From Phytoseiulus persimilis (lineage: Eukaryota > Arthropoda > Arachnida > Mesostigmata > Phytoseiidae): DNA of 64,000 nt. How positions within the stretch are numbered: position 1 is the stretch's first letter; each line of letters starts with the position of its first letter. The stretch is from contig CM075101.1 in the NCBI GenBank assembly GCA_037576195.1, forward strand, positions 6,696,001 through 6,760,000. The letters are read 5' to 3'. The translations under genes and the position numbers were made by a program. The notes under the pieces are model-generated. The model was not told the origin of the DNA and did not search any database. It saw only the letters and a program-made list of their open reading frames with translations. Below are positions 1 to 64,000 of this stretch, piece by piece.

Positions 1-1701
1 CGATACGTTTCAGCGAGCCTTTGCAGCGGCTCAGAAGAGAACGGAACATCTCGACCGTCAAGCCTGCAACAGAAAGAGAGCCCCGTCAGGTCACGGAAGG
101 AAACTTTGGGTAGCGTCTCCGCTCCGATCCGGCAACGGCGGGGTTCTCCGTCAGCTGGACTCACGTTGCTTCTCGCCGAAAGCAGCGAAATCGATCTCCT
201 CTTCGGACTGCCAAACTTTTTGAGCCATCCGCTGCCAACGTTTGCAAACGCGCTCCATGCAGACGCGAGTCTTCCAATCGAGCTTCGAGAGGATCGCGCA
301 AATGACCTCGTCCGGGAGATCATTGAAGTTCTCAACGCTCATGACGGGCACGCACACAGACTCGTCCAGTGATTCGTCGACACCATCAATTTCATCCTGG
401 AATCAATCGCGTCGCGTTTTTACCAACGCTTCAGAGTCATTCACCTCCCGGGACCGTGGCTCCAAGGCACCCCCGATATGTAAATTGGTGGCTTTCGCGT
501 ACCGTTAGCCTGCGCTCGCGAGCTGCAAGCTGGCGGAGTTTGAGAGTCCGTTTCTCAGTGGCTGGACGAAGCCGCAGAGTCTTCCCGTCGCAAGCAAGAT
601 CTTCGGATTTGGCAGCCAACGCCCTGTCAGCTTCCTCCTTCTTGGAAAATGTCACGAAACCGAAACCCTTGGACCAACGTCGCTCGGCGTCCACGCATAA
701 TGTCGCATCCGTCACGCGGCCGAATCGCGAGAAAAACTCACGCAGTCCAGCCTTGCTCACCTAAAGCAGGAACAAGAGCATCTTTGATGTTCGCCAACGT
801 TTGAGCTAATGGAGGTGCTGATGCGACGAACGGTGAATTCATGGAAGGTGCGGGAAGAGACTCCCGCGGGCACGCGAAGTCTTTGGAGTTGGAGGAGCTT
901 CTCACCTTCGGTGGGATGTTGCCAACAAAAATCTTCCGTTTGAGAACAAAATCATCGTTTTCCTTAACGGAATCCGTTTCGTCCGGACTCTCATCTTCTC
1001 CCTCAGTCCAGCTTTCTTCGTGGAGCCCTACCTCGGAACGACGACGTGGGTCAAAGAGGCGACACTTCCTAGGTGAGGGCGTCTTACAAAGACGCTCGCG
1101 CAGGGCCTGTGGAGCCAATTTCTATGAGAGACCGCCGGCGGTCGGCTAAATGGCTTCGAAAATTTCCTCAACCTTGGTTCGGGAACGCCGGTCAAAGCGG
1201 AGCACACTGCACGATCTCATCACACAGAGTCTCACCTGCTCCGAAAAAACCCAATTTTCGCGTATGGGAGTCGATACAGGAGTTGCCGGTAGCGAAGACC
1301 GGTAGACGGCTCCCGGTGGGAGGCCGTCGCCTAGAATGACGGCGTTGAGGCCCATGAAGGCATCATTGTGGAGCTTCTGAAGGTATTTCAAGCGATAGGC
1401 ATACGAATACATCTCGGGCGGCTGAAAGAATACATGTCGTAGAGCCTCTGGTGACCTAGCGAAAGGATTCGATGGAAATTCCTCCAACACATCGCTGGCA
1501 TTCGGGTCGAGTTAACGAGGTTGAGGGCGAGCTCAACCATCTTACCTTCTGCGGTTTTTCGACGGGTACGAAGAAAGAGCCCGATTCTTCTGCAGAGCCC
1601 GAATTTACACTTGCACCCAAGCTACCTCCCTCCGCATCGAGGCGAGATTCAGAACGAGCCCGTTGTCGTAAAGCAGCTTTCTGGAATTCCAATGGATACA
1701 T
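1..1701 (-). CDS. RRM plus F-box plus LRR protein, partial (3' end outside window)
   Basis: Six exons on the minus strand, read right to left: 1701-1546, 1481-1236, 1106-906 (or from 1121), 760-503, 396-165 and 63 to the edge. All join in frame; the last intron is phase 1, the others phase 0. The proposed start ATG at 1701 gives MYPLEFQ. The third and fourth exons make an RNA recognition motif: RNP2 is IFVGNIP at the end of the third exon, and RNP1 is KGFGFVTF in the fourth. The fifth exon is acidic, then holds a textbook F-box (DLPDEVICAILSKLDWKT followed by VCKRW). The last exon reads like the first leucine-rich repeat (FRSLLSRCKGSLKRI). F-box/LRR proteins are substrate receptors of SCF ubiquitin ligases; the RRM suggests RNA or RNP binding. 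The weakest join is RRM exon to F-box exon, where the in-frame donor is ACG|gtacgc; a better-looking donor at 445 is out of phase. The first two exons match no family I know. Confidence 0.65.
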
Positions 1702-4700
1702 GTGAAAATCAGTGCCGGCTGGCAAAACCCGCTCGAACAGGTTGAATGTGTGTGGACATTTCGCAGCCGCGATTTCGTTGCGACCGTCGCTTTCTTCCCC
1801 TCCTCCTGAATCCCTGGCGATCATCCGTTGCGACGCTGGTGAAAGAGTCCATGCGACCAAGTAGGGTTCGTCAGAATGCAACAGTACCCAATATGAGTCT
1901 TCAACTTTCTGACAAGCGTTCCAAGTGCTATCGAGAACCAAGTTCCAACTCGGTCTTCGCCAGGACGGCTCCTCGGTGAAGCGATTCTTCACCGAATTAG
2001 GAATGTGTTCATCGAGTGAATGGCTCAAGCCAACTTTCACACAAAACGAGGGGTAACTGGGGCTTTCGCAATACGTTCGACATATGCGACAGGACGGGCG
2101 TGAAGAGCTTTGCGCTCTTTCGGTGCAAATAGCCTTGAAAGCCAGTCGATGTGGTCACCGTCGAATGATTCGCCATTCAAACATAAATCCATCTATGGGC
2201 GATGGCGTCGTTAGTCGAAAGCTTCACTCACGCGCCGCTTCACGAGTCTACAGGCCATGTTGCTAAAGACGCTAATGATGAGTTTACTGGGGTGGTGGCT
2301 CTTCGGCTGATCGAGTGATCAGCGGGATGTACGTTCCGGTCTCGACGACCGACACATCCGGCATTCCTCCTGTTAGCAATCCAACAGTACGAGGTACCAG
2401 ACGTTCCTGGCCACGACACGCCTGTCACAGAAGTCGAGTGCGCCGGACTCGTTTCTGCTCACATGATAACCGCGCATGCGCTAGCTCACTAGAACGAGCA
2501 AGCGAAACGATCCATCTCTGATAGCATATGATTTGCTCGCGTGCTGAACGGTATTAAACTCTCCAAGAGCGTTACACAGCGGATGGATGCCTGTTGCACT
2601 GGCCCAGAACTTTTTCTAGAAGGGCAACAATCCTCTAAGACGGATACGTCTGCGGACCCGGGGCCCGCGAATGTCCACGCACACTCATGTAGCCGCCGAG
2701 CTGCGCGAATCGAATCCCAGCGGCTCGCTTATCGTTGGAAGAGCCGAAACGGATCCGATAGGCACATCCCGATTCGTGCCGGAAAAGTGAGCTTCATCGC
2801 CCGAGATCGACTTCCGTGTACGGCGGTTCCCGGGAAACATGTCCCAGGATAATAGCACTAACGGCCTTTCCCGGGCACGCCTTCGTGAGTCTCGGCGAAT
2901 CATGATCAAGTTTCTCGCTCCCGCTATTTCCTTACTGCCTCCAGGCCTCGTATTTCGAACTGCGCACCTGAATGAGCTCTACTCAACAGAACGCGCGACT
3001 TCAAGGCAGAGGTTTACCAACCATCCCACGTGTCTGATTGCCTATGCGGAGTTAATTTTATCGTCTCATTGAACCCTTTCCGAAGAAAGCCAAAGCTTCT
3101 CGGGAGCAAGCACAGATTGTGATGACATCACACGAATTACAGTACACCTTCCGCATGGCTTCACAAGCAACACGCGAACAGTCAATCGAGCAATAAGTTC
3201 TTGTCAAGTGTCGACTGTGGCATCTGTCGATGCATCCATTCTTGACACCCATCAGGCTCTAATGAGAAAGCCGGCTCATCGACCGCAATCCGATACATCC
3301 CGTCAACGTGGGAAACACGAACCAGCCTTGATAGCTCCATTGTTGACGCTCAAGAGTTACTGTTCTTCCTTCCACAGTTCTGACGGACTCATCACACAGG
3401 TTCACGCAAGACTCAGAATCAGCGATTCGATTACAAAGGGTAGAGAAGGCGGAGTTGTACGGATTCGCGGACGTTGACAAGCACATTCCAGACGATTTCG
3501 CCAAAGGATCATCGGAATCATTCCTAAGTAAACGGCTAGGGATCTGAAGGTGGTCACCCACCCCGCTCTGGCTGCGTTGCACTGCAGAAAGCTTGCAAGT
3601 CATGGAGATTCCACGAAATTTGAGAGCACGACGGCAGGACGTGACAAAATGTCGGAGCAGGAGAATATCCCGCGGGCCGCGGCATTCACTATTGAGAACT
3701 AAGTCTTTGGACCCTCACAGCTCGAGCGCTGAAGGCTCTCTGCGGCTCGAGCCTGCAACGCGCAGATCACGCTTTGTCGATGGGTGAGAGTGGGCACTGG
3801 ATATTCGGCTACTGTTGCCAGCAGCCTGCAACCGTGACATAACACCCTCCTCGTTGTCTCAACCTGTTCCGCAGTAAGACGTACAGACGTATGACGAGCC
3901 TCTGGCCCAACCGCAACGTTCTTCTATCCCGGCACATAACACGACGATGAGCTCACGAAGTGTTCCGATATCGAAGTCACGTGATGGTCGCGGACATCGA
4001 TGCCATTAATCCTCCATTCTGGGCGCGGCAAAAGCTCTTTCCGACACTGAGCCGTGACAGCTCGCACGGTTTTCTTCCGCACCGGATAATTCTGAACTTC
4101 TTCGGGGAAGGCCCCATTTGATTTCTCCCAAGCCGAATCGTGGAAGAGCACTTCTTCCTCAGGGCATCGAAGCTCGAAGTCGAGGCTGATGCTCCAGGCC
4201 CCCGAAGCCGAAGAGCTCTACGCCGCTCAAGAGTTGTCGAAACCCCTTCAGTTCATTCCACATATCCTCCAAATGTCAGAGAAACCACCGGCCATTCAAA
4301 CGACATCCCTGGCCATTCGAGGAGCTGAGGTCTCCGATATCAGCCCTGTGTCTCTGATTTTTCCCATCCGAGTTCTCACGAAGGCAGGCCCCACTGCTAT
4401 CCCAACATTACGGAGAGTATGAAGAAATCGGGCGAAATCGGAAACTTTCCGATTGCATCCGCATTTTTGGAACGAAGCACGGCTTTTTGTTTACTCAAGA
4501 TCCGTTTGTGTCGGTTCCGATTGGGAGAAAATGGGGCGAAGTTAAGCATGTGTGTACGGTTCGTCTTGCCCGAACAACCCGATCTCAGGGACTCTGTTTC
4601 CTCCCATGTGCGAACCCAATCTTCGTAGTGCCTATTCCACAGTTTCGAACAGCAACTGAGCAATAATAATAACTTTCTCCCTCTCGAAACCCCCTCTCTC

Positions 4701-7700
4701 TGTTTTCGGCTGAACCTCTCAGCCAGCCCTCAGGAGTGTCCCGGATTCACCTTTCGGTATTGCTTCAGTAACACTCCCTATCGCCTCGCAAATCCCATTG
4801 CGGGCGGTGGGCTTGGGTCTTAACATGGTTCAGATTTAATTCTGATATAAATTAAATCCTTTTTTTACCACATAAGAAATTTGTTGTCCCGGCCGGGGAT
4901 CGAACCCTCGAAACCCCCGGAGGCGTTGATCTCCACATCTGGCACGTATGTAAGGATGTTACATCGAAGCTGGGTCATCGGCTTCGTCTAACGAGTTTGC
5001 ATCACAGAGAGCGACCCATTTCCAGGATCGTACTTGCAGTTAGCGGCTCAGTTCAGGCACTGAATGGTTCCTTGAGACACTTGGGCGATGATGCTTCAAG
5101 ACTCGACGGACGTCAGCCGGCGATCGTTCCTTCGGCGTTCGGCGAGCTCTCGTCATGTTCAGGAACCGGAGTTCAACATTCAGGCTTTCAAGTCATACAC
5201 CGTCCACTGTCCCTCGGAAGAACGGTTATCATGAGAGAGCGCTGACTGATCTTTGCCAAAACAGTCAATCGGCTCAGAATTATTCCGATTCTGTGTCGTC
5301 GGACCGGGTTCCTCCAGCTCTCATCTTGATTTGCGGCGATTTTGCATTACGCAAGTGAAACACTTCTTCCCATTCTTCGTATTCTCAGCGCCGCTTCCTT
5401 CACAATCCTTCACGGACGGCGATAGAAATTCCACGGTGACTCTTGCAGAGAATGAGACATAACCATTCGATGTCTCCATTCACAGACGTTCCGGGGAACT
5501 TAGACCTCGGCGTGCCAGCCGTCCACGGCGGATTCAGTCAAAGCTTCAGCTTCGAATGTCAGCTATATTTTCACTGTCCGGAAGGACCATCGGATCCATG
5601 AAGCATTCAGAGCACGAAATTTGACGTGACAAGATCTCCAATACCCCCGCTGAGAACTCTCGTTCAGGATCCTTATATCCCTCAAAGGAAAGGAAGCAGA
5701 CTTTCGAACGATTCCGTATGTACATGACCAGTTCGACCACACAAGTTTAGCTCACGAAACTCAGTTCGAATTAGGTGATTCCCGATCGCCAGCTGTGAGT
5801 CGAACATTCGATTTCATGTTCCGAATCAGCGAAAAGGATTCCCAAGACTCACCAAAAAACTTCGAAATATCCAAATGATTTTCGAGCTACAGGCTCAACA
5901 AAACAATTTGGAGCACTGCTACATTGTAGCCGAGCGTACTGCAATGTAATAAAACGATGTGAGACATGTGTCCGATATTAGCTCAACCCCATTGAGGGAG
6001 GGTTCTGAGTTCGGCCGATAGACAGTATTGATAGAGCGAAGAGTTGAGTAGAGTTGCCTCACTTTTCTTGGTGAAGTCTGCACTCTCACTGTTGTGTTAC
6101 ACCCTTCATTGGTGGCCACCGAACCACCACAAGAAGGCCGCCATGTTGCTCGAGGCCCACAAGGTCACCACAATCCTTCAGCGGAACCTAAAGCAGGGGG
6201 AGAGCTCCACGAATAGCGAGGAACTGCTGAAACTGGCTAGCTTCGATCGGCAAACTTCTCTGCAAGCGTGTGGACAACAGCCAAGCTACGAGATACACGC
6301 TATTGGCAACGGTGGTAAGGGCAAACGTCTGCGGGAAAGAATTTATGGTGTATGGTTCCCGCTAAATCAGCGGGTCAGATCATTGACCATGAGAGAGGAG
6401 GGGACGTGGGCTACACGGGAATAACAGTGGGTTTCTCGTTAACTCGCTACCATTCGCCATCCAGCTTCTCGGTGACAACGGAGATCGCACGACGTCAACG
6501 TTCGTTGGCCGATACTACAGCTGATTCCTCCGTGCATACAGTCTCAACATGTTAACGATCGAGATGCAAGCTGCTAGTGGCAGCAGAGAAAGACGACGAC
6601 GTCCTCATGGATCTCGCAGTGGGCATAAGATTGACACAGGAGAACGAGGGAGATGCCCAATTCATATTCTACCAGATCTATCGCCGAGAAGGGAACAGGA
6701 GAGCGCGAAGCTCGTAGGATTCGCTCTTGCAATTCAACCTCGGTGGAGAATAGCCATAAAACTGACCTCCATCGACTGAACCGAATGGCAACGCGCTAAT
6801 CGATGGATTCCACTGCTATGAATTTGATCGTTGAGGTTCTGTTTCGTTCATTCTCTGGGCGCTGCGAGCGAGCTGGAATCTAGAGTCAGGCAACGCGAAG
6901 AGTACTCTTCATTTGACCGAGGATGATAGTAAAAGTTTCGATTGGTTCTCGTGTCGTCGAAGCTTTCGATTGCTGCGAGATCCGAGAGGCCTCCAATCGC
7001 GAGGCGACCCTAGACTTCAAGGGTTCCTCCGAAAGATGTATGACAGATTCGCCGTGGAAGGGCACGTACTCATTTCGTGACGATTTACCACACCCTGCTC
7101 GAATGCACCTCCCATATTCAGGGCAGAGCAGCGAAAGTCTCGCCATTTACTTCCATGTATCTGTGCTCGAGTTCGCCCCCAATGATACGATGTGTACGAG
7201 CAGACGTAGTCTGCACCAGTTCGCCTCACTTCGAGGGAGGATCAACTGAAAACTGGTCGCTTGAGGTGTCCCGGCTTGGAATCGAGATTTTGCGTCACTA
7301 TCATCGTCAAAGCATTCCGCGATGGAGTGGAGCAAAGTTTGAGAAGGGAGGGAGCGGAGTCTGAATTTCATCCCGAGCCCCCGTTCTCCCCTCCGAGTTA
7401 CCCACCCCACCTGGGGTCGGCGGGCGCATGCGCGCAAAGTGAAGCCGAAGCTTGGCTTCTGAACACCGAGAGCATACATAGCACAGCTACAGAGCTTGGT
7501 CCACGGAATCCTTTCTGAGCTATCAGGTTGGTGCACCGATCACTAAGCAAGACCGGGGTGACTTGTTTCACCGCTTTGTCGCAAGTGTTTCTCGAATCGT
7601 ACGCAAGTTTGGTTATCCGCCTCAGCATCCGCGCGTCAGTCGATGATAACTTGAACCTACGAGATGCGCTGCATCAATCGGAAGCGCCGATATCATTGCC

Positions 7701-8597
7701 TCTCGCTCGCTTGACTCGCGAACAGACTCGGAGCTTTTGTTCGCACAAAGCTCCGAGCAATGAATACGAAGCTCAGATGCAGCCGCGATGTTTGAGGCTC
7801 GTATCAACAGCCGGTGAAAGCTTGGAGCTCGACTGGGATGTGCTGTCACTGTATCGATGACAATAGAGGTGTCTCGGAAGTGTCTCGGTTCTACGAGTCA
7901 CAGGCAGACACTGTATCCGGATTGACCTAAGGGATGAAATGAAAGGAGTCCTCGAATCCGTTCCTCAGTGAGAAAAGTTTGAGTTCATCATTAGCTGAAT
8001 TTGCATCTTCTGCAAGCGGTCGCCGATCGCTGCAGGGAATGCCCTGAAGCTCGCACAAGGGGAAGTGCTGATCAGGGTGAGCAGCAGGTCAGACGTCTGG
8101 GTGCATAGCAATCGGATATTTCGACAGAGAGTGAAGTAAAATACTGTGAGAATCGCGTTCATAATGCCTCCGAATGGACTTGACTGAGGCTCTTCAACGA
8201 GGAAATGCCGAGATTTGAGCGATGCTTTCCCCCTACAGTTTTTACTCTGTCGCCGTCGGAGGGACCGCGCGATTCCATCGCGTCATAAAATAGAGACTGC
8301 TGGCCCATGATCGGTGTAATTCCAGTGTGTCAATGAAATCCGTTAAGACTGGAATCTTGGGGCAAAGCCCGCGCCTATTCGGCGGCGTTGTCGGTCACCG
8401 ATCACTGTCGAGATTAGCGTCTTGGATCATGAGAAGCGAGAAGGATTGTCGTCTGAGTTCTGAATTCTAGGGAAACGTTGCGATTGTCATCCCGGTGTCC
8501 TTTCCGTTTCTAGTCCAACATCCATATTCCTCTTCAACGCACGGCTTTTACAGGTCGAGCACCAGGAGGGATCCATTTCGAAAAACTCTAAGCCGAT
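1702..8597. other. No defensible gene; contains a SINE-like fossil
   Basis: About 6.9 kb with only short scattered open frames on both strands, none with a recognisable domain or a convincing run of splice-compatible exons. The sequence holds the tRNA-derived element near 4.9 kb annotated separately. It lies between two divergently placed genes (minus-strand RRM/F-box gene on the left, plus-strand TMBIM-like gene on the right), so both promoters should be in it, but I see no motif that fixes either. Confidence 0.5.
4858..4944 (-). mobile_element. tRNA-derived SINE-like fossil
   Basis: On the minus strand a box-B-like GGGTTCGATCCC (plus 896-907 offset, i.e. 4896-4907) lies 25 bases after a box-A-like TGCCAGATGTGG (4933-4944). 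The segment between them (CGCCTCCGGGGG) and the following CCCCGGCCGGGACA are typical of heads of tRNA-derived SINEs. It is followed on the same strand by an AT-rich body with a short A run (complement of 4858-4869). A real tRNA is excluded: the T stem pairs at only three of five positions and no 5' acceptor strand matches the 3' strand. The far end and any target-site duplication were not found. Confidence 0.4.
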
Positions 8598-9608
8598 ATG
8601 GCCCTGGACGATACCGACGACGACGTGGTCACCGATCCCGTAGCATCTCCGCCAAAAGACGTCCCTACAGGGAAGATCGACAACGTGAAGAGCGACGACG
8701 TCGATAAGGACAAAATAGAATCACCTCCAAGATCCCCGGATAGAGAAAAGACCGACCTCGAGAAGCACGTGTCTCTTGATATGACGAACGGGGAGGACCT
8801 CAGGCTGGACGACATGAGTGACGATAGGTACCTCGACAAGCTCGACGGTGACTACACCGAGGAGCAGCTACACAATCAGGAGAACCGCCGACTCATCGCT
8901 TTCTCTTGGATTTTGCTCGTGCAGTTCTTCCACTGGTTGATTATCGGTCTGGGAGGTCTCATGAGCGCTCTCGTAAACGGCGTAATCAACTACCACGAAA
9001 GTGTTTACATCTCGTTGACTCTGATATTTGCGTTGGTCTTCATTGGCCATCTGTGCTATTTCTCTCTCATGCAGAACCTCGAGAGCTACCAAGGGAATCA
9101 CAGCTGCGAAGGCCTCGCTCGCGAACGCTACTTCAATGTTTGCAAGCTTATTTCCTTAACATTCACCATGTGCGGCTTCACGTACGCGGTCACAGGCACC
9201 TTCACCCAGATCAGCTTCAACATCATCGTGATGAGTGTCCTCGTCTCACTGATGGGGATGTTCTTCCTGGCCAGAGTCTTCCGCGTATTCCCCGGAGTCC
9301 GCATCCTGCTCAACGCGGCGCTTCTTGGTTCTGTGCTGGCGCTCAACATCTGGGGCTTCTCCCTGTGCGACCAGTTCGGTAGCGCTTGGCGTAGCGCCAG
9401 CCCTCTCACCCTCGTCGCAGCCACCTTCGTCGGGTTTCTCATCTCAGCCGGAATCCTCATCCAGAGCAGAGCCTTCTCCATCGATCGTCTTCAGCAGAAG
9501 ATCGCTATGCAGGACTGCGGATGTGCGGCCACACTCAACATTTACACCGTGTTCATCAACAAATTTTGGATCAAGCTGGTCGGAGAGGAACTCTTCAACC
9601 AGAAATAA
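8598..9608 (+). CDS. Divergent TMBIM/Lifeguard-like multipass membrane protein, intronless
   Basis: A single uninterrupted frame of 336 codons. The start is fixed by an in-frame TAA nine bases upstream of ATG 8598. Residues 1-95 are acidic and disordered. Hydrophobic segments follow at about 99-130, 135-157, 181-204, 207-227, 235-256 and 270-290, and an amphipathic last segment at 310-327. The first segment opens with ENRRLIAFSWILLVQFFHW, and the C-terminus carries DCGCAATLNIYTVFINKFW. Both resemble the ends of TMBIM (Lifeguard, GRINA, Bax inhibitor-1 superfamily) proteins, whose last helix usually reads AALNLYxDIINxF. Members of that family sit in Golgi, ER or lysosome membranes and affect calcium leak and cell death. 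Similarity in the middle is weak, so the family call is inference; that it is a real multipass protein is well supported. Lack of introns among intron-rich neighbours suggests a retrocopy origin. Confidence 0.75.
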   Translation: MALDDTDDDVVTDPVASPPKDVPTGKIDNVKSDDVDKDKIESPPRSPDREKTDLEKHVSLDMTNGEDLRLDDMSDDRYLDKLDGDYTEEQLHNQENRRLIAFSWILLVQFFHWLIIGLGGLMSALVNGVINYHESVYISLTLIFALVFIGHLCYFSLMQNLESYQGNHSCEGLARERYFNVCKLISLTFTMCGFTYAVTGTFTQISFNIIVMSVLVSLMGMFFLARVFRVFPGVRILLNAALLGSVLALNIWGFSLCDQFGSAWRSASPLTLVAATFVGFLISAGILIQSRAFSIDRLQQKIAMQDCGCAATLNIYTVFINKFWIKLVGEELFNQK

Positions 9609-12600
9609 TTTCCCGGGGCTTCTATCAGTGATTGTCTCTTCCGATCGCTGTTCCGTGGTCATTGCTCATAACTGGAGGTGGAGACAGGATCGGATGTCAG
9701 GAATTCAGAAAAGAAGTTTTTCACTGCCCAAACAGGAATATTCCAACTGATCGCTCGAGTGGATAGCGACCCTTCGGTCTCAAAGAGGGCTCTTGCGTAT
9801 GATATGAGGAGGCCTCGTCCCACCTACAGTATCGACTGCGTCTCATGTATCGAGCATTGATCGGAGGAGTGCGCTAAGAGTCCGGAGAATTTCAGCCGAT
9901 TCGCCCTTTATCCGAACTCGTATGATCGAGTGAGAAATAACAGAGGGAGCGGGTCGCGGCTTCGCCCCCGATATCGATGAGTTGCGCGAGACCGCTCCGT
10001 ATCCAGATACCCTGCCCTATAGCCCGCTAATCCTCTTAGCAAACCGTCATGCTCACTATCAATTCATGTATTTATAACCGAAAGGTTCCGCATGTAACGG
10101 TGCAGAATAGAAAGAGCTTTAGATGCTTCTCAAGGTAGGAACTTGATTTCACGACCGCACACCAGCCCAGCTCGCATTGAACCCATCTCCTTCCTGCGCT
10201 TCCCGTCGGATGGCTATATTCAAGGAAGGGCTCCGTGCAATCAGAAATCCCTTCAAGACACAATCGACCGGTTTCTGATTATGAATTGATTCCTTGGAGA
10301 AGATGATCTCACGATATCATCCGCAATCGACTTTTCGCGTAGAAGCTTCAGTAGACCTATGACACAATAAAGTTCAGACTCACCATCTCCTTTACTCACC
10401 CACAAAGTAGCATTATCTCGGTATCGTCTTCCCACTTCCCGCATCCTCCTTCTCGCATGTGTTCTGCTCGTAACACACTCCTGAGGCTGTTATCGCCGAC
10501 AGAGTTTGTGCGGTGAGACCAAAAGGGCCAAGTGCAGTCCGTTGCCGCAGGCGGCCATCGTCGGAGTCTAGACATTGTCAGGTACCTCCTGGAAGGAGAG
10601 TTCGATTCCCAGGGAAATCGGATGGAGAAGTGTGCCACAAGGACGGGGGGCCCAATCCTCAGAAATTTAAGAAACACAACTGAACTTTCTCAAACCGATC
10701 TCAAGGTCAGGTAGACAGTGTTATAGAGACATGGAGGAGTGGAACCGGGCGAAGAGGAGGGAGGCTCCCACAGAACAACAGCTGATTTTGATTCTCCCCT
10801 CCAACACGGAGAAGCGAATCACCAGAAGACCTCGCATATGGATTCTCGAGTTTAGGGCTCCGTTTGGCTCCTTCTTCCAAGCTCTACGGTGTTTCTAACT
10901 CGTACCCTGCCCTGGAGCTTGCTTCACTCAGTCGATCGAGCTCCTCCAGATTCTATTCCAGAAGTCAACAAGCGGCCTCCTGGACATCCCATATCTGTGA
11001 CATGACTTCCATCTGATCAATGGGCTGAGGATCGGCAGAACCTTTTAGTTGTTGTTCCGCAATTATGAAAAGTTCGGAATACGACGTGACGAAGCTACTT
11101 CGCTCTACGACTGCGTCGATCTCGACCACGGGCGTCATAGCGTGTCGTCCTAGGTGAGCCTTGGCCCACAAACTCAAACTGGGTCAAATTGTTTTCCGCT
11201 GCGCAGAGTTGGCTGAGCTGTCATGCGTTCACCTTACTGTCTCTAGCTCTCACCGTATTCTGATTCGGGGGAACTCTGTTCTGCTCGCCGTAACTTCGAC
11301 TCCTAATTTCTCTTAGGTGTGTGCTGCAAGAAGGAGCTCGCTTGGCCCATTCGGAATGCTCAGAATCTGAATAAGACTCTCAGTTTGCCGACAAGCCGTA
11401 AGGGAGACCGCTTACTACTTCGGAACTTTCCCCTCATAGAGCTGATGCGTCCTTGAAATGTCGTCGTCGCCTCGTCGGCTGCGGCACGTTGTTGACGATT
11501 GCGGCTTGACTGTCCATGCAGCTTGAGAATAGTGAGTTATTCACACTTGCAGCGATAGATGATGGAAACTTTGCTGATCGCCAAATCTCTTCCGAAGTTC
11601 TGTATTCATCAACTTCTGCTCGGACTTGTCTCGTATGCTCGTTTTCCGTTCGAGCGGTCTTAGTTGTCGCGTTGGACACTGCTCGGTCCGATCCACCGAG
11701 TGTGAATTTCAGGTCGGACTTTCGAAGAGGAATCCCGCCAGGTGTCTTTGATCGAGCAGCCTGTGACGTGGGGTTTCATGAATTGCGCAACGGAAATGGG
11801 GACCGTCCCGAATTTGTTCGAGCTCGCGATGAGCAGCCTTGAATCGACATGATAAGGATGGGGGCAAGATGCGGAATGAAGAACATATTGAGACATCGCC
11901 CCGGTCGAACCTGTGTCATTTTCGATGATTCCCCGTCTTTTGTCTGTTTGTTTTTGTCGGCTTCGTTTGTCTGTTGTCTTTCCCGTTCATATATCATTCA
12001 TGTAGTCGCTCGCAAGATGCGATCGCCGCATGCTTACACGTTGCGTCCGGGATTGTGGCTCCGAATGAGGTTCTGAGTGCGATTTTCCCTTTCTCGGCTC
12101 TCACTCATTGAGCAAATAGTCTCCCCCCTCTCCTCTATCGACTTTGCTGCATGAGATAAAGTTGAAGTGTGGCGATCAAAAGAACGAGCGATTTTTCCTC
12201 TTCGAAACATAGCGTTGTTTACCGATTATTCTCTACGCCGCGACACTCGTTGAACGCCACCATTCTGAGCACTGGTAATTCGTAATTTTTCACCTTACAA
12301 TCGAACTGGATGCACTAGGTTGCAAGGGAAGGGACGGACACTCCACCGTTGTCTACTCCGCTGTCAACGTAATCGTTTTAGTTTACGATTGTATTCCGAT
12401 GTGTCGAGGAGCCACGTGACCTCCAACTCGGCTAAATAATAACAATGCGACCCCCGCGAATGCCTAGGATGCCGACCAGTGTATCAAGATGGATCAAGGA
12501 AGCTGCGAATCGTCTGAAGAAATCTCAGAGTGGTGGAGGCCGCACGAGTGGTCCGAACGAGAAATCCGCGACTCGCCCTGATCAAATTCGTCTCCTGACG

Positions 12601-15600
12601 CAATACGGAGGCACATGCAACTGCTCATGTAGAACTCTCAAAATGCTTTCGATCTGCAATAGGAGTCTCCGGTCAGCAACCATGGTATCGGATCGCTGGA
12701 AGCAGTATTAGCAGACGATCGTCAACGTTCTCCTACTAAAATTGATGTTCAAGAGCCAGATCCATTTGAAGACCTGCTTGTTATCCAGGAACTCACAAAT
12801 CCTTTCGGCCCGGGAGGATTGAGTCGCTCTCGGCAGGGAGATCAGGAGGCCACAAATGATTAACAGGCGACATCCACAGGACGCCTCGGAGTTGGACGAG
12901 CTGCATGAGGGTGCTTGTTCCAGCTCAGTGAACTCGAGTGCTACGTAGTGAAACGGACCTTCGAGGGAAGCTTCCCCGCAAATCTCATCCCGATACACAT
13001 TTGCGGCAACTAGAAGAAATCCACCGTGGGAATGAGGAGTGAGTTGTGAGAATACGCGGATTTCTGCCGAGCCTTCTACGGAGCTCTTGATCCAACGGCC
13101 AGATAGGGGCTCCGTAGCGATGTTAACTACGTTGCTGTCGTGGGGATCAAGGTGAGCACAAACTCTCGAGGGGACGTGCGCTGCTCAGGCCAAAGTGGAG
13201 CTCGGTTTCATATACTGTCGAGCTCCCACACATTGTGGAGGTCGGAATCACTGCCCCCGTGAAAGGAGACCGCCCCTGCGGGAATACCCGAGAGTTGTAG
13301 GATCGGGTACCAAATTACTCTCTCTCACCGCTAAATCCTCCTGCGTTGAAGCTTCTGGGGCATGGCGATTCGCGTACCGATAGAACTTCGGAAGTTCAAC
13401 TCAACCAATACGACCCTTCCCTCGAGAATGACGCTACCCAAGAGTTGCAGTCTCCCATCTTGCTTGAAGTTCTCAATATCTCTACTGAGACTCCGAAAGC
13501 CATCCTTCAAAGTAAGGTATCGTTCTCAATATTCTCATCTTGATACTCTTTCGTTAATTCACTGGTCAAGCATCGTCAACCATGCCATCGCCTGCTCTGC
13601 TGCGCGCGCTTTTCGGGAAATCCGGCTTCATACCGGAGGACCTAGCAGATCCCCGCGTGTTTTTGCCCGTGGGTTTCATGATTCTCGAGCCAAATTTGTA
13701 TTTCGCACGTCACACGACTTTGTGTATTCGTATGCGTTCCACCCTTGTTGCGTCAATGGAGTGGATATCTCTTTCAGTCAGTTTCTATGCTTCTCCCAGG
13801 GATCCGTCAAGACTCTAGAGCGTGGGGATTTGAGCGCGAGTTATTTGGAGAGAGAGAGTGAGAGAGAATGATTCGGATTCGGGTAACTGGGATATGCAGA
13901 GTTGGAGGTCCGCTCCGATCTCAGGAACCCCTGCTCTCCTCCTTGAAGTTTTTGGAGGACAGTATCGATGCATATCATCACCCGTTCCTGCCACATCGAG
14001 GATCTCTGTTTGCGCTGATGAGCTGGATGCCCCATAAGTAGCTCCGAGCGCTGGTCTCGTTCCGGGGTGTTCCCAGCCTGTTGAATTCTCGTCCATATCG
14101 TACGAGACCTCCGCGAAATGCGCGTCGGTTTGAGCGGTGCACACGAGTGTCCGAAAGAATGTGAGGTGATCAACGGGCTGCATGTTATATTTTCACGAGA
14201 TCCGCATCGTGAGACTTCCTTTCGCTCTATCGCGGAAGTGCTCTGGAGCGGGCGACCCACGCTGGAATCGATCGCCTGCACGGAACGAATGTTCCGTACT
14301 CCTGAGAAAACTCGAAAGAAATATTCCAGCTCGACGGATGTAATGCCGAAGGAAGAAGCCTCGGAGGCAGCTGCACACGCACGATCTGTGTGAATGTCAG
14401 AAGTTCCCGGAGATGAATCGGAGAGAGTTCTCATGCTTCCTCAATCTCAACAACAAAATGGTTGATTTATCAGTGCTGCACAATTTGGCTGCCTTCCACA
14501 GGGCCCTGCATTTTCCAAGTATTATCATATTTATGAGGATCGAAATAGTGTTCTTCCGAGGGACCGTATCGGAACGTGCAGACGCATACATAAAGAATGA
14601 TACACCCTGAGGAAGAATTCGCTTCCCTTTTGGTCCTTATCAGAGCGGGAAAACCGCCTCGAGCCTCGAAGGGATCTTCATGATAGTTTATTCAAGTGGT
14701 GACTCAAAACTAGTGGAGTTCCCGGTATACACGATGCGTTCCAATGAGAACCATGATCGAGGGCAAGGTTTTCTCTCAAGGAGAGAAGCATCACTCAGCG
14801 AAGCTTTCCTGCACCACCTTGGTGCCCACGACTCCATCTTTGGCTGCCCATGATTGCAACGCCGGTGATTCATACGCGCGAGAAAAATAGCGGGCTCACG
14901 AAGGAGAGCTTCGCTCCTGCGGACTTCACGAATGCTCTCTTCACTTCCTGATTCCGTCTTCACCTTAATATTCCTGTGGATAACGATTGAAACCTCGCAA
15001 AAGTTTCTCCTGACTGACTTGGACCGTCTACAAGAGCCTACGGCTCCGTCCTGGAGTATCTCCGGTGAAGTTTCCGAGGAAGGCGGAGACAGCCTATCTC
15101 TGCTCGCTGCGGAGCATTGAAAGGGAGCGCGCGCCGATCAAGATTCTATCCCTACCAAAACCTAGATCGCAATCACATAATCAGCGCACGATCCATTGTT
15201 TAGAACACAGGCGGCCGTTCTCTCTGAACTGTGAGGAAACAACGAGCCGCCTCGAGCGCTCAGACTATCCGAGTTACAGAGCAATTTGCTCTAAAATCGA
15301 GAGCTCCGATTAGGTGCCTGGACTGGAGCTGTGATGATGGAGGTTTGCGGTACCAAGACTATGTTGCAAGCACCTGTAGAGCCTAGCAAAATGAATCGTC
15401 ATTCACACGAGAGTTTCGGTTCGTGCAATCTCCCGGGGTCTTTGAGTTTGCGTGTATGTATATAACGCGAGAGCTCTGAAAAACGACCACCAGGAATTCC
15501 GACGTTGCACTGTTCTCCGGGCACGTGTCGAAGCTCCAACGACCATTAGAGAGAAACGGGCTACGATGATGGTGTCTGCGAATAGCGGATCGCACTATCC

Positions 15601-15998
15601 CATGTTTGATCACCCAGGCGATGGGTGATCTCTGTGCGAGTTCTGTTCCGTAATGGCCTACGAGAGGTCGAATTACAGGAATGGTATGGGTTCATTGATC
15701 CCGACCTGGTTCGTTAGATGAGCATGGTTTTCCATTCCGGCCGAGTCAGCCTTACATCGCGGGCGCTTCTGCAGATCGTTTTGCTCCCTTTTCCCACTTC
15801 TCAAGGGCAATTTCGAAGGGCTCTTCCACAAATGTGGAGCATCCAGCTCACTAAGGGAGTACAACAGCCGCAATGCCTGAAATGTTCCTATATCTCACAC
15901 CATTCCTTGATATGCACTGATCGATCTTCTGTACACGAAGATGATAACCATCATGCGGGTAGTGTTTCAGTATCTCATATTATATTTTCAATACGCAG
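9609..15998. other. No defensible gene
   Basis: About 6.4 kb. Several 80-200 codon frames occur, but overlapping frames on the opposite strand look equally plausible (for example 11.43-11.84 kb and 12.7-13.0 kb) and I found no chain of phase-compatible exons with a known domain. AATAAA at about 10.37 kb is 760 bases after the TMBIM-like stop codon and could be its polyadenylation signal, but is far. A GA-rich patch lies at 13847-13870. Confidence 0.4.
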
Positions 15999-16657
15999 TG
16001 ATTCAACTTTCGTTCAAGTAGACAGAGGAGGATTCGCCGTGATTGTCTCATCCGCAGTATCGCGATTAATCGATCTACCTCGGTTTCTGTCGTCAATTTT
16101 GGAGGAACCAATTCATCAGATGGTAAGTTCAAATGGAGATCCGCATGGGAGAACATGTGCCCTTAACCGACTTCCATACGTCTTGATACTTTTTGATATT
16201 TCCGGCGATTTTCGGAGCTTCTTTCTCAAACGTCGCTCATTTATACGATACCAACTTGGCGTGATTCGATCAGATCCCTTGTTTTTCGTTCCGATTCCAG
16301 AGCAAATTCACGAGAATCAACGAGTTTCCTCCCCCTTTCGGCTCGGCGGGTCTCTCTGTAGGGTTCGGCTGATTTCAAGATCTGTTTCGGCATATCAGTC
16401 CAGCCACCACAGTGATTGGATGAGTATTGGCGCGAATCCATGGGGCCTCCGCAGTGCTGTACTTTAGCAGGAGAAGGTCTGCCGACGACTTGGATTCGTC
16501 CTGTGAATTTTGTTGTGGACCGCGGCCGGATTTTGTTATCCAAGGTTCCCTGGAAACAAACAAGAGGATCCACGCTGCGGTACGCCGATCAGAGGGCGAA
16601 TCGTTTGCGGCTTCCCCGCGTTCTTGCTTCAAGAATCTTCTGCTTTTGCCCGGATGA
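15999..16657 (+). CDS. Candidate three-exon gene end, unknown protein
   Basis: Three exons join with correct phases: 15999-16122 (acceptor ttttcaatacgcag, donor ATG|gtaagttc), 16380-16411 (acceptor gatttcaag, donor gtgatt) and 16468-16657 (acceptor gtactttag, ends at TGA). The first carries SRLIDLPRFLSSILEEP, the last a cysteine-rich patch DSSCEFCCGPRPDF and ends in FKNLLLLPG. The frame of the first exon stays open for about 280 bases upstream, so the upstream border may be wrong. No family is recognised. Other frames across the last exon are also open, so the model rests on splice-site quality and phase agreement alone. Confidence 0.35.
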
Positions 16658-16969
16658 GTCGGCTGTGGAGGCGGAGGAGAGCGTTTTGTGAGGACCAGCC
16701 GTTGCACAAGGTGAGTGTTGTCCCGTGAGCTGCGACTGACGGCCCTATTTTAAGCAGGCTAGATGCCTCGACTGAACATTCGAGGATCCATTTGCTCGAC
16801 GAACCGATATCAATCGAAAGTGTGCATGTCTTCAAATTATCCACTTCGGTATTGGAATCTATCTTGGATAACGGGGAATCGTTGCGGTCCAACGTTTTAT
16901 GCAGGACCTTTGGATAATCGAAAATGGGTCGCAAGCACTGACCGATATTCATCAGGTGTTGGTTGGCAG

Positions 16970-17663
16970 ATGACGAAAGATTTTTCTCCGCGCTTCTCTT
17001 CCGGTGCGGCGCCCGTTCAAAGCGCAGCTTCACGACTGGTCCTCGAGACCCAGCGACCCAGACTTGCGGCCTTGGACGAGGACGCCCAAGTGGCCCCCGG
17101 GTCGCACACGCGGCCTTGGTCGTCTCTCGCGAAACCCTCACTCGACTGAGGGAAAGAGTCCACGCAAGAGTCGGCGAGGCAAGCCCCCAGGAGCAAAAGC
17201 AGGATATCCAAACCGAAGCGAGGTTCTCAAGAGACTTCAACAAGCCTCAGCCCTAGTTATTCCCTGGTCGGAGGCGATTCGGACGGACCCGTTTTCGAGG
17301 GAGGTCACGATTAAAAGTGAGTTGATCTGTTACGCTTCCCCGGGAGTTTGAGTCACGAGAGGACGGTCCGCTCGGAGTGATCCTCGCCACGATCGAACTC
17401 CTGAGTTGACAGGATGTTTGAGCTAAGTTATCTTGACCTGACCACACACCGACGAGAATCGGTTTCTAGGGGACATGAATTCTGGGGAAGTTTCCGCTCC
17501 GTGGCATGTGCTTAGAGGTCAGTCTTCATCTGGCGAAAGTTTCGCCCTGGTTAGCCAAAGTACTTCCTTGAGCTGCTCCAACTTCTTTGATCGAGGAGGG
17601 AAAACTCACCCCAAAATACAGCGGAAGACTTCTGAGCTCTCGGAAAACGAATCGCTGCTCTAA
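16970..17663 (+). CDS. Candidate exons, unknown protein
   Basis: A frame ending at 17316 (ATTAAAA|gtgagt, phase 1) joins in phase to an exon 17470-17663 (acceptor ggtttctag) that ends at TAA with SENESLL, a tail resembling an acidic dileucine sorting signal. Upstream borders are unclear because three frames are open between 16970 and 17250. An ATG exon at 16654-16710 with a clean donor (CACAAG|gtgagt) could lead into it, but overlaps the stop of the neighbouring candidate. No family recognised; may be a shadow of something else. Confidence 0.22.
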
Positions 17664-20600
17664 GCGTCAAGAAACTTCAATTGTCAATAAGAACGAAACC
17701 TCTGCTCGTGAGTTTCGGAGTCAGGATCTTCGCGTGAGCCTGGACTGAGTTGGTTCTCCGTTCCGGTCGAGTCTCAACCCACGAGGAAACAGGTTCCTAT
17801 TGATCGAACGTTTCTGTCCGACTCTGCAGCTTCGGGCTCGGAAACTGGTTGGGTCCTTGAGATCTCTCGCGTCGTGGTCGAGCCTCGGGTTGCTCAACGT
17901 CGCGATTCGATATCGATAATGAACTGGCCTCCGGCGAGCTGGTCACCGCAAAATATAACGGCTTGTACATCATTCAATTCCGCTCGAGTTCGATCGATAT
18001 CGTTCCATCACGCTAGGAACCCTATCGGAACCTATTTAGCGAAATTCCGACCGCTTTAGAAATCTCGCGCCGACGAGTGTTCCGAAGCATTTTTAACTGA
18101 TCGAGCAAATTACCATGCTCGACGAAAATAACACCACTCGGGGCGATCGTTCAGCGGTCCGTGCGTCCACCACTCGGTTCGAGTCGTCTGTCACGGTCAT
18201 GTCTTACGCGACTAGCCCCAGAATATCGAAGCCAATCAATTAGTGAATTATTCGTGACTCGCCATGCGTTTCTCTGTCTCGCCAGTGTACGTCGCGGCAA
18301 ATGAAGCGCTGAGCATGTACAGTCCGCACCTCATCAGACCGAGCCCCGTGAAGCGCATTCTGATTCCACGAATGTCCCGCGAACGCGTGAGATTTGTATC
18401 GCGCGGACAGTTCGATTCCGCTCCGATTCAGCGATTGGAACATAGTCTGGATTCCGTCGAAACTCGAGAACACGCAAACAGCGGCGCAGGTTTCCGAGCT
18501 GGCTCACGTCATAAAGTTGCCCCAAGCCCGACCTCATTCACGACCCGCGTGACCGAACATCAACGGATACCAACGCGGAGAACCTAATATATGCGGTGCG
18601 AGTTGTTTCCAACCAGGCTCTCTACGATGCAAGGCGGGAATCTGAGCGCTCACATTTTCATGAGGATCGGAGCGAAATCGCACGTTTGAGGCGAGCCTCT
18701 CAATCCTCGGTCTGACATCTGTGAGTGCATCGGATCCGAGATCGAGTGCTGTCGATGACGACACCCGATTGCCGAAATGCGCCACCAAGCCATTGAGAAT
18801 CAAGACTGTATCTTACTGTCCAGATGGAGGAGTTATCCGATGCCGATAAATTCCACGGACTGATGAGCCGGCGTGAGCCTATCATTTGTTGGAAACCGGG
18901 GTAGGCATCCCCCGGCGATCCGATACGACGCGCGGTCAAGGAGAGAAAATGCACGTCGGCGGATTGGTCCTTATCTCGGAGAATGTTTAGACTTCACGGG
19001 AGCTCTGCAACTCGTCCGTTTCCTGAGAACTCAGGGGCGTGATTTCCGACCGAGGAGTTTCAAAACCGAGGGATTCCGGCAAGACGGGACATAACCGGGG
19101 AGCGGCTCTCAGGGGAGGAGGAATGTGTTCAGCAATGGAGCTCAGGCTTTTCTCTCGATCCGCGGCCGTTAGAGCTAGATCAAGAATTCTACGGTGCGGC
19201 TTGGCTCGCCAACGCCTCCATGCGCTCACTCACAACTAAACCTCCGCTCTCTAGGACGTCGAGACGCCACTTCAGATGTTTTTTTCTCTTCCGTCCCTCG
19301 AGCAAAAAATTTCGAGGAGTATTGCTGCGGGCAGAGAGATGCTATGAAACGCCGAAGAACCTGGGAGGCAGAAACTGGGAGCACCAAAGCATCCGGAAGA
19401 CAGAAGCGGGAGAGCGACAACGGAACCGTTAGTAATGATCAGCAACGGTGCTCCGAAGCAATCCGTACGGCAGTGTGATGAGTCTCAAACCTTGAGACGT
19501 TTCTCCTGGTCCACCTCTGTCGCTCACAACACATCGCGACGAAAGCGGGATAGCTCGAGGATCCTAGGACACGGAATAACGAGCAGACTGGCAAGACGTC
19601 AATTGCTCAAACTTGATGTTTCTCTACCGTTTGAACCTGGGGAATCCCAGCCGAACACGATTCCAATACGTGTCACTGAACACGTAGGAGAGGAGGGAGT
19701 GTTTCCTTCATCAGGAAACTACAATCATTTTCTCGACTTTTGTTCACTCAACATGCAGCACCGTGATGTGGGTTCCCGCGAGATCCCTGACCGGAAATTG
19801 AAGAATCAGTCCTGAATCCAACTTGAAAAAAAACACGAAACGCCGCCGCGAAGGAGTGCCGGCGGGACGCACTCCTTGGCTCCGCAGTCCTTTGCTCTGT
19901 TCCGGCTCAGTGGCTCACACTCAAGGAATACTTTCGATTACGCCGTGTCCAACCCGATGAAGGCTACGGCCTTCGCGTAGATCTCGAGTATCCTGTTCCC
20001 GTCAGCGAGTCGACCAACAGTGTTGCTGCTGCAATGAAGTTGCCTTCATCAGTTGGTACAATGCGATGGAAGCAATTTTCCCCATGAATATCGTTCTGAT
20101 CTGTATTCAGGTTGTCCTCACAAGGTAACCCAATACTAGAAAATCATCGGAGTCTTCTGTGTTCTGATTCAGCGAATGCCTCTCCTTTCCTAGCTATTTC
20201 TGCCCCCGGAACCGTCGATTGTGCTCACAGTGAACGAAATGGATCATCTGAAATGTCACTAATCAAGTTCCCTTGGTCAGAGCCTTGCGGAAAATGAAAC
20301 TAGAGCTTCGCGCAAGGTTGCGTTCCATGAGGAGAATGAAGCAAGGGAACGCGTCTCGATCTGAGACACATATTCTGGGAAACGAAATTCCGGAAACGAT
20401 CTCGAATCGATGCAGTAACGGCCTCCGTAAGTCAATCGTGATGGAGTTCTGCCCGCCGCCTCTTCCCTCGAAATGATTGCGGAAATTAATGATGCTTTCA
20501 GACAAAATTGTGGAATTTTTCGATGTGACAGACGAATCCAACGGACTGTTATGCGGAGCAGCGCCTTGATTGCACCGCAAGCTAAGGTTTTTCTCGTCAG

Positions 20601-23600
20601 TGACAATGCTATGATAGAAGAACGATCCAGCTCCATTGGCGCAGGAGACGTTTTTTCCATCAACTTTCTGTCCCCAAGTGTTTGACCGAAGAAAAAACAC
20701 TGAGCTGTGGTGACGTCAGCGACTGCAGGCAGCGCAGTATCGAAATCGGATCGCACAATGAATGGCGTCGGGGGACGGAGGCGATCCGTGGTCAGTGCAT
20801 CGAGCATGAACTTTCCGAATTCTCGCAATCACCGCGTAATCTACGAAAGTCGGCGTTGTTTGAGCAAGCGCAATCCGAACTTCCCTCCCCGAGGTCTGCG
20901 ATGGGGATCTCGGCAACGTCAAGGCCGAAACCTCAGACGAGCTCCGGAGCGAACCTTTGAGCCGCGAGCAGGAGACAGAAAGCCCTGAATCGCTTCGCTT
21001 CCGCAAATTGAGTTTCTTCTTGCCAGGCTTGTTTGGTCTACCAACGGAACGGCTCCGTCTTCGGGATTGGAGAAAGAGCGGTGAAGGGCGAGGCGTTGCA
21101 GTACAATCGTTCTACGAAGCACACCCAACACCTGCCCCGCCTTCTTCTTCTCGGGAGCAACTCCGAGGAACGTGAGCTCGTCGAGTTCATGGTCGCTTTC
21201 CTCAGATTTTATTTTGGTTCGGCTCTCGAGTTCCTCGGAGTCGATAGATTTTCCGCCGTTCCGGAACAGTTCCTTCAGATGACCTTACACTCGATTCCGA
21301 GCAATCTCGTTGAGCGAAAAGTGCAAACATCCTTAGAACATGACGTAGCGCTTGCCTTTCCGAAGAGGTTCTGGCCGTCGCCCCAGCAACAGGTGCTTTC
21401 AACAACATTTACTTATTTCCGTTTTGTCACCTATGTAGTCTGTCAGTCGGCTGTCCGTGCACTTGATGTGGAACGAGGAAATGGGGACGCAGGCGGAGAG
21501 ACCGAGGATCGAAGCGGTCTCCGCTCGGTCGCAAAAGCTTTCTTGCAATCAGCTCATCAGCCCGCTGTTGACTTTTGCTGATCTTGTTCACTCCACCGTC
21601 ATCAGCTCGTCAGTTGGACGGGGATGGGGAAAAGCGAGCCTCGTGAGGCTCACACCGTCCTCGAAGCTTCCGTTCCATTCCATGAAGCCCCTCGCTGGCC
21701 CTCGGGTTGCTCCCACGCTTCGCTCTATGTTTGTGCGGGAGGAACGTCTGCAATTCTCTGGATATCTCGCGCCTCCTTTCAGCGAGCTTTCCTTCGTCGA
21801 AATTGGTTCAACGCGAGAACTGGTCAAAGAGGCCACTCTCTCGGAGTCCTATCGGTTGTTTCCTCCCACGCAATTACGACATCGATGGTCGAGGGAACAT
21901 CAGTTGAAAAACTCCCGTTTCCGTATGTCAAACTTGCTGCTCCTTCCCCCCGATGGGAAAATCGAGGCCGAAACGTGTGAGAGTTACGCCCGAGGAAACA
22001 GCGTTTTGTGTTCCTCATGGCTGGAACTTGGGCAACTAGGGATATGGGAATGAGGTTCCTCCCCACCTTCTCTCCGCTGAATATTGCGTGCTTCCGGTTG
22101 CTTCCTAGAGAACTTCTGCTACCGCCTTTGTATTCTTCTCCTCCGAGATTGTAATATTCAAGGGAACAACGACGAGATGACTCTAGACCGCGGAACATTC
22201 GTCATGGTCATTAGCTCTCAGAAGTCGAGGGGCTGGCATGGCCTGTCGAAAAGTTTGCGGGAACCCCGAGATGAATACCGCCCGGAGGTCAAACCACTTT
22301 TCACCACGCTCCTTCGAGATCCACTGAAGTCCGTCGGAACAGACCGTTCCGCCAGCGATCGCATCTCACCGTTCCGATATTCATATGAGCGCATCTTCTC
22401 CTGTTTCAACCTTCGAGACTCGCAGTTTTGGTCATTACTCTGCATACGGCGTTTCATGGCTCCTCCGGCTCTTCTCATGCTCCGACGGTATATCCGCTCG
22501 TCGTAACGTTAGCCGGCAAATCAGTGAGTCTGTCAACCAGTCACCGCGGTTGACACTGGGCTCTAAAACAGTATGATACAGTGGTTCAACTCACGCAATG
22601 GGTGCGGCGCGTATCCATTAAGTCTCCGAGAGAGACCTCCCCTTCCACATCTGACGCGAGCGATGCGAAACACAATAGTTTGGTCTGAGCGAGCGTATGC
22701 GGGTTAGCGCGGTTAACCGTCCCCGATCCTCTCCGATTCAATGTACATATTCTCAATTCACGAGAACTCGCAGAACAGCTTGGATACAAGAACGAGGCTC
22801 CTCGGAGTGATCCGCCATAGATGATACTGGTAATAGTTGATACTGTCCAATTCAGGGGTTTTCAACCTTTCCTGATGGCGGTACCTGTCTGCTCATATAG
22901 CTGCCAGAAACGCGGAAGTATAGCTGGAATGTGACCAGAGGGAGGCGAGAAGAACATCAGATCTGTTGCAGAACTATCCCGATATCAAGATCAGAGCAAG
23001 GCAGAGGCCCATCGAAGCCTAACCTACAGCAACTCAGTGTTCACGGGACCCCTCTCGCGGTCAAAGTTGGTTTCGAAACCCCCTGCTGATGCTCCCCTCT
23101 CAAATACAGGGTCGTGGGTGGAGAAGGTACCTCCGACGCACAGTCTGGAAGTCCTCGCATGGTTCGTGTGCGATTGAATGGGTGATGTGCAATAGCCGCC
23201 CCTCGAATCGGTTTTTCATGGGTGGGTGGAGCGAAGACGCACCGATGATTTGCTGAATCGACTCTCTCGCACCGACCCAAAACATGTGACCTTATCGCAT
23301 CGTTCCGTGGCGCCGAAAAAACAGAGCCAATCGAAATATGTATAACGCGAGCTGCTGTAGCAACCAATTCATCACATCATCCGAGAACGAGCCTGATTCA
23401 TGGATGAAATACACGTTCCGAAGGTCGATAACCCGTTCCGGCCTCGTCAAGAAATCTTCGGGTGATAGGATTCGAAACATGATAACTCTTATGAATGTTA
23501 TCGCGAACTCTTTCGGAATCAGTCGATAGAGTATCGGGGCGAGGCGGTTGCTTAAAATATAGGAAACATAAATCAGCCGGGGCTGGTTATGCTGGGGCGT

Positions 23601-24599
23601 AGCTGAAAAAGGGAGTGCATTATTATCAAGTGGAAGAGCCTTACGGAGATTGGGCTTTCATGTATATATGTATATCTTTTACTACAGGCGTACGTACGTT
23701 CGTACGAGTATAAACTACATCAGGGCTGCGAGACTTGTCTAAAAGAGGTTATTCCGCCGTTGGTTTGTCGTTGGAGTATTCCGAGTTGTCATGGTGACTG
23801 TTGTACTTTTGGTCAACAAAACGCCTCGTGTTTCGATTTTGGAACATCGCAACAAACTGTATCCACGATTTCAAGAGAGATTCTCCGTTACACGTCATCA
23901 ACCAAATCTGCGAGAATGTTTTTCCCGGCGCGCCAGATGTTCAAGGTTCATCAGGCTCTCTATTTAACAGAAGCTGCTCCTTTTGAGTCATGGGCTGGTG
24001 GAGAGTTCGGACCTTGCAGAAAACGTCCGAGATTCACGGATCCGGACCAGGAATGAATTCACGAATGTGAGCGCGAATAATGGTTCGCGGACATTCAGGC
24101 AGAATTCCTCGAAATGGGGATCGAGAGGAACGCCGTGCCGGGAAATCGCTCTTTTTCCCGCCAACACGATGAGCAGCAGAGTCAGTTTTCGCTCACGGAG
24201 CGTTCGCGCTCGGAGCGGTTCGGATAGTTTCGTTGAAGATACGTTGGGATCGCTTTCCTCAGGCGAAACTTTTAACGGACCCGAATGCAACCAAGCAACA
24301 TACCAGCTAGGCATCCGACCGTTTCCTCTCCGATCGCCTGCATAGAGTCGTCCTGACATTCCAAGATCTCTCCGCAAAGCCGCCGATCGGGAATGTTCTG
24401 CAGCTGGCTCTAGTCATGCGATAGCTGATAACTGTGAGATAGTTCGAGCGTTAGTTGGTGAACGTTGGATTCTTATCGTTCTTTCCCCGAAATAACCTCT
24501 ACGCGGAGTCATTAACAGCTCAAATTTATTTCCAGTATGTTGAAGGCGGACACGTGAGGGACATCTCAAAGATGTCCCCATGGAGAAACAACCCGATCC
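17664..24599. other. No defensible gene; phosphatase upstream region
   Basis: About 6.9 kb upstream of the plus-strand phosphatase gene. Several open frames of 100-200 codons (21.03-21.58, 21.46-22.05 and 20.28-20.83 kb) overlap others on the opposite strand without recognisable domains or consistent exon chains. A stretch of alternating purine and pyrimidine (tatatatgtatat and tacgtacgttcgtacg) lies at about 23660-23708. The promoter of the phosphatase should lie just before 24600, but no motif is clear. Confidence 0.4.
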
Positions 24600-27500
24600 A
24601 TGGGCAACGGTATGAACAAGGTGAGGGAGAATCCAGGAATAAAGCGTTTTTGTTTTCAATTTCACGGAAATTCTAACGAGGTACCGCCCAACTCTCGGAA
24701 GTTGCGGGCCAAGATTCGGCGGGGGACAGAGAAGGGAGCACTCCGACAGTGACTGTATCCACGGAGCGTCTGACTTCGGTTTTTTACGCGGAAACTTGCG
24801 AAAATCCGAGGCCTGTCCAAGAAAGTCACGGGGCCTCGGCGGATACGGTCCGCATGTCGAATGCGGAACGAACTCATCTCTTATTTGGCGAGCTCGACCG
24901 CGATCGATAGGCAGAGCATCTGAAGGCCTAGGGAGTTAACGTACAGAACTCCACTCAACCAGGCTGCTATCTCGCCCTGTGACAGAATTAGTCGCGTTTT
25001 CGGATCGCCTGGATGCGGGGTTTTTTTCTGAGAACCTTGAAGCAAACCAGAGTTCTAGTTGGAAACCGCTGCGAGGAAAATCGTCGTCCTTAGCTGGTTC
25101 TGCCTCCATCGCACTTTGTGTGATACGTGGAAACCTCAGTTCCGAGAGCCATCAAGAGGAGGAGAGCTAGGGAGAAACTCAAGTGGGTAGACCTTGTTGA
25201 AGTTGCCACGCTTCGGCCGTCGAAAGTAGCCGCCCAACGATAAATTTCTCTCATTGGAGCGATGCCAGCCAGTACGTTCGCTCTCTGCGCGTCAACCACG
25301 CGATCGGAGGACAAGTCAGGAATCCAGGGATTAGGTTCCATTGACACAGCAGACATGGCGTTCCCTGAGCACAGCTTGGTTCGAACTCGCCGAATCGTCG
25401 GCCCGATCGAAGACTTTCTTCGTCCTCCGAGCGACTCCAGGATTCCAAGGCTCGATATGAGCTCATTTCTCGATCAGTAATGCCTGGGAACCCCCTCTGG
25501 ATGGAAAACCAGCAAATTATAAATCGGAACCTTGTGACTCAGCTGTATTTCATCACATCCCGGTATTTCGACTCTTTTCCAAAATCCGATGTCATCGATT
25601 TCAGACTAAAGAGCCTGACTCGGATCATTCTCTTGTTTGTTCTACTTGGAGGGACCTTCCAGGAAGATCCTAATCGACGCAGGCTGCACGGCAGGAAGTC
25701 AGCACTGCCGCTGCTCTTCCATTACTGGCTTACGGTGAAGTCCAAAAAAAGGTTGCGGGATCCGCCCCAGTAATTAGCCGGAGTGCTAGGGTTTGAAGGC
25801 ACTCCCCCAAGCATGTCGCGTTTCAACCGCGAACTCTGAGCGCACAAGCTGCGCGGAGACGTTCAAGACTGATGGCGCCGAACAAAAGCACAAAACAGCC
25901 TAGGACGCCGACTATTTTTGGCTTGAGCACCATCATCGCCATCATAGTTCGCCCAGCCGAGCTTGTTTCCGTCATGCGTTCCCGTCGACCATTCGCCCTC
26001 TGCTGCGCCCGTGAACGTTGCCGATGTCGACGCGGAGAAACAGCAGATCGAAGAGGGGGGGGGGGTATATTTATCTGGAAAACGGGAAGGCTGGTGGGCA
26101 AACACACTTCATGCCTGTCCTCACAAACGATTGGAACCGATATTCATGTCGGAGTTCCGTGTGAATGCTCTCGAAAACGTTGGGCATCCGGTGCGAATTC
26201 GACGGTCTTATCAAGGCAGGAATCCCTCTCACCTCTCTCGAGGAATCGCGAGTCATCCGACCAGACCCTGCTCTCGGAGCTCATCGATTCCCTCCGCATA
26301 GAGCGTAGCTTCTACCGATAGCTCAGTTCCTCATGATCCTCCTTCACCTTCCAGGTCCTTCCCGGCCTTTACGTTGGGAACGTTCGGGACTCGCAAGATC
26401 AGGTGACTAACTTTCCCCTTTCCATAGGGGCGCAAGAATACCATTGTGGCTCATTGTCCCGTTTACGCGCATCAGCTCAACTCCTGAATTAGGAATTAGA
26501 TTGGTCGGGACAGCATGGATCTCTCTGAATGGGCTTGCGGATCGGGGAAACTGGAAAATCGTTCCCCACTCGAACGTCGATCGGCGCGAATCCATTCCCG
26601 GAGGAGCTGCGCATCCTATGCGATCAGGATCGCATATCAAGCACCGAGAAGGAGGGTTCTTGCGACCAATGGGATCTGCGTCGATCAGTAGTCTACGATA
26701 CTCGCAGTAGTGCGCTTTGTTCATGAATCTCTTTCCTTCTTGGAACTCAGGTTCAACTGAGAGCGAACAACATCACGCACATCGTCGCGATCCACGACAC
26801 GGCCAGGGAACCCACACAGCAGGTGAGTCCTATTATTACTTTCTCATCAAATACGAGCCCTTGATTCTGTGACAGAGCGGTGAATTTAATGTAAGAAAGG
26901 CGTGTATGACTCGTATCCGACGTCGAAACCCATCACACAGAGCAAAATGTGTGTTCACTCTTTGCAGCCGATCGAAGCGGACGTGTGCGGCCGCGAACTG
27001 GAGTACCTCTGTCTCCAAGCCGCCGATTCTCCATCTCAGAATCTTTATCAATTTTTCGCGCAATCGAATGACTTCATTCACACCGCTCGCATAAATGGCG
27101 GCAATGTTCTCGTGCACTGGTGAGGCCCAATCGGGAGCGATCTGTCGATGGCTTGAGAGAAACGAAATATTCTATAAAATGGCGCAGCCGTCTCATTTGG
27201 GCAAAGTTGTGTACATGTGGTTGATCCACGTCGAGCTTTTTCTGTGCGTGCATTGATGAAATCCTCAATCTCCCCCAACAGTCTCGCCGGCGCATCGCGC
27301 AGCGTCACTATCGCGGTCGCCTACATTATGACAGTGACGAGTCTGAATTCCAAAGAAGCGCTGAAAGCCGTTCGCGGTGCTCGAGATGTCGCCAGTCCCA
27401 ACGATGGATTCCAGAAACAATTGGTGGACTTCGAGTCTCGAAAACTCAACGAGGTCAGTGCGCCCATCTCCGACAGAGCAGCGAACGGACCAGGAGGAGA

Positions 27501-29681
27501 CGAGAGCCGGGGGAGCACCGTCAGGAGAGATCTGCACTCGTTATTTAAACTTCTAGTTGGACCGATTGCACATTGGGAACGTTTGTTGACAGGAGAGACG
27601 TCGTCTCCGCGTGAAATATCCCCGCTCCCAATTTTGGGATGATGAGAAAGAGTGCCGGAAGCTGCTTTCCACCTATCAGGCGCGCGAACTCGTGATCCAA
27701 GCTGAGGGGCAGAGACAAGCTTCCATCTGTCGATCGGGTAGGTCTCCTTATAGCAGATCGCGATCGAAATGACGAGAGATTCTTGGCGGTTCGTGCGTGA
27801 AGTATTATGAGGCTGAAGATTGACGATTTCGTGCCGGAAACACAGGGTACTCCGGAGCTTAGAAATTTACTCCGTTCGAGCATTGGATTTCGTAAAGAGT
27901 TTTCTCTTCTGTGGTCCTGGATGATAGCGTTTTTTCGAGAAAGCTCAATGTCGCGTTCATGGAGCGTCCCGACGATTGGCTTTTTGTCAGTCGGATGAGG
28001 ACTCTAGAATAGCAGGGTCATTGTGATGTTGTCAAATTTGTGATGCGGAATGCTGATTGAGGTGTAGCGCTCGTTGAGTTGGGCTTATGTGCGTGATGCG
28101 TCACTTGCGAGGGAACGACGCGATGACCGAGGACTCGAGTTTAGAGCTAGATGGAATCTGATGTCGCTTTACGAGTGCTGTGATTACACGGTTTTATGCA
28201 TTGTGTCCATTAGGGCCGCTCCTTACCCCTCCTTCATCGCCTCGCCGGAGAAGGAGAACCTCTTCACCACTGAATTCTCCGTCTCACACTGCACACAACC
28301 GCCCACATTCCTCGCCATCGTCCCCTGGCCACCATGCTGCCCAAGGTCTGTTGTGTGGTTAGAGGAAGCTTCCGTTGCATTTGAGGAGGGCTCTTTCATT
28401 CATAATCTTAATTGTACGGACTCTTGTGGTCAGCGAACTGAAGCTCTTTCCCTGCGCTCCTTGTTCACTCGTTCACTAGCTTTGTTTGCTCACGTAACGC
28501 AAGGGACGGAATTTGCAGGCCGAGGACTCCTCACCAGAGCAAGCAGTTCCACAGCGGTTTACCAGACCGGCGGTGTATTACGAACGCTTTCATCCAGTTC
28601 AGCTAGCAGCAGTGCGAGCACGAGTCGACCGAGTTCCGCGAAACACGCTCGACATCACCATGCGACAACAGGCTCCTGACAACAGGCCCGGACTCGCCAA
28701 AATAGACGCGCTTTGTTTGCGGCGACAGCACGTAGTCCGGGCCCCACAGTTTTCTCACAAGCGCTGAGCTTCGACAGTGCGATTCTCCGCGTTCAGCGGA
28801 GGTCGTCATCGCAGACGTTAGCCTCCAGAAGACTCAGCCTGCACTCGAATCCTTCCGTGGACAACACTGACTGTACGCAGCACACCACCGTCAATAGGAA
28901 TCCGGTGCGAGGCACAATTCTCGGAGAGCCTCCATCTTCGGAAAACCCGCGAGGCGTCACTAGAGTATCGATGAGGGCCACGAGCGCTCCGACGGGACAA
29001 AGAGTTCGGCACGGTGGGAAAACCCAGCCGGAAATCGGCCGGCTGAGTCGCCCTCAATCCTCGACCGTCGGGGATCGTCAGCCGCCCAAGCTGGGCCGGA
29101 ATATCTCCACCTCCGACGTGATACCCTCTCTACAAGTCATCTGTCCCAACGGAGCGAGTTCCACTGCGGAGATCGATGCAACTCCCAGGAACTCACCGGC
29201 CCCAATAGCGTTCGGCGAAGGAGCTCACCCTGAAACTCCCGTCGTGCAACCTCGAACGGGAGCAGCGAGCTCCAAGGAATCAGAGCTCGAGACGAACGCA
29301 GGGAAGGCAAGCCTGATTGTAGAAAGTGCCGGGAACGGTGTTGATGATGGCGTGGAATCGTCGAGACAGCGGCGCCGTTTGAGTAGCTTCACCGAGAGTG
29401 AATTGGATCAATACCAGCGACAAGTTGTAAATATGATTTACGGAAGTGACAGTGATGGCAATCTGATGAGGAAAGCAGTTTTGAGAAGCATGAAAACACC
29501 TGTGAGGAAGTCAAGAAAACGAAAAGGCTCCAAGCCCGAGATGACGTTCACCAGCCACCCTTGGGGAATGGTGAAGAAAGTCGTCCTGGATGCTTTAGTC
29601 GACTGTATGCCTTGCTTCGGGCGATGGTATCGCGAACGCCGGAAACATCGACGGTCGAAAGTAGCGCCCCAAGAAGACTGA
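24600..29681 (+). CDS. DUSP15/DUSP22-family dual-specificity phosphatase with long C-terminal extension
   Basis: Exons 24600-24620, 26355-26402, 26751-26822, 26968-27119, 27282-27453, 27593-27737, 28214-28345, 28519-28611 and 28729-29681 join in phase and give 595 codons. The first exon, MGNGMNK, is the N-myristoylation start of DUSP22; the second continues LPGLYVGN. The phosphatase domain spans residues 1 to about 165 with general acid Asp67 in AADSPSQN and the active-site loop VHCLAGASRS (Cys98, Arg104). An insertion of about 10 residues precedes EYLCLQAAD compared with human DUSP22. This family dephosphorylates Tyr and Ser/Thr in MAP-kinase and Src-family signalling at membranes. Human DUSP22 ends soon after the domain; here about 400 Ser/Pro/Arg-rich residues follow, ending in a Cys-plus-basic tail (CMPCFGRWYRERRKHRRSK). 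If intron 28612-28728 is retained, an in-frame TGA at 28677 ends the protein early. Seventh exon may instead end at 28357. Confidence 0.88.
26055..26066 (+). repeat. Poly-G run of 12 in first intron of the phosphatase gene
   Basis: Twelve consecutive G on the plus strand, 289 bases before the second coding exon of the DUSP15/22-family gene. Confidence 0.95.
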
Positions 29682-29899
29682 ATGACTCTTCCTGGAATTC
29701 GATTTCGCTCTATTCTATCGATCGACCGTCTGGTGGCGGAGAAGGGACCATCATCTGGGTCGGGCAGGAGTTTTGGTTTTTTCCCCTTCCATCACATTGA
29801 ACGCACGACTCACTTACTACCTATCCACCTCCGATGAGATGAGATCAAGTTCGCAACGAGAGATGTTGTAAACCGCGTCGCGGTGAAGTTGTATCAAGC

Positions 29900-29905
29900 A
29901 ATAAA
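29900..29905 (+). promoter_or_regulatory. Polyadenylation signal AATAAA of the phosphatase gene
   Basis: AATAAA lies 219 bases after the stop codon at 29681, in a normal 3' UTR position, and is the first such hexamer downstream. It supports the C-terminal exon being the true last exon. Confidence 0.55.
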
Positions 29906-32900
29906 CAAGTACGGGAAGCGCTCATTCTTTACATGGGTCATCTTCCCGAAGCTTGAATCGCATTCTCGAAGAGGGGCTCGATGGAAGGCAATGTCTGACT
30001 GACTCGGGAGAGATTCGGTAGCGGTGAAGCTAGCTCGGAAGACTCATTGGAATATTTTGAAATTTCGTTCGATAAAGTCACCAACCAGAGTCCTCTGGAG
30101 GACGAGCATCTGAAGCCGCATTGTTTTCAGACTGCCTTCGTCGCGTGCAGCTCCAGAGCAGTTGAATGTAGACGGGCAAAATATAGCTCAAGTTGTTCCG
30201 TATGAACTACCACGTAGAGAGTCCGCACCGCTGTGTTGATCGAAGAATCGAAGGAAACTAGCGAATCTGGTTTCCGAGTGCCGGAGCATTCGGTAGTTGA
30301 TCCTAGTATCCATTTTCTCAGAAAAATGAATGCACAAAATATAATCATATATTCTTGCTCAGAGAAAGCACTAAGACAGATCATTTGCAAAGCCGACGAA
30401 ACAACGATTTCTGCCCCTGCGAGGAATCGAGCAGTTTTTTAAGCGGATCTGTGTCGATTATGGGCGTAGATATGGGAGATTTTCGTCGAGTGTTCATGAA
30501 TTTGCTACACGTCACCTGGCTCGTATGACGAGCTCCGGAATGTAAGGAGAACTGACGGATACTTCCACACGATTCTGTCTCTCTACTCACAGAGCCTGAA
30601 GGCTCCTCGATAGCAGTTCCGAGTCGTATCTGAGTAGTGAGGATTGCTAACCGCATGAAAACACATTGGAAGGTCTGTTAGTGAGCCCTCGGACATGTTA
30701 GAATACAGGAGAAATGAAACCTCTATGGATCGCGGCATCGAATGGAACTGTTTTCCGGAATGCGGGAGTGTTCAGGGAAGCAAGAGACCATTGGAACCGT
30801 TGAAAAAGACCGTTCGACGTGCTCTGCGAGCAGCCCGTGAAACCACGTTGCCACGCTAATGATCACAACCTGAGCCGGTAGACACCGCTGTCGCTCAGCT
30901 TCGGCGATACGTGGCCCAGGTGGTATCAACGATGCCATCGTCATCGACCCCTGGGAAATTACTCATCCAGCTCAGTAGACTAACCCTAAGCTGCTTCGCT
31001 GCGGCGATACTTCTCCAGTGCAGCTAGTCCTGGTTGGATTATCAACGAGTCCTGACGGCACGTCGAACGAGCAGTGAAGAACAAGCCGATAGCTGAAGAG
31101 CTGCATCAGAAGTGAATCGAAGCCACTTGCTCGGTCATAGGAAACGAAGGATCTGAAGAAATAAATGACAGACAGGGTCAAAAAGACGCAAGGAGATATT
31201 CCATGGGAGTGCTCTCCGCAGCAACAACGAGTTCACGACGAAAAATCCCGCAGACATCTCGTGATACTTCTGCTCAAATCGGGAACGAATTTGAGCTCGG
31301 CATCGACAGTGCGAAGGCCGATTCAGGTGCACCACGAGAGAGTATCAATAATATTTGCCTCTGCTCGGAATAGCAGAGAGGGCTTGATCCTGACGAAGGA
31401 TCGCTTCCGATTTGCTTCACCAAACGAACTGAGCAAGAGACAAGATTTGAGTGCATCATCTTGACGCTTGGGAGGTTTGTCATGAATCAAAGAACAACAA
31501 CTCCGAACAAACTAGTGTTCATAAGCTGAAGTTTCACGTTTCATTGATAGCAAAACAAGTCTGAATGTTATGCCCAAGTTCGCGGACCCAATTGCTGCTG
31601 GGGACGTCAACTTTATTCAGACGATGAGGCCCTAGTCAACGTGCCAGCACTGATGAGTCGAGCAGAAATCGATATGGAGGGGAGCCTGAACGGGCTATTG
31701 GAATTAGATTATCGGTCATGAAAGTTGTGGAGTTCTACAGAGAGCTTCAGGAATATCCCGTTGCCGGATTGACGGATCTAAACTTTGAAGTAAAGTTCTA
31801 TTCAATTTACAACTGTACAGCACAATGCTTTTGATACGGAAAGATACTATCTGTAGCCCGGGTTTTCCGGATTGTTTACGATTGATAGATGCTGAAGAAA
31901 ACATGGATGAAGAAAGCATACAATCACGCTGGATTTCGGACTCGAAAATCATCGGAGCAGATCTCGTTCGAACAGTTCTTCATCTAGTTATTGGGCTGAA
32001 GGACCGATGTGATTCCGTGGAATGATGTTGGACAGCATAGCTTGTAGAGCATTGAGGATGATTCAGGAGAGAAATACATTCACATATTGCTTCTTTGAAA
32101 TTTATGGATCGATTTCAGTGATCATTTGTCAGGAAAATAAATTCAGCGCATCTATCCTTCGGTATTATGTAATTGAGTCGCCGTTGATTGAGATTTGAAT
32201 GCTTCCTCACCGGAAATACAATTCATAGATTTGGGGAATATCCAAGACGGCTAAAGACGGCTGATGCCTGAAGTCCTTGCTCCAAATAGCCGGGAAGATC
32301 TCTCATCATCGATCCTCGTCCTCCGATAGTGTCATCCGAAAGTTTGAAACTTTCCGAATAGGTGAGTAAGCCTCGAGAAAATCAGTTTCAGAACTTGTGA
32401 TATTTGAAACCACGGTCTTGTGGCTGGCGGCTCAGCTTACTTATACTAAGCTACGAGCCGGAATCCACATTCTCCTAAGAGGAAGCAAAAAGCGCTCATT
32501 TATCCCTAGTTCTGGAGGCTGAAAGTAGAACGATATCCGGCTTTTGGAATGCCCCGGCGTGTCACAAAGAAATATGCTCCCCTCGATGAGTGTGAACCTG
32601 AGCAGCTGTGACGTGACTCTACCCATGTGGCTTGGAATGCCCTGAGTGAGAAACCTTGGAAGCAATTCAACAATCGGTATCCTGTATTCGCGCAGTCGGA
32701 TCATCTTACACGAGCTACTCTGAATTGTTTGGAAGGGAGAACTATTTGAGATTAACCCGAGAGTGGATGGAGATCGTTTCAAGTGCTCTACGCGTGGCGG
32801 AGCGATGAGAATATCAGTCCAGACTGTATATCATGTATGGCGAGAGATGCGACTGGTTCGCTCGCAGCTCGACTTCAGCACGAGAGGGAGACACGTGTGA

Positions 32901-35900
32901 CGGCTGCTGCTGAGAGCGAAAGCAAAGCAGCTGCACGCTGAAATTTCATGGCTCAACCTCAGCAGTCCCGGCATGCTCGATGATAGAAGCAAAGAAGAAT
33001 TCGGGTGGGTCTCTCAGCCGATATCGATGAATTTGGACTCATGTGTAGACTCGTCCATACACGGACACACGCTGTCGGGATGTCGAAGCTGAATTGTCAC
33101 GTTGAGCGAATGGCGAATGTTCGGGCTGGTCGGTGCGAACATGATAGGCATCAGAAACCTTCCTCTGCTCGTTCTCGGCCAATCGCGAACCACACTAGTC
33201 CTTTCTCTCGAGTGCAATATCGTCGGGAAGTTATGGGACAAATCTTCCGTCAGGTGAATTGGAATGATGTCAAGGATATGGAAGACGTTAGTCTCGCGCT
33301 CCTCGACACCATGTTGTGGACGAGAGCAGCCCGGGAGAGATACCAGACTCACAATCAGTGATCAGAAACTGTTCCAACGAATGCGGCTCCTCAGTCCCAG
33401 TTCTGGCCGCTTCTCCCGAACAGCCACAAAACTGAGATGGACTCATTCGGCACCCACATGGACGCTTTCTCCTCGATGGATTGTGGCATATGAGTTCAAG
33501 AAGACGACAACTACGATGGAATGTCCGAGTAAGACGGTGGTTCTATTGAAGATACAGGCTTATACGATTTTGAGCCGCCGGAAATCGAGAACCCAACTAA
33601 TTATTCGGTCTTCAAAGTTCTGGAATTCATGAAACGGTGTTCCTCTTTCGGAAACATCCACTCGAAGGATTCTCGTGCCCTCGATACCCTTTACACCGTG
33701 ACAGCTGACGTGAAACTGAACAGAATGCGGAGCTTTGCTTCTCAGAGGCATCCCGGTCCTCAATCGGAGCTGAAATACCGCCATGTACCCTGTTATTGAA
33801 TGAATTGGAGACAACGGTGAGCTCATTCATTTCTGCAGCTGGCACCAAGGAAGGTTGCAACGCTCGCTCTTATGGTACCCAGTGCGGAAACGCTGAGCTG
33901 TCCCGTGTTCTAGCGCAGAAATACGCTTCACCCGGGCCTCTGGGCTGGGATGTAACTTGGGTAATGAATGGAACGAAAAGACTCGGAACGGAAAAATCGG
34001 ATTGGGAGGCCTCCAAGATGGCGGTCGAAACGCAAGAACTCGACGCTGACTGTGATGAGTGATGAGGGCGACGATTTAGGTAGGGCGCGGGAGAAATCGA
34101 CTGAGTATGAGTTTCATAAAGACAGCAGCCGACTGCAGAATTTTGACGCGAAAACGTTCTTCTCCGTGGCTTTGGTGCACTCTGTTTGTACTTCGTCATC
34201 CATGTAACGAATTTTGAGGCCACGGTTTGTCCTCAAAGTTTGCTCGTGATGAAACGAATACGCTCCGATCCCCTGAGAGGGTCCCCTGAGTGGAATCGAT
34301 TGTGCCGGCTAATTCACGCCCGAATGAGCTTCTCTCGGACCGCCCCTCATTTCTCTTCCAGGTTATTCAATCTATCATTTGTACCCCGAAAATTGACCGA
34401 ATTTCAGGATTCGATAGGACACATTGGATACGATCGGCATGTAAGATGCTGGGCCGTGAGTTTCTATCAAGTCTCAAGGTCTTAGGGCGTGAATTCATAC
34501 AGGACAAGATGGCAGCAAATGGATGAGAAGGGAAAAATCAAATCTCGAGGCCATCCGGATTACGAAGTTTTACTGCCTTGGCCTGAAATCGATGATCGAA
34601 GTTTTCCGTAGTTTCGTACTCTTTGCCCACAGTAGAATCGCGCGCCCGAGAACCTCAGATAGTGCTCAGGTAGAGCGAAGAGCTGGAAGCTTCGGGGCCA
34701 CCGAAAGACCTGAATAAGGTTTCCCGGGATCGCCCCCTCGAGACTGAAAGGAGATCATGACTTGTTCCCAACTCACCTCACCGAGGACAACACAGCAAAC
34801 CTCAACGTTTTCACGCGGAACAAGCGGTATCATGAAATACTATCATTCTAGAGTTTTTTTGTATTGCCAAACCGCCTATGCAGCAGACGTGGTCCCTCAT
34901 CCATATATATCACACAATAGAGACGGAGAAAACCTCTGGCGTCGACATTTTGCAATCGATCCCACACTCTAACGGCGATGTCGGCGGCGGCAGCTAAAGC
35001 GAACATGTCCACATCTGGTGCTTGACAGAGAATGATTCTATCGAAGTCTGTCTTCTCTCCGTTCTCGCGAGTTTACAAACGGAATCCGCGTAAATATCCC
35101 AACACTTGGTGAAGTGTATCCCTCGAAACCGCGCGCATAGAACAAGTGCTGAAGTAGTTCTGTACTATGCTTGAGCCTCATGCATGGTTTCAAGCTTCTC
35201 CACCTCTCGGTCCTCATCTTCGTATCTGAGTCACATTCCACTGCTTAGAGTCAACCCAGTAGTAGCTTCAGACATCACCGTCGAAGAACCAGATCTGATG
35301 GACATCGGTACCAAATCGGGAGTTACCAAATCGAATCATCGGAATGGGTCCTCTGTTGATTGTTCACGTGGGGGGCGAACTCGGCACGTGGGCGCATTGT
35401 GTGACGCACGATGCCACCGCCGGCCGGCTGATTTTCAGGACATGGGAATAAACGTAGGTACTTGAGTGTCAAGCCTCCTATCCGAGAGCGTTGCCGAAAA
35501 CACGATCGGTCAGCCCGCCATCACACAAGGAGCGAGGGCTGAGGGGGGGGGGGGGGGTCACGCCCCGGCCAGAGGCGAAACATAACATGGTTTCTGTGTA
35601 CCGCTTCGTCTACCTTTCTCCCACCTCCTCTCCCCTGTGCCGCCATCTGACGGGCTGGGAACACGCCATTAGGCTGTTTCTCGCGCCACTTTCAGAAGTG
35701 GCGGCCTAACGCACGAGTACCCAAACGTATGTTCTTATACAGGACAAACGTATAATCTCCTGTGGTTGAAGAGAGATCCTGAGGAATACCTTTCAGAGCA
35801 AGGAATGTCGAAAACTGTGAATCTGAACAAAAGTTCGGAGCAGTTGTTACGGCCAGTTGATGCAACGATGTCGCCGTACTGAAGCATTTTCGTCTCTTGA

Positions 35901-37695
35901 GGAGCGAGAACATTTCCCTCTGGAGAATCGTCGTCTTGTTCTTCCCTCGACGTCCCTTAAAGCTCTCAACACACTTCCCGAATAATGTATCTCCAAACCT
36001 CCTCTGTCCCACGGTTTCGCCTTTGGGAGTCCGCCTTCCCGCGCTGCGTTTCGACCCTGGGTTGAACCGTCCCCGCTTTCGTTCTTCCATCGACCCGGTT
36101 CCTCTTGACTGGATAGTAAGAAATCGGAACGTTGGGTCGTTTTGGGGTCTGTTCCCCTCAATCGTCGCTGGCTCCTTGGGCTGACCCGCCCTATCAGCCA
36201 GATCACAGTTAAACTTCGAGAAGGCGCTCTGGCGGGGAACATTCAACAGTCAGAGTGCACGATCTCCGTTGGCGCGGTTCCTAAGATGAATTCGAGATGA
36301 ACAGTGCAGCGAGAGAACGAGGCACGGGTTACGGGGATTGTGCGGGCAAGAGCGAAATGAAAGCCATGGAACGAGACGCCTGGGCGGAAGATTGTCGGTT
36401 CTGATGAGCATGCAGCATTCCGTTATCTCATCTCGTCATTCTGAAGCAGACCGCGATACAGACTACAGCTGACCAGAATGCATCGTCCCGTTCCATCAAT
36501 TGTATGTTTGCACAACGAAATTGATCGTGAGTATCGAGACGAATAGTAGCCTTCGATTCCTTTGAATAAGGCTTCATGGAATTCAGAACGTCGACGAATC
36601 GATCCTTTCTTGATGGAGACGATTCGAGGAGATTTAAGTGGACTTGTGCGGTATATTCTCGCATCACGAGAGGCGATCAATGTATTCCTGCTTGAATTTT
36701 CCTAACGAAATGAGTTCATTCCGTCTTCAGCACCGTAGCGAGCCTCCCTGAATCTCGGGACAGACCTGTGATTTCATGCGGACTTCATCGTTGAACTTCA
36801 ACGATGCCAGGCATTGAACTTATGAGTTTTCATTCTCCTAGGGATGTCGTGCCCCTGTCAGACCCTCGCCCTCACCAAGCGACTGTCTCTCTTTGGTTTT
36901 GTTTCGATCCGTTTTCCTGTGGTGTTTAGGCTTACGTCGCTCTGCGGAACGGCAAACCCTGGATACTAAAGTTGAACTGTTTAGAAGAGGCTTGGGATAC
37001 TCAAGCTGGTCGATCTGAATTGGGAGTTCACTGCCTTCCAGCGGCAACGTCGATGCCTTGATAAAACTTTGTTGAATTCTCCCTGATGTGCGGCGGACAT
37101 CAGTACGATTGGCCGCGAGCTTGATAGGAACTGTTCATCTCCTAGATCAGAGAGCAGGGAAGATCGGAAGTCAGGGAAGCTCTTCTCCGCGGAGCTCAGC
37201 CAGGATCCTCATTGATTGAGCTGCTGATTGTAGCTCATGGGAATGATGGCGATAAGCGGGAAGTGAGTCGTCGCTCGCCTCGGTCCATCAATGCGGAATC
37301 GTTTATGATTTGAGGTTTACCTAGAAAGACATTGGCATCCAAGGAACCGAGCGCCGTTCGCTGCGATGAAAGTTCAAACTCCAGCGAGCTCGAACTTCTC
37401 GATACACATCAGATCGCCTCCAGGGTCGAGCTCGGTAATGCTCATTCATGAGAAGTTTCTGTGGAGATCATGCGCGATTAGGAGAGCCGCGGTAGCTGGG
37501 AGATAACGGGTGGCATAGAGGGGGAGCGCCGGAGGCTATGCGAGATCACTCAAGGCCCGGAGGCTGTCGGAAACGGTTGGCTCACTGTTTCATTCTCGCG
37601 AAAGAGGATTTGTTAATCGAGTCTACAGTATCGTACTCCACCGTCACCAAGAAGCGATCTCTCCCAGAAAACCCTCCAGAAGTCATCCTCCACCA
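29906..37695. other. No defensible gene; AT-richer, possibly containing decayed coding sequence
   Basis: About 7.8 kb. The part from 30 to 34.5 kb is richer in AT than the gene regions. A protein-like frame at 33533-33799 is preceded in the same frame by two stops (33490 and 33530 areas), as in a decayed gene. A 15-base poly-G run is at 35543-35557. A 184-codon minus frame (35692-36246) lacks an ATG near its start and is about what chance would give once in this window. No reverse transcriptase, integrase or transposase motif was found. Confidence 0.4.
35543..35557 (+). repeat. Poly-G run of 15
   Basis: Fifteen consecutive G on the plus strand in a gene-poor stretch. Confidence 0.95.
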
Positions 37696-38070
37696 ATGCA
37701 CCGCATAGGAATGCCCCAAGCCACCAGACAAGCTGTTTTCGGCACGGACGAGGCGGTCGAAGGGGAACTGCTTTCCTACCAGAATTTCCGCGATCATTTG
37801 GAGTCCCCAACAAGGGCGTTCCGAACGTCCACCCCACTGCCAGCCGGGATGATTCGCCGAAATGGGGTTGAAGAGGAGCATTTCGAAGAACTTGGCATTT
37901 GGAGTGTCTTTGCCGGCATCGTCTTCATGGTAAGAGCGATATCCGAGGCATGGTCCTCTCGTGGAGAGGTGAACTACCCCGTTGTGCTCGTACTGATCTA
38001 CTTACTCATTCTTGTTATCCTCTGTATTCGTTTGTTTTTGCGGTACCTATGTGAGTACCAATGTTGGTGA
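37696..38070 (+). CDS. Candidate two-helix membrane protein exon
   Basis: The frame starts with ATG 37696 (MHRIGMPQAT), but stays open upstream to a possible acceptor at about 37654 (gagtctacag). After about 75 polar residues come two hydrophobic helices: LGIWSVFAGIVFM and YPVVLVLIYLLILVILC. The frame ends at TGA 38070, or splices at CTAT|gtgagt (gt at 38050-38051), which is a perfect donor. An internal gtaaga after IVFM could also be a donor but no good acceptor follows. The two helices joined by a short loop suggest a small membrane protein with both ends on one side. No family recognised. Confidence 0.5.
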   Translation: MHRIGMPQATRQAVFGTDEAVEGELLSYQNFRDHLESPTRAFRTSTPLPAGMIRRNGVEEEHFEELGIWSVFAGIVFMVRAISEAWSSRGEVNYPVVLVLIYLLILVILCIRLFLRYLCEYQCW

Positions 38071-41000
38071 CTTCGGATGTTTTCGTATGCATCATTTCTC
38101 TTGGATAGCTCTACGTCTTATAAATAAACTTTGCTTCATCTTGAAGTCATGGACGGAGCTCAAATATTGTCAAGAACTAGGATCGAGACATGCATGGTTT
38201 GATTGAATTTATATCCTTGATCACACATGTATGTCCCTCCGTTTCAGGGTTGGTTGCCCTGTATTCATAGATAATTTTCGGTTTTCGGTCTCTCATCATC
38301 TCAGAATATCGACCTTCTGTCCTATCGACCTTCGTCCTCCTCCGATCTTTCGGGGTGAAGTCGGATCGTGCGAAATGGGCCTCGAAAAATCTGAAGTCTG
38401 ATGGCGAATTCCTACTGCGAATATTTCCCTTCCTCGCGTTCCAGATTTTCGTGTGGGTCGATCCCGGGGGCCTCGCATAGCGCGCATTTCGCATCGATGG
38501 GAGGATCGCGAAAATGGTCTCGATCTGGAGCATACCCGCCCAGGCGAGCTATCGTCCATTCCGCTGGGAGCTGTCTCGTCTCTATGGACTGTAGATATAG
38601 GTCCAAAGTTGGGATTGTAGCACGGAATCTTTGAGAGACGCTTCTCGAATAGTCAATTCCGTGAAATCAACGATGGCTGTTACTGCTACGGAAGCGACCG
38701 CTCAACAAACGGGTCTTCGGAGCGGTTGCCTGCTACTCACCATTCTCTCCACTCTGGCGAAGGAACACGTGTTTCGGAGCGGTTCGTATCGATTCCGCGT
38801 TCGACGAAATCGCCTTCGATCCCGGCCCCTGGTGCCATCTCACTTGGTCGGGTTTCGGATATGTTTCCCGTGGTCAGCCCGATACATCATCCAAAACTGC
38901 GTCGACGCCTACCAACGGGTGCGCGTCGCTCGCCCAAAATTTGCGAAGCAGCTCAGAATCATATCGGCGTACCGTTTCAGAGTCGACTCAAAATTTCTCG
39001 CAAATACCGTTTTAACGCCAGAAGTATGCGAAGACAAAACGCAGCTCTATAGCGAAGATTAAAGTATTCATAGGTCGGACTCTGCTCTCTTATGTTTGCT
39101 CTGGAATTCCGAGGATGGTCGAGCGAGTGTTTCGATCACCGAATGGTTTCTCTCCTACTCCTCTTGAACCATTGGGAACCTCGTTGTAGATATCTCTCGA
39201 GTTCTGCCCGGGGAAAGCTGCGCGTACATTCAACTGATTTAGGAGAAGTTCTTCTCCCAAGTTCTTCTCGGCTGGACTGAGAACTGTTCTCATTCCCCCA
39301 GCTACGGAGACGGGGCTGTATATCTTACCCGCAGACAAGTCTCTCTGATTTTTTGAGAGCATCGTTTCGCAACTTGCATTCGTGTTTTCAGTCATTTGCG
39401 TGGTCGAACGATTTTCTCCCGGTATGGACCGACACATAATGTGCGGAGTCCTCTTTTTCGCCGGTAGATCTCCACGATTCGAACAGGTATATTCGCTGTG
39501 TCACAAGTCACAAGGAATGGTGGGACGTTCTTCCCTTGTCGGCAGTTCTTCACAGACTTCAAATCAAAGAGCTCCGTTAAAATTACAGTCCAACCCCGAA
39601 CAAGTTACCGATCGGAGCGCGGCGCCTCGTTGCCGGCTCGGCCTCGGCGGCGACACAGCCGCAGAGCAAACCCATTCCCTCCGTTAATTAGACTACGTGG
39701 TTACCTTGGCCTAAAGCACACATGTTGCAGTGTTTTGGGTTGGGATCCATTGACTTGTTGATTGCAATGTTCTCCCAATAGTCGGGCCAGAATTGCAAAG
39801 CCGCATTGACGACGTCCATGGATGCTGTGAGACTCAAAGACGATGGTCGTTCCTTCCAAGTGTTTGTGCCCAGTGTCAACAGCATCCCCAAACTATAACA
39901 CATTCGTTGCATAATTATGACTGACAATGGGCCAATCGAGGCCTTCAACCTTCCACTGCTCATCCTTCGATTCGCTTCGGCGGACTTGACAGCTCGTCGA
40001 CTCATCGTTACTTTTCCCCAAGTACTCCGACCGCAGTGCGATTCGCCAAGCGGGAGCGATAACCTCGGCAACCTCGAGTCTCATCTCCTGCATCGAATTC
40101 TGTGGGAGTCTCCATATTTCTTCAGGAGTATCTATTCATCTGGGGCTAGTTCATCCTGTCATGCCAATCGAATGCTTGAAAGTATCTGACCGGAATTCTG
40201 AGAAGAGAACCTCGGAAGAAGAAGGCCGTCCATGATTTGGAACATTCCAATCTAAGGGTCTTGCATTCTTGTTATCCCCCAAGTTCGTGGGGAGGAAGGT
40301 CAAGCTCGGACGGATTCCTGCGACAAGCGAGAAGATTTGTACAAATTCCACGGCACGAGGAGCTCCAGAGACGCCAACGAGCGTTGAGCATCGGAGAGCT
40401 TGAGAGAACGAGATGATTATTGCTCTAATCGCGGACGTCGAGAAGCCGGCTCCGAAACAACCCCATGTCGTCCAGATACTTGACCGATCATCGATGCCGG
40501 TCTTACAGGAAAGGAACACAACAAAGACCCCTCGAGAAAAATCGTGACTATCGCCGAAAGCATCTCAAGACTGAATCGATCAGGAGCGGCTCCTGACTCC
40601 GAGGGGAAAAGGATCTCTGACGCTCGGAATGGTTCACGACGCCACTCCGATCGGAGCGACTTGCATCTATCACAAGAGGGTCGGGAAGCTTCCGGACTCA
40701 GCGCTGCGGCCCCTGGTCCCCCCAGGGCGAACTGGACGAGGTCCACCCATGCGATGGCGGGCATGATGCCCTACGATCTGCGAGTTCGCGCTCTCGAGAG
40801 CCCAGGTATGAGTATCCCACCCCAGCATCAGGTTCAGCATTCCGAAGGCGAACTCATCGAGATTCGCATAGCCCACTTGCTAACAGTACGTTGCTATGGA
40901 AGTCATGCAATCGGTTGAATTTCAGCTTGGAATTGGCATGGGTATTAAGACGGGAATTCGCGTTTGACTCGATAAGAGAACAGGTTAGGATGACCCGCAT

Positions 41001-41851
41001 CCAGCGCGGAGCAGGAATCATGGCCGACTCCGTTCTTGAATTTGCCAGGAAAAAACTCAGCACCCCATTACCCTCCCCAAAACCTCGTTGGGTGGGAGCT
41101 CGCCGACTGCACAGGGTGATTCCTCCCGCTTCTGACTGACTCCTCCAAGAGCACGGCTTGGGAGGGATTCCGCTCAACGGTCGTTCCGGGGCTGCCAGCT
41201 TCCAACAGGGTCCGGGTATTTGATACTTTCCGCGGCGCTGAAAGGCCGCTTTCTTCCGTATTCTCCTGGTTGTCAACGCTCGAAGCGGGATTCCGCGACA
41301 TTGCCGCCGTTTGTACCGGGCAGCACGAACCGACGCTACAGCTGACTTTCCCGGGAGTCCGAAGAAAGGAGATAGCTCATGGACGAAATACCGAAAGAAT
41401 GCCCTTGGGTAGACGTGCGAAGCCCGATAGAAACACGGAACGAGTCTCGCACCAACACAACTGGACTGCCCGAGTATGCCCTCGTTGATAGGCTCCCCAC
41501 CAGGGCGATGGAATCGCGAATCTTTGATGGACGCTCCCGCCATTGTCCAATCGCTGGTGTGTCAATGCCAAGCGGATACCGTCGATCATCTTGGGAGCTT
41601 CCAGAACTCGAACTTGGTCTGCTCTTCGCGCTCGAGAACATCGAGAAATGTAGCCATCGTCCTGTACCGGAATCATGAGAGCAGACTGAAAGAATATTTT
41701 GTAGCAAATCACCCTCAGGTCGAAATAGTGCCACTGCAGTTCGATTCATGCGAATTCATGTTCATCGGCAACCTCGCTTGCCACTGCATCGAGCGTAACA
41801 CCCACAAGCTATCGGGGCACGCGAGAAACCAACACCAACTGAGAAGCCAAC
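38071..41851. other. No gene resolved; several competing frames
   Basis: About 3.8 kb. Two overlapping plus frames are both long at 38.62-39.06 kb, and minus frames at 38412-38606 (with CALC and EAPGIDPHE), 39090-39437 and 40417-40764 also look protein-like. A 229-codon minus frame spans 40854-41543. I could not pick a consistent exon chain on either strand, so none is called. If a gene is present it is most likely on the minus strand, continuing from or into the small membrane-protein gene to the right. Confidence 0.3.
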
Positions 41852-42205
41852 TCATATAACGTCATAATCCCGTCCCCAGTCAATCTCAGGTTCATCTTCT
41901 TTAATTTCTTCCGAGTACAGCGCTTCCATTTTCTTCCGATACTCAATCCACTCAGACCTGACACTGAGTTTGGTGCCCTCGTAGTAGTCAGGCATCAATG
42001 GATACTCAGCTTCTTCGGAGTTCAGAGTGTTCACGAGGGCTACAACCACCAGAAGGAGTGCGCCAGCCACAACGCAAAAAACCAGTGACTTCCCGGGCGT
42101 CGACAAATCGAACTCGATGCGACAGAGTCCGCACTTTTCCACGAGCTGTCTCATCAGCTCAGACACCGACTGCGTGGAGCCGGATTCTACTCCGCTTATC
42201 GTCAT
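41852..42205 (-). CDS. Small single-pass membrane protein, unknown family
   Basis: A 117-residue frame starting at ATG 42205 (MTISGVESG). Residues 1-45 are polar with two cysteines near KCGLCRIEF. A clear transmembrane helix LVFCVVAGALLLVVVALV lies at about 51-68. A very acidic tail of about 50 residues follows, including YEGTKLSVRSEWIEY and ending EIDWGRDYDVI. The helix, charge pattern and lack of an equally good opposing frame make it a likely real gene. The frame stays open for about 60 bases upstream. A first exon ATG 42515 to 42499 (MTEQH, donor gtgagc) would join in phase 1 at an acceptor near 42262, adding about 25 residues. No family recognised. Confidence 0.6.
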   Translation of the reverse strand: MTISGVESGSTQSVSELMRQLVEKCGLCRIEFDLSTPGKSLVFCVVAGALLLVVVALVNTLNSEEAEYPLMPDYYEGTKLSVRSEWIEYRKKMEALYSEEIKEDEPEIDWGRDYDVI

Positions 42206-45200
42206 GCTGTATCGCTTTCCTCGTTCCAATTGTGAGGGAAGACGTTCGGATTGGGCTTCTCACTGCTCCTGAGGAGCTTGAGTCAACGAGCATTTCACAT
42301 TGTTTTCGCTCGTCACTTTGAATGGATCGGCTGACCTTCCCGCCTGGATTCAAAACTTGTGGCGCGACCACCCCCTTCAATTCGGTGTGATCATGAATAT
42401 TCCTGGCTTGAATTGTGGCCCTCGGGAGAGGAAGGAATCGAACATCGCCCTCAGAACAGCCTCGATTCGGCTGAGACGATCCGAGTGAGTTCCGCTCACC
42501 ATGCTGTTCAGTCATGTTTTTGATTGTTGCTCCACAGGATTCAGATTATTTATTTCGAAAAAAACTTTCTCGAACTTTCCCTCACAATCTCCTGCACCCG
42601 AATGATGGAGTTCTCGTTCCGGAGTTACGGAAGACTGTCCTGAGCCTGTGCAATTCCTCCACATACTGTCGATGCTCATAAACGAAAAAAGGGGTGTACG
42701 TCACGTATCATACGTGATAGTGCTATTCGAGACTGCACAGAAAATGGTCATCCTCTACCCCAGCATTGGCGCGCCAGCGCATCAGAATCATGCCTGTGCA
42801 CGGAGAATGAGTTCCAGCTCCCGGGACCGTCCGGACTGCTGAAGGGGGGAGAGGGGGGCGACGCAATGAAGTCTCTCGATGCTCGGCGATACGCGATCAA
42901 CCTTCTCTGCCGGGAGGTTTGGTTTCTCCTCTCAGCTGCTGTTCCTCCACGATTCTCATCCCGCTGGAGTGCGACATTTGCGGATCTCATTTTCCCCACC
43001 GAGGAACATTCCTCCGGAGGTCCAGGATTCCTCGCTGGATGCCCAGTTGTGCAGGAACTAGTGGTTTGACGACTCATGGTTCTGGAAGGCGCCCGCTTCG
43101 CGGTTCGACTGCGACGACCTCCGAGGAATGGTGCAGCTATACGTGCTCTTAGGAGCCACCGTAATCTTTTTCACCCCGTAAACCCCGATTCGAATCCCAG
43201 TGATTCTCAACTGGGTGACCGCGTTCCGATTCGGGAAACGAGTCACGCACGGAAGTCTTTATTATTGACCTTCCAGAGGAACTCTCCAAGTAGAACACAC
43301 ATTTACTGGTTCGCGTGCAACAGGATTCTAGAACCTCTCAGGTAAATCGCCGGTTTTGTAAATCAGAATATGGAGGGCGTCGTTTCCGATTGTTCAGAGC
43401 TCATGACTCCTTTTGGAGATCCGAGAAAGAGTTTGTTCACCGCTTTGCCCCGTTGGGGTGCCGAACTATTGATTCCAACTACAGATTCCTGAGAGCTTGA
43501 GCATCGATCGGATTCAGTGCCGAATTCACCATACTCGGACTGCAGGTGGGGAGTGATCTCTCGCCGTAGCTGTCTCGGAAGATTCCGAACGGCTCAAGTA
43601 TCCCAACTGAAGCGCCCCAGGCTCAGCGCTAGCAGCCGGTGACACTGTTCCATGCTCCGGGGCTTTTCCATGTGCGATCTGCTCGACTGGCTAGGCTCGG
43701 AAATACTTCGGCGGTGATTTTTCGACCTCGGAGTTGGCTTCGTCGCAAGTCGCAATTAACGGTGACTCCTTATCATCAGAAGCTATCAACCGCGCGATCC
43801 TCCCTGAGGCCCTCATGCAGCATCCGCCCCCGATGCCATTTCATCTGTCGTCAATGGATGCGATACAGACCCGGCTGTCCCTCTCCGGCTACTCTAGAGA
43901 GGGGATCATGGGTTCCCCGAGTCCCAGCTCCGGTCCCGTCCCCTCTGAACGACCTCTCCCGAGAACTGGAGAAACCCACCTCGGTCGAAGTACCTAGACA
44001 TGGAGAGCTTCGATTGAAGCTTGCGAATCCTCCCGCATTTGTGCTGCGACACCAATCTCACAATCAGCATGATTTTCAATGCAACGCGTTCCAAAAAAAG
44101 TCCTGATGATGAGGCTTTCTTCGACTGTTAAGGTGGGTTGTATCATTCATCTTTGAGAACGAAGAATTTATCGTTTTCGGCGGTTATTCTGGAGTTCCTG
44201 GATGTTGTCCAACCTCGATCATTTCAACCATTCGGACTTCAACCTGGATCATTCCAGCTCCTATTGCCGTACAACCCCAATCATGTCAACCACGATTATT
44301 CCAACTTCCGATTCGAAGCGTCTTCTACATCGATCAGTTGGACTGATCGAGGACCGTTCTCTCAGCAATACACATCTTCCTTGCAGTCACAGAAAATAGC
44401 TAGACACGTAACCGCTGACGCAAGAACATCAGGGGTTGATCCCGCTGCGACCGCTGGTTTCTTCGAGTCCGCTGCTCCTGGGCTCGACGTCGAGTCAGGT
44501 TGGGCGATGACAGACGATTTTGGGTGTTTGCGCTGATCGGAAACTCCCCCACGTAGGTACGTACAGGCCCTCTAACCAAGTTCTCACACCCGATTTGCTT
44601 TTCCGGCCGCTCGAAGGTTCGACACCGGGGAGCCAGATTTGGTATACGGCGGCCCGGTCTGCACGGAATGGTGTCGACTGTGTTCGGAGTCTTCCCAGTG
44701 AGGGTAACTCGCAACGAGGCAGAACGGAAGAGCTCCTCCGGAAGGACAGAGCGTGCCGACTCGTGGTCGGGGAGTTCACCGATCGCACAAGGCGGAGTTC
44801 ACCGGAAGTTCCTTCGACTGCGAGATCACTGAGCGTCGCCCGTATCAAAAACACGGCGACTCTCTATTTTCACCACAAGACGGCTGAAACCTCCTCCCCA
44901 TTATCCCTAACGTCATTTCTCTACATGCTACCAAATTTCTCAGACCAGCGCACGAGAGACACATCTCGAGCAATATCACGACACCGTCCGACACAGCAAC
45001 GGATCTTTCGCTTGAGATATCCGCATCTTGTCGGAAACGCTATTCAGCCTCCGAAGAGTTCGAAAGACCGCTCTGCCCTTGATAGGGGTGTAAAGAGAGA
45101 ATATTGGTCTGATTTTTCGGGCTTCAACTTCGCTCTGAGAGCAGCCAGAGATCAGATGAAGTGACCTCTGAGTTGTAGCCCTGAAGGCTCAAGCTATCCA

Positions 45201-48200
45201 TCGGAAGATATGGCGGCTTCACTTCGTTGTCTTCTCTTCCGGGGATAACTCCTCGATTTTGTCATTTTTCCCCGATTGCTCCTCGCCAGCATGAGCCAGA
45301 GTCCTGATTTTTCTTCTTGCATGTAGATAGCGAAGAGATCTTCCGAACGAACTTGAATGAAGAAGATCCGTGCTCATCAAGGATTTTTGAATGCGAATTC
45401 AAAAAAATGAAAATCGTCGCTTGCAGTTCCCGACGACTCTACCGGGAAAGTGTGCTCCGAATGCAGTCAATCTAGTTAATTCGCTTGCAGATTGCTTCGG
45501 CTACAAATCGAAAAGAACAGAATCGAAAGCGATATACCCGGCGCGGAGCAATCAAAATGGGGACAAATGGTGAAGTCGAGAAAAGGCCTCGAAAGAAAAG
45601 ACAACGAAGTCGAGCCGCCATTTTTTCCATTGAATAGTTTGAGTCTTCCTCTAGTTAGCGGTCACCACACCTTATCTCTGGCTGCTCTCAGACAGAACTT
45701 ATAGCCTGAGGAATCAGACCCATATTTTCCCGTTACACCCCCCTTAAGGCAATGTTTTCAGCGAGATTCATATCGAAACGTCGGATCATGGACTTGCCTG
45801 GAGGGATGCGCCTCGTTTTATATCGCTTCGCACCGTGGTTGGAGCTGCAGGGGTTCCCAGACGATCAGAAATCAGAAGATCCATGGTAGACTATTTTTTT
45901 CAAGTTTTCCGTTTCCAAGTGTGGAACGCCAGCTCGAGCGGTCCGGTACTCGAACAAAGGCGAAAGTCGTCGACCCGACTCTATTGGGACGATTCTCAGG
46001 AACTTTCGAGGGATAATAAGAACTCTACAGTAGAACCTTACACCGACTCGAGTCGGGCCAGCGAGTTCAGGCCGGAAGGAGGCTTCGAGGGAGATTCTAT
46101 TTGATTCCACGGCGCCTGGAATGTAAACTCGAGACGGAAATCAGAATGATAGTGATTTTCCACCGCGAACCGATTTCGAATTCCCCCTCGAAGCGCTCTC
46201 GTGATTTGATTCCAGCCACAACCCGTCATCCGATGCGAAAAGCCGACATGTTGACGCCCGAACGGGCGTTCGGTGAAACCGACTTCCACGGAGGGCGAAG
46301 AGACGCTGATCGAAGCTCCGACCTCCATGGCTTCCGGCTCAAATTGTGTCGTGATTCATATTCCAGGGAGGGTCACAAGAGAGATGCTGCCAAACTCTGA
46401 GGATGTCAAGATCAGCCCACTTGAGGCCCTGGGCGTTTGCACAGGCTGGAAGCTCGACGGATCGAGCTGACTTGATAGGTTCCGGCTGATAACCGCCCGC
46501 TGTTCCGATGACGCAAGCGTTTCAGCGCTGGAGACGGCGTGCTTCAGAAATGCTTCCGCGTGTGCGCAAGCCCATTCTGTTCCCTGCTGTGAATTGTGCA
46601 GCAAGGACTCGCGTTCATCTGCAATCAGCCTGTCACGGTCCAAGTGTACGACTCACAGGTGTACACAGCATGGCAAGAGACCGGAGAGCGCCACACGCTA
46701 TGATCGATCAGGGTTCTTCCAGGTGAGGCTTACGCCTCGGTTCGGTTGTGCCAAAATGGCGCCAAGGTCCCGCCTTGCGGAATCATCCGTTGTTGCTGCA
46801 ACCACGAGAGAATCGAGGAGAAAATTATCACACTGTGTTGATCTACCCAAATTGTCCGATTCTGAGCGTAGATTCCAAACTCAGTTCTCAGCAAACAGGG
46901 AGTGAGCTGAGCTGTGGCTTGCTCGCTCGTTATCCCGCCGCTTTTCGTTCGCGAGGATGCTTGCAACTGCATTGCGCGACCCCACTATGGTTGGTGTCTG
47001 CGACCCGAGAGAATTCCAGGATTCTGAATGCATGAACGTGTGCGTGAAACGTACATAGTCACTGAGCGAACTCTAGATTCTCTGGCCAACCCGAACACAC
47101 TCGCAGCGCATCTGTAAGCTGACGCAACAGGTTGTGAGTCCGTAATCCGCAGATGCCACGGGATCCGCTCGCGTAGCGGAACTTCCGTGACTGCGTCGCA
47201 TCAGGGAGTGTTCCGGCGAGAGAGAGCCCTCGCTGCTGCAAGCGAGGAATGCTGCGTAAAAACCGCTTGACGAGATTCAGTTTCCTGGAGCACGGCATTC
47301 GGGCCGAGCAGCCTGAGGGGCCCATGACACAAGTGCGGATTCGCGTGGTCACTTATACATCTCTAAATCGAGATACCGTCGGAAGCCTCGATTGCGGAGG
47401 TAGCATTTCAATATCGGCGGAAGCATGCAGGCCATCATGTCTGCGCACTGTGGCAATGAGGCACGGGATTTCCGCACTTTTCCGACGAGGGACGAAACCA
47501 ATACTATGAATTCATAGGCTCTCGACCCGTGTAACTGAGGAACGGGAAATAAGACTTCATGGACAGGCCTTTCAACTCGTATTTGGGAGCAGCTTCGCGA
47601 ATTCGTTGCCTGACCATCTGGGTCGGATCGCATCTTGACAATGTCGGCGAAGGTTTCCTCGTGCATAAAACACCGTGACCGATGAGCCGAGTAGATTGTC
47701 CTGGAGATCCGTCGAAGAAAAATTCAAGTTCATTCCCGAGTGCGGCCCTTTCCACTGCGCAAGGTTCGGCAGTGAGCCGGTGCTGCTTGCGAGCGCATGC
47801 GCAAGTTTCCCCATCCCCTAGCGTGCAACAGGCTGCTTCTGATTCGATTCTTTTTTCCATGCGATCATGAGTTCCACACTCGTTGATGAGAATTTCAGGC
47901 GTTCTTGTGTCGACGAAGCTACGATCAATAGACTATGGACCGCGATCACTCGAGAGAATCTAGGCGCTCCGCAACCGAGGGACGACCCGCTCGTGGGGTA
48001 GAGGAAATGGCAAACGGAGAGAGAGAGGGCATTAACCATCCCGAAAGCCTGGGTTCTCCGGCATTGACGTCGCCAACTTGTGCCGCATGCTCGTGAAGCC
48101 GCTCTCGTCAGTCGTTGAATTTCACTGGCGCTACAGGCCACAAGGCTTGATGCGGAGTGCCATCATCACGCTCTGAGTTTCGACATTGATATTCTGCGAA

Positions 48201-48892
48201 GTTCCAGAAAACGGCAACCCTGTTCTCGACTGCGTCGAACAGGTGGTTGCCTGGGCCCGCAGGCAGCAGTTACCTCGTTCTGCCTCATCCAAGATCGACC
48301 AAACCGTGAGAAAACGCTAAGTTTCACCTCGGATATCTGTAGCTGAGGCGGCCTCACTGAAATACTCTCGCAGCAGTCAGTCGCGCGAGGGACGATAGGG
48401 AATTTCGCGCGGATCCTCCCTCGAGGGGTAGAGAATCTCGGATCGTACGCAAAAACATCGAGCTCGTGCAGAGAACGGCCTTGGCCCCGCCCGTGCCGCC
48501 CGAGCGGAATGTTTGTGAACTTGTCGCCAGCTAGCACCAGATCATGTTGAGCTCTCAGTGAGAGATTCCGAAATTTGGTGCGGTTGTCCTGAACGCGAGC
48601 TCGTTTTATGAGCCGTCCGTCGATGTGAAAGCTCTCAGCTTCTTAGTTTCGTTTCCTCCCTACGCTCGGCTCACCGCAGTTTGGGACTTGCGAACTGGGT
48701 GAGGCGCTCAGGTGATTTTCCTGGAATACCCGTTGTGACCCGTCGGATCGAGATTCGAGTAGCAAGCAATGTTGTGCTCCGTCTTCTGCACATGGGTTCG
48801 GCACCCTCTCGCCCGTGGAAGCACGTATGTCGTAATCTTGGGAAGAGGTTCCCAAGAGGCAGCTCGTCCGTTCCGTTCACGAAGCGTTTGTT
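42206..48892. other. No defensible gene
   Basis: About 6.7 kb. A 214-codon plus frame (44520-45164) and a 119-codon minus frame (44495-44854) overlap; neither has a domain. Protein-like short frames at 46273-46470 (plus) and 47059-47352 and 47504-47860 (minus) could be exons, but no consistent chain emerged. A possible first exon for the small membrane protein lies at 42499-42515. A degenerate tandem repeat is at 44211-44300. Confidence 0.35.
44211..44300 (+). repeat. Degenerate tandem repeat, period about 30
   Basis: Copies of AACCTNGATCATTNCAAC begin at 44211, 44241 and 44273 (spacing 30 and 32 bases), with partial matches after each. In one frame this reads as a repeated NLDHFNHSDF-type peptide. 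No gene is assigned here. Confidence 0.4.
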
Positions 48893-49541
48893 TCAAAACC
48901 GAAACCTTGGCGAGTGCGGCCTCAACAGGAGCTCGCAGGATTTCGACGACGAAACTCTTCCATTCATGGACTCCCTGAGCTCATGCAGCGGCTGGGAGCC
49001 TGGGGTTCGAACGTTGCACGTCCCGAGCTCATCGAGGAGCTCAATGCCTTTCAGATACTCGTGGAAATCCGTCAGGAGAGAATTCTGACCGATGGAGCGA
49101 TTGGTCTGATCGGGAGCCCTCTGCAGGATGAACTTTCGTTCGGACAGGACAGATGGGTTCTAAAATCACATTCAGACTGTTATGAGTCTGGAAGTTCAGA
49201 CACGATTCATTAATCCATCAATCCATGGACTTACGGGTAGATGAGTGGACAGATTGATGGATTATGCCATATTGCCATGAGAACTGATTAACCCAGCCAT
49301 CAGAGCCTCATTTATTCGCCTCCCTACATGAATATATGGGAGGAGTAAAATGATGAATGCCTGAACTTCTGAGCTCTAGTTATGACTTTATCACCTCCGA
49401 GACATGCGTGAGCGAGACACGCGATGATTCCTCCGTTCCCCTGCGAATACCGAAGGAAATCCGCAGACCTCGCCCAAGGCAACAAAGAATTTCCCGCGCC
49501 TTTTTTTGTCGGATTTCGAAGGTTACATTCTCTAGTGGCAT
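48893..49541 (-). CDS. Candidate two-exon gene, unknown protein
   Basis: First exon 49541-49395 starts with ATG in a good context (CAAAATGCC) and reads MPLENVTFEIRQKKARE; it ends at GAG|gtgata in phase 0. The second exon, 49159-48893, follows acceptor gattttag, also phase 0, contains TDFHEYLKGIELLDELG and stops at TGA. The result is 137 residues with basic N-terminal and mixed helical C-terminal parts. Third-position GC is higher in this frame than in the overlapping plus-strand frame. The intron of 235 bases carries a 13-base inverted repeat. A donor CCAAG|gtttcg near the end could extend the gene leftwards. No family recognised. Confidence 0.4.
49211..49264. repeat. Perfect 13-base inverted repeat with 28-base spacer
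   Basis: TAATCCATCAATC at 49211-49223 is exactly complementary to GATTGATGGATTA at 49252-49264. It would form a strong hairpin, and lies in the proposed intron of the 48893-49541 candidate gene. It could be the remnant of a tiny inverted-repeat element; no flanking duplication was noticed. Confidence 0.6.
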
Positions 49542-50124
49542 TTTGCCTTTCTAGGCCCTGCCCCAACTAGCTCCATGGAACCGAACAGAGATCCTTTCTC
49601 TTCTTTCTAGTTTGACCAGAACGACTCACACCTTCTTCAGCGGCTGCCTCGCCCTTCAGCAAATTCTTCCTCGGGAACGATCGACTTCGCAAACTTGCTT
49701 GTATCCTTTCAAGGCTCCTCGATCGGGCTGTGACGTCGGAGGGGTGACCTTTCGAACGAAAAGAAACAACCACTCGGAATTTCGCTGGGTGCTGTTCACC
49801 GGAACGAATCGGAAAGTTCATGCACTTGAGGGGAGGCGAGCTGCTTTGGGCCATGATTTGGTGGTGCGCAGTGGTGGGCGCACTCTCGGGCGTGACCAAA
49901 GGATCAGCGATCTCGCGGAGCGTAGAGTATCCTTGAGGCGCGAAAGACTCGCGTTGCTCAATTCATTCATTCCAAACTTGAGTGGATTCCCCGATCAGCG
50001 TCGAGTGCATTGTCATCATTGCTATCCCCTGTCTCCTCGGAATTCGTCTACCAGATAAACGGCAGCTGGAGATCTGTCCTCTGCGTGCTGGGCGTTTACA
50101 CACAGAATTCTCTGTTTACACTTC
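49542..50124. other. Short intergenic stretch, possible upstream exon of the voltage-sensor gene
   Basis: A 148-codon plus frame ends at TAA 50058 and the same frame is open again from 50059 to 50224. The second part holds the proposed first coding exon of the voltage-sensor gene. No splice site linking the two was found, so nothing is called here. Confidence 0.3.
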
Positions 50125-52503
50125 ATGCTGAAGCGCCGGAAGCAGGTTCTGAAATGGGAGGAAAAGCGCCGCAACATTGAGAAAACGTGGCTCGACTTTG
50201 CGCTCGAACCTTGTCCCTCGTAAACTGGGCTTGCCCCCCGTTGGGGTTTAGAGCAATAATCTTAGAATAGAACAACCCACCCCGGATTCACCCGGGTCCA
50301 GGCCGCAGTCGGTTACCCGGTTCTCTTCGTGGGGAAGGATCGTCTCCGAATCCAGGAGCTGAAGAGTCCTCTATGAAACGCTGGCGCCGTTTCCTGAGAA
50401 GTTGCAATGACGACGGTGGGAGCTCGTAGAAAAGAATGAGCTCTGTCCCTCTCGGGAATCGAGGGATTTCGTGGGCATGCTAGTACAGCCAAGGGTCGAC
50501 GTCCGGCGCGGGCCTCGAACCGCACGTGAGCCGTCAGCAAGTTCCACGTCGCATCCACACCGAGCACTTCCCTTGAGCCAAGATGATGCGAGTGTGGATT
50601 CTGAGCGCAACGCTCCCGAGAGGAGTTCGATATCCAGCCGATTTGATCGTTCAACAGATCTGAAAGCACGAATCATTTCAGGTTCACAGAGAAGATATGG
50701 GAAGTCCTTTACAGTTGGTGGTTCAACGCCATCGTAGTGCTGCTGGTCTGTGTACAGAGTTTCAGCGTTTTCATCGTCACTTTCATTGACACGGAAAAGA
50801 TGAGGATCAAGGGTTAGTAGTGAGCGAACCCCTCCTCCGTCTCCTCCGTCAGAAATGTATGGCGGCGGTGTAGAGTAGCGTTGCCACGAGCGCGCGCGTT
50901 ACGAAGCCGGAAGCTCTCGGAGCTAGCACCTCGTTCACGCATCACGCACTCAGTATATCTTTCGGACGGCACGGGCACGCGGATCTGAATCCAACACTGG
51001 CTCACAGCTGTTTTTGTTCTCAACAAGCAGAATACTCGCCGGAAAATCCGTTAGCCATGTGGCGGAACTGCAGCGAATTCCGGCCTTCATTCCTCAACAA
51101 CGCAGATCCTGAAGGTCCTCGGATGGTCTGTGGAACTCTGATACTGAGCATTCAGCTCTTATTTTTCGTCGAAGTTGTCGTCAAGCTCGCGACCGGTATC
51201 GGCCGGTTCGACTTTGACGTTTTCGAGGTGAGTGAGGCGGCTTCCCGACCAGCTCGCTCGTAAGCAGTCTGCGATGCTCTGAGACTCCCACCGATTCGAA
51301 AGGTGAGGAGACTCATCCGTGTTTCCAGAAGTCTCCTGAATCGATCTCAGATTGACTGATCTCTTGCAGATAGCTGATATCGTGTTCGTGGTGGGAACAA
51401 CCGGATTCAGCGTCTACTACACAGTTTGTCTTCCGAGGACTCACAAGAGTCGCTACTTACAATTCTTAGTTCTTGTTCGATTGCTTCGCGTGGTGCGCGT
51501 GGTGCAAGCTCTTGCCGAATGCCAGAACCGAGATCTGACGGACTTGCTTAAAGACACCCAGCGTTTTAAGGAGGTTTCCGACAACAAAGCTGAGATTCTT
51601 CTTCTGAAACTCGAGGATTGCAGGGTAGCGTGAGCGACGGACTTTCTCCAGCCCATTTCATGAATCTGATCCGCTCTGAAGCTTCTCAAGTTATCCCCAA
51701 TTTTCCAGCAAGAGATTGCACAGTTGAGGAGGGAAGAAGACAAGCGTTCCAAGAAAGGGCCCGCGAACCGACGACTGCGCGGAACCCAGTCGCTAACTTC
51801 AATCTATGAGCCAGCGGTTCAGAATTACGTTCGACAGAAAGTCAAAACGCAACCCTCTGTCGAAATCAATATTCAGACCCAAACAGAAGGTTTCTCATGC
51901 GACCGATGTCGGCTCCCACAATCGGTGGAATTCATGGCGACTCGTCTCAGCTTTCTGACTGTGAGAGGCGCTCTGAATGAAGTTGAGGCCCAAGCCCGAC
52001 TGTCGCAAATGTCGGCGGGAGCGCAGACCGTCCCTCATCCGAGGGCGGCTCTCATCACGAGCGCCGCAAGCGATCGACGTGCCGAGCGCTTCTCTCGCCG
52101 GGTTTCGCATTCGTTGCTAGTCGGCCAGATGTGCTCGACCCCAACGATTTCGCCAGGGCTGATTTCCATGGAGAGCGGGTACAATTCCTCAATGTCGTCG
52201 GACAGGTATCGACAGTCCACCAGTTCGCCCTTCTCCGTTTACAGGTGATCGCTCTTTTCCAGCCGTCGTATTGTTTGAAAAACTCATCCAAATCAGAGGG
52301 AAGCTCGAGTTGTCTGGGCGCACGGCTGAGCAGTGATTCCAGAGCCGTTCTTTCCTTCCAGCGAGAGTATTCCCACAACATCGAGCTCATATTATTCGTC
52401 GCGACGGAACACAGTGTTCCTCTTTCCCGATGCTCGACACAATGATAGCCTCGAATCTCAGGTGAATGAATATGAAAAACGGAAGATTTCCATAACAAGC
52501 AAC

Positions 52504-52545
<42 letters not shown>

Positions 52546-52675
52546 AATTATTCAACCAGGAATAGCAGCATTGACGGAATCTTTTCAAATCTCTCTTTTG
52601 CAGACCGGGACCATTGAACTCAACGTGCTGGACGAAGTATCCGAAGTCAGCCCCGCCGAGGGCTCCGACGTGTGA
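50125..52675 (+). CDS. Hv1/TMEM266-family voltage-sensor protein with long cytoplasmic tail
   Basis: Exons 50125-50219, 50682-50812, 51031-51227, 51370-51624, 51709-52244, 52362-52461 and 52604-52675 join in phase into about 461 residues. Four helices match the Hv1 voltage-sensor domain. S1 is WWFNAIVVLLVCVQSFSVF (46-62). S2 is IQLLFFVEVVVKL with Glu123 and Lys127. S3 is FEIADIVFVV with Asp144, nearly identical to Hv1. S4 is LVRLLRVVRVVQAL with Arg178, Arg181 and Arg184. A coiled coil follows (LKDTQRFKEVS to QEIAQLRREED), as in dimeric Hv1. The S1 aspartate needed for proton selectivity in Hv1 aligns with Gln57, and the second S3 acid is lost, so it is probably a sensor or a channel of different selectivity, closer in build to TMEM266. 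The tail of about 240 residues is Ser-rich. The first exon is the least certain. The end could also be a donor (GACGT|gtgagt) leading to more exons. Confidence 0.82.
52505..52542 (+). repeat. (AG)19 microsatellite in intron of the voltage-sensor gene
   Basis: Nineteen uninterrupted AG units between the sixth and seventh coding exons, 61 bases before the last acceptor. On the other strand it is a (CT)n tract. Confidence 0.95.
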
Positions 52676-54131
52676 GTTTCCTCTTCTCGAGTAGAATAGC
52701 CGCCGAAAAAGTGGAACTCTGCTGCAACGGCAATGAGGGATTCGGATGAGTCCTCGTCGGGGATGCTTGCGAATACCCTCCAAGAACGACCCGACCCGGA
52801 AAACAGCAAGATACGTTCTTCTCGGAAAGGAGAACATCAGCTGACACACCAACTGCATAAAATGGTCAGCGTGCTCCGGTAGCGAGCGCTGAATGCCGGT
52901 TGATCTAGGGCTACTTGTGTTGAGGGAAGCTTGTGGTGCGAACATCGTTCCCTCCACCGAGGCAAAACTCTTTGAAGTCGAATGCTTTCGGTTTCTCGGT
53001 TACTCGAATTCGCAGGTTGAGTGGTGATCATTGAGAGCTGTGGAGTCGTCGGGGGCAAGGCGACGGATCGGTGGAAATGGGAGGGAGCGACGCTCCTGGA
53101 AACCTTCGAGTTCCGCCCCTGCCGGCTCCTTGGCTCACCGCGACACTGGGCGCGAGCTTGCTCATGAATTTAGCGAATTCATCCGTGAGGAACGGTGACG
53201 CGGAAGTAATCTCCCGTTTCTAACTCACATCGAACTCATTCAGATCACCCAACGAACGACGGAAGAATCAAAATGAGGAGACGATTGTGTCGACAAGTTT
53301 CGGGTGAGCCAGATTCAATGCTGGAAAATGCCGCCGTGCGGAACCAGCGTCGCGCATGCGTTATGGGTCCGACCAATCAGAACATTCCGGAGATCGCAAC
53401 AAGATCTCTCCAGCAATCAAGCTGGCGTTATCGGAAACAGGCGAGAACTTGAGATTCCATCGATGATTGACTTCCGTCTTCCAGGATCCTTGTCTCGGAC
53501 GATATCAGCGAGTCGAGCGAAGGGATCGTCAGGGAACTTGACGACGAGGAAGTCAGTGCTTTCCGTTCGCTGGATACAATCTATCTTGGATGATATACGC
53601 TTGAATGTTGCAATCGACGTACAGCCACGGATCGTTTTTTAGAACCATCGTACAATTTTTTCCCAGGTCGGGAGTGCCGGAGCCGAACAAATCAGCGCTG
53701 CCAGCACCGATCCATCCGTCGCTTGGCGTTGATCCCGACCATGCGCCGCTCCAAGCTTTCTCAGCGAATTATTGTATCCTTCAAATTCCTCTAAACGTAC
53801 TCGGACATCGCACGGAAGAGTTTTCGGAACAGCCTTGAAGTCCAGCTGGTCGAACTCGGTATTCGTCCGACCAAATATGGAACGAGGAGCCAAATTCCAC
53901 ATCGAGGACAGAGTTGAGATAGCTCAGAGAACGGTCTGAAACGCGCTCACATGGAACTGTTGGAGCGCGGTTTCAGGGGTCCGTTGCCTCAGTGAATTTC
54001 TTCCCCTCCTTGCTTTTCGAGCTCCGATTCGGTTCGCGCGATCACAGACCTCTTAGTACCAGCCGGCTCCTCCGGATGCCGAGCATCACTACGAATCGTG
54101 ATGATGGAGAGAGTTGCCGCGAGAACTGAAC

Positions 54132-54689
54132 ATGAAAGAAGACAATCGAACAGTACAAATCGCGTGGCAGGGGTGCGTGCCCAAATCTCCGCGGAACTCA
54201 AACACATGCAAACGAGCAGAAAGGCGAGGAACTAACAATTCGACAAAGCACATACCCTGCGTGTTGGAGGCGACACCAGCGACGCTTACACAACGCGCAC
54301 TAGAGGCTGCTCTAAAACATTTCGCCCGTGGGCGAGCAGCACCTACCCATCCCCAGAAAAGAGGAACCAATAGCCATACGCAGCAATCACTCGACTATGC
54401 CGACGTTCTTGAAGACATTCAGGGAAGAAACCCGCGTCGATGCTGTGGAATGAGCTCAGCATATTCTTATCATCCTTTGAAGCTGCGTCCGGAAACGCCG
54501 GGGACATCGACTCGGTCCATGCTTGCGGAAAAGCAAGAAGATGATCCCGAAGGAGTCCAACAGATGAGCGAAGAGCGGCACCGGGAGTTGGGTCGCTCCG
54601 CGGCGCGTCACGATCTCTCGGGCGCACGACGGCGATTCTGCTCGCGACTGAATCGTATCCCAGCTCGAGTTCCGGGCGAGCAGCAGTAA
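54132..54689 (+). CDS. Candidate intronless frame, unknown protein
   Basis: An uninterrupted frame of 185 codons from ATG 54132 (MKEDNRTVQIAWQG) to TAA. It is basic, Arg- and Gln-rich, without hydrophobic segments or known domain, and ends RIPARVPGEQQ. A 156-codon minus frame (54343-54813) covers much of the same DNA and is equally protein-like, so the strand is uncertain. Chance alone could give about one frame this long in the window. Confidence 0.25.
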   Translation: MKEDNRTVQIAWQGCVPKSPRNSNTCKRAERRGTNNSTKHIPCVLEATPATLTQRALEAALKHFARGRAAPTHPQKRGTNSHTQQSLDYADVLEDIQGRNPRRCCGMSSAYSYHPLKLRPETPGTSTRSMLAEKQEDDPEGVQQMSEERHRELGRSAARHDLSGARRRFCSRLNRIPARVPGEQQ

Positions 54690-56565
54690 CGATTTCACGA
54701 TAGATCGAACCTTGCCATTGCATATTCAAATGACACCCCCTCGTAAATACCCAGCATGTCAGGAAGGAAAATAACCCGTAGTTCGCGATGTTTTGGAACT
54801 GAGCACAACCCAACTCGATGCCCCTGATCTCTGAGCGTCACTCCGCATAGTTCGGGCGCGAGCGCCCTCGCTCTTTCTCGCTTTCACGAAATTCCCTTAT
54901 TCCCGAAATATTTCATTGTAAGATGATACCGCGCTCTGGTGCACCTTCGCTCTTGAGAAGGTTTGGGAATTCCTCCGACGTCACGATTCTTCGGCAAGTG
55001 ACATCACTCGCCCTCTCCGCTGCGTAAAATGTATTGGAAATGAACCCCGTTAGACACCCTATACGAGTTCTGCGCACCGTCTTTATTATGTGTCATGGCG
55101 TTTTTCGTTAAGAGCATTGCGCATGCGAACGTTCGCCTCTGCAGTCCAGGAAAAAGCTAACTTCTTTGAAAAGTTGGCAATCGGTCTCATTCTCAGTTGA
55201 GATTGCTCTATGCTACACGGGCTTCAACCACCACTTCGGAAGCGTTCTAATAAGTTTCATTACCTAATCAAATCGTAAGAGAGATGACGATCTTTTTGTT
55301 TTTAGAGAGGGTGCAAGTGGTCATTCTTCCCACCGAAACCGTGCATCAATCGGGCGGGCGCCGCGCTTTTGTTTCTGAGCCGGGGTCTCAAATGTACATA
55401 CTTACAATTGGCGATTGTTGTCAGCTTGTCACCAATCGACCAGGAAGATCTGAGTTGTGAAGCCTCCAAAGAAATTATTCCAAGTGCATGATGACGTCTT
55501 CGAGAAAGGAGGAGGAGGATTGCGTTTCCACGTTGTATCGGAAAACACATATGTGCATACGAGCAAGAGTTTCGGCAATGTTTTCAGTCAAAAAAGTAGT
55601 TACTCATACGCCAGACTTCGAGGTAAACAGAAGAGGCTTCAGATTGATCATCTGAATCATATTTCATGCCGCCATGAACATTGACGTTGAGCCCGAGAAA
55701 CATCGAGACCGATCTCAGACTCATGTCCGCAGATGGGCGCTGTGCTTTATGAAGACTCCGAAGTTTTGAGTCGAACTGGGATCGGAGTTGACAGAGGAAG
55801 CTCATTTCGGAACGGAATTCGGGAAGTTGCATTCTGTCATGCTCAGAGTCGTTATGTCATCATGTGATCATCCATAGCTGAGACAATCTAGCTTCAATAA
55901 TGTCTTGAATGGAATCCTGTCGTCACGGCCTGTTTCTGGACTCACAAGCTGCTAGGCCCCCATCCTCCTCCAAGGGTCCTAAATGGAAGTTCCGAGGAAC
56001 CCCCTGATGGACTTCAACCGCTGTCGTCCCCATCCAGAATACTTCACATATCCTAGTAGAGTTTGTTTGTACGGAACTATAGCACCCACCAATCAGGGTT
56101 TCTCTCCACATCTATGTGGGCCACTGTTCGTATTTTATTCGCTCACCGAGCGCCTGCAGTCTTGAAAATATCTCCCAACTCTCAATAAACTCAAAACAAA
56201 CTTTTGTTCTCTGCGTTCTCCTCGAAATTTTTTTCGTCCAGTGGCGAAAAATGACTCGATGTTCAACCACCAACGAGGCAGCGTATGCAGGTGTGCTGCA
56301 AGCTCGGACCGTACAGGTATCCGAGGATACAGCTTAATAATTTTGTTTCATGCGGCAACGACTGGTTGCATTCCCTACGTGTTGTAATTTGATTGAGCCA
56401 GTGCTCCACCTCACGAACTCCAGGAGGATATCGAAACGACATCTAGGATCTCGTTCCCTCGATTTCATATCCCAGCTCTCCCGTTCCAATCCCGGAGAAC
56501 GGCCTGCGAAATCGCGATCAAGCATAGCTACATTATCGATCGGAAAATGTTTCGACCTTTCTCCA

Positions 56566-56571
56566 TTTATT
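56566..56571 (-). promoter_or_regulatory. Possible polyadenylation signal of DARS2
   Basis: AATAAA on the minus strand begins only six bases after the DARS2 stop codon, so the 3' UTR would be very short. A second minus-strand AATAAA lies near 56136 and is the alternative. Confidence 0.35.
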
Positions 56572-56577
56572 GAGAGT

Positions 56578-59516
56578 TCACTCGGCGGTCTCTGCTGTCG
56601 TTCTCTTTCTCTCAGATCTGAGCTGTTTCAAATGAAAGTATTCAAGATCGTCGTCAGTCAACTCTCTTGGAGCGTCGGCCATCAGATCCCGCCCCTCATT
56701 TGTCTTGGGGAAGGCGATTACATCACGTATCGATGGTACGTTGCATAAAATAGCCATAAGACGATCCAATCCCAACGCAAAACCGCCATGAGGAGGAGCG
56801 CCGCTATCTAAGGCGTTGAGGAGATGCTGCAACTCCGCACAATCCTCTTGGAGCAACTCTTGTAGGATTTTCCTGTAAGTCAGTTCTTGATTCAGTTCAG
56901 CTCATCTTCCAGAAACGTCTCTATGATCGGGTACGTTTTGGCTTCTTCGGATCCTACTGCTCAATGAGCTTCGAGTCGCCATCCCAACTGAGACTCACTT
57001 TTGAAGGCTCGACGAATGTATCCGGATGGACCCTCCTCCGACCTCCCATCCGTTTACGACGAGATCAAAATGCTGACCTTTGACCTTCAAGGGGTCGGTG
57101 TCGAGATATCCGATGTCATCGATACGCGGTGCAGTGAACGGGTGATGCTCCGAGATCAGATTGCCATTCTGGCCCTCCGAAAACAGAGGGAAGTCGGTGA
57201 TCCAGACAAATTGGAAATCTGTGAGGCAAGGGATAGGCTGGCCTCGAAAAACTTCGGCAGGGATCCAGTCGGAAGTTATGCGACGAGCTTTCGGGGAGAC
57301 AAAAAGTGATGCACATCCATGTCTGAAGCTCACCATTTTCCTTGCCCTGTAGGAGGCCGGACATTTGTGCGAAATCGGTTCTGACTTTTCCGAGCGTTTT
57401 CAGAACGGAGCTCTCTGGTCCCCAAGCGGTGATTGTCATGGAGCTCTTCTCTAGACTACTCCTCTCCACCAGGTGCATAATCGGTGATTTGACGGTTCCA
57501 TCTTCACGTGCTATCACTTCCGATATACCTGTGGGGATGATTCGGACACCAACTGAGACCCGCCCTCACATGACGTCTCGCATTTGGCGAAGTGCGGGAC
57601 ACGCCGTAAAATGTTCACGTGTTCCTCCTCCATGTTATGTCAACTTTCCTCTAAGTCTACAAGGTTCGTACCTGGCAGTCCAAACTGTTTAGCCGTCCTC
57701 TGCCATTCCTGCAAATGCTTTTTTTTCACCAGCTCGTTTCCTCCGGGCAACCGTAGAGCTTTGATGCAATGACCCTTGGGTAAACTTTTGACCAACGTTG
57801 GCAGAAGCTCCTGCGCATCTTCGATGAAGAGGTCGTAACGCAGGTCTGGTTTATCAGAACCATACTTGGCCATGGCTTCCCGGTGAGAAATTCTGCGAAA
57901 CGGTTGCAATATTGTCGGCCATACCCCTCGGACCAAGTCTTCTAGAAGACTCATCAAATCCTGCATGGTCACGAAGGACATTTCGATATCGACCTGTGTG
58001 AACTCCGGTTGACGATCGGGCCTGGCTCCTTCATCGCGGTAGCATCGGGCGACCTAGGAAAATAGTGATAGTGTCAATAAGATGAACGATAGATCCAGAC
58101 GAGTCTTGGCATCGATGAACGCCGACTGCCGAGCTTTCCACGATATCTGTGAGAGAGCTCAAGTTTGTGAACTCAGTCACCTGGAAATAGCGGTCGATCG
58201 CACCGACCATCAGCAGCTGCTTGAATTGTTGAGGACTCTGTACTAGGGAATAGAACTCGTGGGGGTGTGAATGACAAGCCACTGGGAACTCCTTAGCTCC
58301 CCCAGGAGTGCGTCGGAACAGCGTTGGCGTTTCAACCTGTGGAGGATGTTCAGAAGATTCCCTTAACCTGATCAAGCGGGTCTGATAGAATCTCCCTAAA
58401 ACTCCAGTCCAGAGCAACAGTTCCTTCTCGGCTGTGTATGTTTTTTCATGTTATAGATGCGTGTCCGCGCTAGCTGATCGGGATTCGAACCTCACAGAAA
58501 CCATAATTATCGATGAGTCGAGTACGGAACGCATTTGTCAGTTTCGATCGCAATCTCAAGTTTCGCTGCATTTCCTCGTGACGTAAATCGATATACCTGA
58601 AAGTCAGATAGCCCATCGATTACCTCCTTGATAGTCGCGCCAGTATTCCGCGGGATGGCATTGGACTTCAATGTATTCCTTGGTTGGAGACTTTTTCGAT
58701 TTTAATGCGCTCTGACCGATGTTCGAGGCGCAACATCTCGTTCTTTTTCTGATACTCGCGTGGCTGGAAAGGGATTTCTCCACATGGGTTCAGGACTGTC
58801 ATTTCGTCCGCTATGATCTCCACCTGTCCCGTCGTCATGTCTCGACGCGCTTGACCATCAGGACGCCTGACAACCTGCAAGAGGATCAGAGATCGTCACC
58901 TTTCGAGCTTTCCAGCACCCGTCTTTCCAAGGCTACACTATCCCCACGTATTAGTCACGAATTTCCAATATTTCGGGTTAGGGACATCAGAAGCATATCG
59001 GACTCGATAGGAGAGAGTAGGCTTGTTTTGGATTGAATATAACTAATCGTCTTAGTCTGATTCCGTGGATATGATATGATCCCACCCTCAAGTCCACGGA
59101 TGGCGACACCAGGAAGGAGTCTCTGGTACTTACAGTGCCCTTGACTCGTAACACGCTTTCGATCGGTGTCTTCTCCATAGTGTGCGCCAATGATTTGTTG
59201 AGAACGACCTGGGGATGCTTGTCAGTTTTACGAGAACGCAGTTGCATATTTTTCGGCGATCATCAAATCGCACCTCAGGAATCAATCCTTTGCTTCGAAC
59301 AATCTAGCTGACCTGTGTGACACCGAATCCATCCCTGAGGAGGAAAAACTGCATCCGTTTGAACTGAAGCCATCCGAATAAGGTAACTCTCGTGCCGATG
59401 TCACTTTCGGTGACCTCACCACAAGTATGCGTTCGTTCTGAAATCGCAAGAGCCCACCTGATATCAGTAGATATCACACCTCCCGCAATCAATGAGCCGG
59501 TACCACGGAGTGACAT
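56578..59516 (-). CDS. DARS2: Mitochondrial aspartyl-tRNA synthetase
   Basis: Nine exons on the minus strand: 59516-59313, 59208-59134, 58874-58717, 58596-58491, 58336-58181, 58053-57672, 57552-57334, 57287-56999 and 56872-56578, all in phase, giving 627 residues (human DARS2 has 645). It charges mitochondrial tRNA-Asp. The N-terminal stretch before ERTHTCGEV is the likely mitochondrial presequence. The anticodon-binding OB fold follows ([14 protein letters not shown]). Class II motif 1 region includes [17 protein letters not shown] and [12 protein letters not shown]; motif 2 is [18 protein letters not shown]; the bacterial-type GAD insertion is replaced in the middle by a weakly conserved block; motif 3 is [13 protein letters not shown] near the end. 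The YRDE and GLDR signatures needed for ATP binding are intact. Introns are 46 to 259 bases, the shortest being 57333-57288. The start ATG 59516 is the first in frame for this exon. Confidence 0.96.
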
Positions 59517-60140
59517 AGAAGTCGAACTGCCGCTACCACATTCTCACAATCTTCACAAACCTGAAAATTTGTTCTGATTTTTGCTCTGGAAGCTGCTTGG
59601 CGCCGACGTCGGTGTACTCGGAGATAATTGGCGAACGTTAACATTAAGGTGTCTGGCTAGAGAGATCTTCCCATCGGTTTTTGTCACAGCAATCAGTGAA
59701 GAGAGCACACGGCGGGTTGCGCGAATTCCGCCAATGGAACTCATCGTTCTCCGAAGCAGGCTCACTCTGAAATGGCCAGCAAGAGGGTCAGCCAGCCTGA
59801 CATCCAATAATTCCTCTGCTGCAGGAGTATCGTTCAGCTAGCGAGTCATGGTCGGCAAGAGGTCCGCTCGTTTGCACAAGATTCATTCGCGAGTTTCCAA
59901 CCACTTCCAGTGTTTCTTCGACCCTCTGTCGTATGGAACGAAGGAATATCCTCTCCGCGCGGTTCGCTTCGTTTCGTAAACAAGATGAACGCATTGTGAA
60001 GACGCTGCGCGTTGAGCGGCCCGGCATTGCTCGAACTCATCGAAATCAAAACGCGCGTGTGGAATTTCGCTTCTGCCCCGGACATTCGGATGGAGGGACA
60101 ACGTCGTTCGACTCATTCTGGAGACGAAATGAGGCACATC
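59517..60140. other. DARS2 upstream region, no gene called
   Basis: About 620 bases between the DARS2 start and the end of the next minus-strand gene. Plus and minus frames overlap here (a 168-codon plus frame begins at 59933), but none has a domain or splice support. Confidence 0.4.
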
Positions 60141-61320
60141 TCAAACACTCTTCGTCGATCCGATCGAACCTCGATTTCCCGGAGAATCTTCGGAATTCGG
60201 AAGCTCGAAAATATATTTTCCATCTGTCTCCACCTCTCGATTATCATACTGAGATCAACGTCGGGCGCCCTAGTCTCCCTGACTCGACATCTTCCCTGCG
60301 CTTCAACGCCTGGAGAGATATAATTCACGCATCATCGCCGCGAATCTCCTCGAACTGGCTTCCACAACAGAGGAATAGAGAACCTCGGTCCTGTCGCGTT
60401 CCGAAGGACTGCTGTGGTCAGTGTCGACTTAAAATTTGAACAACCGTATGCGGGGAGCTACTATTCGCGTCCATGCACAGAAGGTCAGGATGGACGTCTA
60501 GAGTAGGAAGCCATAGGCTGATTCCAGTTTGTGAACCGGAAAGTCAAACAAGGGGAAACTATTCCTCGACTTACTCGTCTCGAATCGTCCCATTCCGAAA
60601 CGTGTCCCCGAAGAGTTTCCCAATGTCAATGTTCTCACTTGGAGGCGCTCTCGATGCCGCAGAATGGCCTTTCGACAGTTTTGACCGTTGATAGGGAGAT
60701 GTTGATTTTTTCCACAGCTGTGCTTGAGTGGTGAGCCTCGAGTTTAGCAGAGGATACGTGGATCGCTCTGGTTTCTGCACCAGTCTTCCGAAGACACTGC
60801 ACCCAGAAGCCAACTTCAACATCAGAGCTTCCAACTTTAATTCCGGATGAGCATGTTTCTTATCCTTCCAGATATCGACGAACAGTTCCTATCGTTTCAG
60901 ATCAGGATTCCAGACTTGAACTGACTGATCTCCTCGAAAAAGGATGCCGTGAACGGTTCCGTTGGCTCGCTTCTAGTCTCTTCAATTGCTGCTGTTCGCC
61001 GAATTCTACGTAAATAATCAGTTGAGGTCGAGAACGGAAGTATAATGAAGGAGAAACACGGTCGAACTGACGGCACGAATGACAGCTCTGTTCATAATCC
61101 TCGGAGCGATCAAGTGCCCCGCCGAAGAGAAAACGACGTGTTGATGATCTTCTCCCCAGTGGACTGCCTGTCTCCGACGGTATCCTCTCGGTGGAGGTAG
61201 CCAAAACGTATTCACCTCCAGAAAATCTGAGGTTTTCGTTGTAGACTATTGAGGGATCGCTGATCAATTTGTCGAGCTCATCGGCAACGACGCGATCATC
61301 GAGCCTGATGCTGCCGAAGA
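60141..61320 (-). CDS. Candidate four-exon gene with cold-shock-domain-like repeats, partial
   Basis: Four minus-strand exons join with matching phases and no forced sites: 61320-61216, 60834-60639, 60411-60329 and 60223-60141 (ends at TGA), about 155 residues. The order of motifs resembles serial cold-shock domains as in Unr/CSDE1: a domain start FGSIRLDD, a domain end DVEVGFWVQCLRKTGAETR then AIHV, a new start STVKTVERPFCGIES, and a second end HGKYIFELPNSEDSPGNRG. In Unr such repeats bind single-stranded RNA to control translation and mRNA decay. The RNP motifs are poorly kept, so the domain call is inference from pattern only. The 5' part must lie above 61320; the frame stays open to about 61345. 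A competing frame of exon two (starting 60834, donor gtaagt near 60571) is also open. Confidence 0.42.
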
Positions 61321-62727
61321 CTTCAGAGAAAAGAAGCGCGATGAGTCACCGGACCAGGAGAAATAGGAAGGTGATCATCGTGGAAACATCAGATGACTAT
61401 TTCTAGCCTTCCCTACGAAGCATCTGAGAGCATGGTTACAAACTGGACACCGTCCGCCGATCCGGGTTGGGTAATCATGATGTCCCTAGCAATCGGGAGA
61501 CGAAATTACGCGACATATCGCCCTGAGAACACCGGAATAACCGCTGCCGAGAACACTCGGGCCCCTCGAGGGCGCGGGGAACCGTCTGAGCGAGCAGAAT
61601 AAACGATCTTAAATATTCTAACTGCAAGCTGAACTGGTCGCCGCGACTCCAACTGTAAACGGTCGATTTTATCGAAGCCTCGAATCCCTAGCCCCTGACT
61701 TCTAACGGCCGGCGTCCGACTAACGCCGAGCGTCTGATTCTCAAGTTTTGGATGCTCGTAGAACCCGAGCGTTGTCCACGTCCTACGTAATGGGCCTACG
61801 TTGAATCGCCTTTGTTCACCGGTAGACCATGTAACAGACGGCGTACTTGTCGGGGGAATCATCCGGCTGACATCCCGAGTCCGCTCTCGCATGGACTCTG
61901 GGGCGGGTGAACTACCCCTCCCTGAGGCGGAGGTCGGTATCCCTTCAAGCATCATCCACTGAACCCATGGGATCGTTGACAGATGTAATGAACCATTTTT
62001 GTGGAAAATGGTCTCTGGCGGTGAGGCTGCGGAGAAGGAACAATCAACGGAGTTTGATCACGAGAGCAATCCGCCCGAGGGATGTTCGGAAGCATCAGTT
62101 CTTCAAGTCGGACCTTACGCAATGACTCTGCCCGGAATACAATGAGCAGTCCCGTGCACGTCATGATGTGTTCTGTCCTAACCACAACCAATGCGTCTGC
62201 ACTGTTTTCTTATTCGGTTCGAGGGCAACGCAGCTGGGGTTTCCGACCTCTCAGCGGAACCAGCAGAAGAGATGCAGTGGCTAGAAGGAGCGGACTGGCT
62301 ATACCATGAAGTAGACGCGATCAGTACGATCTTTGCGCCCATCACGAAGGAAAGAACGAATGAATGCGTGCGTCAATACTTTTTACTGCCATCTATATGC
62401 CGATAGACAGGGTTCAGTCGAGAGATTCTCAAATGAATATTTGTCGTAAATAGATCTTTAAGTAATGTTGGGCTCGCCTTCCGCAAATGATGGATACTTG
62501 GCGTGCCCTTGGTTGGTACTGACGCTCGCGTCAGAATACGCTCTGATTACATGCTCACGCTTTCCATGAGGCTCACGGACGAGAGTCGAGAACTATGATC
62601 CAAGATAAAGCTTCCCAACAATTCTGATTTATCATTCTCCAAACATCAAAGAGGCAATAAGCAACACACTCCATGGAGAAACAATCACAGGCGCGGGTAC
62701 AGTTCCGAAATTCGCACTAATCACAGG
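61321..62727. other. No gene resolved
   Basis: About 1.4 kb. A minus frame of 149 codons begins with ATG ATG at 61955 and has no domain. A second minus frame (61952-62191) abuts it. These could be upstream exons of the 60-61 kb gene, but no phase-compatible link was found. Confidence 0.35.
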
Positions 62728-62979
62728 TCAGTAATGCGCTGGGCGCTTGTGAGCTCTTTGCCGACATTCGTGCAGCATTGAGTAAAGAAAAACTTTAATT
62801 AACAAGTCAGTGACCATGTAAACCATGGCTAAGATCATAGCTCCCAACTGTATGAACTGATCCATTCTCATGGGCGTTTCTGACGTCTGACCTCCCGCTC
62901 TCTGATTCTTGTTGATCGGGCCTCCGTGTATGCATTCGAGCAGAGAGGCAAAGCAGAACGCTGCGTGGAGAAATCTCAT
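62728..62979 (-). CDS. Small membrane protein with signal-like N-terminus
   Basis: A frame of 83 residues starting at ATG 62979. It opens with a hydrophobic MRFLHAAFCFASLLECIHG like a signal peptide, then a polar Gln/Gly/Thr-rich stretch, a transmembrane helix (FIQLGAMILAMVYMVTDLL) and a basic His/Arg tail. No long frame competes on the opposite strand. An upstream exon is possible: a frame from about 63053 (acceptor ctgcactgtgag region) runs into the same DNA in another frame. No family recognised. Confidence 0.5.
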   Translation of the reverse strand: MRFLHAAFCFASLLECIHGGPINKNQRAGGQTSETPMRMDQFIQLGAMILAMVYMVTDLLIKVFLYSMLHECRQRAHKRPAHY

Positions 62980-64000
62980 GATAGGCTACTGTGCAGTTGA
63001 TAGCCTTCTTGATAGCTTCGTTGTATTCGGCCTTCAATGAGCAGTCCGTAAACCTGCACTGTGAGCGGGGAGCCCGTCTTCGGGCATTCGTTCATTAAGA
63101 GTTTCAACTCGTCCTCGCAGGACAAGTGAACGGGTGCACATACATAGCTGAATGTGAAGAATGAGTCAACCCGCCTAGAAGTGATACAGTTCCCCTGAAG
63201 AGAACCAAGCTACTTGAGAGTTTTTCTCCGAATTCGAGGCTCGTGCTTCTCAGGCGCTACGTGGACGCGTGTCCTGAGTTTGTTTCTCTCCTGCTTCCCG
63301 GAGCTGAAGTGGGAAGTTAGTATCTGATTTCGCAGTGTATGTCAGCCGAGAAATACCCCCGCGCTTCATTGTGATCAAAAATTCTCGAATATGATTCAGG
63401 TCTTTCAGCACGGGGGGGGGGGGGGGGGGCATATCTTGGATGGACTCCATGAACCAGGTCTCGATTCAATTATGAAGACGTTGGAGGAGCAGAAGCCGAC
63501 GGCTTGGAGAGTAGGAAGAGAAGTCCTGTTAGGTGTCTTGGAATTGCAAGATCGGAATCGGGATCAGCCTCTCTATCTGAACCAGTTGTTCTCAAACTCA
63601 TCGACTTCGAAGGTCACTGTGGGAGCTACCGCCTATTTCCGTTTCGTGTGACTCGTCTGCTTAGTTCTTTCGGTGACTCGATTGGGATATGATGATGCGA
63701 TGATTGAGAGTTTGCATGGTATCAATCAAGAGTGAGTTCCAAATTGCCATGATTGAATTCTGTCGCCCATCTGTCTTCAGAACTGCCTCAAGTCGAGGAT
63801 CCCATGAGGAGATGGGTGTTCTCGATGATAATTTGCATGCCTCGCAGAACCACCTGGAGGGGAGGATCCGTGGCTCTGGTCGAAGATCCGTCGCGGAAAG
63901 CTACCATGTTTCAAAACCTGTTGCTCGAGAACCCGTTTAAATCGTATCGAGTTGCGTCCTCCCTGATGAACTGATTTAAACGTCGCAACTCAAAATTTCT
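62980..64000. other. Right end, no gene resolved; holds an 18-base poly-G
   Basis: About 1 kb. A minus frame 63250-63450 contains a proline run encoded by the complement of the poly-G tract, and a plus frame 63391-63651 reads through the same tract as glycines. Either could be an exon, but no splice-supported chain was found. Confidence 0.35.
63412..63429 (+). repeat. Poly-G run of 18
   Basis: Eighteen consecutive G on the plus strand. Other runs on the same strand are 12 G at 26055-26066 and 15 G at 35543-35557. Confidence 0.95.

Follow-up and report, generated by a model that had tools for sequence, protein, structure and literature searches.

Known voltage sensors related to Hv1

The acids D1.51 and D3.61 of the proton channel Hv1 (D112 and D185) have been reported to be selectively conserved in Hv1 and to be required for its open state, in which they hold S4 (PMC5065317). 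In the same report, mutants of D112 were permeable to anions, with the exception of D112V, which was non-functional, and D112E, which resembled the wild type. A protein that departs from Hv1 at both positions is TMEM266, which carries Val111 and Met185 there and keeps the S4 arginines and the charge-transfer centre (PMC6392501). It dimerises via a coiled coil, after which about 250 more residues follow, and it has been described as a vertebrate-only protein of unknown function. Voltage-dependent fluorescence was obtained with TMEM266, and no current is reported for it in the account of PMC4148356, even when the mutation V111D was introduced. Orthologs of TMEM266 are published as being over 80% identical in S1-S4.

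Among invertebrates, a 2023 review (PMC10377628) mentions a second Hv-like protein of Saccoglossus kowalevskii, with Gln61 and without the S4 Trp, and considers it unlikely to be a proton-selective channel. According to the same review, two Hv genes each are present in Ixodes (tick), Varroa and Parasteatoda (spider) and three in Limulus, and two large Hv proteins of Limulus (>450 aa) have Glu in S1. In a survey of insect Hv proteins, the motif RxWRxxR was required for inclusion (PMC8804609), so that proteins like the one described below are omitted from such surveys by design. Among the papers listed in our literature search, which covered mostly journals outside subscription, none dealt with this arthropod form. 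If an invertebrate with a normal Hv1 did possess a silent sensor of the TMEM266 type, it would be a second case for asking what the role of a pore-less sensor is. It would also offer a natural test of which residues a voltage sensor needs in order to act as a proton channel.

The gene model and its key residues

The window analysed here is a stretch of 64,000 nucleotides from the mite Phytoseiulus persimilis. The window gene was modelled with seven exons on the forward strand, 50125-52675 (Table 1), which splice in frame to a product of 461 aa; all six introns have GT donors and AG acceptors. Splice sites were scored with an approximate metazoan matrix and expressed as percentiles, and all of them fell between the 85th and the 100th percentile except the donor of exon 1 (76th). 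Since this donor is weak, the gene may have a different first exon. The weak donor and the high divergence of the domain could also be taken as signs of a gene-model artefact or of a decaying gene, whose key residues would be missing through relaxed constraint. This is highly improbable, because all seven exons are free of stops and frameshifts, which argues against a pseudogene, and because it is the proton-specific residues that differ, whereas those of charge transfer and three arginines of S4 have been retained.

The presumed stop codon is overlapped by the donor GTGAGT at 52672, which lies at the 97.7th percentile among the GT sites of 48001-60000. The gene therefore has two possible ends, and it probably extends by three predicted exons to 53732, giving a longer protein of 524 aa. 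A (GA)n run is found at approximately 52505-52542, within intron 6/7.

Table 1. Exons of the window gene, with predicted additional exons, and the ordinary Hv1 predicted in the same genome
Feature	Position	Strand	Content
Exon 1	50125-50219	+	N-terminus, start codon at 50125; splices in frame to exon 2
Exon 2	50682-50812	+	S1 helix: Gln57 (CAG, 50755-50757), Val61, Val64, Asp68
Exon 3	51031-51227	+	Long S1-S2 loop with NCS sequon; S2 F120, E123, K127; S2-S3 linker to E141
Exon 4	51370-51624	+	S3 D144, Ser155; S4 R178, Leu180, R181, R184, Gln187; also opens the possible coiled coil, up to C225-R226
Exon 5	51709-52244	+	Remainder of the possible coiled coil (QEIAQLRREE); initial stretch of the Ser-rich cytoplasmic tail
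Exon 6	52362-52461	+	Tail
Exon 7	52604-52675	+	Tail; TGA stop at 52673-52675, or donor GTGAGT at 52672 (exon then 52604-52671)
Predicted exon 8	53244-53303	+	In frame; acceptor 89th, donor 99th percentile; picked by eye
Predicted exon 9	53485-53551	+	Acidic stretch; in frame; acceptor 98th, donor 93rd percentile; picked by eye
Predicted exon 10	53667-53732	+	Contains the stop; in frame; acceptor 99th percentile; picked by eye
Predicted own Hv1	C1:6319967-6323041	-	Five exons, 236 residues

The hydropathy profile of the longer model has four membrane peaks, at residues ~49-67, 108-126, 145-163 and 171-189, and after residue 235 the highest 19-residue window reaches only 1.03. With four peaks and none further in the tail, the gene appears to encode a four-helix voltage-sensor protein with no sign of a pore domain.

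The earlier note on this DNA had reported an Hv1-like sensor that keeps the S2 Glu/Lys pair, the S3 Asp and the three S4 arginines, but has Gln57 at the position of human Asp112 and no second acid in S3. This observation is confirmed. Alignments with Hv1 place Gln57 in the D112 column, and the remaining S1 columns pair V116 with Val61, E119 with Val64 and D123 with Asp68. In S2, F150, E153 and K157 correspond to Phe120, Glu123 and Lys127, and in S3, E171 and D174 correspond to Glu141 and Asp144, whereas the D185 column holds Ser155. The S4 columns pair R205 with Arg178, W207 with Leu180, R208 with Arg181, R211 with Arg184 and N214 with Gln187. The charge set of Hv1 is thus kept (S2 F/E/K, S3 E/D, three S4 Arg), but the S4 signature RxWRxxR is replaced by RLLRVVR. 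The H140 column depends on the alignment (Gly110 or Asn88) and never holds His, and the H193 column holds either His166 or Thr165. From the Zn ligand set E119, D123, H140 and H193, which is not kept as a set, D123 is matched by Asp68. The Hv1-specific residues that are missing beyond the two named in the earlier note are therefore the S4 Trp, E119 and H140. The finding holds and goes somewhat further than first stated; its kind is already known. To call the S1 acid lost, however, is to infer a direction of change.

No acid, whether Asp or Glu, occurs within residues 40-67, so that none lies one helix turn from Gln57; the flanking acids are E39 and D68. A scan of both introns flanking exon 2 (50220-51030) for GT-AG exons of 75-220 bases with a fitting phase gave no alternative S1 exon. 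Among the best 12 of the 51 candidates, the nine most hydrophobic were all variants of exon 2 itself, and the tenth had a hydropathy of only 0.64. It could be argued that the protein is a proton channel still, with an unusual selectivity arrangement. The large second Hv proteins of Limulus (over 450 aa) are described as retaining the S1 Glu (PMC10377628), and a single base separates GAG from CAG, which turns Glu into Gln. However, this is very unlikely, given the acid-free S1, the absence of D185 and the fact that V116, the position reported to stand in for D112 (PMC5065317), is occupied by Val61.

The S1-S2 loop of the window protein (51031-51227) has an insertion of 22 columns relative to human Hv1 and to the Hv1 of the same genome. 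Its NCS sequon is possibly glycosylated on the extracellular side.

A predicted ordinary Hv1 and the kinship of the window protein

The 181 Mb, 127-contig assembly that contains the window was searched with several queries. Human Hv1 (E <= 10) matched two places, the better being C1:6322052-6322192 (-) with an E value of 3.5e-4, and the window gene was not among the matches. From the better place, an ordinary Hv1 was predicted (Table 1); it is on the contig of the window gene, at a distance of ~423 kb. Its S1 reads LIVCALIILDIILIIVELLAEM, in which the equivalents of D112 and E119 are kept. It also has the S2 His and F/E/K, the D185 equivalent, S4 as RLWRVGRLLNG and a coil with Cys; the D123 equivalent is Glu and the H193 equivalent is not His. 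The intron preceding its S3-S4 exon has a GC donor, and its last exon was picked, for its coil, from 14 candidates with a fitting phase. The predicted protein scores 245 against human Hv1 and is 24% identical to the window protein.

A query with S1-S4 of this Hv1 (E <= 10) recovered three exons of the Hv1 gene itself, along with two weak places (E 0.027 and 0.14), and the window gene was again not among the matches. The window protein itself matched 13 places, seven of which are the window gene; the other six had E values of 0.008 or worse, and the best two of these fell in the tail. These searches thus found two Hv-like genes, one apparently ordinary and one altered, and are too blunt to exclude more. 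The two genes have one intron position in common, in phase 0 just before S3 (after the E171 equivalent), and no further common position was seen. With roughly 4 x 4 combinations over some 600 possible sites, the single common intron could be due to chance. A search for the pattern TTAGG x6 gave no match. Genes for arginine kinase and triosephosphate isomerase were identified, and one of each was compared with the PDB: with its two domains summed, the kinase scored best against two double-domain kinases, followed by single-domain arginine kinases (7re6, 9fho and 4bg4 among them), and the isomerase scored best against 5eyw. Horseshoe crab, spider, shrimp and tick proteins are among such entries, which points to a probable arthropod.

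The kinship of the window protein was assessed by comparison with several voltage sensors. A search of the PDB at E <= 1 returned four sequences, two of Ci-VSP (0.011 and 0.017), one of an Hv1/VSP chimera (3wkv, 0.038) and one of human Hv1 (5oqk, 0.062). S1 appears in this search just as a sub-significant gapless stretch (-1.1, -1.3), in an unchanged register that places Gln57 at D112. The Pfam family Ion_trans was matched below threshold, with 13.8 bits against a cut-off of 25 bits. In contrast to these weak database matches, the likeness to human Hv1 exceeds chance in pairwise comparison including the coil, with a local score of 91 (z 10.4, 500 shuffles). For the voltage sensor alone, the score was 85 against human Hv1 (z 10.3), 76 against Ci-VSP (z 9.4), 54 against the genome's own Hv1 (z 6.2) and 48 against TPTE2 (z 2.4). 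When other segment limits were used, z became 10.5 for human Hv1, 8.5 for Ci-VSP and 3.2 for the own Hv1; a T-type calcium channel, two of whose domains were compared in the same way, gave 0.8 and 2.6. The value for the own Hv1 is near that of a calcium-channel domain. With Ci-VSP almost as close as human Hv1, and the window gene recovered by neither Hv1 query, the kinship is loose. Taken together, the window protein appears to be a pore-less voltage sensor which, among the sequences tried, is nearest to human Hv1 and Ci-VSP.

The term 'Hv1-like' used in the earlier note is therefore apt for the pore-less architecture, with its four helices, the S2 F/E/K, the S3 E/D and three S4 arginines. Strict membership, by contrast, fails: D112, E119, D185, W207 and N214 of Hv1 are Q, V, S, L and Q in the window protein, H140 is not His, and Ci-VSP is about equally distant. 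The long tail and the weak coil are further differences from Hv1, and the protein does not sit clearly within that group.

These scores raise the question of whether the gene is a relative of VSP that has no phosphatase, or belongs to a separate pore-less lineage, and is not Hv kin; it would be a bare voltage sensor still. Ci-VSP is the top PDB match, its S4 has the same RLLRVVR, its S3 likewise closes with YTV, its score approaches that of human Hv1, and neither Hv1 query recovered the window gene. However, TPTE2, the other VSP tried, scored low, and a query of the genome with S2-S4 of Ci-VSP (E <= 10) returned three weak places (best E 0.046) that did not include the window gene. In addition, one intron is common to the window gene and the genome's Hv1. 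No phosphatase was found near the gene either: Pfam finds no PTEN-like phosphatase domain in the 461-aa protein, and the only HCxxGxxR in the six frames of the window, at 15508, lies far upstream with stops on either side. Kinship with VSP rather than Hv is, on this evidence, rather unlikely.

In the alignment, Asp occupies the S1 column of Gln57 in both Ci-VSP and TPTE2, which means that an S1 Asp alone is no mark of proton channels. The review cited above describes Ci-VSP as being without the typical S1 acid (PMC10377628), whereas the alignment made here shows Asp. Relatives of exon 4 were also sought in collections of prokaryote and viral contigs; as expected, none of the 211 and 31 pattern matches, respectively, was confirmed.

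A putative silent voltage sensor

Of the two options offered in the earlier note, a non-conducting voltage sensor or a channel with a different ion, the former fits the sequence better. We consider it probable, though by no means assured, that the window gene encodes a voltage sensor that does not conduct protons and acts like vertebrate TMEM266. Three arginines of S4 and the charge-transfer F, E and D of S2 and S3 are kept, and S4 would still be moved by voltage. The acids by which Hv1 selects and passes protons, Asp112 and Asp185, are replaced by Gln and Ser, and the protein would pass no current. By forming a coiled coil, the extension of S4 may hold a pair of subunits together, and S4 movement would be relayed to partners via the Ser-rich cytoplasmic tail and not to a proton pathway. 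Proton extrusion in this animal would be left to the ordinary Hv1 on the same contig; since such an Hv1 is predicted, the proton function need not depend on the window gene.

The likeness to TMEM266 extends over a four-helix sensor without a pore, three S4 arginines, the charge-transfer F/E/D, non-acidic residues at 1.51 and 3.61 (Gln57 and Ser155), a long tail past the possible coil with no extra membrane peak, and a similar length (531 aa for TMEM266, 461 or 524 for the window protein). It is these features, with the possible coil as the weakest point of resemblance, that make a silent voltage sensor the most likely reading. The proteins differ in S1, where Gln is found and not Val. The window protein also is without the Zn ligands E118 and H139, although Asp68 is kept at D122, has no extra S4 Lys, and has a weaker coil. 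TMEM266 keeps the S4 Trp, which is absent from the window protein. An identity above 80%, as among TMEM266 orthologs, is unlikely for the window protein, judging from its 27% with human Hv1. The loose kinship, the weak coil and the absence of the S4 Trp were counted against the silent-sensor reading.

A voltage-gated channel that conducts another ion, with anions or cations passing when S4 is up, would be the other outcome of a neutral polar residue in S1. Neutral mutants of D112 in human Hv1, bar D112V, are reported to be permeable to anions (PMC5065317, PMC10377628), and Gln differs from the Val found in TMEM266 in being polar. However, the stabiliser of the open state, D185, is missing as well (Ser155), as in the non-conducting TMEM266 (Met185), and such a channel is unlikely.

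The silent voltage sensor would have possible counterparts in other invertebrates. The second protein of Saccoglossus, compared here by its one-sentence description in the review, likewise has Gln at the selectivity position, no consensus S4 Trp and a typical Hv in the same species. The large Hv proteins of chelicerates are similar in that a long second Hv-like gene stands alongside a short typical Hv, and the identity between the two types is reported as ~30% in Limulus, against 24% for the pair found here; the large Limulus proteins have Glu in S1, in contrast to the Gln of the window protein. It is conceivable, if doubtful, that the window protein is a member of an ancient family of silent sensors in animals that has so far gone unrecognised; its marks would be Gln in S1 and the lack of the S4 Trp, and it would exist beside an ordinary Hv1 in arthropods and hemichordates. 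Such a family would be the invertebrate counterpart of TMEM266, passing voltage on to cytoplasmic partners with no ion flow.

The earlier note also held that the coiled coil matches that of Hv1, but the coil of the window protein is weakly supported. The heptad signal after S4 was matched by 6.2% of 2000 shuffles (p 0.062), compared with 0.4% for human Hv1. Compared without gaps, the coil scored between -3 and 0 against human Hv1 when in register and 3 when shifted by 3, which is at noise level; in register, the window protein scored -20 against the own Hv1, and the own Hv1 scored 36 against human Hv1. A PDB search with the coil (E <= 10) returned four matches with E values from 0.28 to 0.46, none of them Hv1. 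The coil Cys lies at +41 from the third S4 Arg in the window protein and at +38 in both human and own Hv1.

In the surroundings of the gene, a Pfam scan of 10 of the 135 stop-to-stop open reading frames in the window (at least 110 aa) gave no match at 0.01. The whole window was also free of Rfam matches at gathering scores and of tRNA genes in a scan with the bacterial code.

The tail, which had been put at ~240 residues and likened to that of TMEM266, is indeed long and Ser-rich (17% Ser in the 524-aa model), but counted from residue 239 it comprises 223 residues if the protein has 461 aa, or 286 if it has 524 aa. Antisense to the tail exons runs a frame of 314 aa (52055-52999, -), an open frame alone. 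If the stop at 52673-52675 is used, the protein ends in SDV (52661-52675), which we take to resemble a class I PDZ ligand.
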